64,000 bases of DNA from Ornithinimicrobium pekingense DSM 21552. GTDB lineage: Bacteria > Actinomycetota > Actinomycetes > Actinomycetales > Dermatophilaceae. Position numbers and translations under genes: made by a program. The notes beneath the pieces were generated by a model, which was not told the DNA's origin, did no database searches, and saw only the letters and a list, made by a program, of their open reading frames with translations. The stretch covers positions 124,001 through 188,000 of the forward strand of contig NZ_ATWJ01000014.1 in assembly GCF_000421185.1 (NCBI RefSeq), in the 5' to 3' direction. This document shows positions 1 to 64,000 of the stretch, piece by piece (within the stretch, counting starts at the first letter, position 1; every line of letters starts with the position of its first letter).

Positions 1-27
1 CGGCCGCGTCCGGACCCCGCCCGGACC

Positions 28-59
28 GGGGTGACGCCGTTCCGACGCGGCGTCACCCC
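28..59. terminator. Strong hairpin upstream of kgd
   Basis: Two perfect 12-bp arms (28-39 and 48-59, GGGGTGACGCCG and its complement) enclose an 8-nt loop. No T-run follows, which is usual for GC-rich actinobacterial terminators. It probably ends transcription from a gene to the left of the window. Confidence 0.6.
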
Positions 60-107
60 GTCCCGCAGGCACGGGGGGCCTCGGGCTAGGCTTGGCGGAG
101 GCGTGCA

Positions 108-3100
108 GTGTCGATGCTGCACCCGAGGCAGCCCCCGGACGTGAGAGTAGGCGCAGACCCAGTGGCCAACCCCCCGAGCGACAACAGCCTCGCGGACTTC
201 GGAGCCAACGAGTGGCTCGTCGAGGAGATGCGAGAGCGCTTCGACCAGGACCCCGGGTCGGTGGACCCCTCCTGGCGCAGCTACTTCGAGGGAGGTGCCC
301 CCAGCGACAACGGCCGAGCGAGCTCTGAGCAGCCCTCCGCCGCCCGCGCCGAGACCACGTCGGCGACCGGCACCAAGGTCCGCACCGCTCCCCCGCGCGG
401 CAAGGTCGGGCAGGCCCCGCCGCGGCAGACCACCTCCCGGTCCGAGAGCGACACCCAGGCCGTCCAGGCCCGCAGCGCGGGCACGGCCTCCGAGCCCGCG
501 GAGGCCCAGCCGAAGAAGGCTGCGGCCAACGCCTCCGAGCCGAGGAAGACCGAGCCGAAGGCCGCCCCCAACCAGAAGGCGGCAGAGTCCGGCCCGCCGC
601 GCACGGAGTCGCGCAACGACGGCGGGCAGCACCGCAGCCAGCAGAAGAACAAGGACAACGCGGCAGCCCAGGAGACGCCGATGACGCGTGACGCTCCCGC
701 ACCCAAGAAGGCCGGTCCGCAGAACGACGTGACCCTCACCCCGCTGCGTGGCGCCACCGCCCGGGTCGTGGCCAACATGGAGAGCAGCCTCGAGGTCCCC
801 ACGGCCACCAGCGCGCGCAACCTGCCCGCCAAGCTGCTCATCGACAACCGCACGGTGATCAACAACCACCTGTCCCGGTCCCGTGGCGGGAAGGTGTCGT
901 TCACCCACATCATCGGCTACGCCATGGTCAAGGCGCTCAAGGCGCTGCCGGAGATGAACAACGGCTTCTCCACCAGCGACGACGGCAAGCCCGTGCTCGT
1001 GGTGCCCGCCCACGTCAACCTGGGCCTGGCCATCGACGTGCCCAAGTCCGACGGCACCCGCCAGCTCCTCGTGCCCAGCATCAAGAGCGCCGAGAACATG
1101 ACGTTCTACGAGTTCTGGACGGCATACGAGAAGGTCGTGCGCAAGGCCCGCGACGGCAAGCTGACGATCGAGGACTTCCAGGGCACGACGATCTCGCTGA
1201 CCAACCCCGGCGGCATCGGCACGCTGCACTCGGTCCCCCGCCTGATGAAGGGGCAGGGCACGATCATCGGCGTCGGCTCGCTGGACTACCCGGCGGAGTG
1301 GCAGGGCGCCGCGCTGGAGCGGATCGCCGCCGCCGGCGTCAGCAAGATCCTCACCCTGACCTCGACCTACGACCACCGCATCATCCAGGGCGCCCAGTCC
1401 GGGGAGTTCCTGCGCCAGATGCACCAGCTGCTGCTGGGCGCCGACGGCTTCTACGACGAGATCTTCACCTCGCTGCGCATCCCCTACGAGCCGATCCGGT
1501 GGAACCCGGACATCGCGGCGACGCACGACGACGACATCTCCAAGGCCAGCCGCATCCAGGAGCTCATCCACGCCTACCGCGTGCGCGGGCACCTCATGGC
1601 CGACACCGACCCGCTGGAGTACGTCCAGCGTCGTCACCCCGACCTGGCGATCGAGAACCACGGCCTGACGCTGTGGGACCTCGACCGCGAGGTCGCGACG
1701 GGTGGGTTCGGCGGCAAGGCGCGGCTGACGCTGCGCCAGATCCTGGGGATCCTGCGCGACTCCTACTGCCGCACGATCGGCGTGGAGTACATGCACATCC
1801 AGAACCCTGAGGAGCGGGCCTGGTTCCAGGAGAAGCTGGAGGTGCCCTTCCAGAAGCCCTCCCCCGCCGAGCAGCTGCGCATCCTGCGCCGCCTCAACGC
1901 CGCGGAGGCCTTCGAGACCTTCCTGCAGACCAAGTTCGTCGGGCAGAAGCGGTTCAGCCTGGAGGGCGGCGAGTCGGTCATCGCGCTGCTCGACAAGGTG
2001 CTGAGCAACGCCGCCGAGGACGACCTGTCCGAGGTCACGATCGGTATGCCGCACCGTGGGCGCCTCAACGTGCTCGCCAACCTCGCGGGCAAGTCCTACG
2101 GGCAGATCTTCCGCGAGTTCGAGGGCAAGTCGGCCCCCGGCTCGGTGCAGGGCTCCGGTGACGTCAAGTACCACCTGGGGACCGAGGGCGAGTTCCACAG
2201 CGAGGAGGGCAAGAGCACCCGGGTCTACCTGGCGGCCAACCCCTCCCACCTGGAGGCCGTCAACCCCGTCCTGGAGGGCATCACCCGGGCCAAGCACGAC
2301 CGGCTCAAGCTGCAGACCGACACCCGCGACAAGGACTACTCGGTCCTGCCGGTGCTGCTGCACGGCGACGCGGCCTTCGCCGGCCAGGGCGTGGTGCTGG
2401 AGACGCTGCAGATGTCGCAGCTGCCCGGCTACCGCACCGGCGGCACGATCCACGTCGTGATCAACAACCAGGTCGGGTTCACCACCTCGCCCTACAACTC
2501 GCGCTCCTCGGTCTACTGCACCGACGTCGCCCGGACCGTGCAGGCGCCGGTCTTCCACGTCAACGGCGACGACCCCGAGGCCGTCGTCCGCGTCGCGGAG
2601 CTGGCCTACGAGTACCGCCAGAAGTTCCACAAGGACGTGGCGATCGACCTCGTCTGCTACCGGCGCCGCGGCCACAACGAGGGTGACGACCCGTCGATGA
2701 CCCAGCCGCTGATGTACGACCTCATCGAGGCCAAGCGCTCGGTGCGCAAGCTCTACACCGAGTCGCTCATCGGTCGTGGCGACATCACGATCGAGGACGC
2801 CGAGGCCGCGCTGCGCGACTACCAGAAGCAGCTGGAGCAGGTGTTCGTGGAGACCCGCGCCGCGCTCAAGGGCGAGGGTGACGGCACCTACGGCCTGGAG
2901 CGCCCGCAGGCCCAGGACGAGGGCGACATGGCCACCCGGCAGCGGCCGACCGCGATCAGCGAGGAGGTGCTGCACGCGATCGGCGACGCCTTCGCCGAGG
3001 TGCCCGAGGGCTTCAGCGTGCACCCCAAGCTGTCCCGGCTGCTGACGACCCGTCGCGACATGACCCGCGAGGGCGGCATCGACTGGGGCATGGGCGAGCT

Positions 3101-4118
3101 GCTCGCCTTCGGCTCCCTGGTGCTGGAGGGCACGCCGGTCCGGCTCTCCGGCCAGGACTCCCGCCGCGGCACGTTCGTGCAGCGGCACGCGGTGCTCACC
3201 GACAACGAGACGGCCGCCAGCTGGACCCCGCTGAGCAACCTGTCCGAGGACCAGGCCACCTTCGAGGTCTACGACTCGCTGCTCTCGGAGTTCGCGGTGA
3301 TGGGCTTCGAGTACGGCTACTCGGTGGAGCGGACCGACGCCCTGGTGCTGTGGGAGGCGCAGTTCGGCGACTTCGCCAACGGTGCCCAGACTGTCGTCGA
3401 CGAGTTCATCTCCTCCTCGGAGCAGAAGTGGGACCAGCGCTCCAGCGTCGTGCTGCTGCTGCCGCACGGCTACGAGGGCCAGGGCCCCGACCACTCCTCG
3501 GCCCGCATCGAGCGCTACCTGCAGCTGTGCGCCGAGGACAACATGGTCGTGGCCTACCCCTCGACCCCGGCGTCCTACTTCCACCTGCTGCGCATGCACG
3601 CCACGGCCCGTCCGCGCCGGCCGCTCATCGTCTTCACCCCCAAGGCGATGCTGCGGCTGAAGGCGGCGGCCAGCGCCCCGGAGGACTTCACCACCGGGAC
3701 CTTCGAGCCGGTCCTGCCCGACAGCGCCGAGCTGGACAACGAGGCCGTGACCCGGGTGCTGCTCGCCTCGAGCAAGCTGGTCTGGGACCTCGAGGAGGAG
3801 CGCCGCAAGCGCGAGGACACCACGACGGCCATCCTGCGCGTCGAGCAGCTCTACCCGGTGCCGGGTGCCCAGATCGCCGACCTGGTCAAGAAGTACCCGA
3901 ACGCCGAGCTGGTCTGGGTCCAGAACGAGCCGAAGAACCAGGGCGCGTGGCCGTTCATGGCGCTCAACCTGCCCGAGGCGCTGGCGCACCACGGCGAGGA
4001 GCGCCCGCTGCGGGTCGCCTCCCGCCCCGCGTCGGCCTCGCCCTCCACGGGCTCGGCCAAGGTCCACGCCGTCGAGCAGGAGGCCCTGCACGAGGAGGCC
4101 TTCGGCCGCCGCGGCTGA
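108..4118 (+). CDS. kgd: Multifunctional 2-oxoglutarate decarboxylase/dehydrogenase (fused E2-E1), Kgd
   Basis: This is the actinobacterial 2-oxoglutarate dehydrogenase component of the TCA cycle, with a dihydrolipoyl succinyltransferase-like domain fused ahead of the thiamine-diphosphate E1 domain. At 1336 residues it is slightly longer than mycobacterial Kgd. An N-terminal helix (NEWLVEEMRERF) is followed by a long Ala/Pro/Lys/Glu-rich linker (about 60-205). The E2-like domain carries DHRIIQG near residue 422. The E1 domain has MPHRGRLNVL near 646 and GDAAFAGQG near 752, the thiamine-diphosphate region. GTG at 108 has a good Shine-Dalgarno (GGCGGAGG, 94-101). An in-frame GTG at 162, opening VANPPSDN, matches the usual family N terminus better, so the start is uncertain by 18 codons. 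The gene stands alone between hairpins. Confidence 0.96.
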   Translation: MSMLHPRQPPDVRVGADPVANPPSDNSLADFGANEWLVEEMRERFDQDPGSVDPSWRSYFEGGAPSDNGRASSEQPSAARAETTSATGTKVRTAPPRGKVGQAPPRQTTSRSESDTQAVQARSAGTASEPAEAQPKKAAANASEPRKTEPKAAPNQKAAESGPPRTESRNDGGQHRSQQKNKDNAAAQETPMTRDAPAPKKAGPQNDVTLTPLRGATARVVANMESSLEVPTATSARNLPAKLLIDNRTVINNHLSRSRGGKVSFTHIIGYAMVKALKALPEMNNGFSTSDDGKPVLVVPAHVNLGLAIDVPKSDGTRQLLVPSIKSAENMTFYEFWTAYEKVVRKARDGKLTIEDFQGTTISLTNPGGIGTLHSVPRLMKGQGTIIGVGSLDYPAEWQGAALERIAAAGVSKILTLTSTYDHRIIQGAQSGEFLRQMHQLLLGADGFYDEIFTSLRIPYEPIRWNPDIAATHDDDISKASRIQELIHAYRVRGHLMADTDPLEYVQRRHPDLAIENHGLTLWDLDREVATGGFGGKARLTLRQILGILRDSYCRTIGVEYMHIQNPEERAWFQEKLEVPFQKPSPAEQLRILRRLNAAEAFETFLQTKFVGQKRFSLEGGESVIALLDKVLSNAAEDDLSEVTIGMPHRGRLNVLANLAGKSYGQIFREFEGKSAPGSVQGSGDVKYHLGTEGEFHSEEGKSTRVYLAANPSHLEAVNPVLEGITRAKHDRLKLQTDTRDKDYSVLPVLLHGDAAFAGQGVVLETLQMSQLPGYRTGGTIHVVINNQVGFTTSPYNSRSSVYCTDVARTVQAPVFHVNGDDPEAVVRVAELAYEYRQKFHKDVAIDLVCYRRRGHNEGDDPSMTQPLMYDLIEAKRSVRKLYTESLIGRGDITIEDAEAALRDYQKQLEQVFVETRAALKGEGDGTYGLERPQAQDEGDMATRQRPTAISEEVLHAIGDAFAEVPEGFSVHPKLSRLLTTRRDMTREGGIDWGMGELLAFGSLVLEGTPVRLSGQDSRRGTFVQRHAVLTDNETAASWTPLSNLSEDQATFEVYDSLLSEFAVMGFEYGYSVERTDALVLWEAQFGDFANGAQTVVDEFISSSEQKWDQRSSVVLLLPHGYEGQGPDHSSARIERYLQLCAEDNMVVAYPSTPASYFHLLRMHATARPRRPLIVFTPKAMLRLKAAASAPEDFTTGTFEPVLPDSAELDNEAVTRVLLASSKLVWDLEEERRKREDTTTAILRVEQLYPVPGAQIADLVKKYPNAELVWVQNEPKNQGAWPFMALNLPEALAHHGEERPLRVASRPASASPSTGSAKVHAVEQEALHEEAFGRRG

Positions 4119-4135
4119 GCACGTCATACCGCCAG

Positions 4136-4170
4136 GAGGGGCCTTCCGCGCACCACGCGGAAGGCCCCTC
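4136..4170 (+). terminator. kgd terminator hairpin
   Basis: Perfect 15-bp arms (4136-4150 and 4156-4170) surround a 5-nt loop, 17 nt after the kgd stop. The stem is very stable. A U-run is lacking but the position is right for an intrinsic terminator. Confidence 0.85.
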
Positions 4171-4199
4171 GTGTCGTCCCCTCCGCACCGCTCTCCCCG

Positions 4200-4238
4200 C
4201 CCCCTTCCCTCCCCTTCCTCCCCTTCCCTCCCCTTCCT
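4200..4238. other. 39-nt pure pyrimidine tract; G-quadruplex motif on the minus strand
   Basis: Every base from 4200 to 4238 is C or T, built of CCCCTTCCCT-like units. The complementary strand has many runs of three or four G separated by one to three bases, a classical quadruplex pattern. It lies in the 3' flank of the convergent DUF4232 gene, so the G-rich strand would be the transcript of that gene. Confidence 0.6.
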
Positions 4239-4302
4239 GACCGACGACGTCGCGTGCACGCCCAACCCGCGACCGACGACGCCGCGTGCACGCCGTCCCG
4301 GC
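4239..4302 (-). repeat. Left array of 32-bp-period repeat (two copies)
   Basis: GACCGACGACG occurs at 4239 and 4271, exactly 32 bp apart, each followed by GCGTGCACGCC after two or three bases. It is the reverse complement of the repeat at 5528-5612 (CGTCGTCGGTC), so the gene between them is flanked by inverted arrays with the same period. Confidence 0.75.
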
Positions 4303-4313
4303 GGCAGGTCCGC

Positions 4314-5450
4314 CTACCCCGCGTCCTCCGACGGCTGCCAGGGGGCGACGTACGCCTCCGCACTGTGGACCACGTCCCACCGCGCCCCTTCCGGAAGGTC
4401 GACAGCCTCGACGCCCCCACCTACGCCGACCCACAGCCGCTGGGAGGCCTCGAGGTCGGCCGCCGCGCCCCAGGACGGCCACCACACCTGGGTCTGCGCG
4501 GCGGCGCCCGGCGCAAGGCGGATCTCCGCGGGGTCGACGTGAGCACCTGCCGGAGCCGACTCCCTGACGTGGACGTTGAGAGCGAGGTCCTCGCCCGCGG
4601 AGAACACCTGCACCGTCGGCCACCCGGTGACCACGCAGTCGCGGGTGCCGACGTTCGTGGCGACGAGGGTGGTGGCGACCACGCTCCCACCGGGCTCCGG
4701 CGTGCTCGTGACGACCTCGAGCTCGTCGGGGTGGCAGAGGGCGCCGGCCGTGGGACCGGCCGGCGGCTCGGGCGGGACGACCACCGGTGCGGACGGAGTC
4801 GCCTCCGGCGTCACGTCGACCGGGGACGGGGCGGGCGAGAGCTGCGCGTATGACGCGAGCAGCGGCCACCCGGACTGCAGCCCGGACACGACTGCGAGGG
4901 CGGTCGTGACCCCGGCGGCGCTGCCGGCGAGCCGGGCACCGACCCCGCTGGTCCGCACCGCCAGGACGACGGTCCCGAGCGCCGTGGCCCACAGGAGGGT
5001 CCGCGGCGGCAGGTACACGCCGAGGTCACCGGCGACCGACACGGTGACGGCGCCCCAGGCCGTGCCCGCCAGCGCAGCACTCACAGCTCCGACAGCCGCT
5101 GCGTCCCGGCGTCTGCCACCCCCGAGCCAGCGGTGCGTCGCGGCAGCGGCGGCGAAGGCTCCGCCGACGCTGAGCAGCATCCCGATGACGAAGAGGCCGT
5201 CGGAACGCATGAGCACCTGTCGCTGCAGCTGGCCCAGCCCCGGCAGCACCAGAAGCCCGGCGCCCGCCGCCACCACGGCCTCCGCGGCGGCGCTCAATCG
5301 CGGGGGCCTGGGGCTCCTGCCGTCCTCAGGTGGCCGACCCCACGGGGCCGTCCCGGAGTCGAGGGTGAGCATCTGCTCCCCGTCGAGCTCCGTCGGCCCG
5401 CTGAGACCCCGCTCCACACTCTCCTGCCCGTGCCCCCCGGTCGACATCAT
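4314..5450 (-). CDS. Multi-pass membrane protein with C-terminal DUF4232-like domain
   Basis: The 378-residue protein has a charged N terminus (about 1-45), four or so hydrophobic segments (about 55-210), a Pro/Ser/Thr-rich linker, then an extracytoplasmic domain from about residue 250. That domain has the paired cysteines and NVGTRDCVVTGWP pattern I associate with DUF4232, a family of secreted or lipid-anchored actinobacterial proteins of unknown function. ATG at 5450 is chosen. An extension to 5594 is open but would translate through the 32-bp repeats and looks artefactual. The gene is convergent with kgd. No function can be assigned. Confidence 0.7.
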   Translation of the reverse strand: MMSTGGHGQESVERGLSGPTELDGEQMLTLDSGTAPWGRPPEDGRSPRPPRLSAAAEAVVAAGAGLLVLPGLGQLQRQVLMRSDGLFVIGMLLSVGGAFAAAAATHRWLGGGRRRDAAAVGAVSAALAGTAWGAVTVSVAGDLGVYLPPRTLLWATALGTVVLAVRTSGVGARLAGSAAGVTTALAVVSGLQSGWPLLASYAQLSPAPSPVDVTPEATPSAPVVVPPEPPAGPTAGALCHPDELEVVTSTPEPGGSVVATTLVATNVGTRDCVVTGWPTVQVFSAGEDLALNVHVRESAPAGAHVDPAEIRLAPGAAAQTQVWWPSWGAAADLEASQRLWVGVGGGVEAVDLPEGARWDVVHSAEAYVAPWQPSEDAG

Positions 5451-5527
5451 GCCCCCATCCGACCAGTCGGGACATTCTCCGGTCAACGCCGCGTGCCCGA
5501 CGAGGCGTCCACGCCGCACGGCACGGG

Positions 5528-5612
5528 CACACCACGTCGTCGGTCGGGAAAAGGGCGTGCGCACCACGTCGTCGGTCGGGGGTGGGGCGTGCACACCACG
5601 TCGTCGGTCGGG
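5528..5612 (+). repeat. Right array of 32-bp-period repeat (three copies)
   Basis: ACCACGTCGTCGGTCGGG starts at 5531, 5563 and 5595, exactly 32 bp apart. The intervening 14 bp are partly conserved and end in GGGCGTGC. This is the inverted counterpart of the array at 4239-4302. The near-identical spacers rule out CRISPR. Confidence 0.8.
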
Positions 5613-5635
5613 GAGGGGGGAGTGGGCGGGCGAAG

Positions 5636-6745
5636 TCAGGACATGACGACGATCGCGCGGCCGCGGATCTGTCCCGCGTCGAGCAGGTCGTAGGCGGCCG
5701 GGGCCTCGTCGAGGGAGAAGCGGCGCGTCACGGCGCGGCGCACGTCGAAGGCGCCCTCGGACGCCAGGCGCACGACCTCCGGCAGGTCGCGTCGGGTGCG
5801 GGCGCCGAAGGAACCGGTGATGGTCATGCCGCGCCGGACCAGGGCCGTGATCGGGATCGCGGCCGTGGCCGCCCCGGCGGCGATCCCGACGACGACCATG
5901 CGGCCGCCCTCGCGCAGCAGCGAGAAGCCGAGCTCGACGGTCTCGGGCCGGCCCAGCACCTCCATGACCACCTCGGCGCCGACGCCGCCGGTCGCCTCCA
6001 GCACCGCCTCGCGGGCGTCGGCGGTGGCCGAGTTGACCGTCACCGTGGCGCCCAGCTCACGCGCCCCCTCGAGCTTGGCGTCGTCGACGTCGACCGCAAT
6101 GATCGGGTCGGCCCCCAGGTGCCGGGCGAACTGGATGATGCTCGAGCCCACGCCCCCGACCGCGACGACGGCCAGGGACCGTCCGGCGAGGTCGGTGCCG
6201 GCCCGCGCCAGGGCCCCGTATGCCGTGAACGCCGCGCACCCCAGCACGGCCGACTCCTCCAGCGGCAGCGACTCCGGCAGCCGCGTCAGCGCCGTGACCG
6301 GCACCACCGCGTACTCGGCCAGGCCCGCCATGGAGTACATCGAGAGCCGGGACCCGTCCGCACGCCGCAGCCGCGACGTGCCGTCGAAGAGGTTGCCGCG
6401 GAGCCGGTTCTCGGCGAAGAACGGCTCGCACAGGTCGTCGCGACCGGCCTCGCACTGGTGGCAGGTGCCGCACGGCATGATGAAGGCGCCGACGACCCGG
6501 TCTCCGACGGTGAGACCGTCCACGCCGGGGCCGAGCGCGTCGACGTGGCCCGAGACCTCGTGCCCCAGCACGCCGGGCGCCGGGAAGGCCACCTCGCCCT
6601 TCATCACGTGCAGGTCGGTGTGGCACACGCCGGTCGCCGCGATGCGCACCAGCGCCTCTCCGGCGCCCGGCTGCGGCGTCGGCACCTCCTCCAGCGTCAT
6701 CGGCTGCCCCGGACCGTCCCACACCACTGCTCGCATGCCCGTCAT
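5636..6745 (-). CDS. Zinc-dependent alcohol dehydrogenase (MDR superfamily)
   Basis: A 369-residue NAD(P)-dependent medium-chain dehydrogenase. The catalytic zinc region shows VCHTD near residue 38 and GHEVSG near 62. The structural zinc motif C-x2-C-x2-C-x7-C (CGTCHQCEAGRDDLC) lies near 93-107. A Rossmann glycine motif (AVGGVGSS) is near 190. Both metal sites are intact, so it should be active on an alcohol or aldehyde; the substrate cannot be read from the sequence. The start at 6745 gives MTGMRAVVW; ATG at 6736 is an alternative. It is divergent from the gene at 6843. Confidence 0.9.
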   Translation of the reverse strand: MTGMRAVVWDGPGQPMTLEEVPTPQPGAGEALVRIAATGVCHTDLHVMKGEVAFPAPGVLGHEVSGHVDALGPGVDGLTVGDRVVGAFIMPCGTCHQCEAGRDDLCEPFFAENRLRGNLFDGTSRLRRADGSRLSMYSMAGLAEYAVVPVTALTRLPESLPLEESAVLGCAAFTAYGALARAGTDLAGRSLAVVAVGGVGSSIIQFARHLGADPIIAVDVDDAKLEGARELGATVTVNSATADAREAVLEATGGVGAEVVMEVLGRPETVELGFSLLREGGRMVVVGIAAGAATAAIPITALVRRGMTITGSFGARTRRDLPEVVRLASEGAFDVRRAVTRRFSLDEAPAAYDLLDAGQIRGRAIVVMS

Positions 6746-6842
6746 CGTGGCACGCCCGCCGGTCCCGCACGTCCGGGACCGGCCGCGCGGCGGCGGGAGG
6801 ACAGGCCCGTGGCCGTGGATGTGGACGTGGCAGGCTGGCGCC

Positions 6843-7484
6843 ATGGACGACCAGCAGCTCCTCGCCTGGACCGCCGAGCACCGGGTCCTCGTCGCCGACA
6901 CGGTCGACTCGCTCGGGGAGCCGCACGCGTCGGACCCCACGCTGTGCGCGGGCTGGGACGTGCGCACCCTCACGGCCCACCTGCTGCAGCCGATCCGGGT
7001 GCCGTCGTGGCGGTTCCTGCTCACGGCGGCGCGGGTGCGTTCGATGGCGCGCGCCTGCGACGTGATCGCCGAGCGCCTCGCCGACCGGCCGCTGCGGGAG
7101 ATCACCGCCGAGCTCCGGGACAGGGCAGGCACCCCGGCGAGGCCGTGGTACATCGGCGCCGCCGGGCCGTTCGCCGACAGCTGCATCCACCTGCGCGACC
7201 TCGCCCAGCCCCAGGGCCTGCCGGTCACCGTCCCGGTCGAGCGCTGGGCGGCGGTGCTGGACATCATCGCCTCGCCGCGGGGCCAGGAGTCGTTCCTGCC
7301 CTCGAAGGGGTTCCTCGACGGGCTGCGCTGGGAGGCGACCGACACCGGCTGGGCCTGGGGCGAGGGCCCCGTCGTCCGGAGCACGGCCGAGGCGCTGGCG
7401 ATGACGATGTCCGGCCGCACGGCATATCTGGGGCAGGTCGGCGGCGAGGGCGCCGGGCGGCTCGCCGAGCGCACGACGGCCTGA
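6843..7484 (+). CDS. Maleylpyruvate isomerase/mycothiol-dependent DinB-fold family protein
   Basis: A 213-residue protein of the mycothiol-dependent maleylpyruvate isomerase family (TIGR03083-like). The N-terminal four-helix region has the family signature LCAGWDVRTLTAHLLQP near residues 35-52. These proteins bind a metal and often use mycothiol, but most are uncharacterised. The start has no Shine-Dalgarno; CAGGCT six bases before the ATG may be a -10 for a leaderless mRNA. It is convergent with another family member at 7525-8298. Confidence 0.75.
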   Translation: MDDQQLLAWTAEHRVLVADTVDSLGEPHASDPTLCAGWDVRTLTAHLLQPIRVPSWRFLLTAARVRSMARACDVIAERLADRPLREITAELRDRAGTPARPWYIGAAGPFADSCIHLRDLAQPQGLPVTVPVERWAAVLDIIASPRGQESFLPSKGFLDGLRWEATDTGWAWGEGPVVRSTAEALAMTMSGRTAYLGQVGGEGAGRLAERTTA

Positions 7485-7524
7485 CGGGCGGCCCGCGGCG
7501 GACGCGCCGCCTCGCCGGACGCGG

Positions 7525-8298
7525 TCAGCTCCAGCGGACGCGGGCACGTGTGCGCCACATGGCCAGCACGTCGCCCGGGTCGTCGACGGCGCCGGGTGCT
7601 GCCCGGTTCCACAGCGCCAGGTAGAGGGCGACGGCCGAGCCGTCGAGGCTCGTGCCGACGACCTCGTCGCTGCCGCGCAGGCGGGTCGTCCGCACCGCAC
7701 CGTCGGCCCCGATCTCCACCCCCCACTCCCGACCGGAGCCGCGGGCCCGAACCGTGAGGCTGCGCGGCCCTGCGCCTGCGAAGCGGGACCGGCCGCGCGG
7801 CACGAACCCGGTCAGCAGCTCGTCGATCCCGTCCAGGGCGACCGGCTCGTCGACCCAGGCCGCGTCCCGGGGGTCGGGAAGGCGTCCCAGGCTCGCCGCG
7901 AGGGCGTCGACCGCGTGGATGGTCGTCTCGTGGCACTGGCGCCGCGCCCAGAACACCCGCGGCGGAGGCGCGTCGGCGAGGAAGACCGTCGCCCGCACGT
8001 CGTCCGGCGCCGTCTCGATCGTCGTGACCAGGGCGTCAGCCCCCTCGAGGAGCCAGCCGACCGGGTCGGCCACCTGCTGCCCCTCGGCGTTCCAGGCCGG
8101 TGGGTGGCACTCCTCGCCGCGCAGGGTGGCGCGCGCCCAGCGGTGCACCATGCCCTGGTGCGCGAGCAGCCGGCGGACCGTCCACGCCGGGCAGGTCGGC
8201 ACCGCGGCCTCGGGGCCGGCCGCGGCGGCGGACCGGACGAAGGCGTCGACGGCGGTCCGGATCCCGGCGACGTGCTCCTCGACCGTGCGGTGCTCCAT
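7525..8298 (-). CDS. Maleylpyruvate isomerase N-terminal domain protein
   Basis: A 257-residue protein opening MEHRTVEEHVAGI, with the mycothiol-family N-terminal bundle (TCPAWTVRRLLAHQGMVHRWA, about 39-60) and a C-terminal MDMPI-like domain holding ARRQCHETTIHAVDA near 140. The His/Glu positions typical of the metal site appear present. A CAGGAT seven bases upstream of the ATG and no ribosome site suggest a leaderless transcript. Function is inferred only at family level. Confidence 0.75.
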   Translation of the reverse strand: MEHRTVEEHVAGIRTAVDAFVRSAAAAGPEAAVPTCPAWTVRRLLAHQGMVHRWARATLRGEECHPPAWNAEGQQVADPVGWLLEGADALVTTIETAPDDVRATVFLADAPPPRVFWARRQCHETTIHAVDALAASLGRLPDPRDAAWVDEPVALDGIDELLTGFVPRGRSRFAGAGPRSLTVRARGSGREWGVEIGADGAVRTTRLRGSDEVVGTSLDGSAVALYLALWNRAAPGAVDDPGDVLAMWRTRARVRWS

Positions 8299-8420
8299 AC
8301 CCGGGATCCTGGCAGCACCTGCCGACAGGACCTGTCCGCAGTCTCCGGGGATCTCCTTCCGTGCCGCGGCCGGCGGCGCGCCGGGATGAACCGGCGCCGC
8401 GCTCGGGGCAGGATCGGGGT

Positions 8421-8591
8421 ATGGCGCTCGAGCTCCCCTGCCCCGCGTGCGGCACCCAGATGTATGCCGAGCACGCTCACAACCGCTGCCCACGGTGCCG
8501 CTACGTCGAGCCGTGCTGCGACGGCGCGCCGCTGGAGGCCTGCGTGGTCCCGGTGCGCCGGACCACCGACCCCTACCTGGAGGTGCGCTGA
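8421..8591 (+). CDS. Small zinc-ribbon-like protein
   Basis: A 56-residue protein with eight cysteines, starting MALELPCPACGTQMYAEH and continuing with CPRCRYVEPCCDG. Two CxxC knuckles (CPAC and CPRC) form a probable zinc ribbon, followed by extra cysteines. It ends one base before the GTG of the YjbQ gene, so the two are probably co-transcribed. CAGGAT at 8409-8414, six bases before the ATG, suggests a leaderless mRNA. Function unknown. Confidence 0.65.
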   Translation: MALELPCPACGTQMYAEHAHNRCPRCRYVEPCCDGAPLEACVVPVRRTTDPYLEVR

Positions 8592-8592
8592 G

Positions 8593-8997
8593 GTGCTGAC
8601 CACCCAGCTGCAGGTGCGCACCGGCGGCGACGAGGTCGTCGTGGACCTGACGCGCCGGTGCGCCGACTTCGTCAGCGGCCGGGGTGACGGCCTGCTGCAC
8701 GTCTTCGTGCCGCACGCGACCGCCGGCATCGCGATCATCGAGACGGGCGCGGGGTCCGACGACGACCTGCTCGCGGCCCTGGCCGACCTGCTGCCGGCCG
8801 ACGACCGCTGGCAGCACGCCCACGGCTCTCGCGGGCACGGCCGGTCGCACGTCATGCCCGCGCTGGTCCCGCCCTACGCGACGGTGCCGGTCGACGGCGG
8901 CCGGCTGGCGCTGGGCACCTGGCAGAGCATCTGCCTGGTCGACCTCAACGTCGACAACGCCGAGCGGACGGTCCGCCTGGACCTGCTGCCGGGCTGA
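8593..8997 (+). CDS. YjbQ/UPF0047 family protein
   Basis: A 134-residue protein of the YjbQ family, some members of which substitute weakly for thiamine-phosphate synthase; the true role is unclear. Family residues are visible: FVPHATAGIAIIE, then SHVMPALVPPYATVPVDGG and LGTWQSICLVDL, with histidines that bind metal in known structures. It starts at GTG immediately after the upstream stop codon, implying translational coupling to the zinc-ribbon gene. Confidence 0.88.
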   Translation: MLTTQLQVRTGGDEVVVDLTRRCADFVSGRGDGLLHVFVPHATAGIAIIETGAGSDDDLLAALADLLPADDRWQHAHGSRGHGRSHVMPALVPPYATVPVDGGRLALGTWQSICLVDLNVDNAERTVRLDLLPG

Positions 8998-9051
8998 CGC
9001 CCGCGCGCCGGGCCCGCGGCGCGCGGGGCGCTCAGGAGGCTGCCGCCCCGC

Positions 9052-10890
9052 TCAGGAGGCCCGCTGCTCGGCGCGGGTGAGCGAGTCGTCGGCGCGGATG
9101 AGCCCCAGGTGGCTGAACGCCTGGGGGTAGTTGCCGATGAGGCGCCCCGCGCCCGGGTCGTACTCCTCGGCGAAGAGGTCCAGCTCGGAGCCGTAGCCCA
9201 CCAGCTGGTCCATGAGCGCGCGCGCCTCCTCGACGCGGCCGCTGCAGGCGTACTGCTCGACCAGCCAGAAGCAGCAGATGAGGAAGGGGCTCTCGCCGCC
9301 CTCCAGCCCGTCGAGACCGGCGCCCGTGCGGTAGCGGTGCAGCAGCCCGTGCTCGTCCCGGAGGTCCTCCTCGATCGCGGCGACCGTGCCGAGCATCCGC
9401 TCGTCGTCGTAGGGCAGGAACCCGGTGTGCGGGATCTGCAGCAGGGAGGCGTCGACCTCGTCGTTGTCGTAGGTCTGGGTGAAGGTGCCGCGCCGCTCGT
9501 CGAAGCCCCGGCGCAGGATCTCCTCGCGCAGCCGGTCGCGCAGCTGGCGCCAGTGGTCGGCGTCGCCCTCGAGCCCGTGCTCCTCGACGGCCCGCACGCC
9601 CTCGTTGAAGGCGGCCCACATCATCACCCGGCCGTGGGTGAAGTAGTGCAGGTCGCCACGCATCTCCCAGATGCCGTGGTCCTTGCGGTCGTAGTTGGCC
9701 TCGCAGTAGCGCAGCAGGTTGCGCTGCAGCCCCCAGGAGTACTCGTCCTCTGCCACCCCGTGGTCGCGCAGCCGGGCCAGCGCCAGCATGACCTCGCCGG
9801 GGACGTCGGTCTGGTACTGCTCGGCCGCCCCGTTGCCGATGCGCACCGGCCGGGAGCCCTCGTAGCCGGCGAGGTGGTCCAGCTCCTTCTCGTCCAGGCG
9901 CCGCTCGCCGCCCAGGCCGTACATGATCCGCAGGTTGTGGATGTCTCCGGCGACGGCCCGCAGCAGCCAGTCGCGCCACAGCCTCGCCCCGTCGGTGAAC
10001 CCGTGGTCGACCATCACCTCGATCGTCAGGGCCGCGTCGCGCAGCCAGGTGTAGCGGTAGTCCCAGTTGCGGACGCCGCCCAGCTCCTCGGGCAGCGACG
10101 TGGTCGGTGCGGCGACGATGCCCCCCGTCCGCGCGTGGGTCAGGGCGCGCAGCACCAGCAGCGAGCGCCGGACCACGTCGGTGTGGTGGGTGTGGGTCTC
10201 GGCGCCGGCGGCCCAGTCCCGCCAGAAGGCCCGGGTCTGGGCCAGCACCTGCTCGGCGTCGACCGGGGCGGGGTGGTCGGTCCAGGAGGGGTGCCATGCC
10301 AGGTCCCACGCCACCTGCTCCCCGGCGCGCAGCGGGAAGGTCCCGACCAGGCGCGGTGCGGGGCCGCCTCTCGAGGTGTCCGCGGCCCCCTCGTCGTCGT
10401 CGTCGTCGACGACGTGCAGGCAGGGGCCGGTGAGCAGCAGCGCGTCCGGGCCCGCGAGCGACGTCATCCGCCCCCGACCGTCGGCGGTGTCCTCGATCCT
10501 GCGGAACCACGGGGTGGCCAGGGCGTAGTCGAACCGGATGCGCAGGTCGTGCTCGACCTCGACCTGCCCCTCCAGGCACTCGACCAGGCGGACGAGGTCG
10601 ACGTTCTCGTCCGCGGGGGTGAGGAAGTCCAGGACCTTCGCCCGGCCGGTGGGCCCGCGCCACACCGTCTCCAGCACGAAGGTGTCCGGCTCGTAGCGCC
10701 AGCTCTCCACCTCGCCGTCGACGACGGCGAGCCACCACCGCCCGTCGTCCGGCCCGCCCAGCAGGGCGCAGAAGACCGCCGGGCTGTCGAAGCGCGGCAG
10801 GCACAGCCAGTCGATGCTCCCGTCGCGGGACACCAGCGGCCCGGTGTGCATGTCGGACAGCAGGGCGTAGTCCTCCAGGGGGGTGCTCAT
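9052..10890 (-). CDS. Glycoside hydrolase family 15 protein (trehalase/glucoamylase-like)
   Basis: A 612-residue cytosolic GH15 protein. It has the family N-terminal beta-sandwich (about 1-220) and an (alpha/alpha)6 barrel beginning with the hallmark NWDYRYTWLRDA near residue 270. A catalytic-acid region TDVPGEVMLALARL follows, with a second acidic cluster LEGGESPFLICCFWLVEQY toward the C terminus. Actinobacterial proteins of this type include mycobacterial trehalases, so cleavage of trehalose or another alpha-glucoside is likely. A run of five aspartates near residue 150, with a GTC repeat on the other strand, is a low-complexity oddity. No signal peptide. Confidence 0.9.
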   Translation of the reverse strand: MSTPLEDYALLSDMHTGPLVSRDGSIDWLCLPRFDSPAVFCALLGGPDDGRWWLAVVDGEVESWRYEPDTFVLETVWRGPTGRAKVLDFLTPADENVDLVRLVECLEGQVEVEHDLRIRFDYALATPWFRRIEDTADGRGRMTSLAGPDALLLTGPCLHVVDDDDDEGAADTSRGGPAPRLVGTFPLRAGEQVAWDLAWHPSWTDHPAPVDAEQVLAQTRAFWRDWAAGAETHTHHTDVVRRSLLVLRALTHARTGGIVAAPTTSLPEELGGVRNWDYRYTWLRDAALTIEVMVDHGFTDGARLWRDWLLRAVAGDIHNLRIMYGLGGERRLDEKELDHLAGYEGSRPVRIGNGAAEQYQTDVPGEVMLALARLRDHGVAEDEYSWGLQRNLLRYCEANYDRKDHGIWEMRGDLHYFTHGRVMMWAAFNEGVRAVEEHGLEGDADHWRQLRDRLREEILRRGFDERRGTFTQTYDNDEVDASLLQIPHTGFLPYDDERMLGTVAAIEEDLRDEHGLLHRYRTGAGLDGLEGGESPFLICCFWLVEQYACSGRVEEARALMDQLVGYGSELDLFAEEYDPGAGRLIGNYPQAFSHLGLIRADDSLTRAEQRAS

Positions 10891-10992
10891 GCCGTTCACG
10901 GTATCGGCCGCACGCGAGCGCCCCTCCCGGCCCGTGCCCGACCGGGACGGCTCACCTGGAGACCGGCGCCGCGGCCCGGTTGACTGGAGGGC

Positions 10993-12279
10993 ATGTCGAC
11001 CGCAGCCGTGCTCCGTGACCACACGCTCGACCTCGTCCTCAAGGGCTACACCTTCGCCCGGGAGGCCAGGGACCGCTCCGAGGACCCCAGGAAGGGCAGC
11101 CGGCTCATGCTGCGCGCGCTGGGCCGTGGCGCACTGCTCGTCCGCGGCGAGGAGGGCGTGCGCCTGTTCTACGACACCGACCGGATGCGGCGGGAGGGCG
11201 CGATGCCGGCGTTCGTCGGCGGCGGCCTCTTCGGCAAGGGGTCGGTGCACGGCCTGGACGACGAGGCGCACCGGCACCGCAAGTCGATGTTCGTCCGCAC
11301 GCTCATGGACCCGCAGCGGGTCGCCGAGCTGCTCGAGGCCAGCGCCCGGGAGTGGTCGGAGGCGGTCGAGGAACGCTGGCTCTCCGGCGGCAGCGCCTCG
11401 GTGTACGACGTGTCCGTCGAGGTCTACGGGCGCTCGCTGCTGCGCTGGGCCGGGGTCGAGGCCGACCGGGAGACGCTGACCCGGCTGGCCCACGACGAGG
11501 CGGACATCGTCGACGGCTTCGCGGTGCTCGGCCCGGCCTGGCTGCGCACCCAGGTCAAGCGCCGGCAGTGCGACGCGTGGTTCACCGACCTGGTGCGGCG
11601 GGCGCGCGCGGGCGAGGTGACCCCGCCACCGGGCACGGCGTTCGAGGCGGTCCTGGAGCACCGTGAGCTGGACGGCGAGCCGCTGCCGGACCACATCGCC
11701 GGGGTCGAGCTGCAGAACGCGATCCGCCCGGGCATCGCCGTGTGCCGGTTCGCGGCCTTCGCCGCGCTGGCCATGCACGAGCACCCGGGCTGGCGCGAGC
11801 GGATCTTCACCGAGACCGTCGAGCGGGGCAGCACGACCGACGGCCCGCTGGCGGTCGCCTTCGCCGAGGAGGTGCGGCGCTACTACCCGTTCGTGCCGCT
11901 GCTGCCGGCCGTGGCCCGGCACGACCAGGAGTTCGAGGGCGAGCACCTGGCCGAGGGTGACCGGGTGCTCATCGACATCTACGGCACCAACCGCGACGAG
12001 CGGCACTGGTCGGCGCCGGAGGCCTTTGACCCGGAGCGCTTTCTGGGCACCGGCGAGGTCTTCGCCGAGTACTTCGTGCCCCAGGGCGGCGGTCGGCCGG
12101 AGACGGGCCACCGCTGCCCCGGCGAGATGATCACCGTCGGGCTGCTCGCGCAGACCGTCGCCGAGCTCTCCCGCCTCGACGCCGAGGTCGCGCGCGACGG
12201 GCTGGACTGGTCGGTCCACCGACTGCCGACCGCCCCGCGCAACGGGGTGCTGCTCTCCCGGGTGCGACGGCGCGGGTGA
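10993..12279 (+). CDS. Cytochrome P450, CYP152-type fatty-acid peroxygenase
   Basis: A 428-residue P450. The EXXR motif is EEVRR near residue 291 and the heme ligand lies in GHRCPGE near 374, preceded by the VPQGGG segment typical of CYP152. The I-helix has IRPGIAV near 243 in place of the usual acid-alcohol pair. This Arg-Pro is diagnostic of H2O2-dependent fatty-acid hydroxylases/decarboxylases (P450-BS-beta, OleT). No redox partner is encoded nearby, which fits peroxygenase chemistry. The start ATG follows GGAGGGC. It overlaps the DUF72 gene by a GTGA junction. Confidence 0.88.
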   Translation: MSTAAVLRDHTLDLVLKGYTFAREARDRSEDPRKGSRLMLRALGRGALLVRGEEGVRLFYDTDRMRREGAMPAFVGGGLFGKGSVHGLDDEAHRHRKSMFVRTLMDPQRVAELLEASAREWSEAVEERWLSGGSASVYDVSVEVYGRSLLRWAGVEADRETLTRLAHDEADIVDGFAVLGPAWLRTQVKRRQCDAWFTDLVRRARAGEVTPPPGTAFEAVLEHRELDGEPLPDHIAGVELQNAIRPGIAVCRFAAFAALAMHEHPGWRERIFTETVERGSTTDGPLAVAFAEEVRRYYPFVPLLPAVARHDQEFEGEHLAEGDRVLIDIYGTNRDERHWSAPEAFDPERFLGTGEVFAEYFVPQGGGRPETGHRCPGEMITVGLLAQTVAELSRLDAEVARDGLDWSVHRLPTAPRNGVLLSRVRRRG

Positions 12280-13145
12280 GCCGCTCCGGGAGGGCCGGAC
12301 CCGACGGCCGACGCGGCGTAGTCCGCGTCGGCATCTCGGGCTGGCGCTACGCCCCGTGGCGCGGCGTCTTCTACCCCAGGGGCCTGCCTCAGCGGCGCGA
12401 GCTGGAGTTCGCCGCCGAGCGGATGGACACGGTCGAGATCAACGGCTCGTTCTACTCCCTGCAGCGGCCCAGCAGCTACCGCGCGTGGGCGGAGGCGACA
12501 CCCGAGGGGTTCGTCTTCGCGGTCAAGGGCAGCCGCTTCATCACGCACATGAAGAAGCTGCGCGACATCGACACCGCGCTGGCCAACTTCCTCGCCTCCG
12601 GCGTGCTGTCCCTGGGCCCGAGGCTCGGCCCCGTGCTGTGGCAGCTCGCGCCGCGGCACCGGTATGACGCGGAGCAGCTGGAGTCCTTCCTCTCCCGGCT
12701 GCCGCGCACCCACGGGGCCGCGGCCGAGGTGGCGCGCGGGCACGACGACCGGGTGCGGGAGACGCCATACCTGGAGGCGGCGGAGCCGGACCGCCCGCTG
12801 GAGCACGTGCTGGAGGTGCGGCACCCCACCTTCGACGGCAACGCCGAGTTCCTCGACCTGCTGCGGCGTCACCGCGTGGGGGTCGTGGTCGCCGACGCCG
12901 CCGGGCTGTGGCCCTACTTCGACGAGGTCACGAGCCCGGTGGTCTACGTGCGGCTGCACGGCGACACCGAGCTCTATGTCAGCGGCTACGGCGAGGAGGC
13001 CCTGCAGGACTGGGCCGGACGGATCCGGCGGTGGCGGGAGCAGGCGGACGTCTACGTCTACTTCGACAACGACGTCAAGGTGCACGCACCCCACGACGCG
13101 ATGCGCCTGGCGCAGATCCTGCGCGAGGACGACGCCCTACGCTGA
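12276..13145 (+). CDS. DUF72 domain-containing protein
   Basis: A 289-residue YecE/DUF72 protein with a TIM-barrel fold. Family landmarks are VGISGWRYAPWRGVFYP at the N terminus, EINGSFYSLQRP, FAVKGSRFITHMKKL, LEVRHPTF and YVRLHG. Its biochemical role is unknown in bacteria. Translation starts at a GTG overlapping the P450 stop codon, so the two are translationally coupled. The pairing with a peroxygenase is probably only operonic. Confidence 0.88.
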   Translation: MSRSGRAGPDGRRGVVRVGISGWRYAPWRGVFYPRGLPQRRELEFAAERMDTVEINGSFYSLQRPSSYRAWAEATPEGFVFAVKGSRFITHMKKLRDIDTALANFLASGVLSLGPRLGPVLWQLAPRHRYDAEQLESFLSRLPRTHGAAAEVARGHDDRVRETPYLEAAEPDRPLEHVLEVRHPTFDGNAEFLDLLRRHRVGVVVADAAGLWPYFDEVTSPVVYVRLHGDTELYVSGYGEEALQDWAGRIRRWREQADVYVYFDNDVKVHAPHDAMRLAQILREDDALR

Positions 13146-13156
13146 GGGGCGTGTCT

Positions 13157-14116
13157 GTGTCGATGCCGGCCGACTTCGTCATCGCGCGCAACCCCGAGGA
13201 GGGCACCACGCTGCCCTACCTGCTGCGCATCCCGCTGGGGACGGACGGCGTCGTGCTCAAGGCCAAGGAGACGTGGCCGCGGACCGGCAAGGTCTACTGC
13301 CACCGTGCCGTCGGCTGGCCGCGCGAGCCCGAGATCGTCGAACGGGTCCCGGTGCGCTCGTGCGTCCGCCGCGGCGCGGCGATCGACCTGGTGCTGGACC
13401 GCGGCCGGGAGAACCGCTCGCAGTTCGTGCTGACCCGCATCCGCGGCGGGCGCGAGGCGATCTTCTGGCAGACGGCCAGGACGGCGAAGCAGGCACGACC
13501 GGCGGTCGCGCTGCCGACGGCGCGGGGGTCAGGGGTCCGCGAGCTGGAGATCCTGGTCGACAGCCACGAGCGCTACGCGTGGACCTTCGAGCACCAGCAG
13601 GCGACGACGGTGCGGCAGGCGCTGACGGCGGGTGACTACGGCGTGCGGGTCGGCGGGCGCGTCGTGGCGGCAGTGGAGCGCAAGTCGCTGCAGGACCTCG
13701 TCAGCACGCTGACCAGCGGGCGGATGCGCTACGTCCTGGCCGACCTCGCGGCGCTGGAGTCGGCCGCGGTGGTCGTGGAGGACCGCTACTCGGCCGTCTT
13801 CAAGCTCGACCGGGTGCGGCCGGCCGTGGTCGCGGACGGGCTGGGCGAGTGCCAGGCCCGCTTCCCCACCGTCCCGATCGTGTTCTGCGAGACACGGGCG
13901 CTGGCGCAGGAGTGGACCTACCGGTTCCTGGCGGCCGCCGTCGTCCACGCCGGCGAGACGGCGCACGCCGAGGCGGAGGCCACGCCCCTGCCGGCGGCGG
14001 TGGAGCCGACCGCCGCGCAGGTGCGGCAGTGGGCACGGAGCAACGGGTATGCCGTCTCCGACCGGGGCCGCGTCAGCCGGGTGGTGCTGGAGGCCTTCGC
14101 GCGACGCAGCGGGTGA
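13157..14116 (+). CDS. ERCC4-type nuclease domain fused to an Lsr2-like DNA-binding domain
   Basis: A 319-residue two-domain protein. Residues about 130-260 resemble the ERCC4/XPF nuclease core: LVDSHERYAWTFEH, an AAVERKSLQDLVS segment corresponding to the ERKxxxD active site, and later YSAVFK. The C-terminal 40 residues (VRQWARSNGYAVSDRGRVS) closely resemble the Lsr2 C-terminal domain that binds AT-rich minor grooves. A DNA repair or structure-specific nuclease targeted by Lsr2-type binding is likely. The start is ambiguous: GTG 13157 sits seven bases after GAGGGG, while GTG 13151 has TACGCT seven bases upstream as a leaderless start would. Confidence 0.78.
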   Translation: MSMPADFVIARNPEEGTTLPYLLRIPLGTDGVVLKAKETWPRTGKVYCHRAVGWPREPEIVERVPVRSCVRRGAAIDLVLDRGRENRSQFVLTRIRGGREAIFWQTARTAKQARPAVALPTARGSGVRELEILVDSHERYAWTFEHQQATTVRQALTAGDYGVRVGGRVVAAVERKSLQDLVSTLTSGRMRYVLADLAALESAAVVVEDRYSAVFKLDRVRPAVVADGLGECQARFPTVPIVFCETRALAQEWTYRFLAAAVVHAGETAHAEAEATPLPAAVEPTAAQVRQWARSNGYAVSDRGRVSRVVLEAFARRSG

Positions 14117-14139
14117 GGGCCGCCGGGACGCGGCTGCGG

Positions 14140-14145
14140 TAGCGT
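14140..14145 (+). promoter_or_regulatory. Leaderless -10 element for nitrile hydratase operon
   Basis: TAGCGT ends six bases before the ATG at 14152 and no ribosome site is present. The TANNNT-N6-ATG layout is the usual leaderless promoter of actinobacteria. Confidence 0.5.
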
Positions 14146-14151
14146 CCCGGC

Positions 14152-14793
14152 ATGGGCCACGACCACGACCATGACCACGACGGGGAGGGCACGGCATACA
14201 GCTCGCTGTCCCCGATGGACGCGCGGGTGCGCGCCCTCGAGACGCTGCTGACCGAGCGCGGCCTGGTCGACCGGGCCGCGCTCGACGCGGTGGTGGAGCG
14301 CTACGAGAAGGAGGTCGGCCCGCACAACGGCGCGCAGGTGGTGGCGAAGGCGTGGGCCGAGCCCGACTACCGGCGGTGGCTCCTCGAGGACGCCGACGCC
14401 GCGATCGCCTCGCTGGGGCACGTCGGACGTCAGGGCGAGCACATGGTGGCGGTCGAGAACACCCCGGAGCGGCACAACATGGTCGTGTGCACGCTGTGCT
14501 CCTGCTACCCGTGGCCGGTGCTGGGCCTGCCGCCGGTCTGGTACAAGTCCCCCGCCTACCGGTCCAAGGCCGTCATCGACCCGCGCGGGGTCCTCGCCGA
14601 CTTCGGCGTCACGCTGCCGCAGGACATGCAGATCAAGGTCTGGGACTCCACCGCCGAGGTGCGCTACCTGGTCGTGCCGATGCGACCGGAGGGGACCGAG
14701 GGGCTCTCCCAGGAGCAGCTCACCGCGCTGGTCACCCGCGACAGCATGATCGGGACCGGGCTGGCCCGGGCTCCGCACGAGGTGTCGGCGTGA
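14152..14793 (+). CDS. nthA: Nitrile hydratase alpha subunit, cobalt type
   Basis: Hydrates nitriles to amides as an alpha/beta heterodimer. The metal-binding claw CTLCSC occupies residues 113-118 ([10 protein letters not shown]); Thr in the second position marks the cobalt class, iron enzymes having Ser. Cys113, Cys116 and Cys118 are the ligands, two of them oxidised in mature enzyme. The 213-residue length is normal. The N terminus is a His/Asp repeat ([11 protein letters not shown]), which could help capture cobalt. Beta and activator genes follow with overlapping codons. Confidence 0.95.
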
Positions 14794-15431
14794 ACGGCGT
14801 CCACGACCTAGGTGGCCTGCAGAGCTTCGGCCCGGTGCGACCCGAGCCGGACGAGCCGGCCTTCCACGACGACTGGGAGCGACGCACGCTGGGGATGACC
14901 CTGGCCATGGGCGCCCTGGGCCTGTGGAACATCGACCAGATGCGCCACCTGCGCGAGAGCCTGCCGCCGGCGCAGTACCTGTCCAGCAGCTACTACGAGA
15001 TCTGGCAGCAGGCGCTGGAGGACGCGGTCGGGACGCTCGGCCTGCTCGACGACCCGCCCGAGGGCGTGCACGCCAGGTCGGCGGAGGAGCTGCTCGCGAC
15101 CGTCTCCGCACGCGGCAGCTACGAGCGGCCGACGAGCACCGGGCCGCGGTATGCCGTGGGGCAGCGCGTGCGCGCCCGGGACCTCAACCCGGTGGGGCAC
15201 ACGCGGCTGCCGCGCTACGCGCGGGGGCGGGTCGGCACGGTCGTCGCCGTGCGGGGCGCCCACGTCTTCCCCGACCGCAACGCCGTGCCCCTGGGGCAGC
15301 GGCCCGACACCGCACCGGAGTGGCTCTACACCGTCGACCTCTCCGGCCGTGAGCTGTGGGGCGAGGACGCCGACCCCACGCTGACCGTGTCGGTCGACGC
15401 CTGGGAGCCCTACCTCGAGGAGGCGCCGTGA
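14790..15431 (+). CDS. nthB: Nitrile hydratase beta subunit
   Basis: A 213-residue beta subunit. MNGVHDLGG and the [17 protein letters not shown] segment at the N terminus are typical, as is the C-terminal SH3-like domain ([28 protein letters not shown]) with the arginines that contact the alpha-subunit metal claw. Its GTG start overlaps the alpha stop (GTGA), and its own stop overlaps the start of the activator gene. Three overlapping genes indicate one operon with fixed stoichiometry. Confidence 0.94.
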
Positions 15432-15811
15432 CGAGCGCCGCGCAGACCCTGGCCGGGATCGCGGCCAGCTGCGGTGACGGGCTGCCGCTGCCGCCGGCGG
15501 CCGCTGGGAGGCCCGGGGCCGGGGCCGGGGATGAGGTCTTCGCCGAGCCGTGGCAGGCGCAGGTCTTCGCGATGACGGTCGTGCTGCACGAACGTGGACT
15601 CTTCACCTGGCCGGAGTGGGCACAGGCCCTCAGCCGGCGCGTGCGGGACGGCGCCGACGACGGCAGCGACTACTACCGCTGCTGGGCCGCGGCGCTCGAG
15701 GACGTGCTCGCCGACCGGGGCGTGGCGAGCGCCGGGGACGTCGAGGGGGCCACCCGGCAGTGGCACGACGCGGCCGCGCGGACGCCGCACGGGCAGCCGA
15801 TCGAGCTCTAG
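15428..15811 (+). CDS. Nitrile hydratase accessory/activator protein
   Basis: A 127-residue protein of the nitrile hydratase accessory family, homologous to the N-terminal part of the beta subunit (AEPWQAQVFAMTVVLHERGLFTWPEWAQALS). In cobalt enzymes such proteins escort the metal into the alpha subunit by subunit exchange. GTG start overlaps the beta stop. Its stop codon shares CTAG with the stop of the convergent carbonic anhydrase gene. No amidase is adjacent, so the amide product must be handled elsewhere. Confidence 0.88.
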   Translation: MTSAAQTLAGIAASCGDGLPLPPAAAGRPGAGAGDEVFAEPWQAQVFAMTVVLHERGLFTWPEWAQALSRRVRDGADDGSDYYRCWAAALEDVLADRGVASAGDVEGATRQWHDAAARTPHGQPIEL

Positions 15812-16347
15812 CCCGGCTGGTCCCCGAGAGCCGCGCGGTGCTTCGCGGCGAGCTCGGGGTAGTGCGAGACCCCCGTCATCAGGCCCGCCCGCTCCTCCTC
15901 GGTCAGCTCGCGCCGGACCTTGGCGGGCACGCCGGCCACGAGGGAGCCGGAGGGGATCTGCACACCCTCGAGGACGACGGCCCCGCCGGCGACGAGGCAG
16001 GAGTCGCCGACCGACGCGCCGTTCATGACGACGGCACCCATGCCGACGATCGTGCCGCTGCCGACCGAGCAGCCGTGCAGCACGGCACCGTGCCCGACCG
16101 ACACGTCGTCGGCGACCGTCGTCGGGAAGCCGGCGTCGGCGTGCACGACCACGTTGTCCTGGAGGTTGACACGTTCACCGAGCGTGATCTGCTCGTTGTC
16201 GCCACGCACCGACGCGCCGTACCAGACGCTGCTGCCGGCGCCGATGCGCACGCTGCCGCTGACCACGCTGTGCGGGGCCAGCCACGCGTCGGGGTCGATC
16301 TCGGGTCGCCGGTCCCCCAGGGCCAGCACCAGTCCGGTCGTCGTCAT
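15808..16347 (-). CDS. Gamma-type carbonic anhydrase family protein
   Basis: A 179-residue left-handed beta-helix protein of the gamma carbonic anhydrase/PaaY-YrdA family. Hexapeptide repeats run through the protein. The three zinc histidines are recognisable in VVHAD near 70 and GHGAVLHG near 89-95, and GDNEQITLGERVNLQD is conserved. Hydration of CO2 is plausible but many members lack detectable activity. The start ATG follows GAGGAG. The gene is convergent with the nitrile hydratase operon. Confidence 0.88.
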   Translation of the reverse strand: MTTTGLVLALGDRRPEIDPDAWLAPHSVVSGSVRIGAGSSVWYGASVRGDNEQITLGERVNLQDNVVVHADAGFPTTVADDVSVGHGAVLHGCSVGSGTIVGMGAVVMNGASVGDSCLVAGGAVVLEGVQIPSGSLVAGVPAKVRRELTEEERAGLMTGVSHYPELAAKHRAALGDQPG

Positions 16348-16485
16348 CGTCTCTCCTCGCTCGGCTGCCGGGTCACGTTCATCCTGCCGGACGGTCTGCG
16401 CCAGGCTGGACGTGGCCGTCGAGGACAACCGTGCGGCCCTCGTGGACGGGTGGCGTTCTGCACTGTGCCCAGCGGGCCGACGCCA

Positions 16486-16491
16486 TACCGT
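16486..16491 (+). promoter_or_regulatory. Leaderless -10 element for small acidic protein gene
   Basis: TACCGT lies seven bases before the ATG at 16499 with no ribosome site between, consistent with a leaderless transcript. Confidence 0.45.
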
Positions 16492-16498
16492 GGCTGCC

Positions 16499-16726
16499 AT
16501 GAGCGAGCAGCAGCGCGACGACCAGCACGACCCCTCCGCGGACTCGGGAGGCGGCACTGTCTCGGAGGGCGGCTCCGGCGGGCTCAACGCCGACACGGCA
16601 CTGGGCGGCGCCGACAGCGTCCCGGACACCCCCGACGTCAACACCGAGGTCAGCGACGCGGTGGACATCAACGAGTCGAGCCAGGAGGGAGAGTCGCCGG
16701 CGCAGGACGGCGACGTGCCGGACTGA
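16499..16726 (+). CDS. Small acidic, Gly/Ser-rich disordered protein
   Basis: A 75-residue protein, strongly acidic and rich in Gly, Ser, Asp and Glu, with no hydrophobic segment, cysteines or recognisable domain. It is probably intrinsically disordered and cytosolic. Codon use is like the neighbours and a leaderless promoter fits. I do not recognise it. Confidence 0.5.
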   Translation: MSEQQRDDQHDPSADSGGGTVSEGGSGGLNADTALGGADSVPDTPDVNTEVSDAVDINESSQEGESPAQDGDVPD

Positions 16727-16765
16727 CCCTCGCCCGGGCGCGGTCCTCGCCGGTGGCCCTGTGCC

Positions 16766-17272
16766 TCACACGGGGCGCAGCGTCACCTCGCGCAGCTGGC
16801 CGTCGGCCACCGTGCAGGTCATGTAGGTGCAGGTCGGCTGCCGGCGCCGGTCGGTCGGCGAGCCGGGGTTGAGCAGCCGCAGCCCCTCGTGCTCGGTGTC
16901 CCACGGGATGTGGCTGTGCCCGAAGACGAGCACGTCCAGGTCGGGATATGCAGCGCGCATCCGCTCCTCCCGACGCGCCTTGGGCCCGGTCTCGTGGACC
17001 ACACCCCACCGCAGACCGCCCAGCTCCACCCTGGCCACCTCGGGCAGCCGGGCGCGCAGCTCCTCGCCGTCGTTGTTGCCCCAGACGGCGACCAGTCGTG
17101 CCGAGCGGGCCGCGAGCTCGTCCAGCAGCGCCGGAGCCACCCAGTCCCCCGCGTGGACGACGACGTCGGCCGCCGCGACCCGGTCCCAGACCTCGGCAGG
17201 CAGGTCCTTGGCGCGCTTGGGCACGTGGGTGTCGGCCATCAGCAGTACCCGCAACCCCGTGTCACCGTCCAC
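16766..17272 (-). CDS. Metallophosphoesterase, YfcE/MJ0936 type
   Basis: A 168-residue calcineurin-like phosphoesterase. Motifs in order: MADTHVP (D-x-H), HAGDWV (GDx), WGNND (GN[HN]D) and FGHSHIP (GHxH). All dimetal ligands are present, with Asn for His in the third motif, so it should be a phosphodiesterase of the small YfcE class. The N terminus is uncertain: GTG 17272 is chosen because upstream sequence lacks family similarity. Confidence 0.85.
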   Translation of the reverse strand: MDGDTGLRVLLMADTHVPKRAKDLPAEVWDRVAAADVVVHAGDWVAPALLDELAARSARLVAVWGNNDGEELRARLPEVARVELGGLRWGVVHETGPKARREERMRAAYPDLDVLVFGHSHIPWDTEHEGLRLLNPGSPTDRRRQPTCTYMTCTVADGQLREVTLRPV

Positions 17273-17375
17273 CCCGTCACCGTAGCTCGGACGGGTGGAT
17301 GTCGGTGGCGCGTGATGGAGTGGATGGCTCGACCGGGGAACAGGTCCCCGGTCGGCTACTCGGGAGGAAGAACCT

Positions 17376-18569
17376 GTGAGAACACGCCATACCCTGACCG
17401 CTGCCCTGGCCCTGACCCTGACGCTCGGCACCGCCTCGGCGCCCGCGCTGGCGTCGACGCCCGCCGCGCCCACCGCCACCGCCAGCACCACGTCGTCCGA
17501 GGACTGGACCGACGAGCGGTCGCGGGCGCTCCTGGAGCGCCTGCAGGAGCTGGCACCGGCCGGCAGCGACCGTGTCGACACGCTCAACCGTGCCCTCGGC
17601 ATCGACCCGCAGGCTCGGGCCGCCCAGCTCGAGCGTGCCATCGACGGCAGCCAGTACGAGTGCTCGGACACCGAGCTCATGGGCTGGCTCGACGGGCAGC
17701 TCGCCGACTGGGACCTCGTCGACATCCTCATCCTGTCGCTCACGGGCGCCCTCGACTGGCCGACCTACGACGCGCTGCTGTTCCAGCCCGACGGGCCCCA
17801 GCACTACGGTGTCGACGGCGAGCACACCAAGGAGCTGGAGAAGACCTTCCGCACGCTCACGGCGTTCTGGGACGTCGACGGCAGCGACATCCGCATGGGC
17901 GCGATGCACGGCAGCGTCATCCAGGACGACGCGCGGATGGTCCGGCTGCTGACCTTCCTCTACGGCTACACCCCGGAGGAGGCACAGGAGCTGACCGACC
18001 TGATCCAGGACTACCTGCAGCAGGACAAGTTCGCCGGTGGCGACCACCCGCTGTTCTCCTTCAACGCCTTCGCCTACAGCGAGGAGGGCGCGCCGCCGGA
18101 GGCACAGCTGGGCATCGGCGACAAGATCATCATGGGTGACGGCATCCTCGAGGGGATGGGGGCCATCGGCCTCGGCGACGTGGCGCCGCGCGGCATCCTG
18201 GCTCACGAGTACGGCCACCAGGTGCAGTTCGAGCTGGGTCTGTTCGACGACCACGCCGGGGACGCCGAGGCGACCCGGGAGACCGAGCTCGAGGCCGACG
18301 CTCTCGCCGGCTACTACCTGTCCCACCCGCGCGGCGAACGGCTGCGCAACCAGCGCGTGGACGCCTTCGTCCGCAGCTTCGGCGAGGTGGGCGACTGCTC
18401 GTTCGCCAGCGACGGCCACCACGGCACGCCCAACCAGCGCTCCGCGTCCGCCGCGTGGGCCGACGAGCTGGCCAACGCCAAGGGCGCCAAGGGCCACGTC
18501 CTGCCGGCGGGGACGGTCAGCGACCGCTTCCGTGCCGTGCTTCCGGAGATCCTCGCGCCCGACGCCTGA
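17376..18569 (+). CDS. Secreted putative zinc metallopeptidase (HEXXH)
   Basis: A 397-residue protein with a clear signal peptide (about 1-27, cleavage after SAPALA). HEYGHQVQ near residue 276 is a zinc-peptidase HEXXH site. Downstream ETELEADALAGYY near 300 supplies an Glu/Asp third-ligand region as in neutral zinc metallopeptidase-like proteins. The N-terminal 240 residues match nothing I recognise. GTG start is preceded by GGGAGGAAG. No propeptide or anchor is evident, so it is likely exported to the medium. Confidence 0.7.
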   Translation: MRTRHTLTAALALTLTLGTASAPALASTPAAPTATASTTSSEDWTDERSRALLERLQELAPAGSDRVDTLNRALGIDPQARAAQLERAIDGSQYECSDTELMGWLDGQLADWDLVDILILSLTGALDWPTYDALLFQPDGPQHYGVDGEHTKELEKTFRTLTAFWDVDGSDIRMGAMHGSVIQDDARMVRLLTFLYGYTPEEAQELTDLIQDYLQQDKFAGGDHPLFSFNAFAYSEEGAPPEAQLGIGDKIIMGDGILEGMGAIGLGDVAPRGILAHEYGHQVQFELGLFDDHAGDAEATRETELEADALAGYYLSHPRGERLRNQRVDAFVRSFGEVGDCSFASDGHHGTPNQRSASAAWADELANAKGAKGHVLPAGTVSDRFRAVLPEILAPDA

Positions 18570-18595
18570 CCCTGGGCGAGCTCGCCGGTGAGGTG

Positions 18596-18622
18596 CCGCC
18601 CGGCCGCAGCGGCCGGGCGGCG
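18596..18622 (+). terminator. Hairpin after secreted metallopeptidase gene
   Basis: Twelve-bp perfect arms (18596-18607 and 18611-18622) around a CAG loop, 26 nt after the stop codon. Probable intrinsic terminator without a U-run. The rest of the 226-nt gap to the BCCT gene holds a few GGCGGACG repeats and a weak 7-bp hairpin (18726-18750). Confidence 0.7.
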
Positions 18623-18795
18623 CCGTCGCGTCGGGACCGCGGACGGCGGACGGCGGACGAGGCACCGATGGCGTCGATGTGACCTGCCTGCTCTGCCGTG
18701 CCACGATGGTCGACGCGCCCGAACCACCCCCGTCGCGCGCCGGCGGGGGTCAACACCCATGAGCACGCACGCCGCCACGTCCCAGGAGGCCACGC

Positions 18796-20793
18796 ATGAC
18801 CGCTCCGCCGTCCGCCCCCGACTCCTCCACGACCGAGGACGCAGATCCCACGCAGAGCCCCGGGGTCAAGATCCTGCGCCCGGTCTTCATCCCGGCCTCG
18901 ATCGTGATCTTCGTGCTGCTCGCCGCCACGATCGTCTTCAGCCGGGTGGCCGGCACCGAGCTGGAGTCGGCGACCGGGCGGCTCAACGAGATCATCACCG
19001 ACGGCGTGGGCTGGTGGTACGTCATCGCGGTGAACATCTTCCTGGTGTTCACGATCTACTGCGCCGTCTCGCGGGTGGGGCGGATCAAGCTGGGCCGGGA
19101 CGAGGAGCAGCCGGAGTTCGGCCTGGTCTCGTGGTTCATGATGCTCTTCAGCGCCGGTATGGGGATCGGCCTGGTCTTCTTCGGCGTCGCCGAGCCCCTG
19201 TCCCACTACGTCGCGCCGCCGGAGGCCTTCGGCAACGACCCCGAGTCGCTGGGCGCGGCCCAGGAGTCCGTCGGGCTGATGATGCTGCAGTGGGGCCTGC
19301 ACCCGTGGGCCATCTACGCGGTGGTCGGCCTGGGGCTGGCCTACATGTCCTTCCGCCGCGGCCGGCCGCTCGCGGTGCGCTGGCTGCTCGAGCCGCTGCT
19401 GGGGCGCAGGCGGATCGAGGGCTGGATCGGGCACACGATCGACACGATCGCCATCGTCGGCACGCTCTTCGGCGTCGCCACCTCGTTCGGCTTCGGGGTC
19501 AGCCAGATCATGGGCGGGCTGCAGTACCTCGGGTGGGCCGAGCGCTCCCCGGTGCTGGTGATCGGGCTCATCACGGGCATCACGCTGATCGCCGTCTGGT
19601 CGGTCGTCACCGGTGTGCACAAGGGCCTGAAGTGGCTGTCCAACACCAACATGACCGTGGCAGCGCTGATGGCGCTGACCGTCTTCGTCCTCGGACCGAC
19701 GATCTTCCTGCTGCAGGCGGTCCCGGAGAACCTCGGCCGCTACCTCGTCCAGCTGCCGCAGACCATGTGGCACGTCGGCCGCTACTCCTCCGACGGCTGG
19801 GAGGCCGCCTGGACCATCGCCTACTGGGGCTGGTGGACCAGCTGGGCGCCCTTCGTCGGCATGTTCATCGCCCGCATCTCCCGCGGGCGCACCATCCGCG
19901 AGTTCGTCCTGGGCGTGCTGCTGGCCCCGACGCTGGTCAGCCTGGTGTGGTTCACCATCTTCGGCGACTCCGCCATCCGCTACCAGCAGGAGACCGGCGC
20001 GCTGGCCTCCGAGGACCCCGAGACCGGCGGGCTCGTGGTGGACAGCACCACGGCCCTCTTCGCGTTCTTCGAGTCGATGCCGGGCTTCCTGCCCGTCGTC
20101 CTCAGCGTCGTCGCCATCACCGTCGTCATCCTGTTCTTCGTCACGTCCTCGGACTCGGGGTCGCTGGTCATCGACATGCTCGCCAGCGGCGGCAGCACCA
20201 ACACCTCCCCGGTGACCCGGACCTACTGGGCGGTGCTCGAGGGCGCGGCCGCGGCGGTCCTGCTCGTGGCCGGCGGCAGCGTGGCCCTCACCGCGCTGCA
20301 GACGCTCTCGATCTCGACGGCGGCACCCTTCTCGGTCATCCTCGTGCTGGCCTGCGTCTCGCTGCTCAAGGCGTTCCGGCACGAGGTCGCCACCATGCCG
20401 CTCTACGTGCAGGTGCTGGAGTCCACCGAGCAGGGCGCGCCCGCCGCAGAGACGGCGGCGCCAGCCGCCCCCGCAGCCCCGGAGGCCCGGCGCCGCTGGC
20501 TCGACCAGCTGCGCGGCGTCTCCACGACGCTGGACGGCCTGCCCGTGCCGACCGCCGCACCCGGCGGCCCGGTCCCCCGGGTGGTCAACCTGCGGAGGCT
20601 GCGGCACGACGAGGTCACCGTCGACCCGGACACGGGCGCCGTGGACGTCGACCTGCGCACCGAGGACCCGTTGGCCGGCGAGGTCTTCGACACCCCCGAG
20701 TTCGAGGCGTCCCAGGAGTTCGTCGACCAGCAGGACGGCGACGTCGACACCTCGCGGGTGGACGGGCCGGAGGCGGGGCGCGAGGACCGGTAG
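18796..20793 (+). CDS. BCCT family transporter (betaine/choline/carnitine)
   Basis: A 665-residue secondary transporter with 12 predicted membrane segments. The SAGMGIGLVFFGVAEP segment near residue 118 is the glycine-rich TM3 of the family. The aromatic signature around YWGWWTSWAPFVGMFIA near 338 forms the substrate box. A long hydrophilic C-terminal tail (about 555-665) could sense osmotic state as in BetP. It probably imports glycine betaine or a similar osmolyte by sodium symport. AGGAGG sits seven bases before the ATG. Confidence 0.94.
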   Translation: MTAPPSAPDSSTTEDADPTQSPGVKILRPVFIPASIVIFVLLAATIVFSRVAGTELESATGRLNEIITDGVGWWYVIAVNIFLVFTIYCAVSRVGRIKLGRDEEQPEFGLVSWFMMLFSAGMGIGLVFFGVAEPLSHYVAPPEAFGNDPESLGAAQESVGLMMLQWGLHPWAIYAVVGLGLAYMSFRRGRPLAVRWLLEPLLGRRRIEGWIGHTIDTIAIVGTLFGVATSFGFGVSQIMGGLQYLGWAERSPVLVIGLITGITLIAVWSVVTGVHKGLKWLSNTNMTVAALMALTVFVLGPTIFLLQAVPENLGRYLVQLPQTMWHVGRYSSDGWEAAWTIAYWGWWTSWAPFVGMFIARISRGRTIREFVLGVLLAPTLVSLVWFTIFGDSAIRYQQETGALASEDPETGGLVVDSTTALFAFFESMPGFLPVVLSVVAITVVILFFVTSSDSGSLVIDMLASGGSTNTSPVTRTYWAVLEGAAAAVLLVAGGSVALTALQTLSISTAAPFSVILVLACVSLLKAFRHEVATMPLYVQVLESTEQGAPAAETAAPAAPAAPEARRRWLDQLRGVSTTLDGLPVPTAAPGGPVPRVVNLRRLRHDEVTVDPDTGAVDVDLRTEDPLAGEVFDTPEFEASQEFVDQQDGDVDTSRVDGPEAGREDR

Positions 20794-20799
20794 CCGCTC

Positions 20800-20860
20800 G
20801 GCCGGTCGGCCGGTCGGCCGGTCGGCCGGTCGGCCGGTCGACCGACCGGCCGGACACTCG
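20800..20860. repeat. Five tandem 8-bp repeats followed by inverted sequence
   Basis: GGCCGGTC is repeated five times without error at 20800-20839, followed by GACCGACCGGCCGG and further CGGTCGG words up to 20880. The block separates the convergent BCCT and LacI-type genes and can fold into large alternative hairpins, so it may end transcription from both sides. Confidence 0.75.
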
Positions 20861-20886
20861 GTCGGGCGACCGGTCGGTCGGGTCCG

Positions 20887-21870
20887 TCAGGTGCTGCTCT
20901 GCCGGGCCCGGCCGGTCGACTCCCGGATCGCCAGGCTGGAGGGCAGCACGACCTGGGCGTCGCGGCGCCCCTCGAGCAGCAGCTCCACGCCATACCTCGC
21001 CGCCTCCTCGTACTCCCCGCCGAGGGTGGTGAGGGCGGGGGTGACGATGGTGGCGACGAACATGTCGTCGTAGCCCACGACGCTGACCTCCTCGGGCACC
21101 TCGACGCCACGGGCCCGCAGTCGTTGGAGCACGCCGATCGCCAGCAGGTCGTTGTGCGCGACGAAACCGGTCGCGCCGGTGCGCAGTGCGGCGTCGGCGG
21201 CCGCCCCGCCGTCCAGCGAGGAGGGCCGGTAGGGGCCCAGCAGGTCGATCCGGACGCCCTCGGCCTCCGCGGCGCCCCGCAGCGCGTTCCAGCGCTGGTG
21301 GCGCACCCAGCTGGTGACGGGGCCGCCCAGGTAGACGAGGTGCTCGTGACCGAGCGACGTGAGGTGGTGCACGATCTGCCGTGAGCCGTGGTCCTGCTCC
21401 ACGAGCGCGCAGGAGATGCCGTCGACCCAGCGGTTGAGCAGGACGACCTTGGTGCGCGAGGCGATCGCGGTCACCTCCTCGTCGGCGAGCCGGCTGGAGG
21501 CCAGGACGAAGCCGTCGACCCGCCCGATCAGGCGCTCCACGTTGGCCCGTTCCTGCTGCGCGCTCTCCTCGGAGTTCACCAGGACCAGCGTCAGGCCCGC
21601 GGCCTGGGCCCGCCGCTCCGCCCCGGTGATCGCGGCGAAGTAGTAGGGGTTGGTGATGTCCGGCACCACCATCGCGATCGTGCCGGTATGCCGCTCGCCG
21701 GACGGGCGGGCCCCCGAGCCCTTGCGGTAGCCGAGCCGCGCGGCCACCTCCAGCACGTGCTCGAGCGTCGCGGGGTGCACCTTGTCGGGCTGGGTCAGCG
21801 CGCGGCTCACGGTCGCCGCGGAGACCCCGGACTCCTGGGCGACGTCGTAGATGGTGGTGCGACGGCTCAC
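20887..21870 (-). CDS. LacI family transcriptional regulator
   Basis: A 327-residue repressor. The helix-turn-helix is at residues 5-25 (TTIYDVAQESGVSAATVSRAL), followed by the hinge and a periplasmic-binding-protein-like effector domain (IAMVVPDITNPYY, GFVAHNDLLAIG, VVGYDD). It is divergent from the TRAP/shikimate-type operon that begins at 22002 and is very likely its local regulator. The effector is presumably a substrate or intermediate of that pathway. Confidence 0.92.
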   Translation of the reverse strand: MSRRTTIYDVAQESGVSAATVSRALTQPDKVHPATLEHVLEVAARLGYRKGSGARPSGERHTGTIAMVVPDITNPYYFAAITGAERRAQAAGLTLVLVNSEESAQQERANVERLIGRVDGFVLASSRLADEEVTAIASRTKVVLLNRWVDGISCALVEQDHGSRQIVHHLTSLGHEHLVYLGGPVTSWVRHQRWNALRGAAEAEGVRIDLLGPYRPSSLDGGAAADAALRTGATGFVAHNDLLAIGVLQRLRARGVEVPEEVSVVGYDDMFVATIVTPALTTLGGEYEEAARYGVELLLEGRRDAQVVLPSSLAIRESTGRARQSST

Positions 21871-21894
21871 CGTTCTCCTCCGGCCCGGCCTGCA

Positions 21895-21912
21895 TGAAAC
21901 TTGGTGAAACTT
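21895..21912 (+). promoter_or_regulatory. Candidate operator: TGAAACTT direct repeat, with promoter downstream
   Basis: TGAAACTT occurs at 21895 and 21905, one helical turn apart, in an AT-richer patch between the regulator and the TRAP operon. TTGATG at 21914 followed by TACGGT about 18 bp later could be the operon promoter. The arrangement suits control by the LacI-type protein; assignment is inference. Confidence 0.4.
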
Positions 21913-22001
21913 CTTGATGCGATTACAGCAGTTCTCCTACGGTTCCACAACAACCACCACCGGGCGTCCTGCCGCCCGGCCGACGGACGAAGGAGTCTTC
22001 G

Positions 22002-22562
22002 GTGCCCCCGACACCCGCCCCACCAGCCGGCGGCCCCACCCCCCGCCCGGGGTGGGTGGCGTGGCTGGGTCGGCTCGAGCTGGCCATCGGCTCCGTCGCG
22101 CTGCTGCTGATCTTCGCCTCGGTGCTCGTCCAGGCCCTGCAGCGCTACAGCCCGTGGGGCGGCCTCTCCTTCACGGGTGAGCTCGCGCGCTTCTCCCTGG
22201 TCTGGCTGACCTTCTCGGCCGTCGGGGTGCTCCTGACGCGGGACGAGCACATCACGCTGCAGCTCGTGGACTCCGTCCGCAACGACCGGGTCCGCACCGC
22301 CGTCCACGTCTTCGCGCTCCTGGTGGTCGCCGCCGTCGGGGTCGGCGGCTTCGCCGAGGCCGCCAACCTCGTGCAGACGCAGCGCCGGCTGAGCTCACCG
22401 GCCATGGACATGCCCATGTCCTGGCTCTTCGTCATCCCGGCGCTCGGCTTCGCCAGCCTGACCGTCAGGGCCCTGGTCGGCGCCTTCCAGGTCGCCCGGC
22501 ACGGCGCACCGGGCACCACCCTGGGCGCGGCCGTCGGCGGCGAGGAAGGGGCGGTCCGGTGA
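22002..22562 (+). CDS. dctQ: TRAP transporter small permease (DctQ)
   Basis: A 186-residue four-helix membrane protein, the Q subunit of a tripartite ATP-independent importer. Hallmarks are VLVQALQRYSPWG..FTGELARFSLVWLTFSAVG and a fourth helix near residue 140. GTG start is preceded by AAGGAG with six bases spacing. It overlaps the large permease gene by GTGA. It looks full length. Confidence 0.9.
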   Translation: MPPTPAPPAGGPTPRPGWVAWLGRLELAIGSVALLLIFASVLVQALQRYSPWGGLSFTGELARFSLVWLTFSAVGVLLTRDEHITLQLVDSVRNDRVRTAVHVFALLVVAAVGVGGFAEAANLVQTQRRLSSPAMDMPMSWLFVIPALGFASLTVRALVGAFQVARHGAPGTTLGAAVGGEEGAVR

Positions 22563-23320
22563 CCGTCGCGCTGCTGCTGCTCTCGATCGTGGGGCTGTGC
22601 GTCGTCGTGTGGCTGCTCACCCGCGGGGACGAGAAGATCCAGCGCATCCCCTTCGACCGGGGCCGCCTGGGCGCCGCGACGCGAGGAGTGCTGGGCCCCG
22701 CCCTGGCCCCCGTGATCATCCTCGGCGGCATCCTCTCCGGCGCGTTCACCCCCACCGAGGCCGCCGCGATCGGCGCCGCCTACATGTTCCTGCTGGGTCT
22801 GGCCTACCGGGCGATCCGGCTGCGGGACATCCCCCGGCTGCTGTCGGAGACCGTGTCCACGACGGCGTCCATCATGATGATCGTCGCCTCGGCCGCCCTG
22901 CTGGGCTACATCCTGTCCCTGGAACGGGTGCCGCAGCTGCTCAGCGAGGCCGTGCTCGGCTTCACCGAGAACGGCACCGTCTACCTGGTCATCGTCGCCG
23001 TGCTGATGCTGCTGCTGGGCACCGTCATGGACGCCACCGCCGTGCTGGTGCTGGTCATCCCCATGCTGCTGCCGATCGCCAAGCTGCTGGAGGTCGACCC
23101 GATCCTGCTCGGCGTCGTGATGATCCTCTCGCTGATGATCGGCCTGCTGACCCCGCCCGTCGGCACGGTGCTGTTCGTCCTGTCCGCCACGCTGCGCGTG
23201 CCCGTGGGCCAGGTGTTCCGCGGGACCGCGCCGTTCATCGTCCCCCTGCTGGTCCTGCTCGTCCTCATCATCCTCGTCCCCGACATCGCCCTCTGGCTCC
23301 CCGGCCGGCTGGGCCTGTGA
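22559..23320 (+). CDS. dctM: TRAP large permease (DctM), lacking the N-terminal half
   Basis: The 253-residue product matches only the C-terminal part of DctM: VIILGGILSGAFTPTEAAAIGAAY near residue 53, then TTASIMMIVASAALLGYIL, LLLGTVMDATAVLVLVIPMLLP and LMIGLLTPPVGTVLFV. Normal DctM has about 425 residues. Roughly 170 N-terminal residues, including the conserved gate region, are absent, and the preceding DNA is fully occupied by dctQ. The start GTG overlaps the dctQ stop as in intact operons. It is a probable in-frame internal deletion; the transporter may be inactive unless another M subunit is supplied. Confidence 0.8.
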   Translation: MTVALLLLSIVGLCVVVWLLTRGDEKIQRIPFDRGRLGAATRGVLGPALAPVIILGGILSGAFTPTEAAAIGAAYMFLLGLAYRAIRLRDIPRLLSETVSTTASIMMIVASAALLGYILSLERVPQLLSEAVLGFTENGTVYLVIVAVLMLLLGTVMDATAVLVLVIPMLLPIAKLLEVDPILLGVVMILSLMIGLLTPPVGTVLFVLSATLRVPVGQVFRGTAPFIVPLLVLLVLIILVPDIALWLPGRLGL

Positions 23321-23364
23321 CACACCGCCCACCCACTGCATACCCGAGATCGAAGGAGAACCTC

Positions 23365-24393
23365 ATGCGCAGCACCCGCACCCTCGCCGTCGTGACGGCG
23401 TTCGCCCTGCCCCTCACCCTCGCCGCCTGCGGCAACGACGACGGAGGTGACGGCGCCGCCGGCACCGGTGGCGACGGGGACACCCGCACGCTGCGGCTGG
23501 CGCACAGCTACACCGACACCCAGCCGCAGTCCGAGTGCGGCGCCCAGGTCATCGCCGAGGAGGTCGCCGCCGCGGACGTCGGCCTGGAGGTCGAGATCTT
23601 CGGCGGGAGCCAGCTCGGCGGCGACGCCGACCGCATCTCCGCCGTCGTCTCCGGCGACATCGACATGGACATCCAGGGCGCCTCGGCCCTCGGCGCCGTC
23701 TACGACCCCATCGGCATCATCGACGGCGCGTACGTCTTCGAGGACGGCCAGCAGCTCAGCGACTTCGTCGCCGGTGAGGACTCGCAGCAGATGCGCGACG
23801 CTTTCACCGAGGCCTCGGGCGTCACCGTGCTCGGCGCGTGGTCGGCCGGTGCCCGGCACTTCACGGCGAACCAGCCGATCCGCACCCCCGAGGACCTGCA
23901 GGGGCTGCGCATGCGCTTCCCCAACTCCCCGCAGTTCCTCATGAACGCCGAGGCGATGGGGGCCGAGGCCACCGAGGTCGCCTACGAGGAGCTCTACCTG
24001 GCGCTGCAGCAGGGCACCGTCGACGGTCAGGAGAACCCGATCGTCAACATCGACGCCATCAGCCTGGCGGAGGTCCAGGACTACCTGAGCCTGTCGGGCC
24101 ACCAGCTCAACTTCAACCTCGTCATCGTGGGACCGGTCTGGGAGGAGCTCACCGAGGAGCAGCAGACCGCCCTGCAGGAGGCGGTGACCGAGGCCGTGGC
24201 GCAGGTGCCCGGCTGCGTCGAGGAGACCGAGGCCGAGGCGCTGGAGAAGTGGCGCAGCAGCGGCGACATGGAGATCGTCGAGGACGTCGACGTGGACGCC
24301 TTCCGCACCCGCGCCCAGGAGTACTTCGAGCAGAACCTCGAGGGCGACACGCTCGAGCTCTACCAGACCATCCAGAGCTCCATCGGCGGATGA
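23365..24393 (+). CDS. dctP: TRAP transporter substrate-binding protein (DctP), lipoprotein
   Basis: A 342-residue extracytoplasmic binding protein with signal peptide and lipobox (LTLAAC, Cys near residue 22). Typical DctP features are LRLAHSYTDTQPQ, IFGGSQLGG, GLRMRFPNSP with the arginine that binds the substrate carboxylate, and GTVDGQENPI. AAGGAG precedes the ATG. The substrate is therefore a carboxylate, and the downstream genes suggest quinate or shikimate. It overlaps the next gene by ATGA. Confidence 0.92.
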   Translation: MRSTRTLAVVTAFALPLTLAACGNDDGGDGAAGTGGDGDTRTLRLAHSYTDTQPQSECGAQVIAEEVAAADVGLEVEIFGGSQLGGDADRISAVVSGDIDMDIQGASALGAVYDPIGIIDGAYVFEDGQQLSDFVAGEDSQQMRDAFTEASGVTVLGAWSAGARHFTANQPIRTPEDLQGLRMRFPNSPQFLMNAEAMGAEATEVAYEELYLALQQGTVDGQENPIVNIDAISLAEVQDYLSLSGHQLNFNLVIVGPVWEELTEEQQTALQEAVTEAVAQVPGCVEETEAEALEKWRSSGDMEIVEDVDVDAFRTRAQEYFEQNLEGDTLELYQTIQSSIGG

Positions 24394-25298
24394 CCATCCA
24401 GCCGTCCCCGGTGCCGGTTGCCGGGACCCGCTTCGTCTGCGGGCTCATCGGCAGCGGCATCGGGGAGTCCCTGACGCCCGCGATGCACGAGGCGGAGGCA
24501 GACCGGCGGGGTATGCCGTACGTCTACCGCCGCACGGACCTCACGGCCCTCGGCCTCAGCCCCGAGGAGGGGGTGGGGCTGATCCGGCCCGCCGGGCTGC
24601 TCGGGTTCTCGGGCCTGAACATCACCCACCCGTGCAAGCGGCTGGCGGTGGAGCACGTCGACGAGCTGTCCGCCGAGGCGGCCACGATCGGGGCGATCAA
24701 CACGGTCGTCTTCGACGGCGGCCGGGTCGTCGGGCACAACACCGACGTCACGGGCTTCGCGCACGGCTTCGCCCGGGACATGCCCGAGGTGGCGCTGGGG
24801 CAGGTCGTGCAGGTGGGCGCCGGCGGGGCCGGCGCCGCGGTCGCCCACGCCCTGGTCAGCCTCGGGGCGGGGCGCCTCGTCGTCGCCGACCTCGACCCGG
24901 GCAGAGCTGCCGCGCTGGCCACGAGCGTGGCCGGCGCGACGGGTGCCGAGGTGGTCAGCGCGGGCCTCGGCGACCTGCCGGCGCAGCTGTCCCGGGCCGA
25001 CGGGGTGGTCAACTGCACCCCGGTCGGGATGGCCCAGCACCCGGGGACGCCCTTCGACCCCGACCTGCTCGACCCCCGGCACTGGGTGGTCGACGTGGTC
25101 TACCGGCCGCTGGTCACCGAGCTGGTCCGGGCCGCCCGGGCCCGCGGCTGCCGGGTCGCGACGGGAGCGGGCATGGCGATCGGGCAGGCCGTCGACTCGT
25201 TCGCCCTCTTCACCGGCGTCCGGGCCGACCCGGACGCCGTCGCCGCGGACTTCGCCCGCCTCGTCGACACGGAAGGACGCCAGGATGCCCACGCTTGA
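24390..25298 (+). CDS. Shikimate/quinate dehydrogenase (AroE family)
   Basis: A 302-residue NAD(P)-dependent dehydrogenase. SLTPAMHEAEA, LNITHPCK (family NxTxPxK with catalytic Lys) and HNTDVTGF (catalytic Asp) define the substrate side. The Rossmann fold starts at QVGAGGAGAAV near residue 140. In this setting it is more likely a catabolic quinate/shikimate dehydrogenase (QsuD-like) feeding the dehydroshikimate dehydratase encoded next than the biosynthetic AroE. Start overlaps the dctP stop; the 3' end overlaps the next gene by 14 nt. Confidence 0.9.
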   Translation: MTIQPSPVPVAGTRFVCGLIGSGIGESLTPAMHEAEADRRGMPYVYRRTDLTALGLSPEEGVGLIRPAGLLGFSGLNITHPCKRLAVEHVDELSAEAATIGAINTVVFDGGRVVGHNTDVTGFAHGFARDMPEVALGQVVQVGAGGAGAAVAHALVSLGAGRLVVADLDPGRAAALATSVAGATGAEVVSAGLGDLPAQLSRADGVVNCTPVGMAQHPGTPFDPDLLDPRHWVVDVVYRPLVTELVRAARARGCRVATGAGMAIGQAVDSFALFTGVRADPDAVAADFARLVDTEGRQDAHA

Positions 25299-27123
25299 GA
25301 CGTCGGTGGCGACGGTGTCGCTCAGCGGCACGCTGGTCGAGAAGCTCGAGGCCGCCTCCGCCGCCGGTTTCGGCGCGGTCGAGATCTTCGAGCACGACCT
25401 GCTCGCGAGCCGCCAGCCGCCCGAGGAGATACGGCGCCGCTGCGCCGACCTGGGCCTGCGGATCAACCTCTTCCAGCCCTTCCGCGACCTGGACTCGCGC
25501 GACCCCGCCCGGCTCGCGGCCAACCTGGAGCGCGCCCGCCGCAAGTTCGGTCTCATGGAGCGGCTCGGGGTCGACCTGATGCTGGTGTGCTCCAGCGTCG
25601 GGGACGACGCGGTCGCCGACCGGGACGAGCTCGCCGCCCAGCTCCATACCCTCGGGGACGCCGCCACGGAGCACGGCGCCCGGATCGCGTACGAGGCGCT
25701 GGCGTGGGGGCGGCACGTCGACGACTACCGCGTCGCGGCCCGGGTGGCGCAGGCGGCGGACCACCCGGCCGTGGGCACCTGCCTGGACAGCTTCCACATC
25801 CTCTCCCGCGGGATCGACCCGGCGGGGATCCTGGACATCCCCGGCGCCCTCGTCTTCTTCCTGCAGCTGGCGGACGCGCCGCGCCTGGAGATGGACGTCC
25901 TGCCCTGGAGCCGTCACTACCGGTGCTTCCCCGGGCAGGGCGGGCTGGACGTGGCCTCCGTCGCGCTCAACGCCCTCCTCGCCGGCTACGACGGCCCCCT
26001 CTCCCTCGAGGTGTTCAACGACACCTTCCGGCAGGCTCCAGCCCTGCAGACCGCCCGCGACGCGCACCGCTCGCTGCTGCACCTGCAGGACGTCATGCGG
26101 CGCCGGATCGGGGAACGCCGGTCCTCGGGCGTGCGGGCCGCCGCGCACGAGCTGGACCGGGTGGAGGCGATGCTCGCCCCGGTCGCACCGCCGACCACGC
26201 CCGGCGGCCTGGCGTTCGTCGAGTTCGACGACGAGGACGACGGTGCGCTGGCCGGCCTGATCGACCGGGTGGGCTTCGCCCGCGACCGGACGGCCCCGGA
26301 CGCGACGGCCTGGGTGCACGAGGACGTCTGGCTGGCGACGCGACCCAGCGGCGCGGACCGCGCCCGGGTGAGCGGCCTGGGTGTGCGGGTCCCCGATCCC
26401 GGCCGTGCCGCCGTCCGGGCCCGCCAGCTCGGCTGCGAGGTGGTCTCCGTCGAGGCGCTCGGCCAACCCCTGCAGGCGGTCGACGCTCCCGACACCACAC
26501 GCGTGACCTTCTGCCCGCCGCGCACGCCCGTCGGCGACCCCGCGCACGGCGGCGTGCCGGGCCTGCTCGGGATCGACCACGTGGCCCTGACCCAGCCGTG
26601 GTACGAGTTCGACGGGGCGACCCTGTTCTGGAAGGCCGTCGGCGGACTGGACAGCCAGGCCAGCAACGACGTGCCCGATCCCTACGGGCTCGTCCGCTCG
26701 CAGGCGATGACCAGCTGCGGCCGCGAGGTGTCGGTGGTGCTCAACGTCCAGCCCCGCCGCGCCGCCGAGGAGGGACCGTCGGGGCGCGACGGCACGCAGC
26801 ACGTCGCGTTCGCGACCTCCGACCTGCTGGCGACGGCGGACCACCTGCTCGCCGCGGACGTCCCCCTGCTCCACGTCGGCGACAACTACTACGAGGACCT
26901 CGAGGCGCTCTACGCGGTCCCGGAGGACCAGCTCGCGGCCTGGCGCTCACGGGGGATCCTGGTCGACCAGACGGGCCGGGGAAGGTATCTGCAGCTGTTC
27001 ACCCGCACGGTCGGCGGGGTGTTCCTGGAGTTCGTCCAGCGGGTCGACGGCTACACCGGGTTCGGGGCCCGCAACGCCCCCTTCCGTCTCGCCGCGCAGT
27101 CCCGCACCGGGCCGGAGGCATGA
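25285..27123 (+). CDS. qsuB: 3-Dehydroshikimate dehydratase, QsuB-type (TIM barrel plus HPPD-like domain)
   Basis: A 612-residue fusion. Residues 1-270 form a xylose-isomerase-like barrel that converts 3-dehydroshikimate to protocatechuate (GFGAVEIFEHDLL, ARIAYEALAWGRHVDD, CLDSFHILSRG, GPLSLEVFND). Residues about 295-600 resemble 4-hydroxyphenylpyruvate dioxygenase (LGIDHVALTQ near 431, QHVAFAT near 505, FLEFVQR near 581), as in Corynebacterium QsuB. It links shikimate/quinate to the beta-ketoadipate pathway. ATG 25285 lies inside the previous gene, indicating coupling. Confidence 0.9.
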   Translation: MPTLETSVATVSLSGTLVEKLEAASAAGFGAVEIFEHDLLASRQPPEEIRRRCADLGLRINLFQPFRDLDSRDPARLAANLERARRKFGLMERLGVDLMLVCSSVGDDAVADRDELAAQLHTLGDAATEHGARIAYEALAWGRHVDDYRVAARVAQAADHPAVGTCLDSFHILSRGIDPAGILDIPGALVFFLQLADAPRLEMDVLPWSRHYRCFPGQGGLDVASVALNALLAGYDGPLSLEVFNDTFRQAPALQTARDAHRSLLHLQDVMRRRIGERRSSGVRAAAHELDRVEAMLAPVAPPTTPGGLAFVEFDDEDDGALAGLIDRVGFARDRTAPDATAWVHEDVWLATRPSGADRARVSGLGVRVPDPGRAAVRARQLGCEVVSVEALGQPLQAVDAPDTTRVTFCPPRTPVGDPAHGGVPGLLGIDHVALTQPWYEFDGATLFWKAVGGLDSQASNDVPDPYGLVRSQAMTSCGREVSVVLNVQPRRAAEEGPSGRDGTQHVAFATSDLLATADHLLAADVPLLHVGDNYYEDLEALYAVPEDQLAAWRSRGILVDQTGRGRYLQLFTRTVGGVFLEFVQRVDGYTGFGARNAPFRLAAQSRTGPEA

Positions 27124-28004
27124 CTGCGCGGCTCGAGCAGCTGGCGGACGGGCTGGCCTTTCCCGAGGGCCCCGTGGTCCTGCCCGACGGGTCGGTCGCG
27201 GTCGTGGAGATGGCCGCCGACCTCGTGACCTTCCTGGAGCCGGACGGCTCGCGCCGGAGCGTCCCGTGCGGTCCCGGCCCCAACGGCCTGGCCCTGACCC
27301 CCGAGGGCGAGCTGGTGGTCTGTCTCAACGGCGGGCTCGGCTTCGAGCGCCACGAGGGCCGGCTGCACCCCGGCCTGGCCTTCGGACGTGATGCCCGCGG
27401 CGGGGTGGCGCTGCTGCAGCCACAGACCGGCCAGGTCACGCCGCTGGTGCCCTGGGGAGCCAGGTCGCGGGTCAGCGCCCCGAACGACGTCGCCCTGCCG
27501 ACCGCGGGCCCGTCCGCCGACGGTGGCTTCTGGTTCACCGACCTGGGCCGACGGTTCGTCGACCACCAGGAGCACGGTGGCGTCTACTGGTGCGGCCCCG
27601 ACGGTGACCTCGGGACGGCCGCCTACCCACGGTTCGGGCGGCCCAACGGCATCGGCCTGAGCCCCGACGGCAGGACGCTCTACGTCACCGAGTCGCAGAG
27701 CGCGCAGGTGTGGGCCTGGGAGGTGCTCGGTCCCGGACACCTGGGGCAGGCACGGTTGGTGCACCAGCTGCCCCACCCGTGCCGCCTCGACGGGATGGCG
27801 GTCACCGCCTCCGGCACCCTCGTCGTCGCGACCCTGGTCGTCGGGCAGCTCACGGCGCTCTCACCCCACGGGGAGGTCGTTGGCCAGGTCGACGTGGACG
27901 ACCCCTTCCCCACGAACGTCGTCGTCGACCCCGCCGAGGAGGGCGGTCTGCTGGTCACGCTGGGCTCCACCGGCCGGCTGGTGCGGCTGCGCCTGGACCT
28001 GTAG
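27120..28004 (+). CDS. SMP-30/gluconolactonase-like protein
   Basis: A 294-residue six-bladed beta-propeller lactonase-like protein. LAFPEGPVVLPDGSVAVVEM, GPNGLALTPEGELVV, SAPNDVALP, PNGIGLSPDGRTLYVTES and LDGMAV supply the Glu, Asn and Asp metal ligands of the SMP-30 fold. It is the last gene of the TRAP/shikimate cluster (ATGA overlap) and may hydrolyse a lactone of the substrate acid, for example quinide, though that is speculation. Confidence 0.85.
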   Translation: MTARLEQLADGLAFPEGPVVLPDGSVAVVEMAADLVTFLEPDGSRRSVPCGPGPNGLALTPEGELVVCLNGGLGFERHEGRLHPGLAFGRDARGGVALLQPQTGQVTPLVPWGARSRVSAPNDVALPTAGPSADGGFWFTDLGRRFVDHQEHGGVYWCGPDGDLGTAAYPRFGRPNGIGLSPDGRTLYVTESQSAQVWAWEVLGPGHLGQARLVHQLPHPCRLDGMAVTASGTLVVATLVVGQLTALSPHGEVVGQVDVDDPFPTNVVVDPAEEGGLLVTLGSTGRLVRLRLDL

Positions 28005-28041
28005 GCGTCGGCGCACCGGCGGCGCACGGCTCGCGCCCGCC

Positions 28042-28047
28042 TACACT
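28042..28047 (+). promoter_or_regulatory. Leaderless -10 element
   Basis: TACACT lies seven bases before the ATG at 28055; no ribosome site is visible. Typical leaderless architecture. Confidence 0.5.
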
Positions 28048-28054
28048 GGCGCGC

Positions 28055-28456
28055 ATGTCGCTTCCCCGCACCCTCGCCCGCGTGGCCCTCGGCGCCGCCA
28101 TGATCGGTGCGGGAGTGGCGCACCTGACCTCCCAGCGCGAGGAGTTCCAGGCGCAGGTGCCGGAGTGGTTCCCGCTGGAGGAGGACCTGACCGTCGTCGG
28201 CAGCGGCGTCGTCGAGATCGCGCTGGGCGCCTCGTTCATCGCGCTGCCACGACGTCGGCGGCTGGTCGGCGGCCTGCTCGCCGCCTTCTTCGTAATGATC
28301 TTCCCCGGCAACGTCGCCCAGTATGTCGAGGGCACCGACGCCTTCGGCCTGGACACCGACCGCAAGCGCCTGGTCCGGCTCTTCTTCCAGCCCCTGCTGG
28401 TGCTCTGGGCGCTCTACGGCGGTGGGTGGCTGCGCCGGAGGACCCGCACCGACTGA
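28055..28456 (+). CDS. DoxX-like small membrane protein
   Basis: A 133-residue protein with four predicted membrane helices (LGAAMIGAGVAHL, GSGVVEIALGASFIAL, VGGLLAAFFVMIFPGNVAQYV, FFQPLLVLWALYGGGW). It resembles the DoxX/DoxD superfamily, small quinone-related or redox-associated membrane proteins of unclear role. It is separated from the preceding operon by 50 nt and has its own leaderless promoter. Confidence 0.7.
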   Translation: MSLPRTLARVALGAAMIGAGVAHLTSQREEFQAQVPEWFPLEEDLTVVGSGVVEIALGASFIALPRRRRLVGGLLAAFFVMIFPGNVAQYVEGTDAFGLDTDRKRLVRLFFQPLLVLWALYGGGWLRRRTRTD

Positions 28457-28521
28457 CACGCATCTCGCGTGGCAGCCGGCGCGGGGCCGGTCGGTCGTGC
28501 GTGGGCGCCTGCCTCAGACGG

Positions 28522-28980
28522 TCAGTCGCGCGGCACGTCGCCGCGCCAGGCCCCGGTCTCGGTGCCGCGGGCCTCGATGAACTCCTTGAAGCGCTTCGCG
28601 TCCCCCTTCACGCGTCGGTCGTCGACCCCGACGGCGGCGCCAGCCTTCTCGACCAGCCCCTCGGGGTCCCAGTCCATCTGGATGGTGACGCGCGTGGTGG
28701 TGTCGTCCAGCTTGTGGAAGGTCACGACGCCGGCCTGCTTCACGTCGCCGCCGACCGTGGTCCAGGCGACGCGCTCCTCGGGGTGCTGCTCGGTGATCTC
28801 GGTGTCGAACTCCCGCTTCGCCCCGCCGATCTCCACCACCCAGTGGTTGCGGGTGTCGTCGAGCTGGGTCACGGACTCCACGCCCTCCATGAACTGCGGG
28901 AAGGTCTCGAACTGGGTCCACTGGTCGTAGGCCGCGCGGATCGGCACGTTGACGTCGACGGACTCGGTGACCTGAGCCAT
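28522..28980 (-). CDS. SRPBCC family protein (polyketide cyclase/START-like)
   Basis: A 152-residue START/Bet v1-like protein (VTESVDVNVPIRAAYDQWTQ, FPQFMEGVESV, WVVEIGGAKREFDTEI, HPEERVAW). Such proteins have a hydrophobic ligand cavity, and in actinobacteria are often annotated as cyclase/dehydrase or stress-related; the ligand is unknown. GGAGG lies six bases before the ATG. Divergent neighbours are unrelated. Confidence 0.82.
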   Translation of the reverse strand: MAQVTESVDVNVPIRAAYDQWTQFETFPQFMEGVESVTQLDDTRNHWVVEIGGAKREFDTEITEQHPEERVAWTTVGGDVKQAGVVTFHKLDDTTTRVTIQMDWDPEGLVEKAGAAVGVDDRRVKGDAKRFKEFIEARGTETGAWRGDVPRD

Positions 28981-29067
28981 GGCATACCTCCGTATGTCGG
29001 GGAACGTTGTCCCCTCCAGGCAACACAGACCTGTCGCTCGCCGCGAGGCGAACCGACTCGCCGCTGG

Positions 29068-29367
29068 TCAGCCGGGTCCGTCGAGGGCGTCCAGCTGCCG
29101 CAGCGCGTCCTCCCAACGGGCCCGGCGCGCCTGCACGTCCTGCTCCCACCACGGTGTGCCCCGCTCGCCCAGCCCGTGCTTGGCCAGGTCGACCCGGCGT
29201 CGGGCGGGTGCCGGGTCCTCCCCCGACCTGCGGAGGGCACGCACCCCGGAGCGCCCACGACCCAGGTGGGACAGCAGCCGCTCCGCCACGTCCGCGGGCA
29301 GGGCCGGGTCCTGCCGGCGCCACCGTCTGCCGTCCACCACGAGCCAGCGCTCGTCCTCCTCGGTCAT
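29068..29367 (-). CDS. Conserved small actinobacterial protein of unknown function
   Basis: A 99-residue charged protein opening MTEEDERWLVVDGRRWRRQDP. I have seen this N-terminal pattern in uncharacterised actinobacterial proteins sometimes labelled as Tol-like without good reason. The C-terminal half is Arg-rich with GTPWWEQD. No membrane segment or known domain is visible. The 131 nt between it and the HNH gene fragment hold nothing I recognise. Confidence 0.6.
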   Translation of the reverse strand: MTEEDERWLVVDGRRWRRQDPALPADVAERLLSHLGRGRSGVRALRRSGEDPAPARRRVDLAKHGLGERGTPWWEQDVQARRARWEDALRQLDALDGPG

Positions 29368-29498
29368 GGGTCGATGATGCAGGGGCGTGGACCTGGGCGG
29401 CGGACGAGCGTGCAGGGATGCCTCCACCGGCTGCGTGCCGGGACCGCGCGCGGACATGCTGGTGACCCGGCCGGTGGGTGGCCGGGTGCGGGGCGGGG

Positions 29499-29603
29499 TC
29501 ATCTCAGGTGCCAGCGGACGCCGAGCGCGGTGACGGTCGCGGTCAGGGCCCGGTCGTGGACCCAGGTGTGGTGCCGCGGGCAGAGCAGGGCGTAGTTGGA
29601 CAG
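29499..29603 (-). pseudogene. 3' fragment of DUF222/HNH endonuclease gene (split by element)
   Basis: Read on the minus strand from the att core this encodes LSNYALLCPRHHTWVHDRAL and 14 more residues to a stop at 29499-29501. CPRHHTWVHDR is the second half of an HNH nuclease motif and is typical of the C terminus of DUF222/HNH proteins. It is in phase with the 5' part that ends at 33631, so it is the severed tail of that gene. Confidence 0.88.
29589..29603 (+). other. attL core of the integrated element
   Basis: GGCGTAGTTGGACAG is shared with 33619-33633 apart from one base (G here, A there). Host gene sequence lies to the left and element sequence to the right. The integrase gene begins 20 nt further on, the usual position of a serine-integrase attachment site. 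Confidence 0.8.
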
Positions 29604-29610
29604 ACGTCGC

Positions 29611-29616
29611 TAATGT
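29611..29616 (+). promoter_or_regulatory. Leaderless -10 element of the integrase gene
   Basis: TAATGT ends six bases before the ATG at 29623 with no ribosome site. The -35 position would fall in or beside the att core, so integration or excision would change the upstream promoter context. Confidence 0.45.
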
Positions 29617-29622
29617 GACCTC

Positions 29623-31038
29623 ATGGCGACCAGGGCGAGCGGCACCCCGAGCAAGGCAGCGGTCTACGCACGGATCTCCAAGGACACCGAGGGCGTGGGA
29701 GCCGGTGTGCAGCGGCAGGTGGCCGACTGCCAGAACCTGGCCGAGTCCCTCGGCTGGACCGTGGCAGACACCTACATCGACAACGACCTGTCGGCCTACA
29801 CCGGCAAGCCTCGCCCCGAGTACGCGCGCATGCTCGCGGACCTGGCCGACGGCCTGGTGGACGGCGTGCTCTGCTACCACATGGACCGGCTGACCCGACG
29901 CCCGAAGGAGTTGGAGGAGTTCGTCGAGGCCCTCGACGCGGCAGCGGTCAAGCACGTTCGGTTCGTCGCCGGGCACACCGACATCGGCACCGGCGACGGT
30001 CTGATGATGGCGCGGGTGATGGGCGCGTTCGCCTCCCACGAGTCAGCGTCAAAGACGCGCCGGATGGAGCGGAAGTGGGAGCAGGACGCCCTGGAGGGAA
30101 AGCCCCGCCGCAGCGGCACCCGCCCGTTCGGGTACGCCGCCGACGCGGTGACCCTGGTCCCCGAGGAGGCAGCGATCATCCGGCAACTGGTGGACCGCTT
30201 CCTGGCCGGGGAGTCCACTCGTTCACTGTGCGTCTGGCTGAAGGAGGAAGGGGTGGCGACCACCAGCGGAGGGAACTGGCAGACCTCGACCCTCAAGCAG
30301 ATCCTGACTTCGGGGCGGATCGCCGGATACCGCGAGCACCGAGGCGTCAAGGTCGCCAAGGCCGTGTGGGAGCCGATCATCACCGAGGAGCAGCACCGCC
30401 AGGTCCTCGCGCACGTCGAGGCCCGCAAGCGCAGCGGCAGGAGAGCACCCCAGCGGTACCTGCTGTCAGGGATGCTTCGCTGCGGCCGGTGCGGCAACCG
30501 GCTCTACTCCTCCGCTCGCCGGGACACCCGCCGCTACGTCTGCCAGGCCGGGCCGGACCACTTCGGCTGCGGACGGTTGACCGTAGTTGCCGACCCGGTC
30601 GAGCGGCTCATCGCCGACGCCGTGCTGCACCGCCTGGACTCCCCGCAGATGGCCGATGCCCTGGCCGGGAAGGTCAGCAGCGACGAGCGCACCGCCGTCC
30701 TGTCCCAGGCCCTGGAGGAGGACGAGGCGCAGATGCAGGAACTGGCGCAGGCGTACGCCGCCAAGCAGATCCGCATGAGCGACTGGCTCACGGCCAAGAA
30801 GCCCATCGAGGAGCGCATCGAGAACACCCGCCGGCAGATGGACAGGATGAACGGGCACACCGCCCTGGCGAGGGTGGCCGGCCAGGGTCAGGAGTTGCGC
30901 CAGCAGTGGGCCGGCCTCAACCTCGAGCGGCAGCACGCGATCGTCAAGACCGTCCTCGACCATGCCGTGATCCGCCCGATGACCCCAGGAGTGCGCAAGT
31001 TCGACCCGAACCGTGTGGCCCCCGTGTGGCTCGTGTAG
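29623..31038 (+). CDS. Large serine recombinase (site-specific integrase)
   Basis: A 471-residue serine integrase. The resolvase catalytic domain (about 12-155) has the nucleophile Ser19 in VYARIS and CYHMDRLTRRPKELEEF around residue 84. A recombinase domain follows (about 170-270, with RSGTRPFGYA). A zinc ribbon (CGRCGNRL near 286, YVCQAGPDHFGCGRL near 305) and a coiled-coil (about 365-420) complete the architecture. It catalyses attP x attB recombination; excision normally needs a directionality factor, which I do not see here. The att core lies 20 nt upstream, confirming it as this element's own integrase. Confidence 0.95.
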   Translation: MATRASGTPSKAAVYARISKDTEGVGAGVQRQVADCQNLAESLGWTVADTYIDNDLSAYTGKPRPEYARMLADLADGLVDGVLCYHMDRLTRRPKELEEFVEALDAAAVKHVRFVAGHTDIGTGDGLMMARVMGAFASHESASKTRRMERKWEQDALEGKPRRSGTRPFGYAADAVTLVPEEAAIIRQLVDRFLAGESTRSLCVWLKEEGVATTSGGNWQTSTLKQILTSGRIAGYREHRGVKVAKAVWEPIITEEQHRQVLAHVEARKRSGRRAPQRYLLSGMLRCGRCGNRLYSSARRDTRRYVCQAGPDHFGCGRLTVVADPVERLIADAVLHRLDSPQMADALAGKVSSDERTAVLSQALEEDEAQMQELAQAYAAKQIRMSDWLTAKKPIEERIENTRRQMDRMNGHTALARVAGQGQELRQQWAGLNLERQHAIVKTVLDHAVIRPMTPGVRKFDPNRVAPVWLV

Positions 31039-31071
31039 GTCAGTCCCGCCCCGGTGCGTGCTCCCGCTGCG

Positions 31072-31089
31072 CGGGTGCGCGCGCACCCG
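31072..31089. terminator. 18-bp perfect palindrome after the integrase gene
   Basis: CGGGTGCGCGCGCACCCG reads identically on both strands, 33 nt after the integrase stop and ahead of the convergent rep stop. It may serve as a bidirectional terminator; Z-DNA-like alternation of GC is also evident. The 31039-31218 gap contains nothing else I recognise. Confidence 0.5.
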
Positions 31090-31218
31090 GTGCGCGGACC
31101 TGGCCCAGCAGCGCGGACACCCGGGATACCACCAGCGGGTCCGTGACGTGCTCGGGCACACCCTGAGCCTCACACGAGGCTGCTACCCACGCCGCCAGAT
31201 CCTCCGGCGACAGCCCAC

Positions 31219-31971
31219 TCAGGCCCATGCCGCCCACACCGCCGGAGGAGCCTCCCAGTCCTCGACGTCCTCCGAGAGCCAGACGTCCGTGGGATGAGCC
31301 CTCATGACGTCGCAGGCCTTCGACAGAACCTCCGCGCGGCTGTCCCCGACCAGGCGCACCTTCTCCGGCTGAAAGCCCTGCGCGACCTCGTACCGGTGCA
31401 GCCCCTTTCCCTGAACCCCGTCGAAGGACTTTGACACGTACTTCGACATGTACCCGGCAGCCCGCCGGGCCTCCTCCCGCGTGGTCGAGCCGACCGGCAT
31501 GTCCGAGACGCGTTTGATGTGAACCCAGCCGCGCCCCCACGCCTCCTCGATCTTGCCGCGTGGTATGAACCGGCCGACGCCGAAGTGCACGTGGAGGTGC
31601 ACGCCGTCCTTGTGCAGCTCGGGCACCCACACGTACGGGAACGGATCACCGCCGAGACCGGCCCGAAGGTCCCGGAAGAACGATGCGACGTGCTCGCGCA
31701 GCAGCACAGGGTCCGAGCATCGGGGCGGACCGTAGGTCAGCGTCCCGAGCCGGGTGATGGAGTTGGCCGCGCAGTACTGCCGCAGCAGCCGCCGCGCGCG
31801 CTTGACCGCCTCCTGGCCGGAGCGCACCGGGTCGGAGGCGTGCCCCTGTGGGACGTACGGACGATCACGCCGCGAGGCCGAACGAAAGGACCCACCCGCC
31901 TCCCCGGCGGCAGGGACGAGGGTTAGACCCCAAGCAGGGTCAGGAGCAACAACGGGAACACGTACAGACAC
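31219..31971 (-). CDS. HUH-type replication initiator (rolling-circle Rep)
   Basis: About 250 residues. Motif I is RLGTLTYGP, motif II the metal-binding HUH HLHVHFGVG (near residue 125), and motif III GYMSKYVSK (near 172) with two candidate nucleophilic tyrosines four residues apart. This order is that of rolling-circle Rep/relaxase-like endonucleases of small actinobacterial and phage replicons. It should nick an origin and prime replication or transfer of the excised circle. The start is uncertain: the frame stays open to 32259, but GTG 31971 is the first that leaves a family-like N terminus. It faces the integrase gene tail to tail. Confidence 0.82.
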   Translation of the reverse strand: MSVRVPVVAPDPAWGLTLVPAAGEAGGSFRSASRRDRPYVPQGHASDPVRSGQEAVKRARRLLRQYCAANSITRLGTLTYGPPRCSDPVLLREHVASFFRDLRAGLGGDPFPYVWVPELHKDGVHLHVHFGVGRFIPRGKIEEAWGRGWVHIKRVSDMPVGSTTREEARRAAGYMSKYVSKSFDGVQGKGLHRYEVAQGFQPEKVRLVGDSRAEVLSKACDVMRAHPTDVWLSEDVEDWEAPPAVWAAWA

Positions 31972-32056
31972 GAGACCACCCCGGAAGGACGAGCCGACAA
32001 GGACGTCAGCCCCACCGTGAGCACTTCCCCGACAGGCGCGCCGGAGACACAAGAAA

Positions 32057-32086
32057 GCCGCAGGTGGAGCCCAAGCCACCTGCGGC
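32057..32086. other. Hairpin upstream of rep; possible replication origin or terminator
   Basis: Eleven-bp perfect arms (GCCGCAGGTGG at 32057-32067, complement at 32076-32086) flank an 8-nt loop, about 90 nt upstream of the chosen rep start. HUH Reps nick hairpin loops near their own gene, so this is a candidate double-strand origin. It could instead terminate the membrane-protein transcript that runs toward rep. The rest of 31972-32308 has no gene I can support. Confidence 0.45.
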
Positions 32087-32308
32087 GCGTCCCCGCTGCT
32101 GCGTTCGATATGTCTCGTGTGTACCGGCACGTCCCTGCCGTGGATCGACGGCTCGCCCTCTTGCCCCGGGAGCAGGGCACTCAATGTGTGTGCAGTTGAT
32201 CTGTGCATGCGGTGGGGTGGCCCAACGCAGCCGGTCTCGCGCACCAGCCATGCTGCCACAGCACCATCACTCAGCGGAACCCCCCACGAGTTACGTTGCT
32301 ACTTCAAG

Positions 32309-33394
32309 TCAAGAGGCGCTGCCTTCGGCATCGCCCTCTGTCCCGCTGTCCGGCGCCTTGGCGCTATCCCGCTCGGCTTCTTCCCGCATCCTTTCCATAA
32401 GGAAGCACAGTTCGGGAACCCACTCAGCAACCACATCTTCAATCGCATGAAAATACGGCTCTCTGACGTCAATTCCGCCGCTGATCGCCTCCTCGACTAT
32501 GGCCTGCGATGCCTCGAATTCACCGATTGCACTCAGCCCACCGGCCATGGCACCCACCCACGTAACCCGCGAGGGATCTTCCACGTCCTTCACCAATTCC
32601 TTGGCCACCTCGATGGCTCCTGCAACGATCGGCACTTCCACCTGGTTTAAGTACGCAAGCGTAGCGACCATTTCGCGCGCGCGTAGCCTGGAACTGACCG
32701 CCTGCCGAAGGACGAAGAACAATAGCAAGAGCACGAACGGAACATTCCACCACGAAGTGCCCGCGCAGACAACCCCGCCCAGGATCCCTAGCGGCAGTAT
32801 CAAACCAAACCGCAACTCAGCTTCGGACCTTAGCCGGTCAATCTCTTGGTATTGCTCTGCGGAATCCTCCCATAGTTGCATGGCACTCACATCTAAGCGC
32901 TCAAGCACCAACTCCAGCGGGAAGTCGAGGGAAGCGCCTGACGGCGCGCCAGCGCGAGCGTATTGCCCAGCAATATAGTTCAGGATCAGGCCCCGTATAT
33001 CTGGGGACTCCCCGCGAAGCCTCATCTGCAAATTGTGGGCAGGAGTCGAGATCCTAAACCAACGCCTGTTAAGCGTACTGGCGATTTTGGCGCGACTGCC
33101 TTGAATCACCCGTTCAAGAAGGCCTGATACCGACCTAGCGACGCGCGCGCCGATGATGCCCGTGATGTCGACAGCGATTGTTCCTATTAGGTACGCTGCG
33201 ATACTCAGCGCGGCAACGACGTATCCCGCACCCAGCGATTCAAACAATGCCTGAGAGCGCATCACGATGGGATGCCCCGCCCACTGCGCCAGCCGCGCCT
33301 GATCGATAAGTAGATACACCGCATACAGCCACGCCCACCCGATGAGCAATGGGTTTCGGACGTGCCTGACGCCCGGCATAAGAGCACTCAACAT
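32309..33394 (-). CDS. Unknown membrane protein of the mobile element
   Basis: About 361 residues. Hydrophobic segments lie near 15-35, 55-80 and a long pair near 195-230 (LILPLGILGGVV, VPFVLLLLFFVLRQAV), with a cytosolic middle and an acidic C-terminal tail rich in Glu/Asp/Ser. No catalytic motif or known domain is apparent. GC and codon use are lower than in the rest of the window (AAT, ATA, TTA-type codons occur), indicating recent acquisition. ATG 33394 is chosen, TTG 33409 is possible. As the only gene not needed for mobility it may be cargo, for example exclusion or defence. Confidence 0.6.
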   Translation of the reverse strand: MLSALMPGVRHVRNPLLIGWAWLYAVYLLIDQARLAQWAGHPIVMRSQALFESLGAGYVVAALSIAAYLIGTIAVDITGIIGARVARSVSGLLERVIQGSRAKIASTLNRRWFRISTPAHNLQMRLRGESPDIRGLILNYIAGQYARAGAPSGASLDFPLELVLERLDVSAMQLWEDSAEQYQEIDRLRSEAELRFGLILPLGILGGVVCAGTSWWNVPFVLLLLFFVLRQAVSSRLRAREMVATLAYLNQVEVPIVAGAIEVAKELVKDVEDPSRVTWVGAMAGGLSAIGEFEASQAIVEEAISGGIDVREPYFHAIEDVVAEWVPELCFLMERMREEAERDSAKAPDSGTEGDAEGSAS

Positions 33395-33618
33395 GGCAAG
33401 ACCGTACAACTAACCGACAGGCACTCATGCCGTTTGACGACTTGCACCCGCTTCCGCTGCCCAGCATCACGAACGCTAGGGCCTCGATTCAGTGGCTGTC
33501 AGCCCGTCCTGAGGGGGGTCGCTTCGCGAGTAGTCGGCTTGCCGATGCTGTGCCACCGGCGGCACATAGATTGGCAGCGCCCCGACGCTCCACTGTCCCG
33601 AGGGTCGTACGAACGGCT

Positions 33619-33633
33619 GGCGTAGTTAGACAG
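33619..33633 (+). other. attR core of the integrated element
   Basis: GGCGTAGTTAGACAG matches attL at 14 of 15 positions. To its right the DUF222/HNH host gene resumes in frame. The 224 nt between it and the membrane-protein gene hold a short hairpin (GTGCC..GGCAC) and no supported gene. Confidence 0.8.
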
Positions 33634-34866
33634 GTCAGAACGACCGCCGAGCGCCCAGGGCACGACGTGGTGGGCGTCGCACCACGTGGCCGGCACGGTG
33701 CACCCCGGGATGGTGCAGCCACCGTCCCGGGCGGCCAGGCGCAGCCGCTGCCCGGGCGTGACAAGGCGCACCCGCCGGCCCTGGTCCAGGACCTCGCTCG
33801 GCCCGCCCAGCACCACCGGGACGATGTCGGCCTCGCACGCCAGCCGGCGGACCGACTCCGCACTGACCGACGCCCCTCCCAGGGTCGCCCCGCAGCCCGG
33901 CTCACGGCCCCCGGACTCGCTCAGCTGCCGCTTCAACGTCTCGAAGTCGATGCTGAGCACGAGCATCGCCTTGGGCGTGGTGGGCTGGACCTTCGTGCCG
34001 GCCACACCCCGGCGCAGCACGGTCATCAACGCGTCATACCGGCGGTTGCCCGGCGTGCGCAGATCCGGCTCACCCGTGGCCGCCCGCTCCTGGCGCGAGG
34101 CCGGCGCCGCCAACGGCGAGGCCAGGATCGCCCTGACCGCCTCGTAGTCCGCGTCGTCACCGAAGGTCATGATGATCCGCTTGACCGACCCGTCGGCCAG
34201 GCTCGACTCGTGCACGTCCCGCAGCTGATGGGCGGCCTTCCTGCGCTCCTCGTGGTCCTTCTCGGGCAGGCAGCGCCGCAGCAGCGCGGCGACGATCGCC
34301 TCGACGTCGCCCTCGTCGAACAACGGGTTGCACCCCGCGTCGGCCAGCAGCCGCACCGCCTCGGCATATTCCAGGGGCGTGACCGCCCGGCGGATCCGCA
34401 CCAGCGCCCGGTGCATCCGCGCCGCCCGGGCCAACGGCATACCCCCCGACAGCACCCCCGCCACCAGCGGCGCGTGCACCCCCTCACGGGCAGCCCCGGC
34501 CACCCGCGCCAGGTCACGCACCACCCGCGCGTCCAGGTCGGGGCAGCGAGCGGCCAGCCAGTCGACCAGGCTGAACCCGTCGATGGTGTGCAGACCCCGC
34601 TCGGCCGCCTCGCACGCCAGCCGCAACCGCGCCCGCTCCAGCGTCGCCGACGCCCGGGAGACCTGGTCCAGGCCCGAGGCCACCTCGGCGTCCTGCAGCA
34701 GCACCGCCTCACCCGCCGCCACCTCGGCGAAGATCGCCTCCCGCTGCGTCTCCCGCAGCGCGACCGCGACCCGCTCCCCCACCGGCCTCGGCGCAGGCAG
34801 CGTGCCGGTCCCGACGAGCCGGCCAAAGCCGGTCCGGAGCACCTCCCCGCCCCACTGCTGCGACAT
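33631..34866 (-). pseudogene. DUF222/HNH endonuclease gene, 5' part, interrupted by element
   Basis: The first 412 codons of an actinobacterial DUF222/HNH protein: a helical DUF222 region (about 1-340) and the start of the HNH motif (CTIPGCTVPATWCDAHHVVPWALGG near 380-405). The natural tail, starting SNYALLCPRHHTWVH, is at 29499-29600. Rejoining at the core gives an intact 445-residue protein. In place, the frame runs 44 codons into the element to a stop at 33499, losing the final HNH histidines, so nuclease activity is probably abolished. Such DUF222/HNH genes are multicopy in many actinobacteria. Confidence 0.88.
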
Positions 34867-34872
34867 ACCTAC

Positions 34873-34878
34873 ACGCTA
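34873..34878 (-). promoter_or_regulatory. Leaderless -10 element of the DUF222/HNH gene
   Basis: On the minus strand TAGCGT is followed by six bases and the ATG at 34866, without a ribosome site. Confidence 0.45.
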
Positions 34879-34950
34879 GAGGCCACCACCGACAGACCCG
34901 CTGACCTGCGACGACGCGGGTACGGGGGCGGGCGCCGGCCGCCCGACCGG

Positions 34951-35745
34951 TCACGCCGTGGTGATCTCCCGGCGGCGCAGCCGCAGGTAGCCCACGAGCA
35001 GGGGCAGCCCGACCCAGAGCAGAGCCGTTGCCCCCAGCTGAGCCCACTGCTCACCCGTGAGCGGCGCCTGGGTGTAGAGCGGCGCCTGCGAGGTCGCCAG
35101 GTCGAACCACGCGGCGTGGTCACGCACCGCCGCGACGAACTGCACGAGGAGGTTCATCGCCACCGGCAGCGCGAAGTAGAGGACGATCGCGGCGGTGCTG
35201 TTCATGAGCAGCAGCCCGAAGGCCACACCCTGCAGGACCGCCAGCAGCTGCAGCAGCACGAGATGCCCGAGGTCGCGGGCACCCAGGTCCCAGGCCTGGT
35301 CACCGGTGCCGGCGAGCGCGGTCGCCGCTCCGGCGACCACCAGCAGGAGCGCCAGGCCGGCCAGCCCGAGCACGACGGCGGCCACGGTCTTGGCCAGCAC
35401 GACCAGCCCGCGCCTGGGCTCGAGGGTGAAGGTCACCAGCCCGGCCCGGGCGCTCCACTCGCTGGTCACCAGCAGGATGCCCAGGACGGGCAGCAGGAAC
35501 GTCTGCGGCAGCAGCGCCATGCCGGCGAAGCCGTAGACGGTCCGCTCCTCCGCGGGTCCGAAGACGCCGAAGATCACCAGCGCCCCCAGGCTCGCCACGC
35601 CGATCGCGGCCAGCAGCCACAGACCGGAGCGGGTGTCGACCGCCTTGCGCAGCTCCACCAGGACAAGCCGCCGCACGGGTATGGCGCGCACCGGCGCCTC
35701 CTGCCCCCGCACCGTGGCCGGGCGCTGCGGGGAGGCGGTGGTCAT
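34951..35745 (-). CDS. ABC transporter permease
   Basis: A 264-residue permease of the ABC-2 type with about six membrane helices (WLLAAIGVASLGALVIFGVF, LLPQTFLLPVLGILLV, VLLQLLAVLQGVAFGLLLMN and others) and an N-terminal cytosolic segment. TSEWSARAGLVTFTLEPRR is a phrase common in actinobacterial exporters of this kind. Its ATG overlaps the stop of the ATPase gene (TGATG), so the two form one exporter. Substrate unknown. Confidence 0.85.
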   Translation of the reverse strand: MTTASPQRPATVRGQEAPVRAIPVRRLVLVELRKAVDTRSGLWLLAAIGVASLGALVIFGVFGPAEERTVYGFAGMALLPQTFLLPVLGILLVTSEWSARAGLVTFTLEPRRGLVVLAKTVAAVVLGLAGLALLLVVAGAATALAGTGDQAWDLGARDLGHLVLLQLLAVLQGVAFGLLLMNSTAAIVLYFALPVAMNLLVQFVAAVRDHAAWFDLATSQAPLYTQAPLTGEQWAQLGATALLWVGLPLLVGYLRLRRREITTA

Positions 35746-36641
35746 CAGGAGACTCCTTCCCGGGCGTCGGCGGCGGTGAGCTCGAGGAAGCGCTCCTCCA
35801 GGCCGCCGGACTCCGACGGGCGCAGCTCGCTCAGGGGTATGCGGTGCGCCGCCGCGACCCGTCCGACCTCGACCGGCTGCGCCTCCACCACCATCCCGCC
35901 CCGGGCCGACGGGACCGGCTCCAGGCCCTGCGCCCGCAGCGCCTGCTCGAGGGCGCGGTCGTCGTCGGAGCGCACGACCGTGCCGGCCGTGGCGAGCAGC
36001 TCCTCCTTGCTCCCGGTGGCCACGATGCGGCCGCGCCCGATGACCACGAGGTCGTCGGCGATGACCTCCACCTCGCGCAGCAGGTGCGAGGAGAGCAGCG
36101 CGGCGCCGCCGGCGCTCGTGAAGTCGCTCAGCAGCGTGCGCATCCACCGGATCCCGGCGGGGTCGAGCCCGTTGGCCGGCTCGTCCAGGAGCAGGATGCG
36201 GGGCGAGCCGAGCAGAGCGTTGGCGATGCCCAGGCGCTGCCGCATACCCAGGGAGTAGGCCCCCACCCGGCGCCGGGCCTCCGCGGGCGTGAGCCCCACC
36301 AGCTCCAGCATCTCCTCGACCCGCCGCCGGTCCAGCCCCATCGCCAGGGCGCTGAGCGTGAGCGACTCCCGCCCGGTGCGCCCGGGGTGCTGGGCGGACG
36401 CGTCCAGCAGGACCCCGACCGTGCGTCCCGGGTTGGGGATGTCTTCGTAGCGCCTGCCCAGCAGCAGCGCGCTGCCCGACGTCGGCCGGGTGAGGGCGCA
36501 CAGCATCCGCAGGGTCGTCGACTTGCCCGCACCGTTGGGTCCGAGGAAGCCGGTGACCCGCCCGGGCTCCACGGAGAAGGTCACGTCGTCGACCGCGCGG
36601 TGCTCCCCGTACACCTTGGTCAGTCCGTCGACCACGATCAT
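35745..36641 (-). CDS. ABC transporter ATP-binding protein
   Basis: A 298-residue ATPase. Walker A GPNGAGKST near residue 33, Q-loop region, signature YSLGMRQRLG near 130, Walker B ILLLDEP near 150 and the H-loop SSHLL are intact. The C-terminal extension (about 215-298) is usual for drug or bacteriocin-type exporters (CcmA/NatA class). With the coupled permease it forms an efflux or self-protection transporter. GGTGGAGGC precedes the ATG. Confidence 0.92.
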   Translation of the reverse strand: MIVVDGLTKVYGEHRAVDDVTFSVEPGRVTGFLGPNGAGKSTTLRMLCALTRPTSGSALLLGRRYEDIPNPGRTVGVLLDASAQHPGRTGRESLTLSALAMGLDRRRVEEMLELVGLTPAEARRRVGAYSLGMRQRLGIANALLGSPRILLLDEPANGLDPAGIRWMRTLLSDFTSAGGAALLSSHLLREVEVIADDLVVIGRGRIVATGSKEELLATAGTVVRSDDDRALEQALRAQGLEPVPSARGGMVVEAQPVEVGRVAAAHRIPLSELRPSESGGLEERFLELTAADAREGVS

Positions 36642-36685
36642 GCCTCCACCGTCCCACCGACCGGCGGCGGGCGGTATGCCGCGGG

Positions 36686-37036
36686 TCACACGGGCGCGGT
36701 GCGCAGCACCTTCTCCAGCGGCCTGCCCTTGGCCAGCTCGTCGACGAGCTTGTCCAGGTAGCGGATCTGACGCATCAGCGGGTCCTGGACCTCCTGCACC
36801 TTCACCCCGCACACCGAGCCGGTGATGAGCGCGGTGGCGGGATTGAGGTCGGCCGCGGCGAAGAAGTCCTCGAACGTCGTGCCGGCCTGCAGGTGGTGCT
36901 CCAGCGCGGCCGCGTCGAACCCGGTCAGCCACTCGATGACGGTGTCGAGCTCGGCCCGGCTGCGACCCTTGCGCTCCAGCTTGGCGACGTAGAGCGGGTA
37001 GACCGAGGCGAAGGGCGAGGTGAAGATGCGGCTCAC
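36686..37036 (-). CDS. DUF2200 domain-containing protein
   Basis: A 116-residue protein with the DUF2200 pattern: [77 protein letters not shown]. It is probably a small helical cytosolic protein. Function unknown. GTG is the only plausible start. It begins one base before the stop of the upstream monooxygenase-like gene, so they are co-transcribed. Confidence 0.88.
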
Positions 37037-37037
37037 G

Positions 37038-37358
37038 TCAGTCCATCGCCAGCTCGCCCATGGCGTCCCACCCGTCCCCGTCGACCTGCCGGGAGACGAT
37101 CTTGGGCGTGGCGGTGATGTGCGGTCGCATCGCGTCGATGCCCTGCTGGAAGTGCGGGCTCTGCACGTGCGCCGCGGCCCCCTCGTCGGTGAACGCCTCG
37201 ACGAGGACGAACTCGTGCGGGTCCTCCACGCTGCGGGACCACTCGAAGAAGAGGTTGCCCTCCTCCGCGCGGCACGCGGCGGTGTAGTCCGCGACGATGT
37301 CCGTCCAGCGGTCGGCGGACTCGGGCCTGACGGGGAACTTCACGACGATGAGGTACAT
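37038..37358 (-). CDS. Antibiotic biosynthesis monooxygenase (ABM) domain protein
   Basis: A 106-residue ferredoxin-like dimeric alpha/beta barrel protein: [56 protein letters not shown]. Homologues include quinol monooxygenases such as YgiN. GAGGAT six bases upstream of the ATG suggests a leaderless transcript. Confidence 0.88.
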
Positions 37359-37376
37359 GCCCCCATCCTCGCAGCG

Positions 37377-37949
37377 TCAGGGCTGGCTGTCCGTGACGGG
37401 CGTGACGGTGCCGGAGTCGGGGTCCCACCAGCGCAGCGAGACGGCACGGCGCTGCGTGGGCGCCCCGGCGGCCCCGCCGCCCAGGGCCTCCAGCGCGCGG
37501 GCGACGGACCCCGGGTTGAGGCGCTGGGCCAGTGTGACGTGCGGCAGCCACGGGCGGTCGTCGGCGCCCGGCCACAGGCCGGCCAGCTCCTCCTGGGCCG
37601 TCCGGAGGAGTCCCGCCGGCACGACGAGCTCGACCAGGGTCACCCGGGACGGCGCGCCCAGGAGCGCGAGGGCTGCCACGGGAAGCTCCAGCGGCAGAAG
37701 GGGGCCGAGCCGCCGGGCCGCGGTGCGCAGCACCTCCTCGATCGGACGCGGACCGCTCGCCACCGTCACATGGGGCCGGTGGGTGGCGCCCGGGTGGCGT
37801 GCGAGCGAGGGGACGCCCGCCTCCTCGAGGAGCCGCCAGCGGTCCCGGACCGCCGCGTCCGACGGGGCGTCCAGGACCAGCTCCAGGGAGTGCGCGCGGC
37901 GGGGCACGGCGCCTCCCGGCGCCGCACCCGGGGGTGAGGGTGACGGCAT
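37377..37949 (-). CDS. 2H phosphoesterase (2'-5' RNA ligase family)
   Basis: A 190-residue protein with two His-x-Thr motifs, RPHVTVA near residue 58 and LPHVTLA near 138, the catalytic pairs of the 2H superfamily. It is likely a cyclic phosphodiesterase acting on RNA 2',3' ends or nucleotides. The promoter TAGAGT at 37956-37961 is six bases upstream of the ATG. Confidence 0.85.
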   Translation of the reverse strand: MPSPSPPGAAPGGAVPRRAHSLELVLDAPSDAAVRDRWRLLEEAGVPSLARHPGATHRPHVTVASGPRPIEEVLRTAARRLGPLLPLELPVAALALLGAPSRVTLVELVVPAGLLRTAQEELAGLWPGADDRPWLPHVTLAQRLNPGSVARALEALGGGAAGAPTQRRAVSLRWWDPDSGTVTPVTDSQP

Positions 37950-37955
37950 ACCCGA

Positions 37956-37961
37956 ACTCTA
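37956..37961 (-). promoter_or_regulatory. Leaderless -10 element of the 2H phosphoesterase gene
   Basis: TAGAGT on the minus strand, followed by six bases and ATG. It is divergent from the operator and promoter of the 38065 gene. Confidence 0.45.
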
Positions 37962-37985
37962 GACAAGGCTTGGACACTTTTCCTC

Positions 37986-38015
37986 TTGCGCTGCACCGCC
38001 GCGCGGATCTATGCT
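37986..38015 (+). promoter_or_regulatory. Promoter of the FHA/SDR cluster
   Basis: TTGCGC (37986-37991) and TATGCT (38010-38015) are separated by 18 bp. The predicted start, near 38022, abuts the palindrome at 38026-38042, so a bound protein would block initiation. Confidence 0.45.
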
Positions 38016-38025
38016 CAACAAACAT

Positions 38026-38042
38026 TGGACAAACGTTGTCCA
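38026..38042. promoter_or_regulatory. Perfect 7-3-7 palindrome, probable repressor operator
   Basis: TGGACAA-ACG-TTGTCCA, a perfect 17-bp dyad in an AT-richer patch just downstream of the predicted transcription start. Another TTGGACA half-site lies at 37970-37976. No regulator gene is adjacent, so the binding protein is encoded elsewhere. Confidence 0.6.
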
Positions 38043-38064
38043 TCCAGCACCCCGAGGAGCAGCC

Positions 38065-38322
38065 ATGACCGACCAGCTCACCCCCACGACCACCGGCGCG
38101 ATGCACGACGGCCACGGGCACGACGCAACGTGGACCGACCTCGCCAAGGAGATGTGGTCCTACCTCACCGGCCAGGGCGCCGCCATCAACTACAGCTTCG
38201 TCGACATGGCGGTCGAGGTGCCGCGCGACACCGGCCCCGAGGCCCCGCGGGCGACGTGGAAGCTCAACGGCACCCTGCGGATCACCACCGAGGACCAGCA
38301 GCACGCGGGCTCCGGGACCTGA
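38065..38322 (+). CDS. Small protein of unknown function, first gene of FHA/SDR cluster
   Basis: An 85-residue protein with His/Asp-rich early residues (MHDGHGHDATW) and a beta-rich C-terminal half (INYSFVDMAVEVPRD, TWKLNGTLRITTED). No membrane helix, cysteine or known domain. GAGGAG precedes the ATG. It is followed after six bases by the FHA gene, and the palindromic operator upstream implies the set is induced by a specific signal. Confidence 0.6.
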   Translation: MTDQLTPTTTGAMHDGHGHDATWTDLAKEMWSYLTGQGAAINYSFVDMAVEVPRDTGPEAPRATWKLNGTLRITTEDQQHAGSGT

Positions 38323-38328
38323 TCGACC

Positions 38329-39204
38329 ATGACCGCCACGCTGCACCTCGAGGCCGACCTGCGCCTGCAGGTCGACACCGGTGTCGCCGACGACGACCCC
38401 GGACGCCGGCTCTCGGCCTCCCTGACCGGGTCGGGGACCACCCTGACCCTCACGCTCGACGGGCTGGGCGAGGTGCCCTTGGGTATGTCGTACCGCCGGG
38501 CCGCGGACACCGTCCGCGACCTCGCCCGCCTGCTGGCCGAGGACGGGCTCACCGTGGTCGTCGCCACCGGCTCGGGCCCCCTGGTGTCCCTGGGCCGGGT
38601 CCGGCAGCGTGTGGGTGACCGCGTGCTGACGGGGTCCTCGTATGTGGCTGTCCACGACCGCCGTGGCGCGCTGCGGATGCTGCGCGGCCGCCGCGATGAC
38701 GGCGCTCCTGCCCTCGCGGGCCTGGTGCCCCCGACCACGCCGTGGCCGCTCACCCCGACGTTCACTCCCCCGCGCCGCCGGCACGTGACCACCACCCACG
38801 ACCCGCTGGGCGGCGGCGACCCGAGGCTCGTCTACTACCTCGTCCCCCCGGAGCAGGGCGGGGAGCGCCAGGTGCTGCACCTGCGCCGCGGGGTCACCAC
38901 GGTCGGCGGCGCGGCCGAGGACGACCTGACCGTCCCCGGGCTGCAGCCCGGTCACGTCCGGGTCGAGCGCGACGCGAGCACGGACGAGTACGAGGTGGTC
39001 CCGGTCCCCGGCGCGCTGACGCTCGTCGGCGGACGCCCGGTGGAGGAGCCGGTCCGGCTGCGCACCGGACTGGTCGTGCGCGCCGGCGAGCTCTCGCTGG
39101 CCTACGTCCGGGACGAGTACGCCGACCACGGGCGCCCCTACGGCGGCCGCCAGGGCGGCGAGTTCTCCCGGCAGCGTCCCCAGCCCCGCCCGCGGTACTG
39201 GTGA
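38329..39204 (+). CDS. FHA-domain-like protein
   Basis: A 291-residue protein. The N-terminal part (about 1-130) is beta-rich and unrecognised, followed by a Pro-rich linker. Residues about 175-280 resemble a forkhead-associated phosphothreonine-binding fold (VLHLRRGVTTVGGAAEDDLTVPGLQPGHVRVERD; the usual GR..S..H pattern is degenerate, with GHVRVE retained). The Arg/Gly-rich tail is probably disordered. It is coupled to the SDR gene by TGATG. FHA recognition suggests signalling through Ser/Thr kinases. Confidence 0.68.
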   Translation: MTATLHLEADLRLQVDTGVADDDPGRRLSASLTGSGTTLTLTLDGLGEVPLGMSYRRAADTVRDLARLLAEDGLTVVVATGSGPLVSLGRVRQRVGDRVLTGSSYVAVHDRRGALRMLRGRRDDGAPALAGLVPPTTPWPLTPTFTPPRRRHVTTTHDPLGGGDPRLVYYLVPPEQGGERQVLHLRRGVTTVGGAAEDDLTVPGLQPGHVRVERDASTDEYEVVPVPGALTLVGGRPVEEPVRLRTGLVVRAGELSLAYVRDEYADHGRPYGGRQGGEFSRQRPQPRPRYW

Positions 39205-39989
39205 TGGCGGTCTCCGCAGCACCGACCGTCCGCCGCCGTCCGCCGCGGGACCTGCTCGGTGCCCACGTCGCGGTCGTCGGCGCCACCGGCGCCCTGGGCT
39301 CCCGTCTCGTCGAGCTGCTCCACGCCTCCGGGGCGGTGGTGACGGTCGTCGGCCGCGACGAGCAGCGGCTGTGGCCGCTGGCCCGCGGGGGCTCGGTGGT
39401 GGTGGGCGACCTCGGCGACGAGACGCTCGGCGACCGGCTGCGGTCGGTCGTCGAGCAGCACTACGACGGTCGCCTCGACGGGCTGGTCAACGCGGCCGGG
39501 GTCGTGACCTTCGGGCCCGTCGCCGAGCTCCCCGACGAGGTCGCCGAGCAGCTGGTGCTGACCAACCTCGTCGGGCCGCTGTGGCTGCTGCGCCGCACCG
39601 TACCCCTGCTGCAGGCGTCCCGGGGCTTCGTCGCCCAGATCACCGGCGTGGTCGCCGAGGAGTCCTACCCCGGCATGGCGGCGTACGGCGCGAGCAAGGC
39701 AGGACTGGCGGCCGCCTCGGCCTCGTTGGCCCGCGAGCTGCGGCGCGACGCGGTGGACGTCATCGACCTGCGCCCGCCGCACACCGAGACCGGACTGGCC
39801 GGGCGGGCGCTGGCCGGACGCCAACCCACGATGCCGACGGGCCTGGACCCGGACGCCGTGGCCGCGCGCATGCTGCGCGGGATCGTGGACCGGGAGCCGG
39901 TGGTCGGCCCCGCCGCCTTCCGCACCGCTCGCCCCGGCCGCGCCGAGCCCGCGGCGACCGGCGTCAGCGCCGGCCCAGCATCCCCTTGA
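39204..39989 (+). CDS. Short-chain dehydrogenase/reductase (SDR)
   Basis: A 261-residue SDR. Nucleotide motif GATGALGSRL near residue 26, NAAG near 97 and the catalytic YGASK near 155 are intact. The region after the active site is typical of classical SDRs. Substrate unknown. It is translationally coupled to the FHA protein gene, and its 3' end overlaps the convergent DinB gene by 26 nt. Confidence 0.88.
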   Translation: MAVSAAPTVRRRPPRDLLGAHVAVVGATGALGSRLVELLHASGAVVTVVGRDEQRLWPLARGGSVVVGDLGDETLGDRLRSVVEQHYDGRLDGLVNAAGVVTFGPVAELPDEVAEQLVLTNLVGPLWLLRRTVPLLQASRGFVAQITGVVAEESYPGMAAYGASKAGLAAASASLARELRRDAVDVIDLRPPHTETGLAGRALAGRQPTMPTGLDPDAVAARMLRGIVDREPVVGPAAFRTARPGRAEPAATGVSAGPASP

Positions 39990-40488
39990 CGTACTCCGCC
40001 TGGCCGAGGTGTTTGGTGGCATCCTCCAGCACGGAGTAGACACGGACCCCGACCGTGACCGGCGGGTCCCAGCGGGTGTCGACGACGCGGTCCAGGTCCT
40101 CGACCTCCAGGCTGTCGAGGAGGCGCCGGGTCAGCCCGTGCACGGCTGCGGCATACCCGCCGAGCAGCGTGGGGTCCTCGACCCGGAAGCGACCCACCTC
40201 CTCGGCGCTCTGCCCGAAGCCCGACGCGCGCGGACCGTAGGGCAGCCCGAGGCGGTCGTGCCAGCCGTCCGCGGCCCAGACCTGCTCCACCTCGGCCAGC
40301 GCGGCGAGCTGCGCGTCCTGCTGCCGGCTGAGGTGCCACAGCAGCCAGCCCACCGGGTTGGCGCCCGGGTCGGGCCGCCAGCACAGGTCGTCGGCGTCGA
40401 GGTCCTCCAGGACCGACGCGACCCCGTCCTCCACGCGCTGGAACCCGTCGAGCAGGACCGACCGGACGTGCGACATCGGGGAGGTCAT
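39964..40488 (-). CDS. DinB-like protein (mycothiol transferase family, DUF664-like)
   Basis: A 174-residue four-helix protein (SVLEDLDADDLCWRPDPGANPVGWLLWHLSRQQDAQLAAL, ATKHLGQAEYVKGMLGR). Histidines in WHLSRQQD and KHLGQAEY correspond to the DinB metal site. It may be a bacillithiol/mycothiol S-transferase-type enzyme. GAGGAT six bases before the ATG suggests a leaderless mRNA. It is convergent and overlapping with the SDR gene. Confidence 0.8.
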   Translation of the reverse strand: MTSPMSHVRSVLLDGFQRVEDGVASVLEDLDADDLCWRPDPGANPVGWLLWHLSRQQDAQLAALAEVEQVWAADGWHDRLGLPYGPRASGFGQSAEEVGRFRVEDPTLLGGYAAAVHGLTRRLLDSLEVEDLDRVVDTRWDPPVTVGVRVYSVLEDATKHLGQAEYVKGMLGRR

Positions 40489-40638
40489 GACCCGATCCTC
40501 GCACGTGAGCGACATCACATCCTCGCGGTATGCCGTTTCCCGGCGGCGCAGGTCCCGCCGGCCCTAGCATCCCCTCGACGGGGCGCCGCTCCGACCGCCC
40601 GCGTCGTGCGCGGCGCTGATGTCTTCTCGGAGGGGTTC

Positions 40639-41727
40639 ATGTCCCGATCCTCGGCTGCCCAGCGGCCTCTGACCTTCCTGCTCACCGCCCTGCTCGCCGC
40701 CGCGGCGCTGATGCTGGCCACCCTGTCCTTCGTCCCGTCCGCGACGGCTGCCGTGGAGGAGGTGGCGCAGACGGAAGCTCCCGGGACGACCGGCACCGTC
40801 GAGGACACCGTCGCCGTCGCCGTCACCGAGGAGCCGGCGCCCGCAGAGGACCCCGTGCCCGTCGAGCAGCCCGCGCAGCCCGACGTGCCGGTCGAGCCGG
40901 CCGCGGTGCCCCCCGCCGAGGAGTTCGTCGTCGACTACGTCGGCCCCGAGTGCTGGGACAGCTCCTACAACGTGAGCCTCGAGCACGGGGGTGACACCAC
41001 CGACCTGCGCGCCGCCGTGCAGGAGGACGTGGACGGCGCGTGGGTCACCCTCAGCACCGTGAGCTTCTACGACGGGCTCGCGTTCGTCTACAGCGACCAC
41101 CTCGACGAGGGCGTCTCCGCCACCTTCCGTGTCGTCGTCTACGACCGCAGCGCGCCGGCCGAGCTGACCGTCGTGCACGGCCCGATGACGGTCACCGGCG
41201 TCTCCACGGACAACTGCGAGGAGCTCGAGGTCCCGACGCTGCCCGAGGACGAGTGGACCCTCGCCGAGTCCGGCTGCGGTGCCGTGACCTTCACCAGCCG
41301 CGCCGACGAGGAGGTCGTCGTGCTGTGGTTCGGCGAGGAGCTGGACGAGATCGTCCCCGAGGAGCACTACTTCTTCCTCGCCCCCGGCGAGTCGCGCACC
41401 GTCGGGACGACGGAGAGCTTCATCTACTGGGTCAGCGCGGTCGGCGTCGACGAGAACCTCGAGCCCGTCGGCGACGAGGTCGTGCTCGCCGGTGAGGGCG
41501 AGGTCGAGGTCCGGCAGGACTGCACCCCGGCCGAGCCCACCGAGCCCGCCCAGCCGACCGAGCCCGCCCAGCCCGCCCAGCCCGAGCAGCCGGCACAGCC
41601 GGTCGGTGGCGGTCACACCATCCCGGGCAAGGTGCAGACCGACGGCGGCGCCGACCTCGGCACCGCCGCGGCGGGCCTGCTGATGGTGCTCGCCGCCGCG
41701 GTCGGCCTGGTGCGCCGCACCGTCTGA
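40639..41727 (+). CDS. Exported surface protein, probable sortase F substrate
   Basis: A 362-residue protein with a signal peptide (about 1-38), an acidic Pro/Glu-rich stalk, a beta-rich extracellular part with paired cysteines (GPECWDSSYNV, TDNCEELEVP, ESGCGAVTF) and a second Pro-rich repeat (PTEPAQPTEPAQPAQPEQ). The C terminus has a candidate sorting signal: IPGKVQTDGG, a hydrophobic helix (AAAGLLMVLAAAVGLV) and a short basic tail (RRTV). There is no LPXTG. The sortase gene follows after 27 nt, which supports wall anchoring. GGAGG precedes the ATG. Confidence 0.72.
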   Translation: MSRSSAAQRPLTFLLTALLAAAALMLATLSFVPSATAAVEEVAQTEAPGTTGTVEDTVAVAVTEEPAPAEDPVPVEQPAQPDVPVEPAAVPPAEEFVVDYVGPECWDSSYNVSLEHGGDTTDLRAAVQEDVDGAWVTLSTVSFYDGLAFVYSDHLDEGVSATFRVVVYDRSAPAELTVVHGPMTVTGVSTDNCEELEVPTLPEDEWTLAESGCGAVTFTSRADEEVVVLWFGEELDEIVPEEHYFFLAPGESRTVGTTESFIYWVSAVGVDENLEPVGDEVVLAGEGEVEVRQDCTPAEPTEPAQPTEPAQPAQPEQPAQPVGGGHTIPGKVQTDGGADLGTAAAGLLMVLAAAVGLVRRTV

Positions 41728-41754
41728 CGCGCACCGACCCGCCGGAGGACCTCC

Positions 41755-42552
41755 GTGGCCCCCCACGCCCACGACGCCGCGCCGCGGCCCGGTGCGCACC
41801 GCAGGCTGACCGTCGCCCTGCTCGTGCTCCTGGTCGCGGGCGCGCTCGTCGCGTCCTGGGGCTGGAGGGGCGGGTCGGCGGACGGCCCGCCGGACGCCGC
41901 CGCGCCCGCCGCCCCGTCGACGTCCGCCGTGACGGTGTCGCCGGAGGAGGCCGTCGCCGCCACCCGTGATGCGACCGCCACCTCCCGCCCGTCTCCCACG
42001 GCGACGTCGGCACCGACCGCGGCGCCGACGACCGCGGCGCCGACGACCGCGCCCGCAGCCGGAGGACAGGCGCCCGTCCACGTGCGGATCACCCGGAGCG
42101 CCGAGGTGCTCGTGGACGCCCCGGTCGGGCTCACCCGGCTCGACGAGCGGGACGAGCTCAACCCGCCCCGGGGAGTCGTCGGGTGGTACGGCCCGCCCGA
42201 CTGGTCGACCGTCCCGGGCGAGCTGTCGGCCTACCCGGGCGTGCTGGCCGGCCACACCACGCACGGCGGCGCGCCCGACGTGTTCTACCGCCTCGGCGAG
42301 GTCCGCGCCGGGGACACCGTGACCATCCGTTACGCGGACGGCGAGGACGCGGTGTTCCAGGTCGACGCCGACGCCCTCTCGGTCCCCAAGAACGACGTGA
42401 CCGAGAAGGCCGACGCGGAGTACTCCTGGGTGTGGAGCCTGCCGGAGCCCGGCCGCAAGGTCTCGCTGTTCTCCTGCGACCTCGCCCAGGGCCTGGACCT
42501 CACCGGGCACAGCGTCAACAACTGGGTCGTGCAGGCCACCCGGACGAGCTGA
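41755..42552 (+). CDS. Class F sortase
   Basis: A 265-residue membrane-anchored transpeptidase. One N-terminal helix (about 18-38) is followed by a Thr/Pro/Ala-rich wall-spanning linker and a sortase barrel from about residue 105. The catalytic His is in LAGHTTHGG, the Cys in VSLFSCD, and the conserved TM-like strand DTVTIRYADGEDAVFQVD lies between. It should attach the adjacent surface protein to the peptidoglycan. GTG start with GGAGG eight bases upstream. Confidence 0.85.
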   Translation: MAPHAHDAAPRPGAHRRLTVALLVLLVAGALVASWGWRGGSADGPPDAAAPAAPSTSAVTVSPEEAVAATRDATATSRPSPTATSAPTAAPTTAAPTTAPAAGGQAPVHVRITRSAEVLVDAPVGLTRLDERDELNPPRGVVGWYGPPDWSTVPGELSAYPGVLAGHTTHGGAPDVFYRLGEVRAGDTVTIRYADGEDAVFQVDADALSVPKNDVTEKADAEYSWVWSLPEPGRKVSLFSCDLAQGLDLTGHSVNNWVVQATRTS

Positions 42553-42591
42553 CCGGACATCTTCCTGAGCCCGCCGTGGCCGCGGCCCCGC

Positions 42592-43692
42592 TCACCGGCG
42601 GGCCACGTAGTAGCTGTTGATGAAGTCCTCCTCGAGCCGCTCGACCCGCACGTCGCGCAGACCGGCCTCGGCGAGCATCCGCACCGCCCGCTCGGTGCCC
42701 CAGGCCGTGCCCAGCCCGTCACCGCCCAGGGAGAGCGACACGGTCATGCAGTGCATCGTCGAGACGGCGTAGAGGTAGGGCGCCCACGGCAGGTCGAGGT
42801 TGGCGTCGACGTCGCTGGCGGCGTGGATGTCGACCATGAGGAACACACCGTCCCGCCTCAGGTGGGCGGCCACCTGGCCGAGCACCGCGGCGGGGTGGGC
42901 CTGGTCGTGGATCGCGTCGAAGGCGGTGACCAGGTCGAAGCTGCCGGCCCCGTCGAGGTCCGCCACGTCGCGCAGCTCGAAGCGGGCGTTGGTCAGGCCC
43001 CACCGCCGCGCCTCGTCCCGCGCGACCGCGAGCGCCTCCTCGGAGAAGTCGTAGCCCACAACCTCGCTGGCGGGGAACGCCCGGGCCAGCAGGTTCACCG
43101 CGTGGCCCTGGCCGCAGCCGACGTCGGCCACCCGGATCCCCTGTTCCAGCCGCTCGCGCAGCCCGGGCACCAACGGCACGATCCGGTCGAGCAGGGCCGC
43201 GTCGTTGGTCAGCGCGCTCACCTCGGCCATGACGTCGTGGAAGCGGCCGAAGCGGGAGTAGGGCACCCCGCCGCCCTCGGCGAAGCAGTCCACCACGTCG
43301 TCCTCGACCTGCGCCATCAGCGGCAGGAACTGCATGAGCGCCGCGACGTTGTCCGCCCCCGCGGACCGGGTGAGGACCGCCGCGTGGGCGTCCGGCAGCC
43401 GGTAGGTGTCGCTGGCCGGGTCGTGCTCGACGACCCGGGCGGTCGTCATCGCGCCGAGCCACTCGCGCACGTAGCGCTCGTGCCGTCCGGCAGCGGCCGC
43501 CACCTGTGCGCTGGTCGCCGGGGCCAGCCCGGCCATCGCGTCGAACAGCCCCGTCCGGTGCCCCAGGCTGAGCATGAGCGCGGTGGCCCCCGCGGTCATG
43601 GTGCCGAGCAGCTGCCCGGCGAAGGCCTGGACCTCCTCGGGGTCGGGGGCGCGCGTCGCAGCCTGCTCCGGGTAAGTCGTGTCGATGCTCAT
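42592..43692 (-). CDS. Class I SAM-dependent methyltransferase
   Basis: A 366-residue enzyme. An N-terminal winged-helix-like dimerisation region (MLSLGHRTGLFDAMAG, AAAAGRHERYVREWLGAM) precedes the Rossmann methyltransferase domain with motif I VADVGCGQGHAV near residue 186 and DFSEEALAVARDEA. Similar two-domain proteins methylate small molecules. A -10 TAGCGT lies at 43730-43735 and a ribosome site GGAAGGAG precedes the ATG. It is the next gene after the LuxR-type regulator that ends at 43809. Confidence 0.85.
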   Translation of the reverse strand: MSIDTTYPEQAATRAPDPEEVQAFAGQLLGTMTAGATALMLSLGHRTGLFDAMAGLAPATSAQVAAAAGRHERYVREWLGAMTTARVVEHDPASDTYRLPDAHAAVLTRSAGADNVAALMQFLPLMAQVEDDVVDCFAEGGGVPYSRFGRFHDVMAEVSALTNDAALLDRIVPLVPGLRERLEQGIRVADVGCGQGHAVNLLARAFPASEVVGYDFSEEALAVARDEARRWGLTNARFELRDVADLDGAGSFDLVTAFDAIHDQAHPAAVLGQVAAHLRRDGVFLMVDIHAASDVDANLDLPWAPYLYAVSTMHCMTVSLSLGGDGLGTAWGTERAVRMLAEAGLRDVRVERLEEDFINSYYVARR

Positions 43693-43729
43693 CGTCCGCT
43701 CCTTCCGTGTCGTCGTGCGGACGCTCCCG

Positions 43730-43788
43730 ACGCTAGGGCGGTGACCCTCGGGGGCACATCGGCAGAATCGTGCAGACGGTGTGCAGAC
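43730..43788 (-). promoter_or_regulatory. Promoter with TGCAGAC direct repeats upstream of the methyltransferase gene
   Basis: Minus-strand TAGCGT at 43735-43730 is a probable -10. Upstream, TGCAGAC occurs at 43771 and 43782 (plus-strand reading), 11 bp apart, where an activator would sit. The adjacent LuxR-type protein is an obvious candidate; this is inference. Confidence 0.4.
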
Positions 43789-43808
43789 CCGCCCGCGGGA
43801 CGGACTCC

Positions 43809-45407
43809 TCAGACCAGGCCGTGCTCACGGGCCCAGGCCACGGCCGCCGTGCGCGAGGTCACCCCGGTCTTGAGGTAGACGTTGGCCAGGTGCCGGGCCA
43901 CCGTGCTCTCGCTGATGTGCAGCGCGCGGGACGCCTCGCGGTTGCTGCGTCCCTGCGCGACGGTCGCGACGACCTCCACCTCGCGCGGGGTGAGTCCGGC
44001 CAGGTCGGCGGCCGGTCGGCCGGGGGTCGGGGCGCCCAGCCGCCGCAGCACCTCGGAGGCGTGCTCCCGCTCGCGACGGGCCGTGTCGTGGTCGCCGAGC
44101 GTCTCGTAGGCCCGGGCGAGGTCGAGCCTGACGCAGCACACGCGGTAGGGCGCGTCCATCGCCTGCCAGCGCCGGGAGGCCTCCCGCAGCTCGCGGACCG
44201 CCTCTGCCGCCCGCCCCTCGCCGAGCAGCACCGCGCCTCTCCACCGGCGTGCCTCAGCGGCCCAGCCGGGGCTGGCGTGGGCCCGTGCCACCGACTCGAG
44301 CTCCTGGAGGAACGGCGCCGCCTCGCGGGGACCCGTCCGCGCCAGAGCCACCTCCGCGCGGGCGGCCAGGAGCGGGGCCCGGGCCAGCGGGGTGGTCTGG
44401 GTCGCCAGCGCCGCGTCGAGGACCGACGCGGCGACCTGGGCGCGCCCGCGGCCCAGGCTCACGAGCGCCAGGCCCGGCAGCGGGTCGCGACCGAGCTCGT
44501 GCGCCCGGCGGTAGGCGGTCTCGGCCGCGTCGAGCTCGCCGCGCAGGCGGTGCAGCTCGCCCAGGTTGTAGTGGGCCTCCGCCGCGACCTCCACGTCCAG
44601 GGGTGTCAGGTCCTCCACCGAGCGCAGCGCCTCCTCCTCCGCCACGGACCACTGGCCGTGCATGACGCGCAGCTCGACCCGGTGGACGCGGCAGATCCCC
44701 GAGAAGAGGACTGCGGGCGCGTGGCCCTCGGCCCACCGCTCGGTCAGCGTCGTCCAGCGCTCGGCGCGCGGCGGGTCGAACAGGTCGTGGCACAGCCCGA
44801 TGGTCGTGCAGTAGATGAGCCCGACCCACTCCGGGTCCACCTCCCCCGCCTGCACCGGCAGCATCGCCTCGTCGACGCTGCGCAGGCCCTGCTCGACGCG
44901 GCCCAGGTGGACGGCCGCGACCCCGTCGACCAGCCGGCCCAGGGCCACGAGCGTCGGCACGCCGTGGTCCTCACCCAGGGCCAGCGCCTCCCCGGCCAGC
45001 CGTGCCGCGGCGTCCGGGTCGCCCGCCGCGATGGCTGCCTCGGCGTCCACCACCCGCAGGAACCCCCGCTCCGGCGCCTCGGGCACCTGTTCGAAGAGCC
45101 GGCGAGCCCGCGCCGTCCAACCCGCACCCACCTCCCGGCGCCCGCGCACCGTCTCGGTGTAGCCCAGCTCGAAGGCGACCAGCGCCGCCGGCACCACCTG
45201 GCCGTCGGCCAGCAGGCGGCGGTGCAGCTCCGCGCTCGTCCCGGCGTAGTCGTCCACCTCACCCAGCCACCAGCACGCGGTGGCCAGCGCCGCCAGGTCC
45301 TCGGTCGGGAGGGCCTCCCCCACGGTGCGGTAGGCCTCCCGGGCGGCCCGCCAGTCCCGTCGCGCGGACGCTGCGCGCGCTGCGGCCAGGGCTGGCTCCA
45401 CGGTCAC
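43809..45407 (-). CDS. LuxR family transcriptional regulator with TPR-like region
   Basis: A 532-residue regulator. Most of the chain is helical repeats typical of TPR/MalT-like sensors without an ATPase domain. The C-terminal 65 residues form a LuxR helix-turn-helix (LTPREVEVVATVAQGRSNREASRALHISESTVARHL). It probably responds to a ligand or protein partner. GTG start six bases after the stop of the FAD/FeS gene indicates co-transcription. It could control that gene or the methyltransferase downstream. Confidence 0.86.
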   Translation of the reverse strand: MTVEPALAAARAASARRDWRAAREAYRTVGEALPTEDLAALATACWWLGEVDDYAGTSAELHRRLLADGQVVPAALVAFELGYTETVRGRREVGAGWTARARRLFEQVPEAPERGFLRVVDAEAAIAAGDPDAAARLAGEALALGEDHGVPTLVALGRLVDGVAAVHLGRVEQGLRSVDEAMLPVQAGEVDPEWVGLIYCTTIGLCHDLFDPPRAERWTTLTERWAEGHAPAVLFSGICRVHRVELRVMHGQWSVAEEEALRSVEDLTPLDVEVAAEAHYNLGELHRLRGELDAAETAYRRAHELGRDPLPGLALVSLGRGRAQVAASVLDAALATQTTPLARAPLLAARAEVALARTGPREAAPFLQELESVARAHASPGWAAEARRWRGAVLLGEGRAAEAVRELREASRRWQAMDAPYRVCCVRLDLARAYETLGDHDTARREREHASEVLRRLGAPTPGRPAADLAGLTPREVEVVATVAQGRSNREASRALHISESTVARHLANVYLKTGVTSRTAAVAWAREHGLV

Positions 45408-45413
45408 CGGCCC

Positions 45414-48284
45414 CTACCGGGTCGCCTGCTCCAGCAGCTCGAGCACGTGCTGGTAGGGCCGGCCGGTCGCGCGCGTCATCCCCAGCTCGCACGTCCGGTT
45501 GTTGGACACGTAGGCCGCGTAGTCGCGCTGCCCCACCTCGGCCGCCTCCGGTGCGGTCGCGGCGGCCGTGAGCTCGGGGTGCAGCAGCCCGCGGTCGCCC
45601 GCGAACCCGCAGCAGCCCCAGGCCACCGGCACCGTGACGTCGTCGCTGACGTGCCGGGCGACCCGGACCATCGCGTCGGTCGTGCCCAGGTGCGTCGAGG
45701 AGCAGGTCGGGTGGACCACCACCGGCCCGGACGGGGCGGTCACCGGCAGCCGGTCGAGCAGGGTGTCGGCCACCCACGCCGTCGCGTCGACCACGCGGAT
45801 CCCCCGGTATGCCGTGTCGCCGGAGATCATCTGCACGAGCCCCTCGGCGCACGAGGCCGCCTCGCACACCACGGGCAGGCGACCGCCGTCGGTCGCCTCG
45901 AGCAGCGCGGGCAGCACCCGGGCCGCCATCACCGCATACCCGCGGGTGCGGCCCTTGGACTTCCACGGGGTGCCGCAGCACAGCCCGCCGAGCCCCTCCG
46001 GCGCGGCCAGCGCGACGCCGGCCCGCCCGGCGAGCGCCGTGAGCGACCGCTCGGCGCCCAGGCCCCCCGTGCCGCTCTCCGGGCCGAACATCGTGCCGAC
46101 GCACGGCGCGAAGTGCACCGCCTCCGCCTCGCCGGAGGCCGCGCCGTCCGCCTGCCGCCGTGGGCCGCCCGAGGGCAGGCCGCGGTCGTAGCGCGGGAGC
46201 GTGTCGTGGTCGACCACGACACGTCCGGCGCGGGTGACCAGCGCGGGGACGCCGGGCGCGCGCCGCGCCACGGACAGGGCCGCGGAGGCGGCGACGGTGC
46301 CGGCGCCCCATACCCGCGCCGCGCCCGCCCAGGCGACCTCGGCCACGGGCCCGGAGCTCTCCCGCCGCAGCCGCCGCGTCAGGTCCCCGGTGTTGATGAG
46401 CACCGGGCAGGCGGTCAGGCACATGCCGTCGACCGCGCAGGTGTCGGTGCCGTCGTACTCGTACTGCTCCTCCAGCTCGTCGGCGAGCGCGTCGTCCCCG
46501 CGCAGCCGGGCGGCGCGGATCTCACGGCGCGTGACGATCCGCTGCCGCGGGGTGGTGGTCAGGTCGCGCGAGGGGCAGACCGGCTCGCAGAAGCCGCACT
46601 CCACGCAGCGGTCGACCTCCTCCTCCACCGTCGGCGCGGTCTTGAGGTCGGCGAGGTATGACGTGGGGTCGTCGGAGAGCACCGAGCCGGGGTTGAGCAC
46701 GCCTCGCGGGTCGAGCAGCCGCTTGAGCTCCTGCATCACCTCGTAGAGCTCGTCCCCGTACTGCCGCCGCACGAAGGGCGCCATGATCCGGCCCGTGCCG
46801 TGCTCGGCCTTGAGCGAGCCGCCCTCGCCCAGGACCAGGTCGACCATGTCCTCGGTGAAGGCGGCGTAGCGCTCCAGCGACGCGGCGTCGTCGAACTGCT
46901 CGTTGAGCATGAAGTGGACGTTGCCGTCGCGGGCGTGGCCGAAGATGACCGACTCGGGGTAGGCGTGCGCCTCGAACAGCTCGGTCAGCCGCACGATCGT
47001 GTCGCCGAGCCGGTCGACGCGCACGACGACGTCCTCCAGCAGGGCGTTGGTGCCTCCCGGGCGCGCGCCGGCGACCGCGCTGTAGAGGCCCTTGCGCACG
47101 CGCCACAGGCCGGCCCGCTCGACGGGGTCGCGGGTCAGCCGGGCCTCGGCGGAGAGCGGCAGGCCCGCGATCTCGGCCTCGACCGAGCGCACCGTCTCCT
47201 CCAGCCGGTCGGCGTGGTCGTCCTGCCACTCGACGAGGAGCGCGGCGTGGTCGACGACCTCCAGGTCGGCGATGACGCGCGGGCACAGCGGGTCCTGCGC
47301 GGAGACCCGCAGCGACGCGGCGTCGAGCAGCTCGGCCGTGGCCGTGCCCGCCGCGACCAGCTCGGGCACCGAGCCCGTGGCCCGCACCACGTCGTCGAAG
47401 ACGAGCAGCCCGGTCGCCACGTGCGGGCGCACCGGCACGGTCCGGAAGGTCGCCGAGGCGAGGAACCCCAGCGTCCCCTCGCTGCCCACCATGAGCCGGG
47501 CCAGGATCTGGGCGGGCTCGTCGAAGTCGAGGAAGGCGTTGACGCCGTAGCCCATCGTGTTCTTCAGCGCGAACAGGCGGCGGATGGTCGCCACCGACCC
47601 CGCGTCGCCGCGCACCCGGTCGCGCAGCCGCAGCAGGCCCTCGTGGACCTGCGGCGCCTCGGCCCGCAGCCGGGCGTCCGCGTCCGGCTCGCCCGTGTCG
47701 ACGACCACACCGGTCGGCAGGACCGCGACGAGGGAGTCGAGCGTGGCGTAGGTGTTGGCCTCGGTGCCGCACTGCATCCCCGAGGAGTTGTTGGCGACCA
47801 CCCCGCCCACGGTGCACGCGTTCTCGCTCGCCGGGTCGGGGCCGAGCCGTCGGCCGTGGCGGGCGAGGAGGGCGTTGACCCGCCCGATCGTGACCCCCGG
47901 CCCGACCCGCACGCGCGCGCCGTCGTCGAGGACCTCAACGTCGCGGAAGTGGCGCCGCACGTCGACGAGCACGGTGTCGGTGATGGCCTGGCCCGACAGG
48001 CTGGTGCCGCCCGAGCGGAACGTCAGGTGCGTGCCGGCCCGGTCGCAGGCGCGCATGACGGCCGCGACCTGGTCACGGTCGGCGGGACGCGCGACGAGCT
48101 GCGGGACGAGCAGATAGTGGGACGCGTCGTGCGCCAGCGCGTGCCGGTCGAGCGCCCGGGACGACACGTGGTCGGCCCCCAGCGCGCCGGCCAGCTCCTG
48201 CTCCAGCCGGGCCCAGCCGCCCGCAACCTCCAGCGTCGCCTCGGTCACGTCGTCCACCGTCCTCCCGCGGGCCCACCTCGTCAT
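45414..48284 (-). CDS. FAD-linked oxidase fused to FeS subunit (D-lactate dehydrogenase/glycolate oxidase type)
   Basis: A 956-residue GlcD-GlcF-like fusion. The FAD-binding PCMH domain (about 55-240) has TFRSGGTSLSGQ and NNSSGMQCGT. The FAD-oxidase C-terminal domain ends near 545 with GHARDGNVHFML and EHGTGRIMAPF. Two ferredoxin-like 4Fe-4S motifs follow (CVECGFCEPVCPS, CAVDGMCLTACPV), then two cysteine-rich CCG domains (GLCCGTPWKSKG, WGCCGFAGD). It matches quinone-linked D-lactate or 2-hydroxyacid dehydrogenases (Dld-II type). Start ATG 48284 lies 58 nt downstream of the MarR gene on the same strand. Confidence 0.92.
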   Translation of the reverse strand: MTRWARGRTVDDVTEATLEVAGGWARLEQELAGALGADHVSSRALDRHALAHDASHYLLVPQLVARPADRDQVAAVMRACDRAGTHLTFRSGGTSLSGQAITDTVLVDVRRHFRDVEVLDDGARVRVGPGVTIGRVNALLARHGRRLGPDPASENACTVGGVVANNSSGMQCGTEANTYATLDSLVAVLPTGVVVDTGEPDADARLRAEAPQVHEGLLRLRDRVRGDAGSVATIRRLFALKNTMGYGVNAFLDFDEPAQILARLMVGSEGTLGFLASATFRTVPVRPHVATGLLVFDDVVRATGSVPELVAAGTATAELLDAASLRVSAQDPLCPRVIADLEVVDHAALLVEWQDDHADRLEETVRSVEAEIAGLPLSAEARLTRDPVERAGLWRVRKGLYSAVAGARPGGTNALLEDVVVRVDRLGDTIVRLTELFEAHAYPESVIFGHARDGNVHFMLNEQFDDAASLERYAAFTEDMVDLVLGEGGSLKAEHGTGRIMAPFVRRQYGDELYEVMQELKRLLDPRGVLNPGSVLSDDPTSYLADLKTAPTVEEEVDRCVECGFCEPVCPSRDLTTTPRQRIVTRREIRAARLRGDDALADELEEQYEYDGTDTCAVDGMCLTACPVLINTGDLTRRLRRESSGPVAEVAWAGAARVWGAGTVAASAALSVARRAPGVPALVTRAGRVVVDHDTLPRYDRGLPSGGPRRQADGAASGEAEAVHFAPCVGTMFGPESGTGGLGAERSLTALAGRAGVALAAPEGLGGLCCGTPWKSKGRTRGYAVMAARVLPALLEATDGGRLPVVCEAASCAEGLVQMISGDTAYRGIRVVDATAWVADTLLDRLPVTAPSGPVVVHPTCSSTHLGTTDAMVRVARHVSDDVTVPVAWGCCGFAGDRGLLHPELTAAATAPEAAEVGQRDYAAYVSNNRTCELGMTRATGRPYQHVLELLEQATR

Positions 48285-48342
48285 GGACCCGATGCTGGCG
48301 AGGGTAGTCGCTGGACGTGCGTGCCGTCTCGTCCCGAGCGGC

Positions 48343-48762
48343 TCAGCGGTAGGGGTCGTTGACCTCCCGCAGCTCCAGCAGGGCCGTGCGCAGCTGGCCG
48401 GCCAGCTCCGGCCCCAGGTGGCCCTCCCACTCCCGCTCGACCTCCATGGCGACCTGCGCGGCCCGCCGCGAGGCCGCCCGCCCCCTGCTGGTGAGGCGGA
48501 TGATCCGGGCCCGGCCGTCGACGGGGTCGGGCACGCGCTCCACCAGCCCCGCTCGCTCCAGCCCGGCGACCACCAGGCTCGCGGTCTGCTTGGTCACCTG
48601 GGCCTGCCGGGCGAGGTCGGTCAGCCGGGAGCCCTCCGGAGCCAGCCGCTGGGCGATCCGCGCCTGGGCGACGGTCACCTCGTAGCCGTCGCGCTGCAGC
48701 GTGCCCACGATGCGCTCGTCCATGGCGCGGTAGGAGATCAGCATCAGCGTGGCGAGATCCAT
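48343..48762 (-). CDS. MarR family transcriptional regulator
   Basis: A 139-residue winged-helix regulator: RLTDLARQAQVTKQTASLVVAGLERAGLVERVPDPVDGRARIIRLTSRG contains the recognition helix and the wing with the D-x-R motif. It is divergent from the methyltransferase/DUF1304 pair across an intergenic region with four half-sites and is almost certainly autoregulated through them. Confidence 0.93.
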   Translation of the reverse strand: MDLATLMLISYRAMDERIVGTLQRDGYEVTVAQARIAQRLAPEGSRLTDLARQAQVTKQTASLVVAGLERAGLVERVPDPVDGRARIIRLTSRGRAASRRAAQVAMEVEREWEGHLGPELAGQLRTALLELREVNDPYR

Positions 48763-48778
48763 CGTTCCTCTTGACAGT

Positions 48779-48817
48779 GGTCAGGCAGACTGACCAAACT
48801 GGTCAGTGACACTGACC
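48779..48817. promoter_or_regulatory. MarR operator: four GGTCAG/CTGACC half-sites at 11-bp steps
   Basis: Half-sites begin at 48779, 48790, 48801 and 48812, alternating in orientation. Adjacent pairs form a 6-5-6 dyad, a perfect 8-3-8 dyad (48789-48807) and a perfect 8-1-8 dyad (48801-48817). TTGACA at 48771-48776 and CAAACT at 48795-48800 could be a plus-strand promoter covered by the operator. Confidence 0.8.
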
Positions 48818-48832
48818 ATCATAGGACCCGCC

Positions 48833-49924
48833 ATGACCAGGCTCCCCCCGACCCGCCTCCTGCAGGCCGCGGCCGCCGCGCGCACGGGGCTGCAGCGGCT
48901 CACCGGCCGGATGGTCCCGCCCGAGGTGGCCCTGCTGGAGCTGACCACCGGGTTCATCGCGACGCGGACGGTCTACGCGGCGGCGGAGGTGGGGCTGGCC
49001 GACGCCCTGGCGAGCGGGCCGCGGACCTCCGCCGACCTGGCGACCGACCTGGGCACCGACCCCGACGCCACGCACCGGCTGCTGCGCGCCTGCGCCGCCT
49101 GGGGCGTCTTCCGGCAGCGGCGCGACGGGCGCTTCGAGCTCACGCCGGCCGCCGACCGGCTCCGCGCGGGCACGCCGGGGTCGATGCGCGAGGTGGTCCG
49201 CATGCTCGGCCACCCGGCATACCAGCGGGTATGGGGTGAGCTCGCCGGGTCGGTCCGCACGGGCGAGGCGGGTGCCGAGAGGGCGCTGGGGTCCTCGATG
49301 TGGGACTACCTCGAGCAGGACCGCGGGTTCGGCGAGACCTTCGACGCCGCGATGACGCGTCTCTCGGCCCTCGACTGGCCGATGGTCGAGGCGGTCTACG
49401 ACTTCTCCCGCTTCCGGGTCATCGCCGACGTCGGTGGCGGCCACGGCCAGCTCCTCGCGCTCATGCTGGGCGCGGCGCCGGAGGCGCGCGGGATCCTGCT
49501 GGAGCAGGCGTCGATGACGGCCGGGGCGCAGGAGCTGCTGGCCCGGGAAGGCGTGCTCGAGCGGTGCGAGGTGCGCGCCGGGTCCTTCTTCGAGACCGCC
49601 CCCGACGACGCCGACCTCTACGTCCTGCGGCGGGTGCTGCACGACCATGACGACGAGCGGGCCGCGGCCGTGCTGACCACGCTGCGGGGCCACATGCCCC
49701 CTGGGGCGACGCTGCTGGTGATGGAGGGCGTCGTCCCCGCCGGCAACGGGCCGCACCTGTCCAAGGCCCTCGACCTGGACATGCTCGTCTTCGTCGGCGG
49801 CCGCGAGCGCACCGAGGCGCAGTGGCACGCGCTGCTGACCTCCACCGGGTTCGAGCCGCCGCGCATCGTGCCCACCCTCTCCTCCGTCTCCCTCGTCGAG
49901 AGCACCCCCAGAAGGTCACCATGA
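48833..49924 (+). CDS. O-methyltransferase, COMT/hydroxyneurosporene type
   Basis: A 363-residue methyltransferase. An N-terminal winged-helix dimerisation domain (TTGFIATRTVYAAAEVGLADAL) is followed by a SAM-binding Rossmann domain (VIADVGGGHGQLLALML near residue 203) and RRVLHDHDDERAAAVL, where the His-Asp pair is the catalytic region of plant-type O-methyltransferases. Under MarR control and coupled (ATGA) to a DUF1304 gene. Likely methylates a phenolic or quinone-like compound, fitting a MarR-sensed aromatic. Confidence 0.88.
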   Translation: MTRLPPTRLLQAAAAARTGLQRLTGRMVPPEVALLELTTGFIATRTVYAAAEVGLADALASGPRTSADLATDLGTDPDATHRLLRACAAWGVFRQRRDGRFELTPAADRLRAGTPGSMREVVRMLGHPAYQRVWGELAGSVRTGEAGAERALGSSMWDYLEQDRGFGETFDAAMTRLSALDWPMVEAVYDFSRFRVIADVGGGHGQLLALMLGAAPEARGILLEQASMTAGAQELLAREGVLERCEVRAGSFFETAPDDADLYVLRRVLHDHDDERAAAVLTTLRGHMPPGATLLVMEGVVPAGNGPHLSKALDLDMLVFVGGRERTEAQWHALLTSTGFEPPRIVPTLSSVSLVESTPRRSP

Positions 49925-50319
49925 ACGCCGTCACCCAGATCTGCGCCGCGCTCGCCTCGGTCATCCTCATCGCGGTCTTTCCCGCCGAGGCCTTCTTCAT
50001 CGGCCGTCCGTCGGTGCAGCGGTTCCTCGGCGTGGAGCCGGAGCGGCTCGAGGACGTCCACCTGTGGTCCTTCAACATCGGCTTCCGCAACGCGCTGGCG
50101 GGGGTGGGCACGCTCATCGGTCTGGTCATGGTCAACACCGGCGACGTGGCGACCGGGACCGTCGTGGTCGTGGTGGGTCTGGTCTACATGCTGGGGACGG
50201 CCCTGGCCATGGGGCTCTCCGACCTCCTCGGCTACTGGAGACCGCGCGGCGGCAGCGTCCGGGGCACCCTCGCCTCGTCCGTGCTGCCCGCGGGGGCCCT
50301 CGTGGCCCTGGCGGTCTGA
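49921..50319 (+). CDS. DUF1304 family membrane protein
   Basis: A 132-residue protein with four helices (ICAALASVILIAVFPAEAFFIG, FNIGFRNALAGVGTLIGLVMV, TVVVVVGLVYMLGTALAMGL, SSVLPAGALVALAV). The NIGFRNALAG segment resembles DUF1304 proteins. Role unknown; the operon suggests export or protection linked to the MarR ligand. Confidence 0.78.
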   Translation: MNAVTQICAALASVILIAVFPAEAFFIGRPSVQRFLGVEPERLEDVHLWSFNIGFRNALAGVGTLIGLVMVNTGDVATGTVVVVVGLVYMLGTALAMGLSDLLGYWRPRGGSVRGTLASSVLPAGALVALAV

Positions 50320-50346
50320 GCCGCCGGGAGCCGCCACCCGCTGCGC

Positions 50347-51134
50347 TCAGCGCTCCGGCGCGCTGCGCACGAGGTCGTCCAGCTCCTCCTCCCAGCCGTC
50401 CACGGCCGGGAACACCGACCGGACGAGCCAGGTCGCCCCGGCGTCGGCGTACTCCCCCGGCGGCACCCCCGGCCGGTGGTGCACCACGACGTCCCACCCC
50501 TCGCGGGCCTGCTCGCCGTCCAGCGCGAGGTAGGCAGCCAGCCCCTCCGGGGTCAGGTGCTCACCCGACCCGATCGGCACGATCCCGTCCCAGCGGCGCG
50601 CCCGCGCCAGCGGCCGGCGGTGCGGCGCCACGCCCGCCACCCAGACGGGCGGCCGCGGCCGTTGCACCGGCCTTGGGCGGAGGTCGGCCCGGACCCGGTA
50701 GTGCTCCCCGGTGTGGTCGACCGGCCCCCGCATGAGCCCGTCGACCACCTCCAGCGCCTCGTCGAGCATGACCGCCGCACCCTGCGGTCCGCCTCCTCCC
50801 CCAGGTCGGCGAAGTCCCTGTCCACCGGCTCCCCCAGGCCGACACCGAGCACCGCCCGCCCACGACTGAGGTGGTCGAGGGTGGTCAGCTGCTTGGCCAC
50901 GGCATACGGACGGCGGCGCGACAGCGGCGTGACCATCGTGCCGATCCGCACGTGGTCGGTGACGTGCGCGACCGCGCCCAGCAGGACCCACGGGTCGAGC
51001 GGGGCGACGTCGGCGCTCCACTGCACGTGGTCCCACAGGAAGACCCCGTCCCAACCCGCCGCCTCGGCCTCGCGCGCCCAGACGACCACCGTCGCGGCGT
51101 CCGTGAACGGCGGGATGCTCACCGCGTGCCTCAT
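50347..51134 (-). pseudogene. LLM-class flavin-dependent oxidoreductase, frameshifted
   Basis: Luciferase-like F420/FMN monooxygenase. The N-terminal part (MRHAVSIPPFTD, GWDGVFLWDHVQWSADVAPLDPWVLLGAVA, RIGTMVTPLSRRRPYAVAKQLTTLDHLSRGRAVLGVGLG) is in one frame. From the QGAAVMLDEALEVVDGLM region it continues in another, through YRVRADLRP and GWDVVVHHRPG to 50347. One missing G in GTGCGGCGGTC near 50771-50778 explains the shift. Both parts have normal coding character, so it is a fresh mutation or a sequencing error. TAGAGT six bases upstream of the ATG fits a leaderless promoter. Confidence 0.82.
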
Positions 51135-51140
51135 GAGCCC

Positions 51141-51146
51141 ACTCTA
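51141..51146 (-). promoter_or_regulatory. Leaderless -10 element of the LLM oxidoreductase gene
   Basis: TAGAGT on the minus strand, six bases from the ATG at 51134, no ribosome site. Confidence 0.4.
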
Positions 51147-51252
51147 GGGAGGACGCGCACCGGCCGGGCGCCCGCCGACCGCGTCCGGGAGCGGGCCGGC
51201 CCGACCCGCGTTACTGTCGACGGGGACCGACCCCATACCCGAGGGAGGGCCC

Positions 51253-52437
51253 ATGGCCTGGCACGACGTCGTCATCGTCGGAGGCGGCAACGCAGGGATC
51301 TCCCTGGCTGCGCGGCTGCGCAGGATCGGCGCCCGGGACGTCGCGGTCGTCGCCCCCGGTCCGCTCCACCGTTACCGGCCGATGCTCAACTACGTCGCCG
51401 CGGGGCAGGCGACGATGGACCAGCTGACCCGGCCCATGCGCTCGGTCATCCCCGACGGCTGCACCTGGCTGGACCAGCGCGCCGTCGCCGTGCACGAGGA
51501 CGACGGGGAGGTCAAGCTCGACGACGGCACGCGTCTGGCCTACGGCGACCTGGTGGTCGCCACCGGCCTCGAGGAGGACCTCGACGCCACGCCGGGGCTC
51601 GCCACGGCGCTCGACGCGGGCTGGAGCACCACCGCCCACCTCGACTCCACCGCCGGAGCGACCTGGGACGCCGTGCGCGGTATGACGCGCGGCCGGGTCG
51701 TCTTCACCGTGCCGCCCGAGCCGTCACCGTGCGGCGGCACCGCGCTCAAGCCGCTCTTCCTGGCCTGCGACCACTGGCAGCAGGAGGGGGTGCTGGACCA
51801 GATCGAGGTGCACCTCGTCACGCCCTACGCCTCCGTGCTCGACCTTCCCTTCGTGGACCGGCAGCTGCAGGAGCACCTCGACCGCTTCGGGGTCACCGTG
51901 CACCACCGCGCGACCGTGCTGCGGGTCGACCACGAGCAGCGCAGCGTCACGCTGCTGCGCGGAGCGGCCGAGGAGACGCTGGAGGATGTCACGCACGCGT
52001 TCGTCGTGCCCCACTACCGCGCGCCGGAGTGGCTGGCGCCGCTCGGGGGCGAGCACCCCGCGTGCCTGGTCGACGTGGACCCGCAGACGATGGCGCACCG
52101 CCGGCTGCCGCGGGTCTGGAGCCTGGGCGACGTGGCCGACCTGCGGACCCGCCCGTCGGGCGGGGCGCTGCGCCGGCAGGTCGAGGTGCTCGCCGACAAC
52201 ATCCGGCGTGGCCGGCTGGGCGAGCCGCTGCGCAGCTACGACGGCTACACGATCATCCCCGTCACCGTGGACCGGCGGAACCTCCTGCTGGCGGAGTTCG
52301 ACCGGACCGGCGCGCAGCAGCAGTCGACGAAGCTCATCGACGTGACGGTGCCGCGGCGCGCGCTGTGGCTCTTCGACCGCTACCTGGAGCCGGTGATCTA
52401 CTTCCGGGCGCTGCTCAAGGGCCGGCTGGTGCCCTGA
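51253..52437 (+). CDS. FAD-dependent oxidoreductase, sulfide:quinone reductase-like
   Basis: A 394-residue two-dinucleotide-binding-domain flavoprotein. VIVGGGNAGISLAARL is the N-terminal FAD site. PPEPSPCGGTALKPLFLACDHW near residue 155 corresponds to the SQR segment with a redox cysteine, and WSLGDVADL to the C-terminal FAD motif. A C-terminal amphipathic region (RALWLFDRYLEPVIYFRALLKG) could bind the membrane. It probably oxidises sulfide or a related thiol to feed quinone. GAGGGAGGG precedes the ATG. Confidence 0.84.
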   Translation: MAWHDVVIVGGGNAGISLAARLRRIGARDVAVVAPGPLHRYRPMLNYVAAGQATMDQLTRPMRSVIPDGCTWLDQRAVAVHEDDGEVKLDDGTRLAYGDLVVATGLEEDLDATPGLATALDAGWSTTAHLDSTAGATWDAVRGMTRGRVVFTVPPEPSPCGGTALKPLFLACDHWQQEGVLDQIEVHLVTPYASVLDLPFVDRQLQEHLDRFGVTVHHRATVLRVDHEQRSVTLLRGAAEETLEDVTHAFVVPHYRAPEWLAPLGGEHPACLVDVDPQTMAHRRLPRVWSLGDVADLRTRPSGGALRRQVEVLADNIRRGRLGEPLRSYDGYTIIPVTVDRRNLLLAEFDRTGAQQQSTKLIDVTVPRRALWLFDRYLEPVIYFRALLKGRLVP

Positions 52438-52455
52438 CCTCCTGGACGGAGACGC

Positions 52456-52494
52456 CACAGGGGCCCCGACGACCGGGTCGTCGGGGCCCCTGTG
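52456..52494. terminator. 17-bp terminator hairpin
   Basis: Perfect 17-bp arms (52456-52472, 52478-52494) with a 5-nt loop between the convergent SQR-like and protease genes. Likely bidirectional. Confidence 0.85.
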
Positions 52495-52520
52495 CGTGCG
52501 AGGAGCAGGTTAGGAAGGAG

Positions 52521-53357
52521 TCACTCGCCCGTGCTCGGGACCAGACCGAACGTCGCGAGCCAGGCAAGGTCGTCCGCGGTGTCGACGCGGTAGCCGCCAC
52601 CGGTGCCGGCGCAGATCTGGTTGAGACCGAAGGAGGTCACCGCCGCGACGACGTTCGAGCCCTCCACGAAGATCGGGCCGCCGGAGTCACCGCTGCAGGT
52701 GCCGCCGCCGGCCGCGTTGTTGGTGAAGAGCACAGAGTTGCCGGCCTTCTTCTCCCCGAACGCCGCGTCCTGGTTGATGATGCGCAGCGTCGCCTGACGG
52801 CGCTCGAGCTCGGCCTCGGTCAGCCCGGTCTGCTCCGGCATCGAGCGCTGCAGCCCGTAGCCGACCGCGGTGAACTCCTGCTTGTTCTGGCCGCGCTTGA
52901 CGAAGAAGTCGTCGAAGTAGCCCAGCTCCGGCAGGGCGCCGTACTCGTCCATCTCGACCGGCTCGTCGAGGACGACCATGCCGAGGTCGTTGAGGTAGAA
53001 GGCGGCGTCGTCGTAGTCGGGGTGGGTGTAGGCGGTGCCCGAGACGGAGTCCGCACCGCCCGACGGCCAGCCGGAGTCGGGACCGATCTCCTCGTCGAAC
53101 CAGACCTGCACCGCGTCTGCGCCGAAGGTGCAGTGGCCCGCGGTGAGGAAGTGCGTGGGGCTGACGAGGGTGCCGGAGCATCGCCAGCCCGGCTGGAGGT
53201 CTCCGTTGTCGTCCTCCACGAGGGCGACCATGATCCCGACGAACGGGTGCTCCCCGTTGTCGGGCTCACCGAAGGTGATGGCGCTGGCCGGCGCGGCCAG
53301 GGACAGCGTCAGCGCGGTGACGGCGGACAGGCTCAGGACAGGCTTGGTGAAACGCAC
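52521..53357 (-). CDS. Secreted trypsin-like serine protease
   Basis: A 278-residue S1 family protease. A signal peptide (about 1-26, ending APASA) is followed by the mature domain with HFLTAGHC (His near 73), DLGMVVL (Asp near 125) and CSGDSGGP (Ser near 222), all three catalytic residues in place. CysCys pairs RCSGTL/GHC and GGTCSGD/NQICAG form the usual bridges. The GTG start has AAGGAGA eight bases upstream. It is unlinked to an inhibitor gene. Confidence 0.92.
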   Translation of the reverse strand: MRFTKPVLSLSAVTALTLSLAAPASAITFGEPDNGEHPFVGIMVALVEDDNGDLQPGWRCSGTLVSPTHFLTAGHCTFGADAVQVWFDEEIGPDSGWPSGGADSVSGTAYTHPDYDDAAFYLNDLGMVVLDEPVEMDEYGALPELGYFDDFFVKRGQNKQEFTAVGYGLQRSMPEQTGLTEAELERRQATLRIINQDAAFGEKKAGNSVLFTNNAAGGGTCSGDSGGPIFVEGSNVVAAVTSFGLNQICAGTGGGYRVDTADDLAWLATFGLVPSTGE

Positions 53358-53450
53358 AGCTGTGTCTCCTTCGACGGTGATGTGGCGACGGTCACTGTAG
53401 GCACACGCCACCCCCGGCCGCAGGGTGGACGTGACCGCCACCGCCGACCG

Positions 53451-54146
53451 CTACGCCCAGGGCGGGGGCGCGGGCAGCTCGACGGTCGACGCAAGACCGT
53501 CGGCGCGGCCGCGGGCGAGCCACAGCAGCAGCTGGCCCGGCGTGCCGGCGACCTCCGTCCCACCCCCGCCGAGCGTCAGGGCCGGCAGGCCGTCGGGCAC
53601 CAGGGTCAGCCCAGGTGCCTCGCCGGTCGCGTCCCACTGCCGCACGCCGCGGCGCAGCGTGCGCGCGACCCACTCGGGGTCGGCCTGGTCGAAGGTGTAG
53701 TCGGTCTCCAGGTCGACGTGGTGGAAGACGACCTCCAGGATGCGCATCGCGATGACCTGGTGCCCCTTGACGACGGTGCCGGTGCGGGTGCGCACCTCGG
53801 CCTCGCCGGCCGGGCCGGTCAGCTCCTGGGCCAGGTCGCGGAAGCGGAACGCGGTGTCGCGCAGGTCGGCGCAGATCTCCTCCAGCGGCCGCCGGGAGCC
53901 CTCCTCGATCGCGGCGTCGCGGGCCTGCTCCGAGGCGTAGGGCCTGCGTTCCTGCCCGTCGACGGCCGACCTGACCATGGTGCTCAGGGCTTCGGCGTTG
54001 CGGGCGACGTGGGTGAGGACGTGGGCGACGGTCCAGCCCGCGCAGAGGCTGTCCCGGGTGGGGTCGGTGAGGCGGGTGCAGGTGGTCAGCAGACGGTCGG
54101 TCTCGACGTCGAGAAGGTCGAGGTTCTGCGCGGCGTGGCTCGTCAT
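53451..54146 (-). CDS. Maleylpyruvate isomerase family mycothiol-dependent enzyme
   Basis: A 231-residue protein with the N-terminal signature DSLCAGWTVAHVLTHVARNAEAL and GHQVIAMRILEVVFHHVDLE containing the second and third metal histidines. It is the closest of the paralogues in this window to authentic mycothiol-dependent maleylpyruvate isomerase, though a gentisate pathway is not encoded here. Confidence 0.85.
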   Translation of the reverse strand: MTSHAAQNLDLLDVETDRLLTTCTRLTDPTRDSLCAGWTVAHVLTHVARNAEALSTMVRSAVDGQERRPYASEQARDAAIEEGSRRPLEEICADLRDTAFRFRDLAQELTGPAGEAEVRTRTGTVVKGHQVIAMRILEVVFHHVDLETDYTFDQADPEWVARTLRRGVRQWDATGEAPGLTLVPDGLPALTLGGGGTEVAGTPGQLLLWLARGRADGLASTVELPAPPPWA

Positions 54147-54243
54147 GGTGGGCTCAGTGTCGCTGCCGGCCGGGCCGGACGGCCGCTGACACGACGGAGC
54201 GGGGCACGCCCGGCGCCCGGTCGCCCCCTCGGTCGCTCCTCGC

Positions 54244-54927
54244 TCACTCCTCCTCGGGCGGCTCGGGCACGTCCCACACCCATGGCCCGGACCCCCGGAG
54301 GTCCTCCAGCGTCAGCCGCGCCTCGTCGACCTCGGCGCGCGCCGACCGCGCCTCCTCGAGCTCGGCCCACGCCCGCTCCACCCGCTCCGCGCGCTCACGC
54401 TGCGCGACCGTCACGCTGCGGGCGGCTGCCTGTCCCGCCGCGACCAGCCGCTCGGCCTCCGGGAGGTCAGCGGGTATGACGTCCACGGCCTCCTCCCAGC
54501 CCGACCCGGACACCACCAGGCGCCCCGAGCGCCGGTCGTCGCCGACGATCCGGGAGGCCCCACCCTCGTGCTCGACGCGGTAGGTGACCGACCCCTCGTG
54601 CGTCAGCTCGAACCGGGTGTCCGCCGTGAGCTCGTGCTCGCGGCCGGCCACGAGCACCGTGCACCGGCCGAGGACCACCTCCCCCAGGCTCAGCACCTCG
54701 ACGTCCTGGCGTGCCCGGGCCAGTGCCTCCTCGGCGGTGCTCACGCGTGCGGCATACCGCTCCTGCGCCCGGCGGAGCCGTTCGCGTGCGCGCCGGACGG
54801 CCTCGGCGCGGTGGTCGTCGGCCGGCACCTGCTCCAGCGCGGGCGGCCGACGGGCCGACCGGGCCGACGCCAGCACCAGGAGCACGAGGACGGCGAGGAG
54901 CAGCACCGGCAGCAGCATCCTGATCAT
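54244..54927 (-). CDS. Membrane-anchored coiled-coil protein of unknown function
   Basis: A 227-residue protein: one N-terminal helix (MLLPVLLLAVLVLLVLASA), a charged coiled-coil (about 40-80, RARERLRRAQERYAARVSTAEEALARAR), a small beta domain (CTVLVAGREHELTADTRFELTH) and a second coiled-coil (about 160-205). SD GAGGAGG and -10 TACGCT at 54949-54954 lie upstream. I do not recognise a family. Confidence 0.6.
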   Translation of the reverse strand: MIRMLLPVLLLAVLVLLVLASARSARRPPALEQVPADDHRAEAVRRARERLRRAQERYAARVSTAEEALARARQDVEVLSLGEVVLGRCTVLVAGREHELTADTRFELTHEGSVTYRVEHEGGASRIVGDDRRSGRLVVSGSGWEEAVDVIPADLPEAERLVAAGQAAARSVTVAQRERAERVERAWAELEEARSARAEVDEARLTLEDLRGSGPWVWDVPEPPEEE

Positions 54928-54989
54928 GCCGCCTCACCTCCTCGTGCCAGCGTAGGTCGCCCTACGCCCGGTGCGCCGGGCACAGACGC

Positions 54990-55043
54990 GGACAAGGTGC
55001 CCGATCGGTGTCGTCATGGCAGCACCGATCGGTCACCTTGTCC
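54990..55043 (-). terminator. Long imperfect hairpin downstream of RNase J gene
   Basis: Twenty-one-bp arms with a single mismatch (54990-55010 and 55023-55043, loop 12 nt), six bases after the rnj stop. Very stable; terminator or 3' stabiliser of the rnj mRNA. Confidence 0.75.
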
Positions 55044-55048
55044 GTCCC

Positions 55049-56734
55049 TCAGGCCTCGATGACGACCGGCACGACCAGCGGGTTGCGCCGGTGCTTGCGG
55101 AAGGCCCACTGCGAGACGGCCCGCGCGATGCGCTGCTCGAGCTCGTGGGGGTCGCCGATGCCCTGGGACGCGGCGTCGGCCAGCGCCTTCTCGATCGCCG
55201 GGATCGCGGCGTCGAACATCTTCTCGTCGGTGCCGAGGCCGCGGGCCAGGAAGTCCGGCGGCTCGGTCAGCTTGCCGCTGTCGGCGTCGACGAGGGCGAC
55301 CACCGTGACGGTGCCCTGCTGGCTCAGCGTGAGCCGGTCGCGCAGCTCGTCCTCGGTGACGTCGCCGACCGCGCCGGCCGAGACGTAGACGTAGCCGGCG
55401 CGCACCTTGCCGGTCACCTTGACCCGGCCGTCGACGAGGTCGACCACCATGCCGTCGTCGACGACGACCACGTTGTCGGGGTGCATCCCGGTGGCGATGG
55501 CCAGGTCGGCGTTGGCCCGCAGGTGGCGCCACTCGCCGTGGACCGGCATGACGTTGCGAGGCTGGATGATGTTGTAGCAGTAGACGAGCTCGCCGGCGCT
55601 GGCGTGGCCGGAGACGTGCACCTTGGCGTTGCCCTGGTGCACGACCTTGGCGCCCCAGCGGGTCAGGCCGTTGATGATGCGGGAGACGGCGTTCTCGTTG
55701 CCGGGGATCAGCGAGCTGGCCAGCAGCACGGTGTCGCCCTCGCCGACGTGGATCTGGTGGTCGCGGTTGGCCATCCGCGACAGGGCTGCCATCGGCTCGC
55801 CCTGCGACCCGGTGCACACCAGCGTGACCTTCGTCGGCGGCAGGTCGTCCAGCGCCTTGGCGTCGACCACGAGCCCGCGGGGGACCTTGAGGTAGCCCAG
55901 GTCCTGGGCGATCTTCATGTTGCGCACCATCGAGCGCCCGACGAAGGCCACCTTGCGCTTGTGGGCCGCGGCCGCGTCCAGGACCTGCTGGATGCGGTGC
56001 ACGTGGCTGGCGAAGCTGGACACCACGATGCGCCCCGGCGCGGTCCGGAAGACCGTGTCGATGGCCGGGCCGAGGTCCTTCTCCGCGGTCGTGAAGCCGG
56101 GGACCTCGGCGTTGGTGGAGTCGACCATGAACAGGTCGACCCCCTCCTCGCCGAGCCGGGCGAAGGCGCGCAGGTCGGTGATGCGGTCGTCGAGGGGGAA
56201 CTGGTCCATCTTGAAGTCGCCGGTGTGCAGCACCGACCCGGCCGAGGTGCGGACCATCACGGCCAGCCCGTCGGGGATGGAGTGGTTGACCGCGACGAAC
56301 TCGCAGTCGAAGGGGCCCAGGTTCAGCCGGTCGCCCTCGGCGACCTGGGTGGTCCGGGGCTTGATCCGGTGCTCCTTGAGCTTGGCGCTGATGAAGGCCA
56401 GCGTCAGCCGCGAGCCGACGACGGGGATGTCGCCGCGCTCGCGCAGCAGGTAGGGCACCCCGCCGATGTGGTCCTCGTGGCCGTGGGTGAGCACCACGCC
56501 GACGACGTCCTGCCAGCGGCCCTGGAGGAAGGAGAAGTCGGGCAGGATGACGTCGACGCCCGGCTGGTGCTCCTCGGGGAAGAGGACGCCGCAGTCGATG
56601 ATGAGCAGCTTGCCGCGGTGCTCGAGCACCGCCATGTTGCGGCCGACCTCGCCCAGCCCGCCGAGCGCCACCACCCTCAGGCCGTTGCGGGGCAGCGTGG
56701 GCGGTGCCTTCAGCTCGGGGTGCGGATGGCTCAC
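55049..56734 (-). CDS. rnj: Ribonuclease J
   Basis: A 561-residue metallo-beta-lactamase/beta-CASP RNase with 5' exonuclease and endonuclease activity in mRNA turnover and rRNA maturation. THGHEDHIGG near residue 80 is the dizinc motif, HTGDFKMDQ and SSFASHVHRIQQ mark the beta-CASP insertion, and SGHAS..PVHGEWRHL the C-terminal metal residues. The GTG start has AAGGAG at normal spacing. Upstream gap to the dehalogenase gene is 85 nt, so it may have its own promoter. Confidence 0.97.
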   Translation of the reverse strand: MSHPHPELKAPPTLPRNGLRVVALGGLGEVGRNMAVLEHRGKLLIIDCGVLFPEEHQPGVDVILPDFSFLQGRWQDVVGVVLTHGHEDHIGGVPYLLRERGDIPVVGSRLTLAFISAKLKEHRIKPRTTQVAEGDRLNLGPFDCEFVAVNHSIPDGLAVMVRTSAGSVLHTGDFKMDQFPLDDRITDLRAFARLGEEGVDLFMVDSTNAEVPGFTTAEKDLGPAIDTVFRTAPGRIVVSSFASHVHRIQQVLDAAAAHKRKVAFVGRSMVRNMKIAQDLGYLKVPRGLVVDAKALDDLPPTKVTLVCTGSQGEPMAALSRMANRDHQIHVGEGDTVLLASSLIPGNENAVSRIINGLTRWGAKVVHQGNAKVHVSGHASAGELVYCYNIIQPRNVMPVHGEWRHLRANADLAIATGMHPDNVVVVDDGMVVDLVDGRVKVTGKVRAGYVYVSAGAVGDVTEDELRDRLTLSQQGTVTVVALVDADSGKLTEPPDFLARGLGTDEKMFDAAIPAIEKALADAASQGIGDPHELEQRIARAVSQWAFRKHRRNPLVVPVVIEA

Positions 56735-56819
56735 GGATCTCCTTGATGACGAGGTATGGGGTGTGCGCCGCCTGCACGAGGTCGCGCGGCGGTCCTGGGG
56801 TCGACCCTACTCCCCGGCG

Positions 56820-57494
56820 TCAGCGCGGACCCAGCGCCGCCGTGAGGTCGACCAGGGAGGTCGCCCGCACGTCCGGCGGGGCGAAGTGGTCCGGGTATGC
56901 CGTGCCCGTCCGGTCGACCCACGCCGTCGCCAGCCCGGCATGGTGGGCACCGTGGACGTCCCAGGGGTGGACGGCGACGAGCATGGCTCGCGGCGCGGGC
57001 ACACCGCATACCTGGAGGGCGTGGGCGTAGGCCTCCGGCGCAGGCTTCCACCGGGGCGCGTCCTCGACCGAGAGCAGCGCCTCGAAGGCGTCCGTGAGCC
57101 CGTGGCGCCCGAGGAGCCCCCGGGCCACGTCGGCGGAGCCGTTGCTCAGGGTGACCAGGCGGATGCCCAGCCCCTGCAGGGCCCGGACCCCCTCGGCCAC
57201 GTCCGGGTGCAGCGGCAGCCCCAGGAAGCCGGTCATCACGTGCTCGACGGCGCTGTCGAGGTCCTCGACACGCTCGACGTGATCGGCCAGCAGGCCCCGG
57301 AGCAGCTCGCTGCCCACGTCGGCGAACCGCGGGTTCTGCCCCGCGGCGGTCAGGGCGAAGCCGTCGCGCAGCAGGGCCGTGAACCAGGTCCGGGCCAGGT
57401 GGGCGGGGGCGCCGACGCCGGCGAAGCGCTCTCCCATCGGGCTCATGTCCGACAGGGTCTCGTTGACGTCGAAGACGATCAGGTCGGGTCGCAC
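56820..57494 (-). CDS. Haloacid dehalogenase type II (HAD family)
   Basis: A 224-residue HAD hydrolase of the L-2-haloacid dehalogenase type. IVFDVNETLSDM has the nucleophilic Asp near residue 8, SNGS the motif II Ser, RWKPAPEAY the Lys and AVHPWDVHGA the motif III Asp. It could dehalogenate 2-haloacids or act on a phosphate ester. It begins three bases after the stop of the transporter gene, so they share an mRNA. Confidence 0.88.
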   Translation of the reverse strand: MRPDLIVFDVNETLSDMSPMGERFAGVGAPAHLARTWFTALLRDGFALTAAGQNPRFADVGSELLRGLLADHVERVEDLDSAVEHVMTGFLGLPLHPDVAEGVRALQGLGIRLVTLSNGSADVARGLLGRHGLTDAFEALLSVEDAPRWKPAPEAYAHALQVCGVPAPRAMLVAVHPWDVHGAHHAGLATAWVDRTGTAYPDHFAPPDVRATSLVDLTAALGPR

Positions 57495-57497
57495 GGC

Positions 57498-58916
57498 TCA
57501 GTCCCCCGTGAAGACCTGGACGATGGAGTAGACCCCGAGGGCCATGATCGCGACCGCGCTGACCCACAGCGCCACGGCGGCGAAGCGGCCACCGCGCAGC
57601 TCGGGTGCGACATACCTGCGGGTGAGGTGGAGTGCGGACCAGGCGACGGCGGCGAGGAACGCGCCCCCGGCGATGCCGCCGACGGCGATCATGAAGAGCG
57701 GGCTGTTGATCCACAGGAAGGTCGCCAGCCAGACCAGGGGCAGGACGACGATGAAGAAGCGCATCCAGAAGTTCCGCCTGTGCGGGTCGGTCCAGTCGAA
57801 GACGCCGAGGATCGCCAGGGCGTTGGCCCACGAGCGCGACCACGAGGGGATCGCCGCCCAGATCGTCGAGCCCAGGGCCGCGAGCGCGCCGACGAGGAAG
57901 ATGATGCGGCCCGTCTCGCCCATGACCGAGGCGAAGGACTCCGACAGCACCATGATCATGTCGTTGCCCTCGGGCTCCAGGCCCTGCGGGTTGAGCACGG
58001 CCGCGCCGAGGATGAAGAAGGCGGCGGTCGAGATCGTGTAGATGAACCAGGAGACGATCGCGTCCTTCTGCATCACCGCGATCCACCCCTTCGCCCGGCG
58101 GCGGTAGTCCTCCGAGCCGTCGTCCGGGCCGGACCACTGCGCGTAGCCCTTCTCCAGCACCCAGTAGGTGTAGGCGGTGATCTCCTCCGAGCCGACGCCG
58201 GTCAGGCCGAACATCGCCAGCGCGATGCCGACCACGGCCAGCGGCAGCTGGAAGGACAGGCCGGTCGCCAGGTCCGAGGCCTCGTAGGCGTACTGCGTGG
58301 CCGGCAGCGACAGGACGACCAGGACCGTGACGACGACGAAGGTCATCGTCAGGGCGATCGCGACCTTCTCGATCACGGCGTAGTTGTTGGAGTACAGCGT
58401 GACGATCGCCACGAGGGTGACGATCACGGCCCACAGCGTGAGCGAGCCGACGGACAGCGGCTCGCCCAGCACCGGGAGCAGGATGGACATGACCGCCGCC
58501 ATCCCGCCGATGAGGCCGCCGGTCTGGATGAGCTTGGCGATCGCCATGACCGCCCACGCCCAGAACGGCCACCCCTGGCCGCCGATGCGCGGGGGCACCT
58601 TGGCGTAGCCCTCCATGCCGCCCTCGCCGGTGACGATCGCGTAGCGGGCCATCTCGACCTGGACGGCGACCTTGGCCAGGGTGGAGAAGAACACGAGCCA
58701 CAGCAGGATGAAGCCGGCGCGGGCGCCGAGCGTCGTGGTCGTGATGAGCTCGCCGGCGCCCACGACGGAGGCGGACACGATGAGGCCGGGCCCGAAGAAG
58801 CGGGCCGAGGCGAGCCACCCGGTCGGTGGCTCCTTCACGTGCGCCGGGTCGAGCCGGTAGCGGTCCTCGGCCCGCGAGGTGACGAGGAGACCCTCGTCCG
58901 CCGACGTGTCGGTCAT
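57498..58916 (-). CDS. Divergent Nramp-family membrane transporter
   Basis: A 472-residue protein with about 11-12 helices of LeuT/Nramp type. The first helix reads GPGLIVSASVVGAGE where Mn/Fe transporters have DPGN, and helix 6 reads GLTGVGSEEITAYTYW in place of the MPH motif. The canonical metal ligands are therefore absent, and the cargo may be an organic or other solute. -10 TAGCGT (58965-58970) and GGGAGGGAG lead the start. Confidence 0.85.
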   Translation of the reverse strand: MTDTSADEGLLVTSRAEDRYRLDPAHVKEPPTGWLASARFFGPGLIVSASVVGAGELITTTTLGARAGFILLWLVFFSTLAKVAVQVEMARYAIVTGEGGMEGYAKVPPRIGGQGWPFWAWAVMAIAKLIQTGGLIGGMAAVMSILLPVLGEPLSVGSLTLWAVIVTLVAIVTLYSNNYAVIEKVAIALTMTFVVVTVLVVLSLPATQYAYEASDLATGLSFQLPLAVVGIALAMFGLTGVGSEEITAYTYWVLEKGYAQWSGPDDGSEDYRRRAKGWIAVMQKDAIVSWFIYTISTAAFFILGAAVLNPQGLEPEGNDMIMVLSESFASVMGETGRIIFLVGALAALGSTIWAAIPSWSRSWANALAILGVFDWTDPHRRNFWMRFFIVVLPLVWLATFLWINSPLFMIAVGGIAGGAFLAAVAWSALHLTRRYVAPELRGGRFAAVALWVSAVAIMALGVYSIVQVFTGD

Positions 58917-58964
58917 GGCTGCTCCCTCCCGTGCGGGCGGCCCCGGTGGCGCCCGGTCATGCCG

Positions 58965-58970
58965 ACGCTA
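58965..58970 (-). promoter_or_regulatory. -10 element for the Nramp-like/dehalogenase operon
   Basis: TAGCGT on the minus strand, about 48 nt upstream of the ATG, leaving a short leader with a strong ribosome site. Confidence 0.4.
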
Positions 58971-59022
58971 GAGGGGCTGTCCCTCGCCCGCCATCTCGAC
59001 CGCCTGGGGAGCGGAGACCACA

Positions 59023-59069
59023 CGACTGAGGCGCCGGAACCGCGTGAACGGCCTCCGGCGCCTCAGTCG
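59023..59069 (-). terminator. 16-bp terminator hairpin of the ABC importer operon
   Basis: Perfect arms 59023-59038 and 59054-59069, loop 15 nt, 38 nt after the stop of the ATPase gene. The rest of 58917-59107 has only the promoter noted above. Confidence 0.8.
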
Positions 59070-59107
59070 GACGCTGGTCCTGGACGGGTCGGGTCCGCGT
59101 CGCCGGT

Positions 59108-59881
59108 CTAGAGAAAGCGGCGCAGGAATTCTCGCGTGCGCTCCTGCTGCGGGTTCTCCAGCACCTGGTCCGGCGGGCCGGACTCGACCACGACACCGTC
59201 GTCCATGAAGTACACGCGGTCTGCAGCTGCCTTGGCGAAGGAGATCTCGTGCGTCACCACGATCATCGTGTGCCCGCGCTCGGCGAGGTCCTGCATCGTG
59301 GCGAGAACCTCGCCGACAAGCTCGGGGTCGAGCGCACTCGTCGGCTCGTCGAAAAGCAGCAGCTTGGGCTCGATGGCGAGCGCACGGGCGATCGCCACAC
59401 GCTGCTGCTGCCCCCCGGACAGCTGGGACGGGTACGACGTCTCCCGGTCCGCCAGCCCGACGATGCCGAGCAACCGACGGGCCCGTTCCTCGGCCTCCTG
59501 GCGCGGAACACCATGGACCACGACGGGTGCCTCGACGAGATTCTCCATGACCGTCATGTGGGGGAAGAGGTTGAACTGCTGAAAGACCATCCCCACCTGG
59601 CCCCGCTGCCTCGCCGCCGTCTTCGAGCGAGCCCGGAAGAGGTCTCCACCCTTCACCTCGTACCCGATGTAGGTGCCGTCCACCGCGATCGACCCTGCGT
59701 GCATCGTCTCCAGGTTGTTGATGCAGCGCAGGAAGGTGGACTTGCCCGAGCCGGAGGGGCCCAGGATGACAATCACCTCACCCCTGTGTACGTCCATCGA
59801 GATGCCCTTGAGCACCTCGAGGTCTCCGAAGCTCTTGTGCACGTCCCGGGCTCGGACGAGGACGTCTGTTCCGGTGCTCAT
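59108..59881 (-). CDS. Polar amino-acid-type ABC transporter ATP-binding protein
   Basis: A 257-residue ATPase of the GlnQ/HisP class: Walker A GPSGSGKSTFLRCIN near residue 42, Q-loop VGMVFQQFNLFPHMTV, signature LSGGQQQRVAIARAL near 152, Walker B LLLFDEPTSALD near 172, H-loop VVTHE. Last gene of the operon; its start overlaps the permease stop. Energises uptake of the ligand bound by the product at 60819-61769. Confidence 0.95.
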   Translation of the reverse strand: MSTGTDVLVRARDVHKSFGDLEVLKGISMDVHRGEVIVILGPSGSGKSTFLRCINNLETMHAGSIAVDGTYIGYEVKGGDLFRARSKTAARQRGQVGMVFQQFNLFPHMTVMENLVEAPVVVHGVPRQEAEERARRLLGIVGLADRETSYPSQLSGGQQQRVAIARALAIEPKLLLFDEPTSALDPELVGEVLATMQDLAERGHTMIVVTHEISFAKAAADRVYFMDDGVVVESGPPDQVLENPQQERTREFLRRFL

Positions 59882-60819
59882 GCTCGCTCCTCAATCCGCG
59901 GTGTCTCGAGCGCAGGCTCTTCCTGATCACGGTCCTTCTTCTTGGCGCTGGTGGCGCGCACAGCCTTGTCGCTCTTGCCGTAGTACTCCTCAATGTGATG
60001 CTGGATGACACTGAGGATCGAGACGACCAGCAAGTACCAGATCACCGCGACGAGCAGCAGGGGGATGGTCTGGAAGGTGCGGTTGTAGACGGCCTGGACG
60101 GTATAGAGCAGGTCGTGCATCGCGATCACGGAGACCATGGCGGTGGCCTTGACCATGCTGATGAGCTGGTTGCCCGTGGGTGGGATGATCGCGCGCATAG
60201 CCTGCGGTAGCACCACGCGACGCAGCGCCGTCGACTCCGTCATGCCGTAGGCCTTGGCCGCCTCACGCTGGCCACGTGGGACGGAGAGCAAGCCGCCACG
60301 GATGACCTCTGCCATGTAGGCACCCTCGTTGAGAGCGAGCCCGAAGATGGCGGCCGTGAGCGGGGTGATGATGTCGTTGGTCTCCCAGGAGGCGAGCTGC
60401 GGCCCGCCGAACGGGATACCGATCCCCAGCGTCGGCACCAGCGCTGCCAGGTTGAACCAGAAGATCAGCTGGACCAGCAAGGGGGTGCCGCGGAAGAACC
60501 ACAGGTAGGCGTCCGCGACCCACCGCAGCAACCGGTTGTCCGACATCTTCAGGACGGCGAACACCACACCGAGGACCACGCCGATGACCATCGACACGGC
60601 GGCCAGCCACAAGGTGGTCCACAAGGCCCTCAGGACGGAGGGCGCGAAGAGCCACTCGAAGACGACGTCCCACTCGAAGTTGGGGTTGGTCACCAGCTGG
60701 TGCGCCAGCATGGCGACCAGCAGCGCGACGACGCCGCGGGTGACCCACTGCGTCCAGTCCGGGTGGGTCCGGGCGCGGGCGACGTCGACAGGTGGGTCCG
60801 GATGCCGGCCCGCTGTCAT
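59878..60819 (-). CDS. Amino-acid-type ABC transporter permease
   Basis: A 313-residue permease of the HisM/GlnP class. LRALWTTLWLAAVSMVIGVVLGVVFAV begins the conserved core and GAYMAEVIRGGLLSVPRGQREAAKAYGM is the EAA loop contacting the ATPase. Five or so helices. The C-terminal tail is highly charged (Lys/Glu/Asp). Start ATG overlaps the binding-protein stop; an upstream start at 60876 is open but would intrude into that gene. Confidence 0.93.
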   Translation of the reverse strand: MTAGRHPDPPVDVARARTHPDWTQWVTRGVVALLVAMLAHQLVTNPNFEWDVVFEWLFAPSVLRALWTTLWLAAVSMVIGVVLGVVFAVLKMSDNRLLRWVADAYLWFFRGTPLLVQLIFWFNLAALVPTLGIGIPFGGPQLASWETNDIITPLTAAIFGLALNEGAYMAEVIRGGLLSVPRGQREAAKAYGMTESTALRRVVLPQAMRAIIPPTGNQLISMVKATAMVSVIAMHDLLYTVQAVYNRTFQTIPLLLVAVIWYLLVVSILSVIQHHIEEYYGKSDKAVRATSAKKKDRDQEEPALETPRIEERA

Positions 60820-61769
60820 CACGAGACCCCCAGGTTCATGCCGGGCTCGTCGATCATGTTGTCGGACAGGTTCCACTCGGTCATCACGTCGTCGTAGACC
60901 CCGGCCTCGAACAGGGCGGCGAGCGTCTCCTGCAGCAGGGGGCCCAGGTCAGAGTCCTTGGCGACGACGGCTCCCTGGTAAAGGGTGTCGAAACCGTTCT
61001 GCTGACCGGTGCCGGCGAGCTCGAGCTCACCCTCGCTCTGCTCGACGAAGTAGGTGAGGGGCGCCTGCGAGGAGAAGAAGGCGTCGGCCCGACCTGAACG
61101 GACCGACAGGATGGACTGCGGCTGGTCCTTGAAGCTCATGACCTCGACGGGTGCCTCGCCGCCGTCCTCGCAGCTCTGCGACTGCTCCTTGATGACGCGC
61201 TCAGCGCTGCCACCCGCCTGCACGGCGATCTTCAGCCCGCACGTGGTGTCCAGGCCCTCGATGCCCTCAGGGTTGCCCTGCTCGACCGCGAAGACGACAA
61301 ACTCCTGCACATAGTCGACGAAGTCGTTCTCCGCCTGTCGCTCCTTGAAGTCGCCGACAGGCCCGAAGGCGAAGTCGAACCGGCCGGAGGACATCCCGGT
61401 GAGGATCGACGACAGGCCGTCTGCGGTGACGTGGTTGACCTCGATCCCCCACACCTCGCCCACGGCGTCCGCGAGCTCGGCGCTGGCGCCCTCGACCGTG
61501 CCGTCCTCCTGGACGATCATGTAGGGCGGGAAGGAGCCCGAGTTGACGGCGGTGATCTCGCCCGCATCGGCATACTCCTGCGGCACCATCTCCCGGATCC
61601 GGTCGACCTCTGCCTCGTCAAGGCGGTCCAGCACGGACCCGGCGGACGTGGCGGTGCTGCCCTCGGCGCCGGGCTCGTCGAGCTCGACCGGGTCGGAGCC
61701 GCAGGCGGTGAGCGCCAGGGACGTCCCGGCGAGCGCGGTGACGAGACGTGCAGTGGTGGTGATCCTCAT
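60819..61769 (-). CDS. ABC transporter substrate-binding lipoprotein
   Basis: A 316-residue solute-binding protein with lipobox LALTAC (Cys near residue 23). SGSFPPYMIVQEDGTVEGASAELADAVGEVWG and LSSILTGMSSGRFDFAFGPVGDFKERQ are typical of family 3 (polar amino acid) binders. Ligand unknown; coupling to an amidase and a decarboxylase-like gene suggests an amide or amino-acid derivative. Confidence 0.92.
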   Translation of the reverse strand: MRITTTARLVTALAGTSLALTACGSDPVELDEPGAEGSTATSAGSVLDRLDEAEVDRIREMVPQEYADAGEITAVNSGSFPPYMIVQEDGTVEGASAELADAVGEVWGIEVNHVTADGLSSILTGMSSGRFDFAFGPVGDFKERQAENDFVDYVQEFVVFAVEQGNPEGIEGLDTTCGLKIAVQAGGSAERVIKEQSQSCEDGGEAPVEVMSFKDQPQSILSVRSGRADAFFSSQAPLTYFVEQSEGELELAGTGQQNGFDTLYQGAVVAKDSDLGPLLQETLAALFEAGVYDDVMTEWNLSDNMIDEPGMNLGVS

Positions 61770-61773
61770 GGTG

Positions 61774-62592
61774 TTACTCCTTCTCGTTCGGGGTGCTGGT
61801 GGGGTAGGGCTGGAGCGTGGGCGGGGCGAACCGCGCGTTGGCGAGGACAGGCAGCTTGGCGCGCACGTCAGCGACGCGCTGTGGTTCGAGGTCGGCGACG
61901 ATGAGGTCCTCCGTCTCAGCCGCGGCCGAGATCACGCGACCCATCGGGTCGACCACGCAGCTCAGCCCGACGTTGCGCTCGGAGATCTCCCCGCTGGCGA
62001 CCACATATGCGGTGTTGTCGAGGGCACGGGCGGTGCACAGGGTCATCCAGTGGTGCTCCTTGAGCGACCCGCGTACCCATGCGGCGGAGACGAGCAGGAC
62101 CTGTGCACCGTTGAGTGCGAGGTGGCGCGAGTGCTCGGGGAAGCGCAGGTCGTAGCAGGTGACGAGGCCGAGTCGCACACCGTCGATCTCGACCACCGGC
62201 GGGTAGTCGTCCCCGGCGGTCACCTTGTCGGACTCCTTGTCGTTGAAGGCGTCGTAGAGGTGCAGCTTGTCGTAGCGTGCGGCCAACGCCCCGCGATCAG
62301 CGACGAGGAAGGCGTTCACCACCTTGTCCCCGTGCTTGAGATGGACGGTGCCGGCGAGTGCCATGCCGTGCCGACGTGAGATCTCGAGCAGCTCGGAGAC
62401 AAACGGACCGTCCGGGTCCTGGGCCCCTGCCCGGGTCGCGTCAGGATCCTGGGCGTCACGCGAGATGAGCCCCTCGGGCAGGAGAAGGAGCCGAGCCCGG
62501 GCGCCGGCCGCCTGTACCGTCAGGTCCTCGATGCGCTTCAGGTTCTCCTGCGGGTCGCGGGCGACCCTCAGCTGACCTACGGCGATCCTCAT
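61774..62592 (-). CDS. Carbon-nitrogen hydrolase (nitrilase superfamily)
   Basis: A 272-residue amidase-type enzyme. The catalytic triad is visible: Glu in LLLLPEGL near residue 40, Lys in YDKLHLYD near 108 and Cys in VTCYDLRFPE near 145. Length and the RFPE motif fit omega-amidase/deaminated-glutathione amidase relatives, so it hydrolyses an amide to acid and ammonia. It overlaps the upstream gene by ATGA and precedes the transporter genes by four bases. Confidence 0.92.
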   Translation of the reverse strand: MRIAVGQLRVARDPQENLKRIEDLTVQAAGARARLLLLPEGLISRDAQDPDATRAGAQDPDGPFVSELLEISRRHGMALAGTVHLKHGDKVVNAFLVADRGALAARYDKLHLYDAFNDKESDKVTAGDDYPPVVEIDGVRLGLVTCYDLRFPEHSRHLALNGAQVLLVSAAWVRGSLKEHHWMTLCTARALDNTAYVVASGEISERNVGLSCVVDPMGRVISAAAETEDLIVADLEPQRVADVRAKLPVLANARFAPPTLQPYPTSTPNEKE

Positions 62593-63560
62593 GCTGATTC
62601 CTCCAGGTCGGTGATGTCCATGAACAGGTCGTGCAGGCTCGGCGCCGTGGGAATGATGCCGTCAGCCACCTGCAGATCGAGGAAGTCCTCGATCATGCGT
62701 CGGTGCACCTGGATCCCGGGGCTGTCCCAGCCGGGTCGCAGGTGGCGTGCCTGTAGCTGGTACGCGGTGTCCGCACCCAGGGCGGGGTCGTCCAGCATCC
62801 GGGCTCGCCGGCGGAGCCACTCCTGCCTGCTCGCGTCCAGCACCTGCACGACGGCTGCTGTCACCCCGCCCGGCAGAGCCGGGTCGGCGGTCAGAAGATG
62901 TATGCCGGGCACGTAGCCACGCGCGGCGTAGTAGCGCAGCTCCGGCTCGGTCGACGCCGGGTACAGCGGGCGGAGCGGCGCGTCCGTGCCGTAGACCGCC
63001 GGAGGCATGAACGGCGTCAGCACGCCGTCGAGCACCCCCGCCAACAACAGTTCCACCAGGGTGGACCCACCCGTGTCGGACACGTCGTCGCGAGCTCTGC
63101 CCGGCCCGAGACGGTCGTAGATCGGACCGCCCGCCGAGAGCGGTCCAGCGAACCACCGTACGCCGGTGGTGTCCAGACCGTCGTGCCGCAGGGCGTCACG
63201 GGTCCAGATGTTGCCGCTGTCGTGCCAGCCGGTCAGCCCCAGACGGCCGTTGTCGAGGTCTGCGGCGGACTGCGCGGGGGTGTCCTCCCGGACCAGCACG
63301 CAGCGGCTGCGGAAGGCCTGCATGGCGAAGTATGGGACCCCCACCGCGTCGACCGAACCCGAGACTGTGTCGATCACATGCCGGCTCAGCGACGTCTCGG
63401 CGACATCGAAGCGGTCGCGCTCACCCGGCCCCGGCAGGGTCTGGACGCGCTCGATCGCGAGCTGCACGCCCTGCGCCCGCAGCGGTCCGGGGTCGATCTC
63501 GCCCAGCACGAGGGGAGTCAGCCAGCCCCAGTCGCGCATAGCCAGTGTGACGGTCTTCAC
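62589..63560 (-). CDS. 4,5-Dihydroxyphthalate decarboxylase-like protein
   Basis: A 323-residue protein without a signal peptide, having a type 2 periplasmic-binding fold. RFDVAETSLSRHVIDT, VGVPYFAMQAFRSRCVLVR, GLTGWHDSGNIWTRDAL and the C-terminal helices resemble the Pht5-type 4,5-dihydroxyphthalate decarboxylase family and related substrate-binding-like enzymes. The true substrate is uncertain. GTG 63560 is chosen since AGGGAGAG lies seven bases upstream. First gene of the operon that runs to 59108. Confidence 0.72.
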   Translation of the reverse strand: MKTVTLAMRDWGWLTPLVLGEIDPGPLRAQGVQLAIERVQTLPGPGERDRFDVAETSLSRHVIDTVSGSVDAVGVPYFAMQAFRSRCVLVREDTPAQSAADLDNGRLGLTGWHDSGNIWTRDALRHDGLDTTGVRWFAGPLSAGGPIYDRLGPGRARDDVSDTGGSTLVELLLAGVLDGVLTPFMPPAVYGTDAPLRPLYPASTEPELRYYAARGYVPGIHLLTADPALPGGVTAAVVQVLDASRQEWLRRRARMLDDPALGADTAYQLQARHLRPGWDSPGIQVHRRMIEDFLDLQVADGIIPTAPSLHDLFMDITDLEESA

Positions 63561-63635
63561 CGGTTCGCTCTCCCTCGGTCGGTGGTTCGGATCCCGACCC
63601 ACCTAAGTTCAGCGTCAGCGGTAACACAAGGCTTT

Positions 63636-63650
63636 ATGTTCTTGTACATT
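63636..63650 (+). promoter_or_regulatory. GntR operator and leaderless promoter between divergent genes
   Basis: ATGT-N6-ACAT (63636-63649) is an inverted repeat typical of GntR/MocR-type sites. TACATT (63645-63650) ends six bases before the ATG at 63657, a leaderless -10, so the regulator would cover its own promoter. The surrounding patch is AT-rich. Confidence 0.5.
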
Positions 63651-63656
63651 GGGCCC

Positions 63657-64000
63657 ATGGAACATGAGGTCCCGGCCCAGTGGCTGGCATCGTCGATCCG
63701 GGACCGCAGCGCCCAGGGCATCGCGAGCGAGGTCGCGCAGCTCATCAACTCCGGCGAGCTGCGCCCGGGCACCCGGTTGCCCAGCGTCCGCGACCTCGCC
63801 GCGCACCTCCGCGTCAGCCCGGCGACCGTCTCGTCCGCGTGGGGGACGCTCAAGCAGTTCGGCTCGGTCGAGGGACGCGGAAGAGCCGGCACGACGGTGC
63901 TCGGCCCTCAGACGCCCCATCCGCGCCGCTACGGTTCGGAAGGCGCCTTCGACGTGACCGCCAGGCTGGAGCTGGGCCTGTCGGTGCCGGACCCTGCCCT
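63657..64000 (+). CDS. GntR-type transcriptional regulator (partial, truncated by window end)
   Basis: The first 114 residues of a GntR-family protein. The winged helix-turn-helix (about 18-85) reads IASEVAQLINSGELRPGTRLPSVRDLAAHLRVSPATVSSAW. The chain runs on into what may be a longer effector or aminotransferase-like (MocR) domain beyond the window. It is divergent from the operon at 59108-63560 and is its likely regulator. No stop codon is seen. Confidence 0.85.
   Translation, partial: MEHEVPAQWLASSIRDRSAQGIASEVAQLINSGELRPGTRLPSVRDLAAHLRVSPATVSSAWGTLKQFGSVEGRGRAGTTVLGPQTPHPRRYGSEGAFDVTARLELGLSVPDPA

Follow-up and report, generated by a model that had tools for sequence, protein, structure and literature searches.

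Serine recombinase elements lodged in nuclease-type genes have been described before. phiRv1, an element carrying a serine recombinase, resides in a REP13E12 repeat of Mycobacterium tuberculosis, according to the passage devoted to it (PMC9317374), and this repeat class appears, in the list that names it, as REP13E12/HNH endonuclease/DUF222 (PMC10589994). Mycobacterial elements of the phiRv1 type have been described as PICI-like (PMC10654092), and the directionality factors given for phiRv1 and TP901-1 are 73 and 64 aa long, respectively (PMC4111918). The AICE Faln2929 of Frankia alni, in the section that treats it, has a serine recombinase gene convergent with tra and with a rep gene of the RepSA type, and disrupts the putative endonuclease gene Fraal2928; as defined in the same source, AICEs carry a serine or tyrosine integrase, an FtsK/SpoIIIE transfer protein and a replication module that is RepSA, RepAM or Prim-pol (PMC3218068). 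A single conserved intragenic site can also be common to diverse large serine recombinases (LSRs), one example being a prolyl isomerase gene that is the site of 33 LSRs (PMC10083194).

The locus described here, from Ornithinimicrobium pekingense DSM 21552, lies in a stretch of 64,000 nucleotides that was analysed as a whole (hereafter, the window), in which 4,030 bp between two attachment cores interrupt a DUF222/HNH gene (Table 1). We consider it very likely (roughly 85%) that this DNA is an integrative, probably self-replicating element, a relative of AICEs without an FtsK-type transfer gene, with its attB on the HNH motif, a cargo that is exchanged and the split gene serving as a landing pad.

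Table 1 Features of the interrupted DUF222/HNH gene and of the element within it (window coordinates).
Feature	Coordinates	Strand	Evidence
3' part of host gene, NYALLCPRHHTWVH...RWHLR, stop	29499..29597	-	Rejoined frame, flank DNA matches, homologs
Left attachment junction core GGCGTAGTT	29589..29597	.	Junction comparison
Large serine recombinase (LSR), 471 aa	29623..31038	+	Pfam Resolvase, Recombinase, Zn_ribbon_recom; phrog_95; phmmer
Small ORF, 62 aa, overlapping the rep stop	31040..31228	-	Place conservation by tblastn; two-helix model
Rolling-circle Rep	31219..32259	-	PF23343, 55.8 bits; phrog_3419; alignment
Conserved 21-bp box GAGTTACGTTGCTACTTCAAG, core/cargo border	32288..32308	+	Recurrence across elements
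Cargo gene, membrane-protein-like, no family	32309..33409	-	Family scans, GC
Right attachment junction core GGCGTAGTT	33619..33627	.	Junction comparison
5' part of host gene, core codons Asn-Tyr-Ala included	33619..34866	-	Pfam DUF222, 41.9 bits; intact homologs

An earlier, sequence-only reading of this locus had proposed that a mobile element splits a DUF222/HNH gene, and both the interruption and its coordinates hold: the host ORF starts at 34866 on the minus strand and carries DUF222/HNH sequence as far as LSNYA, and the tail runs on the same strand from 29603 down to a stop codon at 29499-29501. Whichever end of the repeat is taken as the joint, the flanks combine, as had been predicted, into a single frame of 445 codons with the identical 445-aa protein, and precise excision would restore the host reading frame. 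The claim that the two halves meet in a shared core stands in that a repeat is present, but the wider repeat (29589-29603 and 33619-33633) is identical at 14 of its 15 bases, with G at 29598 and A at 33628, the codon after the core encoding Ser in both versions (TCC or TCT). On either strand of the window, no further copies of the 15-mers with up to one mismatch were found, about 0.004 being expected from base composition. The crossover site more likely lies in GGCGTAGTT than at the CTG codon, because in the sister element L078 GGCGTAGTT is the sole unbroken stretch common to both junctions; the nine core bases are common to both junctions in the window and in L078. The two junctions of three other elements (L079, L131 and L133) have only scattered bases in common, and the crossover dinucleotide is therefore not fixed. 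Likewise, the gene had been described as ending at CTG with its tail beyond the element; the split is real, but the present ORF (33499-34866) is not merely truncated, its last 39 codons coming from the element to give a 455-aa chimera.

The break falls inside the HNH motif, in agreement with the proposal that the nuclease motif is the target. Pfam HNH scores 13.9 bits in the interrupted host protein, under the cut-off of 21.4, and 26.7 bits in the intact protein of a congener, G030 (L092); the profile exceeds its cut-off in both intact relatives scanned. The defining arrangement of DUF222/HNH (13E12-type) proteins, DUF222 followed by an HNH motif, is represented by DUF222 in the window half and by HNH in the intact relatives. 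The insertion most likely inactivates this copy of what is a many-copy gene family, with three further DUF222 matches in the same 3.85-Mb genome. A tRNA-type target is ruled out, the window having no tRNA.

Intact relatives place the tail in the same gene. Our set of DUF222 loci comprised 34 (L001-L034, among many more matches), of which two (L004 and L005) correspond to the window; when the intact protein of G030 served as the tblastn query, the junction point was read through without interruption in 30 of the 32 non-window loci, the other two (L003 and L018, the latter cut by a contig end) giving no match in that search. Among the matches listed, the G030 gene is the nearest intact one, with 77% identity over all 445 residues. 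The tail DNA matches DNA adjoining DUF222 genes in many congeners (for example, G030, 87% over 150 bp, E 2.7e-46) rather than belonging to a different gene, and the rejoined frame has uninterrupted relatives, so on both points the earlier reading is borne out. The core codon encodes Asn, which we take to be the HNH Asn from knowledge of the motif, in 24 of the 30 intact rows; the other six have V (2), R (2), L (1) or K (1), and the core residue is therefore the middle HNH residue in only part of the family. Mapping of the motif onto a solved structure was dropped, the best match (E 0.069) being an unrelated enzyme and HNH entries appearing only from E 0.09. Alignment with relatives, which had been suggested as a way to find an empty locus, gave no syntenic one among the matches listed (flank searches, 31 genomes of the genus, one genome per species); the intact G030 gene has neighbours that are partly common with the window but rearranged.

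The LSR has the domain composition that defines its class, a Resolvase catalytic domain, a Recombinase domain and a zinc ribbon, all three above the Pfam cut-offs, together with a 341-bit match to the integrase family phrog_95 and phmmer matches to solved serine integrases, and from its sequence it would catalyse attP x attB recombination. In Rep, the conserved part starts near 31971, and the true start is unsure. His223/His225 and Tyr270/Tyr274 are invariant in five aligned sequences, and the REP_ORF2-G2P profile is above its cut-off, as opposed to RepSA (13.8 bits versus a cut-off of 34). The protein thus has, by sequence, the HUH endonuclease with catalytic Tyr that characterizes rolling-circle replicons, with putative activity. 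The 62-aa ORF has a predicted structure of two helices of modest confidence (mean pLDDT 72, pTM 0.37, three sequences as input). We regard it as a candidate directionality factor because its place is constant and known factors can be equally small; it matches no family in Pfam, PHROGs or NCBIfam, and that role is therefore guesswork. No FtsK/SpoIIIE-type domain was found by Pfam in the four element proteins, which fill most of the 4,030 bp. Lastly, the cargo gene encodes a product of 361-366 aa, depending on the start codon, at a GC content of about 0.58 versus 0.69-0.76 around it. It has no PADLOC match and no family in Pfam, PADLOC, PHROGs or NCBIfam, and its homologs are rare, occurring in 6 of 394 genomes of the class, its own included; one of them (27% identity) has a RepSA gene about 5 kb away.

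Searches with the LSR in 186 genomes of the family (33 matching at E 1e-40) and with Rep in 396 genomes sampled across the order (12 matching at E 1e-15) led to a set of 16 elements with LSR identity of at least 41%: the window, L078-L082, L084-L086, L130-L135 and the Frankiales contig L036. The LSRs of the other elements are 41-82% identical to that of the window. Two genomes with Rep matches and no LSR beside them (G394 and G123) were left out, as were two plasmid regions (L151 and L152) compared below. Rep is present in 14 of the 15 other elements, missing in L082, and tblastn finds the small ORF at the same place in 12, the exceptions being L079, L082 and L132.

The search for similar insertions at the DLSNYA site that the sequence-only reading had recommended proved productive: the homologous DUF222/HNH codon hosts 8 of the 16 elements (window, L078, L079, L080, L082, L130, L131 and L133), spanning three families of one order. 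Both junctions could be read in seven of the eight, with lengths of about 3.95-5.94 kb; in L082, with its truncated LSR, only the left junction was read. For three elements the site is instead a Walker A motif (GK|TTLLN) within an ATPase gene, with both sides read for L081 and L086 and the left side alone for L085; one interrupted part in L081 is a T2SSE-family protein, and the ATPase calls for L085 and L086 were made by sequence. The remaining five (L036, L084, L132, L134 and L135) are at neither common site or have an unread site; L132 and L134 were dropped as HNH-site elements, the DUF222/HNH match beside them running past the junction point. In an LSR tree of 21 rows with a midpoint root, HNH-site rows form two branches (support 92/96, not starred, and 96/94), with the Walker A clade inside the second, and one change between HNH and Walker A labels is enough. 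The five other rows are scattered among these, and further site changes or unread sites therefore remain.

The border between the core and what is exchanged appears to be the 21-bp box that follows rep. It occurs in 15 of the 16 elements with 16-21 of 21 bases, compared with 13-15 for the best of 30 letter shuffles per stretch; the boxes of L079 and L086 are not near rep and come from a whole-element scan with a one-base box variant, run without shuffles, and the best match in L082 has 15 of 21. L036 ends just past the box, and in 10 of the 14 other boxed elements (window, L078, L080, L081, L086 and L130-L134) a minus-strand ORF ends within about 45 bp of it. In four of these ten, the stop codon directly follows the box, in a conserved extension of it, and the exact fit may therefore be partly forced by the box. 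As for the rest, a plus-strand ORF begins about 30 bp past the box in L079, minus-strand ORFs that are doubtful as genes lie within 25 bp of it in L084 and L085, and L135 has no ORF there. In neither the window nor L078 does a hairpin at the box surpass those of shuffled sequence. We infer that the box is a candidate replication origin or nick site.

What lies beyond the box differs from element to element. At the HNH codon, the cargo is a DUF4062 protein in L078, a protein with a weak AbiJ/PDC-S32 match plus an LPO_1073-family protein in L079, a membrane-protein-like product in L080, PIN_8 in L130, a CAP12/Pycsar-type TIR protein in L131 and a HEAT protein in L133; at the Walker A site, it is a SIR2 protein resembling ThsA in L081 and nSTAND1 in L086. 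The Pfam/PADLOC scan covered ten cargo proteins from nine elements, with the L134 cargo scanned by NCBIfam only and the L132 and L135 cargo, the second L131 ORF and the doubtful L084 and L085 ORFs left out. PADLOC matches at E 0.01, some of them weak, were obtained for half of the ten (the first L079 protein, L081, L086, L131 and L133), the others (window, L078, L080, the second L079 protein and L130) having none. The genes beyond the box are exchanged between elements, and by their family matches some look like anti-phage defence genes, which makes the window membrane protein a candidate cargo or defence gene. A bolder version, which we consider rather unlikely, is that integrative rolling-circle elements of ~4-6 kb act as cassette carriers that move single anti-phage genes, with cargo exchanged at the 21-bp box; entry at the DUF222 site would break the catalytic motif of an HNH nuclease, perhaps one that serves in defence as well, and so disable it. 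One defence gene would thus be given up in exchange for another and regained when the element leaves. If so, the window membrane protein would be an undescribed defence gene.

In the explanation we favour, the element would enter by conservative integration, its LSR recombining the attP of the circular form with attB at the HNH codons and so leaving the gene split; the LSR would also circularize it, probably with the help of a directionality factor (the best candidate being the 62-aa ORF). The rolling-circle Rep would probably replicate excised or incoming DNA, with the box at 32288-32308 as a possible starting point, and, with no tra gene of its own, the element may ride with an AICE, plasmid or phage for transfer from cell to cell. 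Related elements retain the core, half of those examined retain the target, and the gene beyond the box is swapped. Against this stands that no excised circle, syntenic empty locus or second copy in its own genome was seen in our searches, among the matches listed. Rep without a match in the plasmid and phage collections, the small ORF without a family, the window cargo and four other scanned cargo proteins without a PADLOC match, the five elements at neither common site and the crossover dinucleotide that is not fixed also count against it. That no circle or empty allele was seen in those searches fits, too, an element that no longer excises and has left the nuclease gene a permanent pseudogene, as does apparent damage among its kin, the L080 LSR match shifting frame near residue 396 and that of L082 ending near residue 253. 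We nevertheless judge such a remnant unlikely, given that the window element has open frames for LSR and Rep, keeps the conserved residues of Rep and has both cores intact.

Considerably less probable is a phage satellite or prophage remnant in place of a plasmid-like element. Phages often carry matches to the LSR (1,176 phage records at E 1e-5, none reaching 60% identity), one IMG/VR contig combines a 47% identical Rep relative with a distant LSR match, and phiRv1-type elements are PICI-like in the account that describes them (PMC10654092). No relatives on viral contigs were confirmed for the LSR or for the window cargo, and Rep matches nothing at E 1e-5 in the phage collection or in the plasmid collection. 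What argues against a phage origin is that a PHROGs scan found no capsid, packaging or other phage structural family, as would define a phiRv1-type prophage-like element, in five window proteins, that Rep is without a phage match and that the closest gene order found is AICE-like: a Mycobacterium avium plasmid has LSR (52% identity), small ORF (E 2e-6 in a search restricted to that locus), replication initiator and FtsK in this order, and on a Gordonia rubripertincta plasmid an LSR in two pieces (51% identity) is accompanied by similarity to the small ORF and by an FtsK gene.

The exact reversibility on which the sequence-only reading had placed its emphasis is a general property of serine recombinases and not special to this element, for which precise excision would accordingly be expected. 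Developmental excisions are known in other bacteria, and a programmed switch, bringing the HNH enzyme back at a set moment, would be consistent with the frame and codon kept on rejoining, the open LSR frame and a nearest NCBIfam model that is the excision recombinase XisF (109 of 375 bits, far under cut-off), but we find it scarcely credible for an LSR that, among the genus genomes searched, has more than 40% identity only in its own genome and G028 (34-35% in G006 and G013), a target drawn from a many-copy family, cargo that varies among elements, short and dissimilar chimeric host-gene tails and an excision that nothing ties to a signal.

Splitting of a gene is in itself what integration by a serine recombinase ordinarily brings about, and the element that we favour, an integrative relative of AICEs, is more notable as a cargo vehicle. 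It belongs to a family with a very small core, a target codon that recurs and a cargo slot at a fixed place; the family yields candidate LSRs with readable attB/attP pairs, and reading the slot contents is a way to find new defence-type genes. It is also another instance in which multi-copy DUF222/HNH genes act as landing pads, beside phiRv1 and perhaps the Frankia element.

Compared with known systems, the element resembles phiRv1, as described, in being a serine recombinase element in a DUF222/HNH-class repeat with a small directionality factor, the sites being likened by description; it differs in that phiRv1 is prophage- or PICI-like, whereas the window element consists of Rep and one cargo gene and has no phage structural match. 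With Faln2929 it shares a serine recombinase, a rep gene and a putative endonuclease target, again likened by description, but Faln2929 has kept its tra gene, whereas the window element is without one. The AICE-like regions of the M. avium and Gordonia plasmids share the LSR (51-52%) and the small ORF, with a replication initiator annotated in M. avium; unlike the window element, they have FtsK genes nearby, and in the stretches compared they show no significant DUF222 match and no 21-bp box (best 13 of 21). Among LSRs that share conserved coding sites, the main text of the account concerned names other target genes, the word 'endonuclease' is absent from it and its DUF passages concern DUF4368 (PMC10083194). 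Measured against the AICE definition as that source words it (PMC3218068), the window element has the integrase and lacks the FtsK/SpoIIIE transfer protein, and because this transfer gene is missing it is best called AICE-related rather than an AICE. Precedents, as far as these sources describe them, exist for a serine-recombinase element in REP13E12 (phiRv1), for an AICE in an endonuclease gene and for LSRs at conserved coding sites; what looks new is the combination of a small constant core, an HNH codon that recurs as the target over three families, the 21-bp box and an exchangeable, sometimes defence-like cargo.

In one congener, a single contig (C1 of G011) carries eight copies of the DUF222/HNH gene, every one 65-67% identical to the split copy in the window, which points to a proliferating gene family. 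Another DUF222/HNH gene, at locus L088, also lies in two parts, separated by a stretch of ~8 kb that differs from the window-type element and carries a distant large serine recombinase (LSR; 35% identity). The break in this gene falls near the first HNH histidine, not at the Asn codon; the L088 recombinase is perhaps a second LSR lineage targeting the DUF222/HNH family.

In another genome of the genus, G009, a DUF222 gene (47% identical) adjoins sequence homologous to the flanking gene region in the window, in an orientation opposite to the window arrangement, as if DUF222 genes had moved or been inverted.

Coordinates of the DUF222 genes and flanking region
Feature	Sequence	Position
DUF222/HNH gene, one part	L088	1857-1943
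DUF222/HNH gene, other part	L088	9922-11190
DUF222 gene locus	G009, contig C112	70067-73145
Flanking gene region	window	34943-36656

Among related elements, those at L134 and L079 belong to different families and share LPO_1073/Vpar_1526-family proteins as cargo. A sister LSR clade has inserted into the Walker A motif of an ATPase gene (junctions at L081, L085 and L086; T2SSE family at L081), a catalytic motif, as with the HNH insertions.
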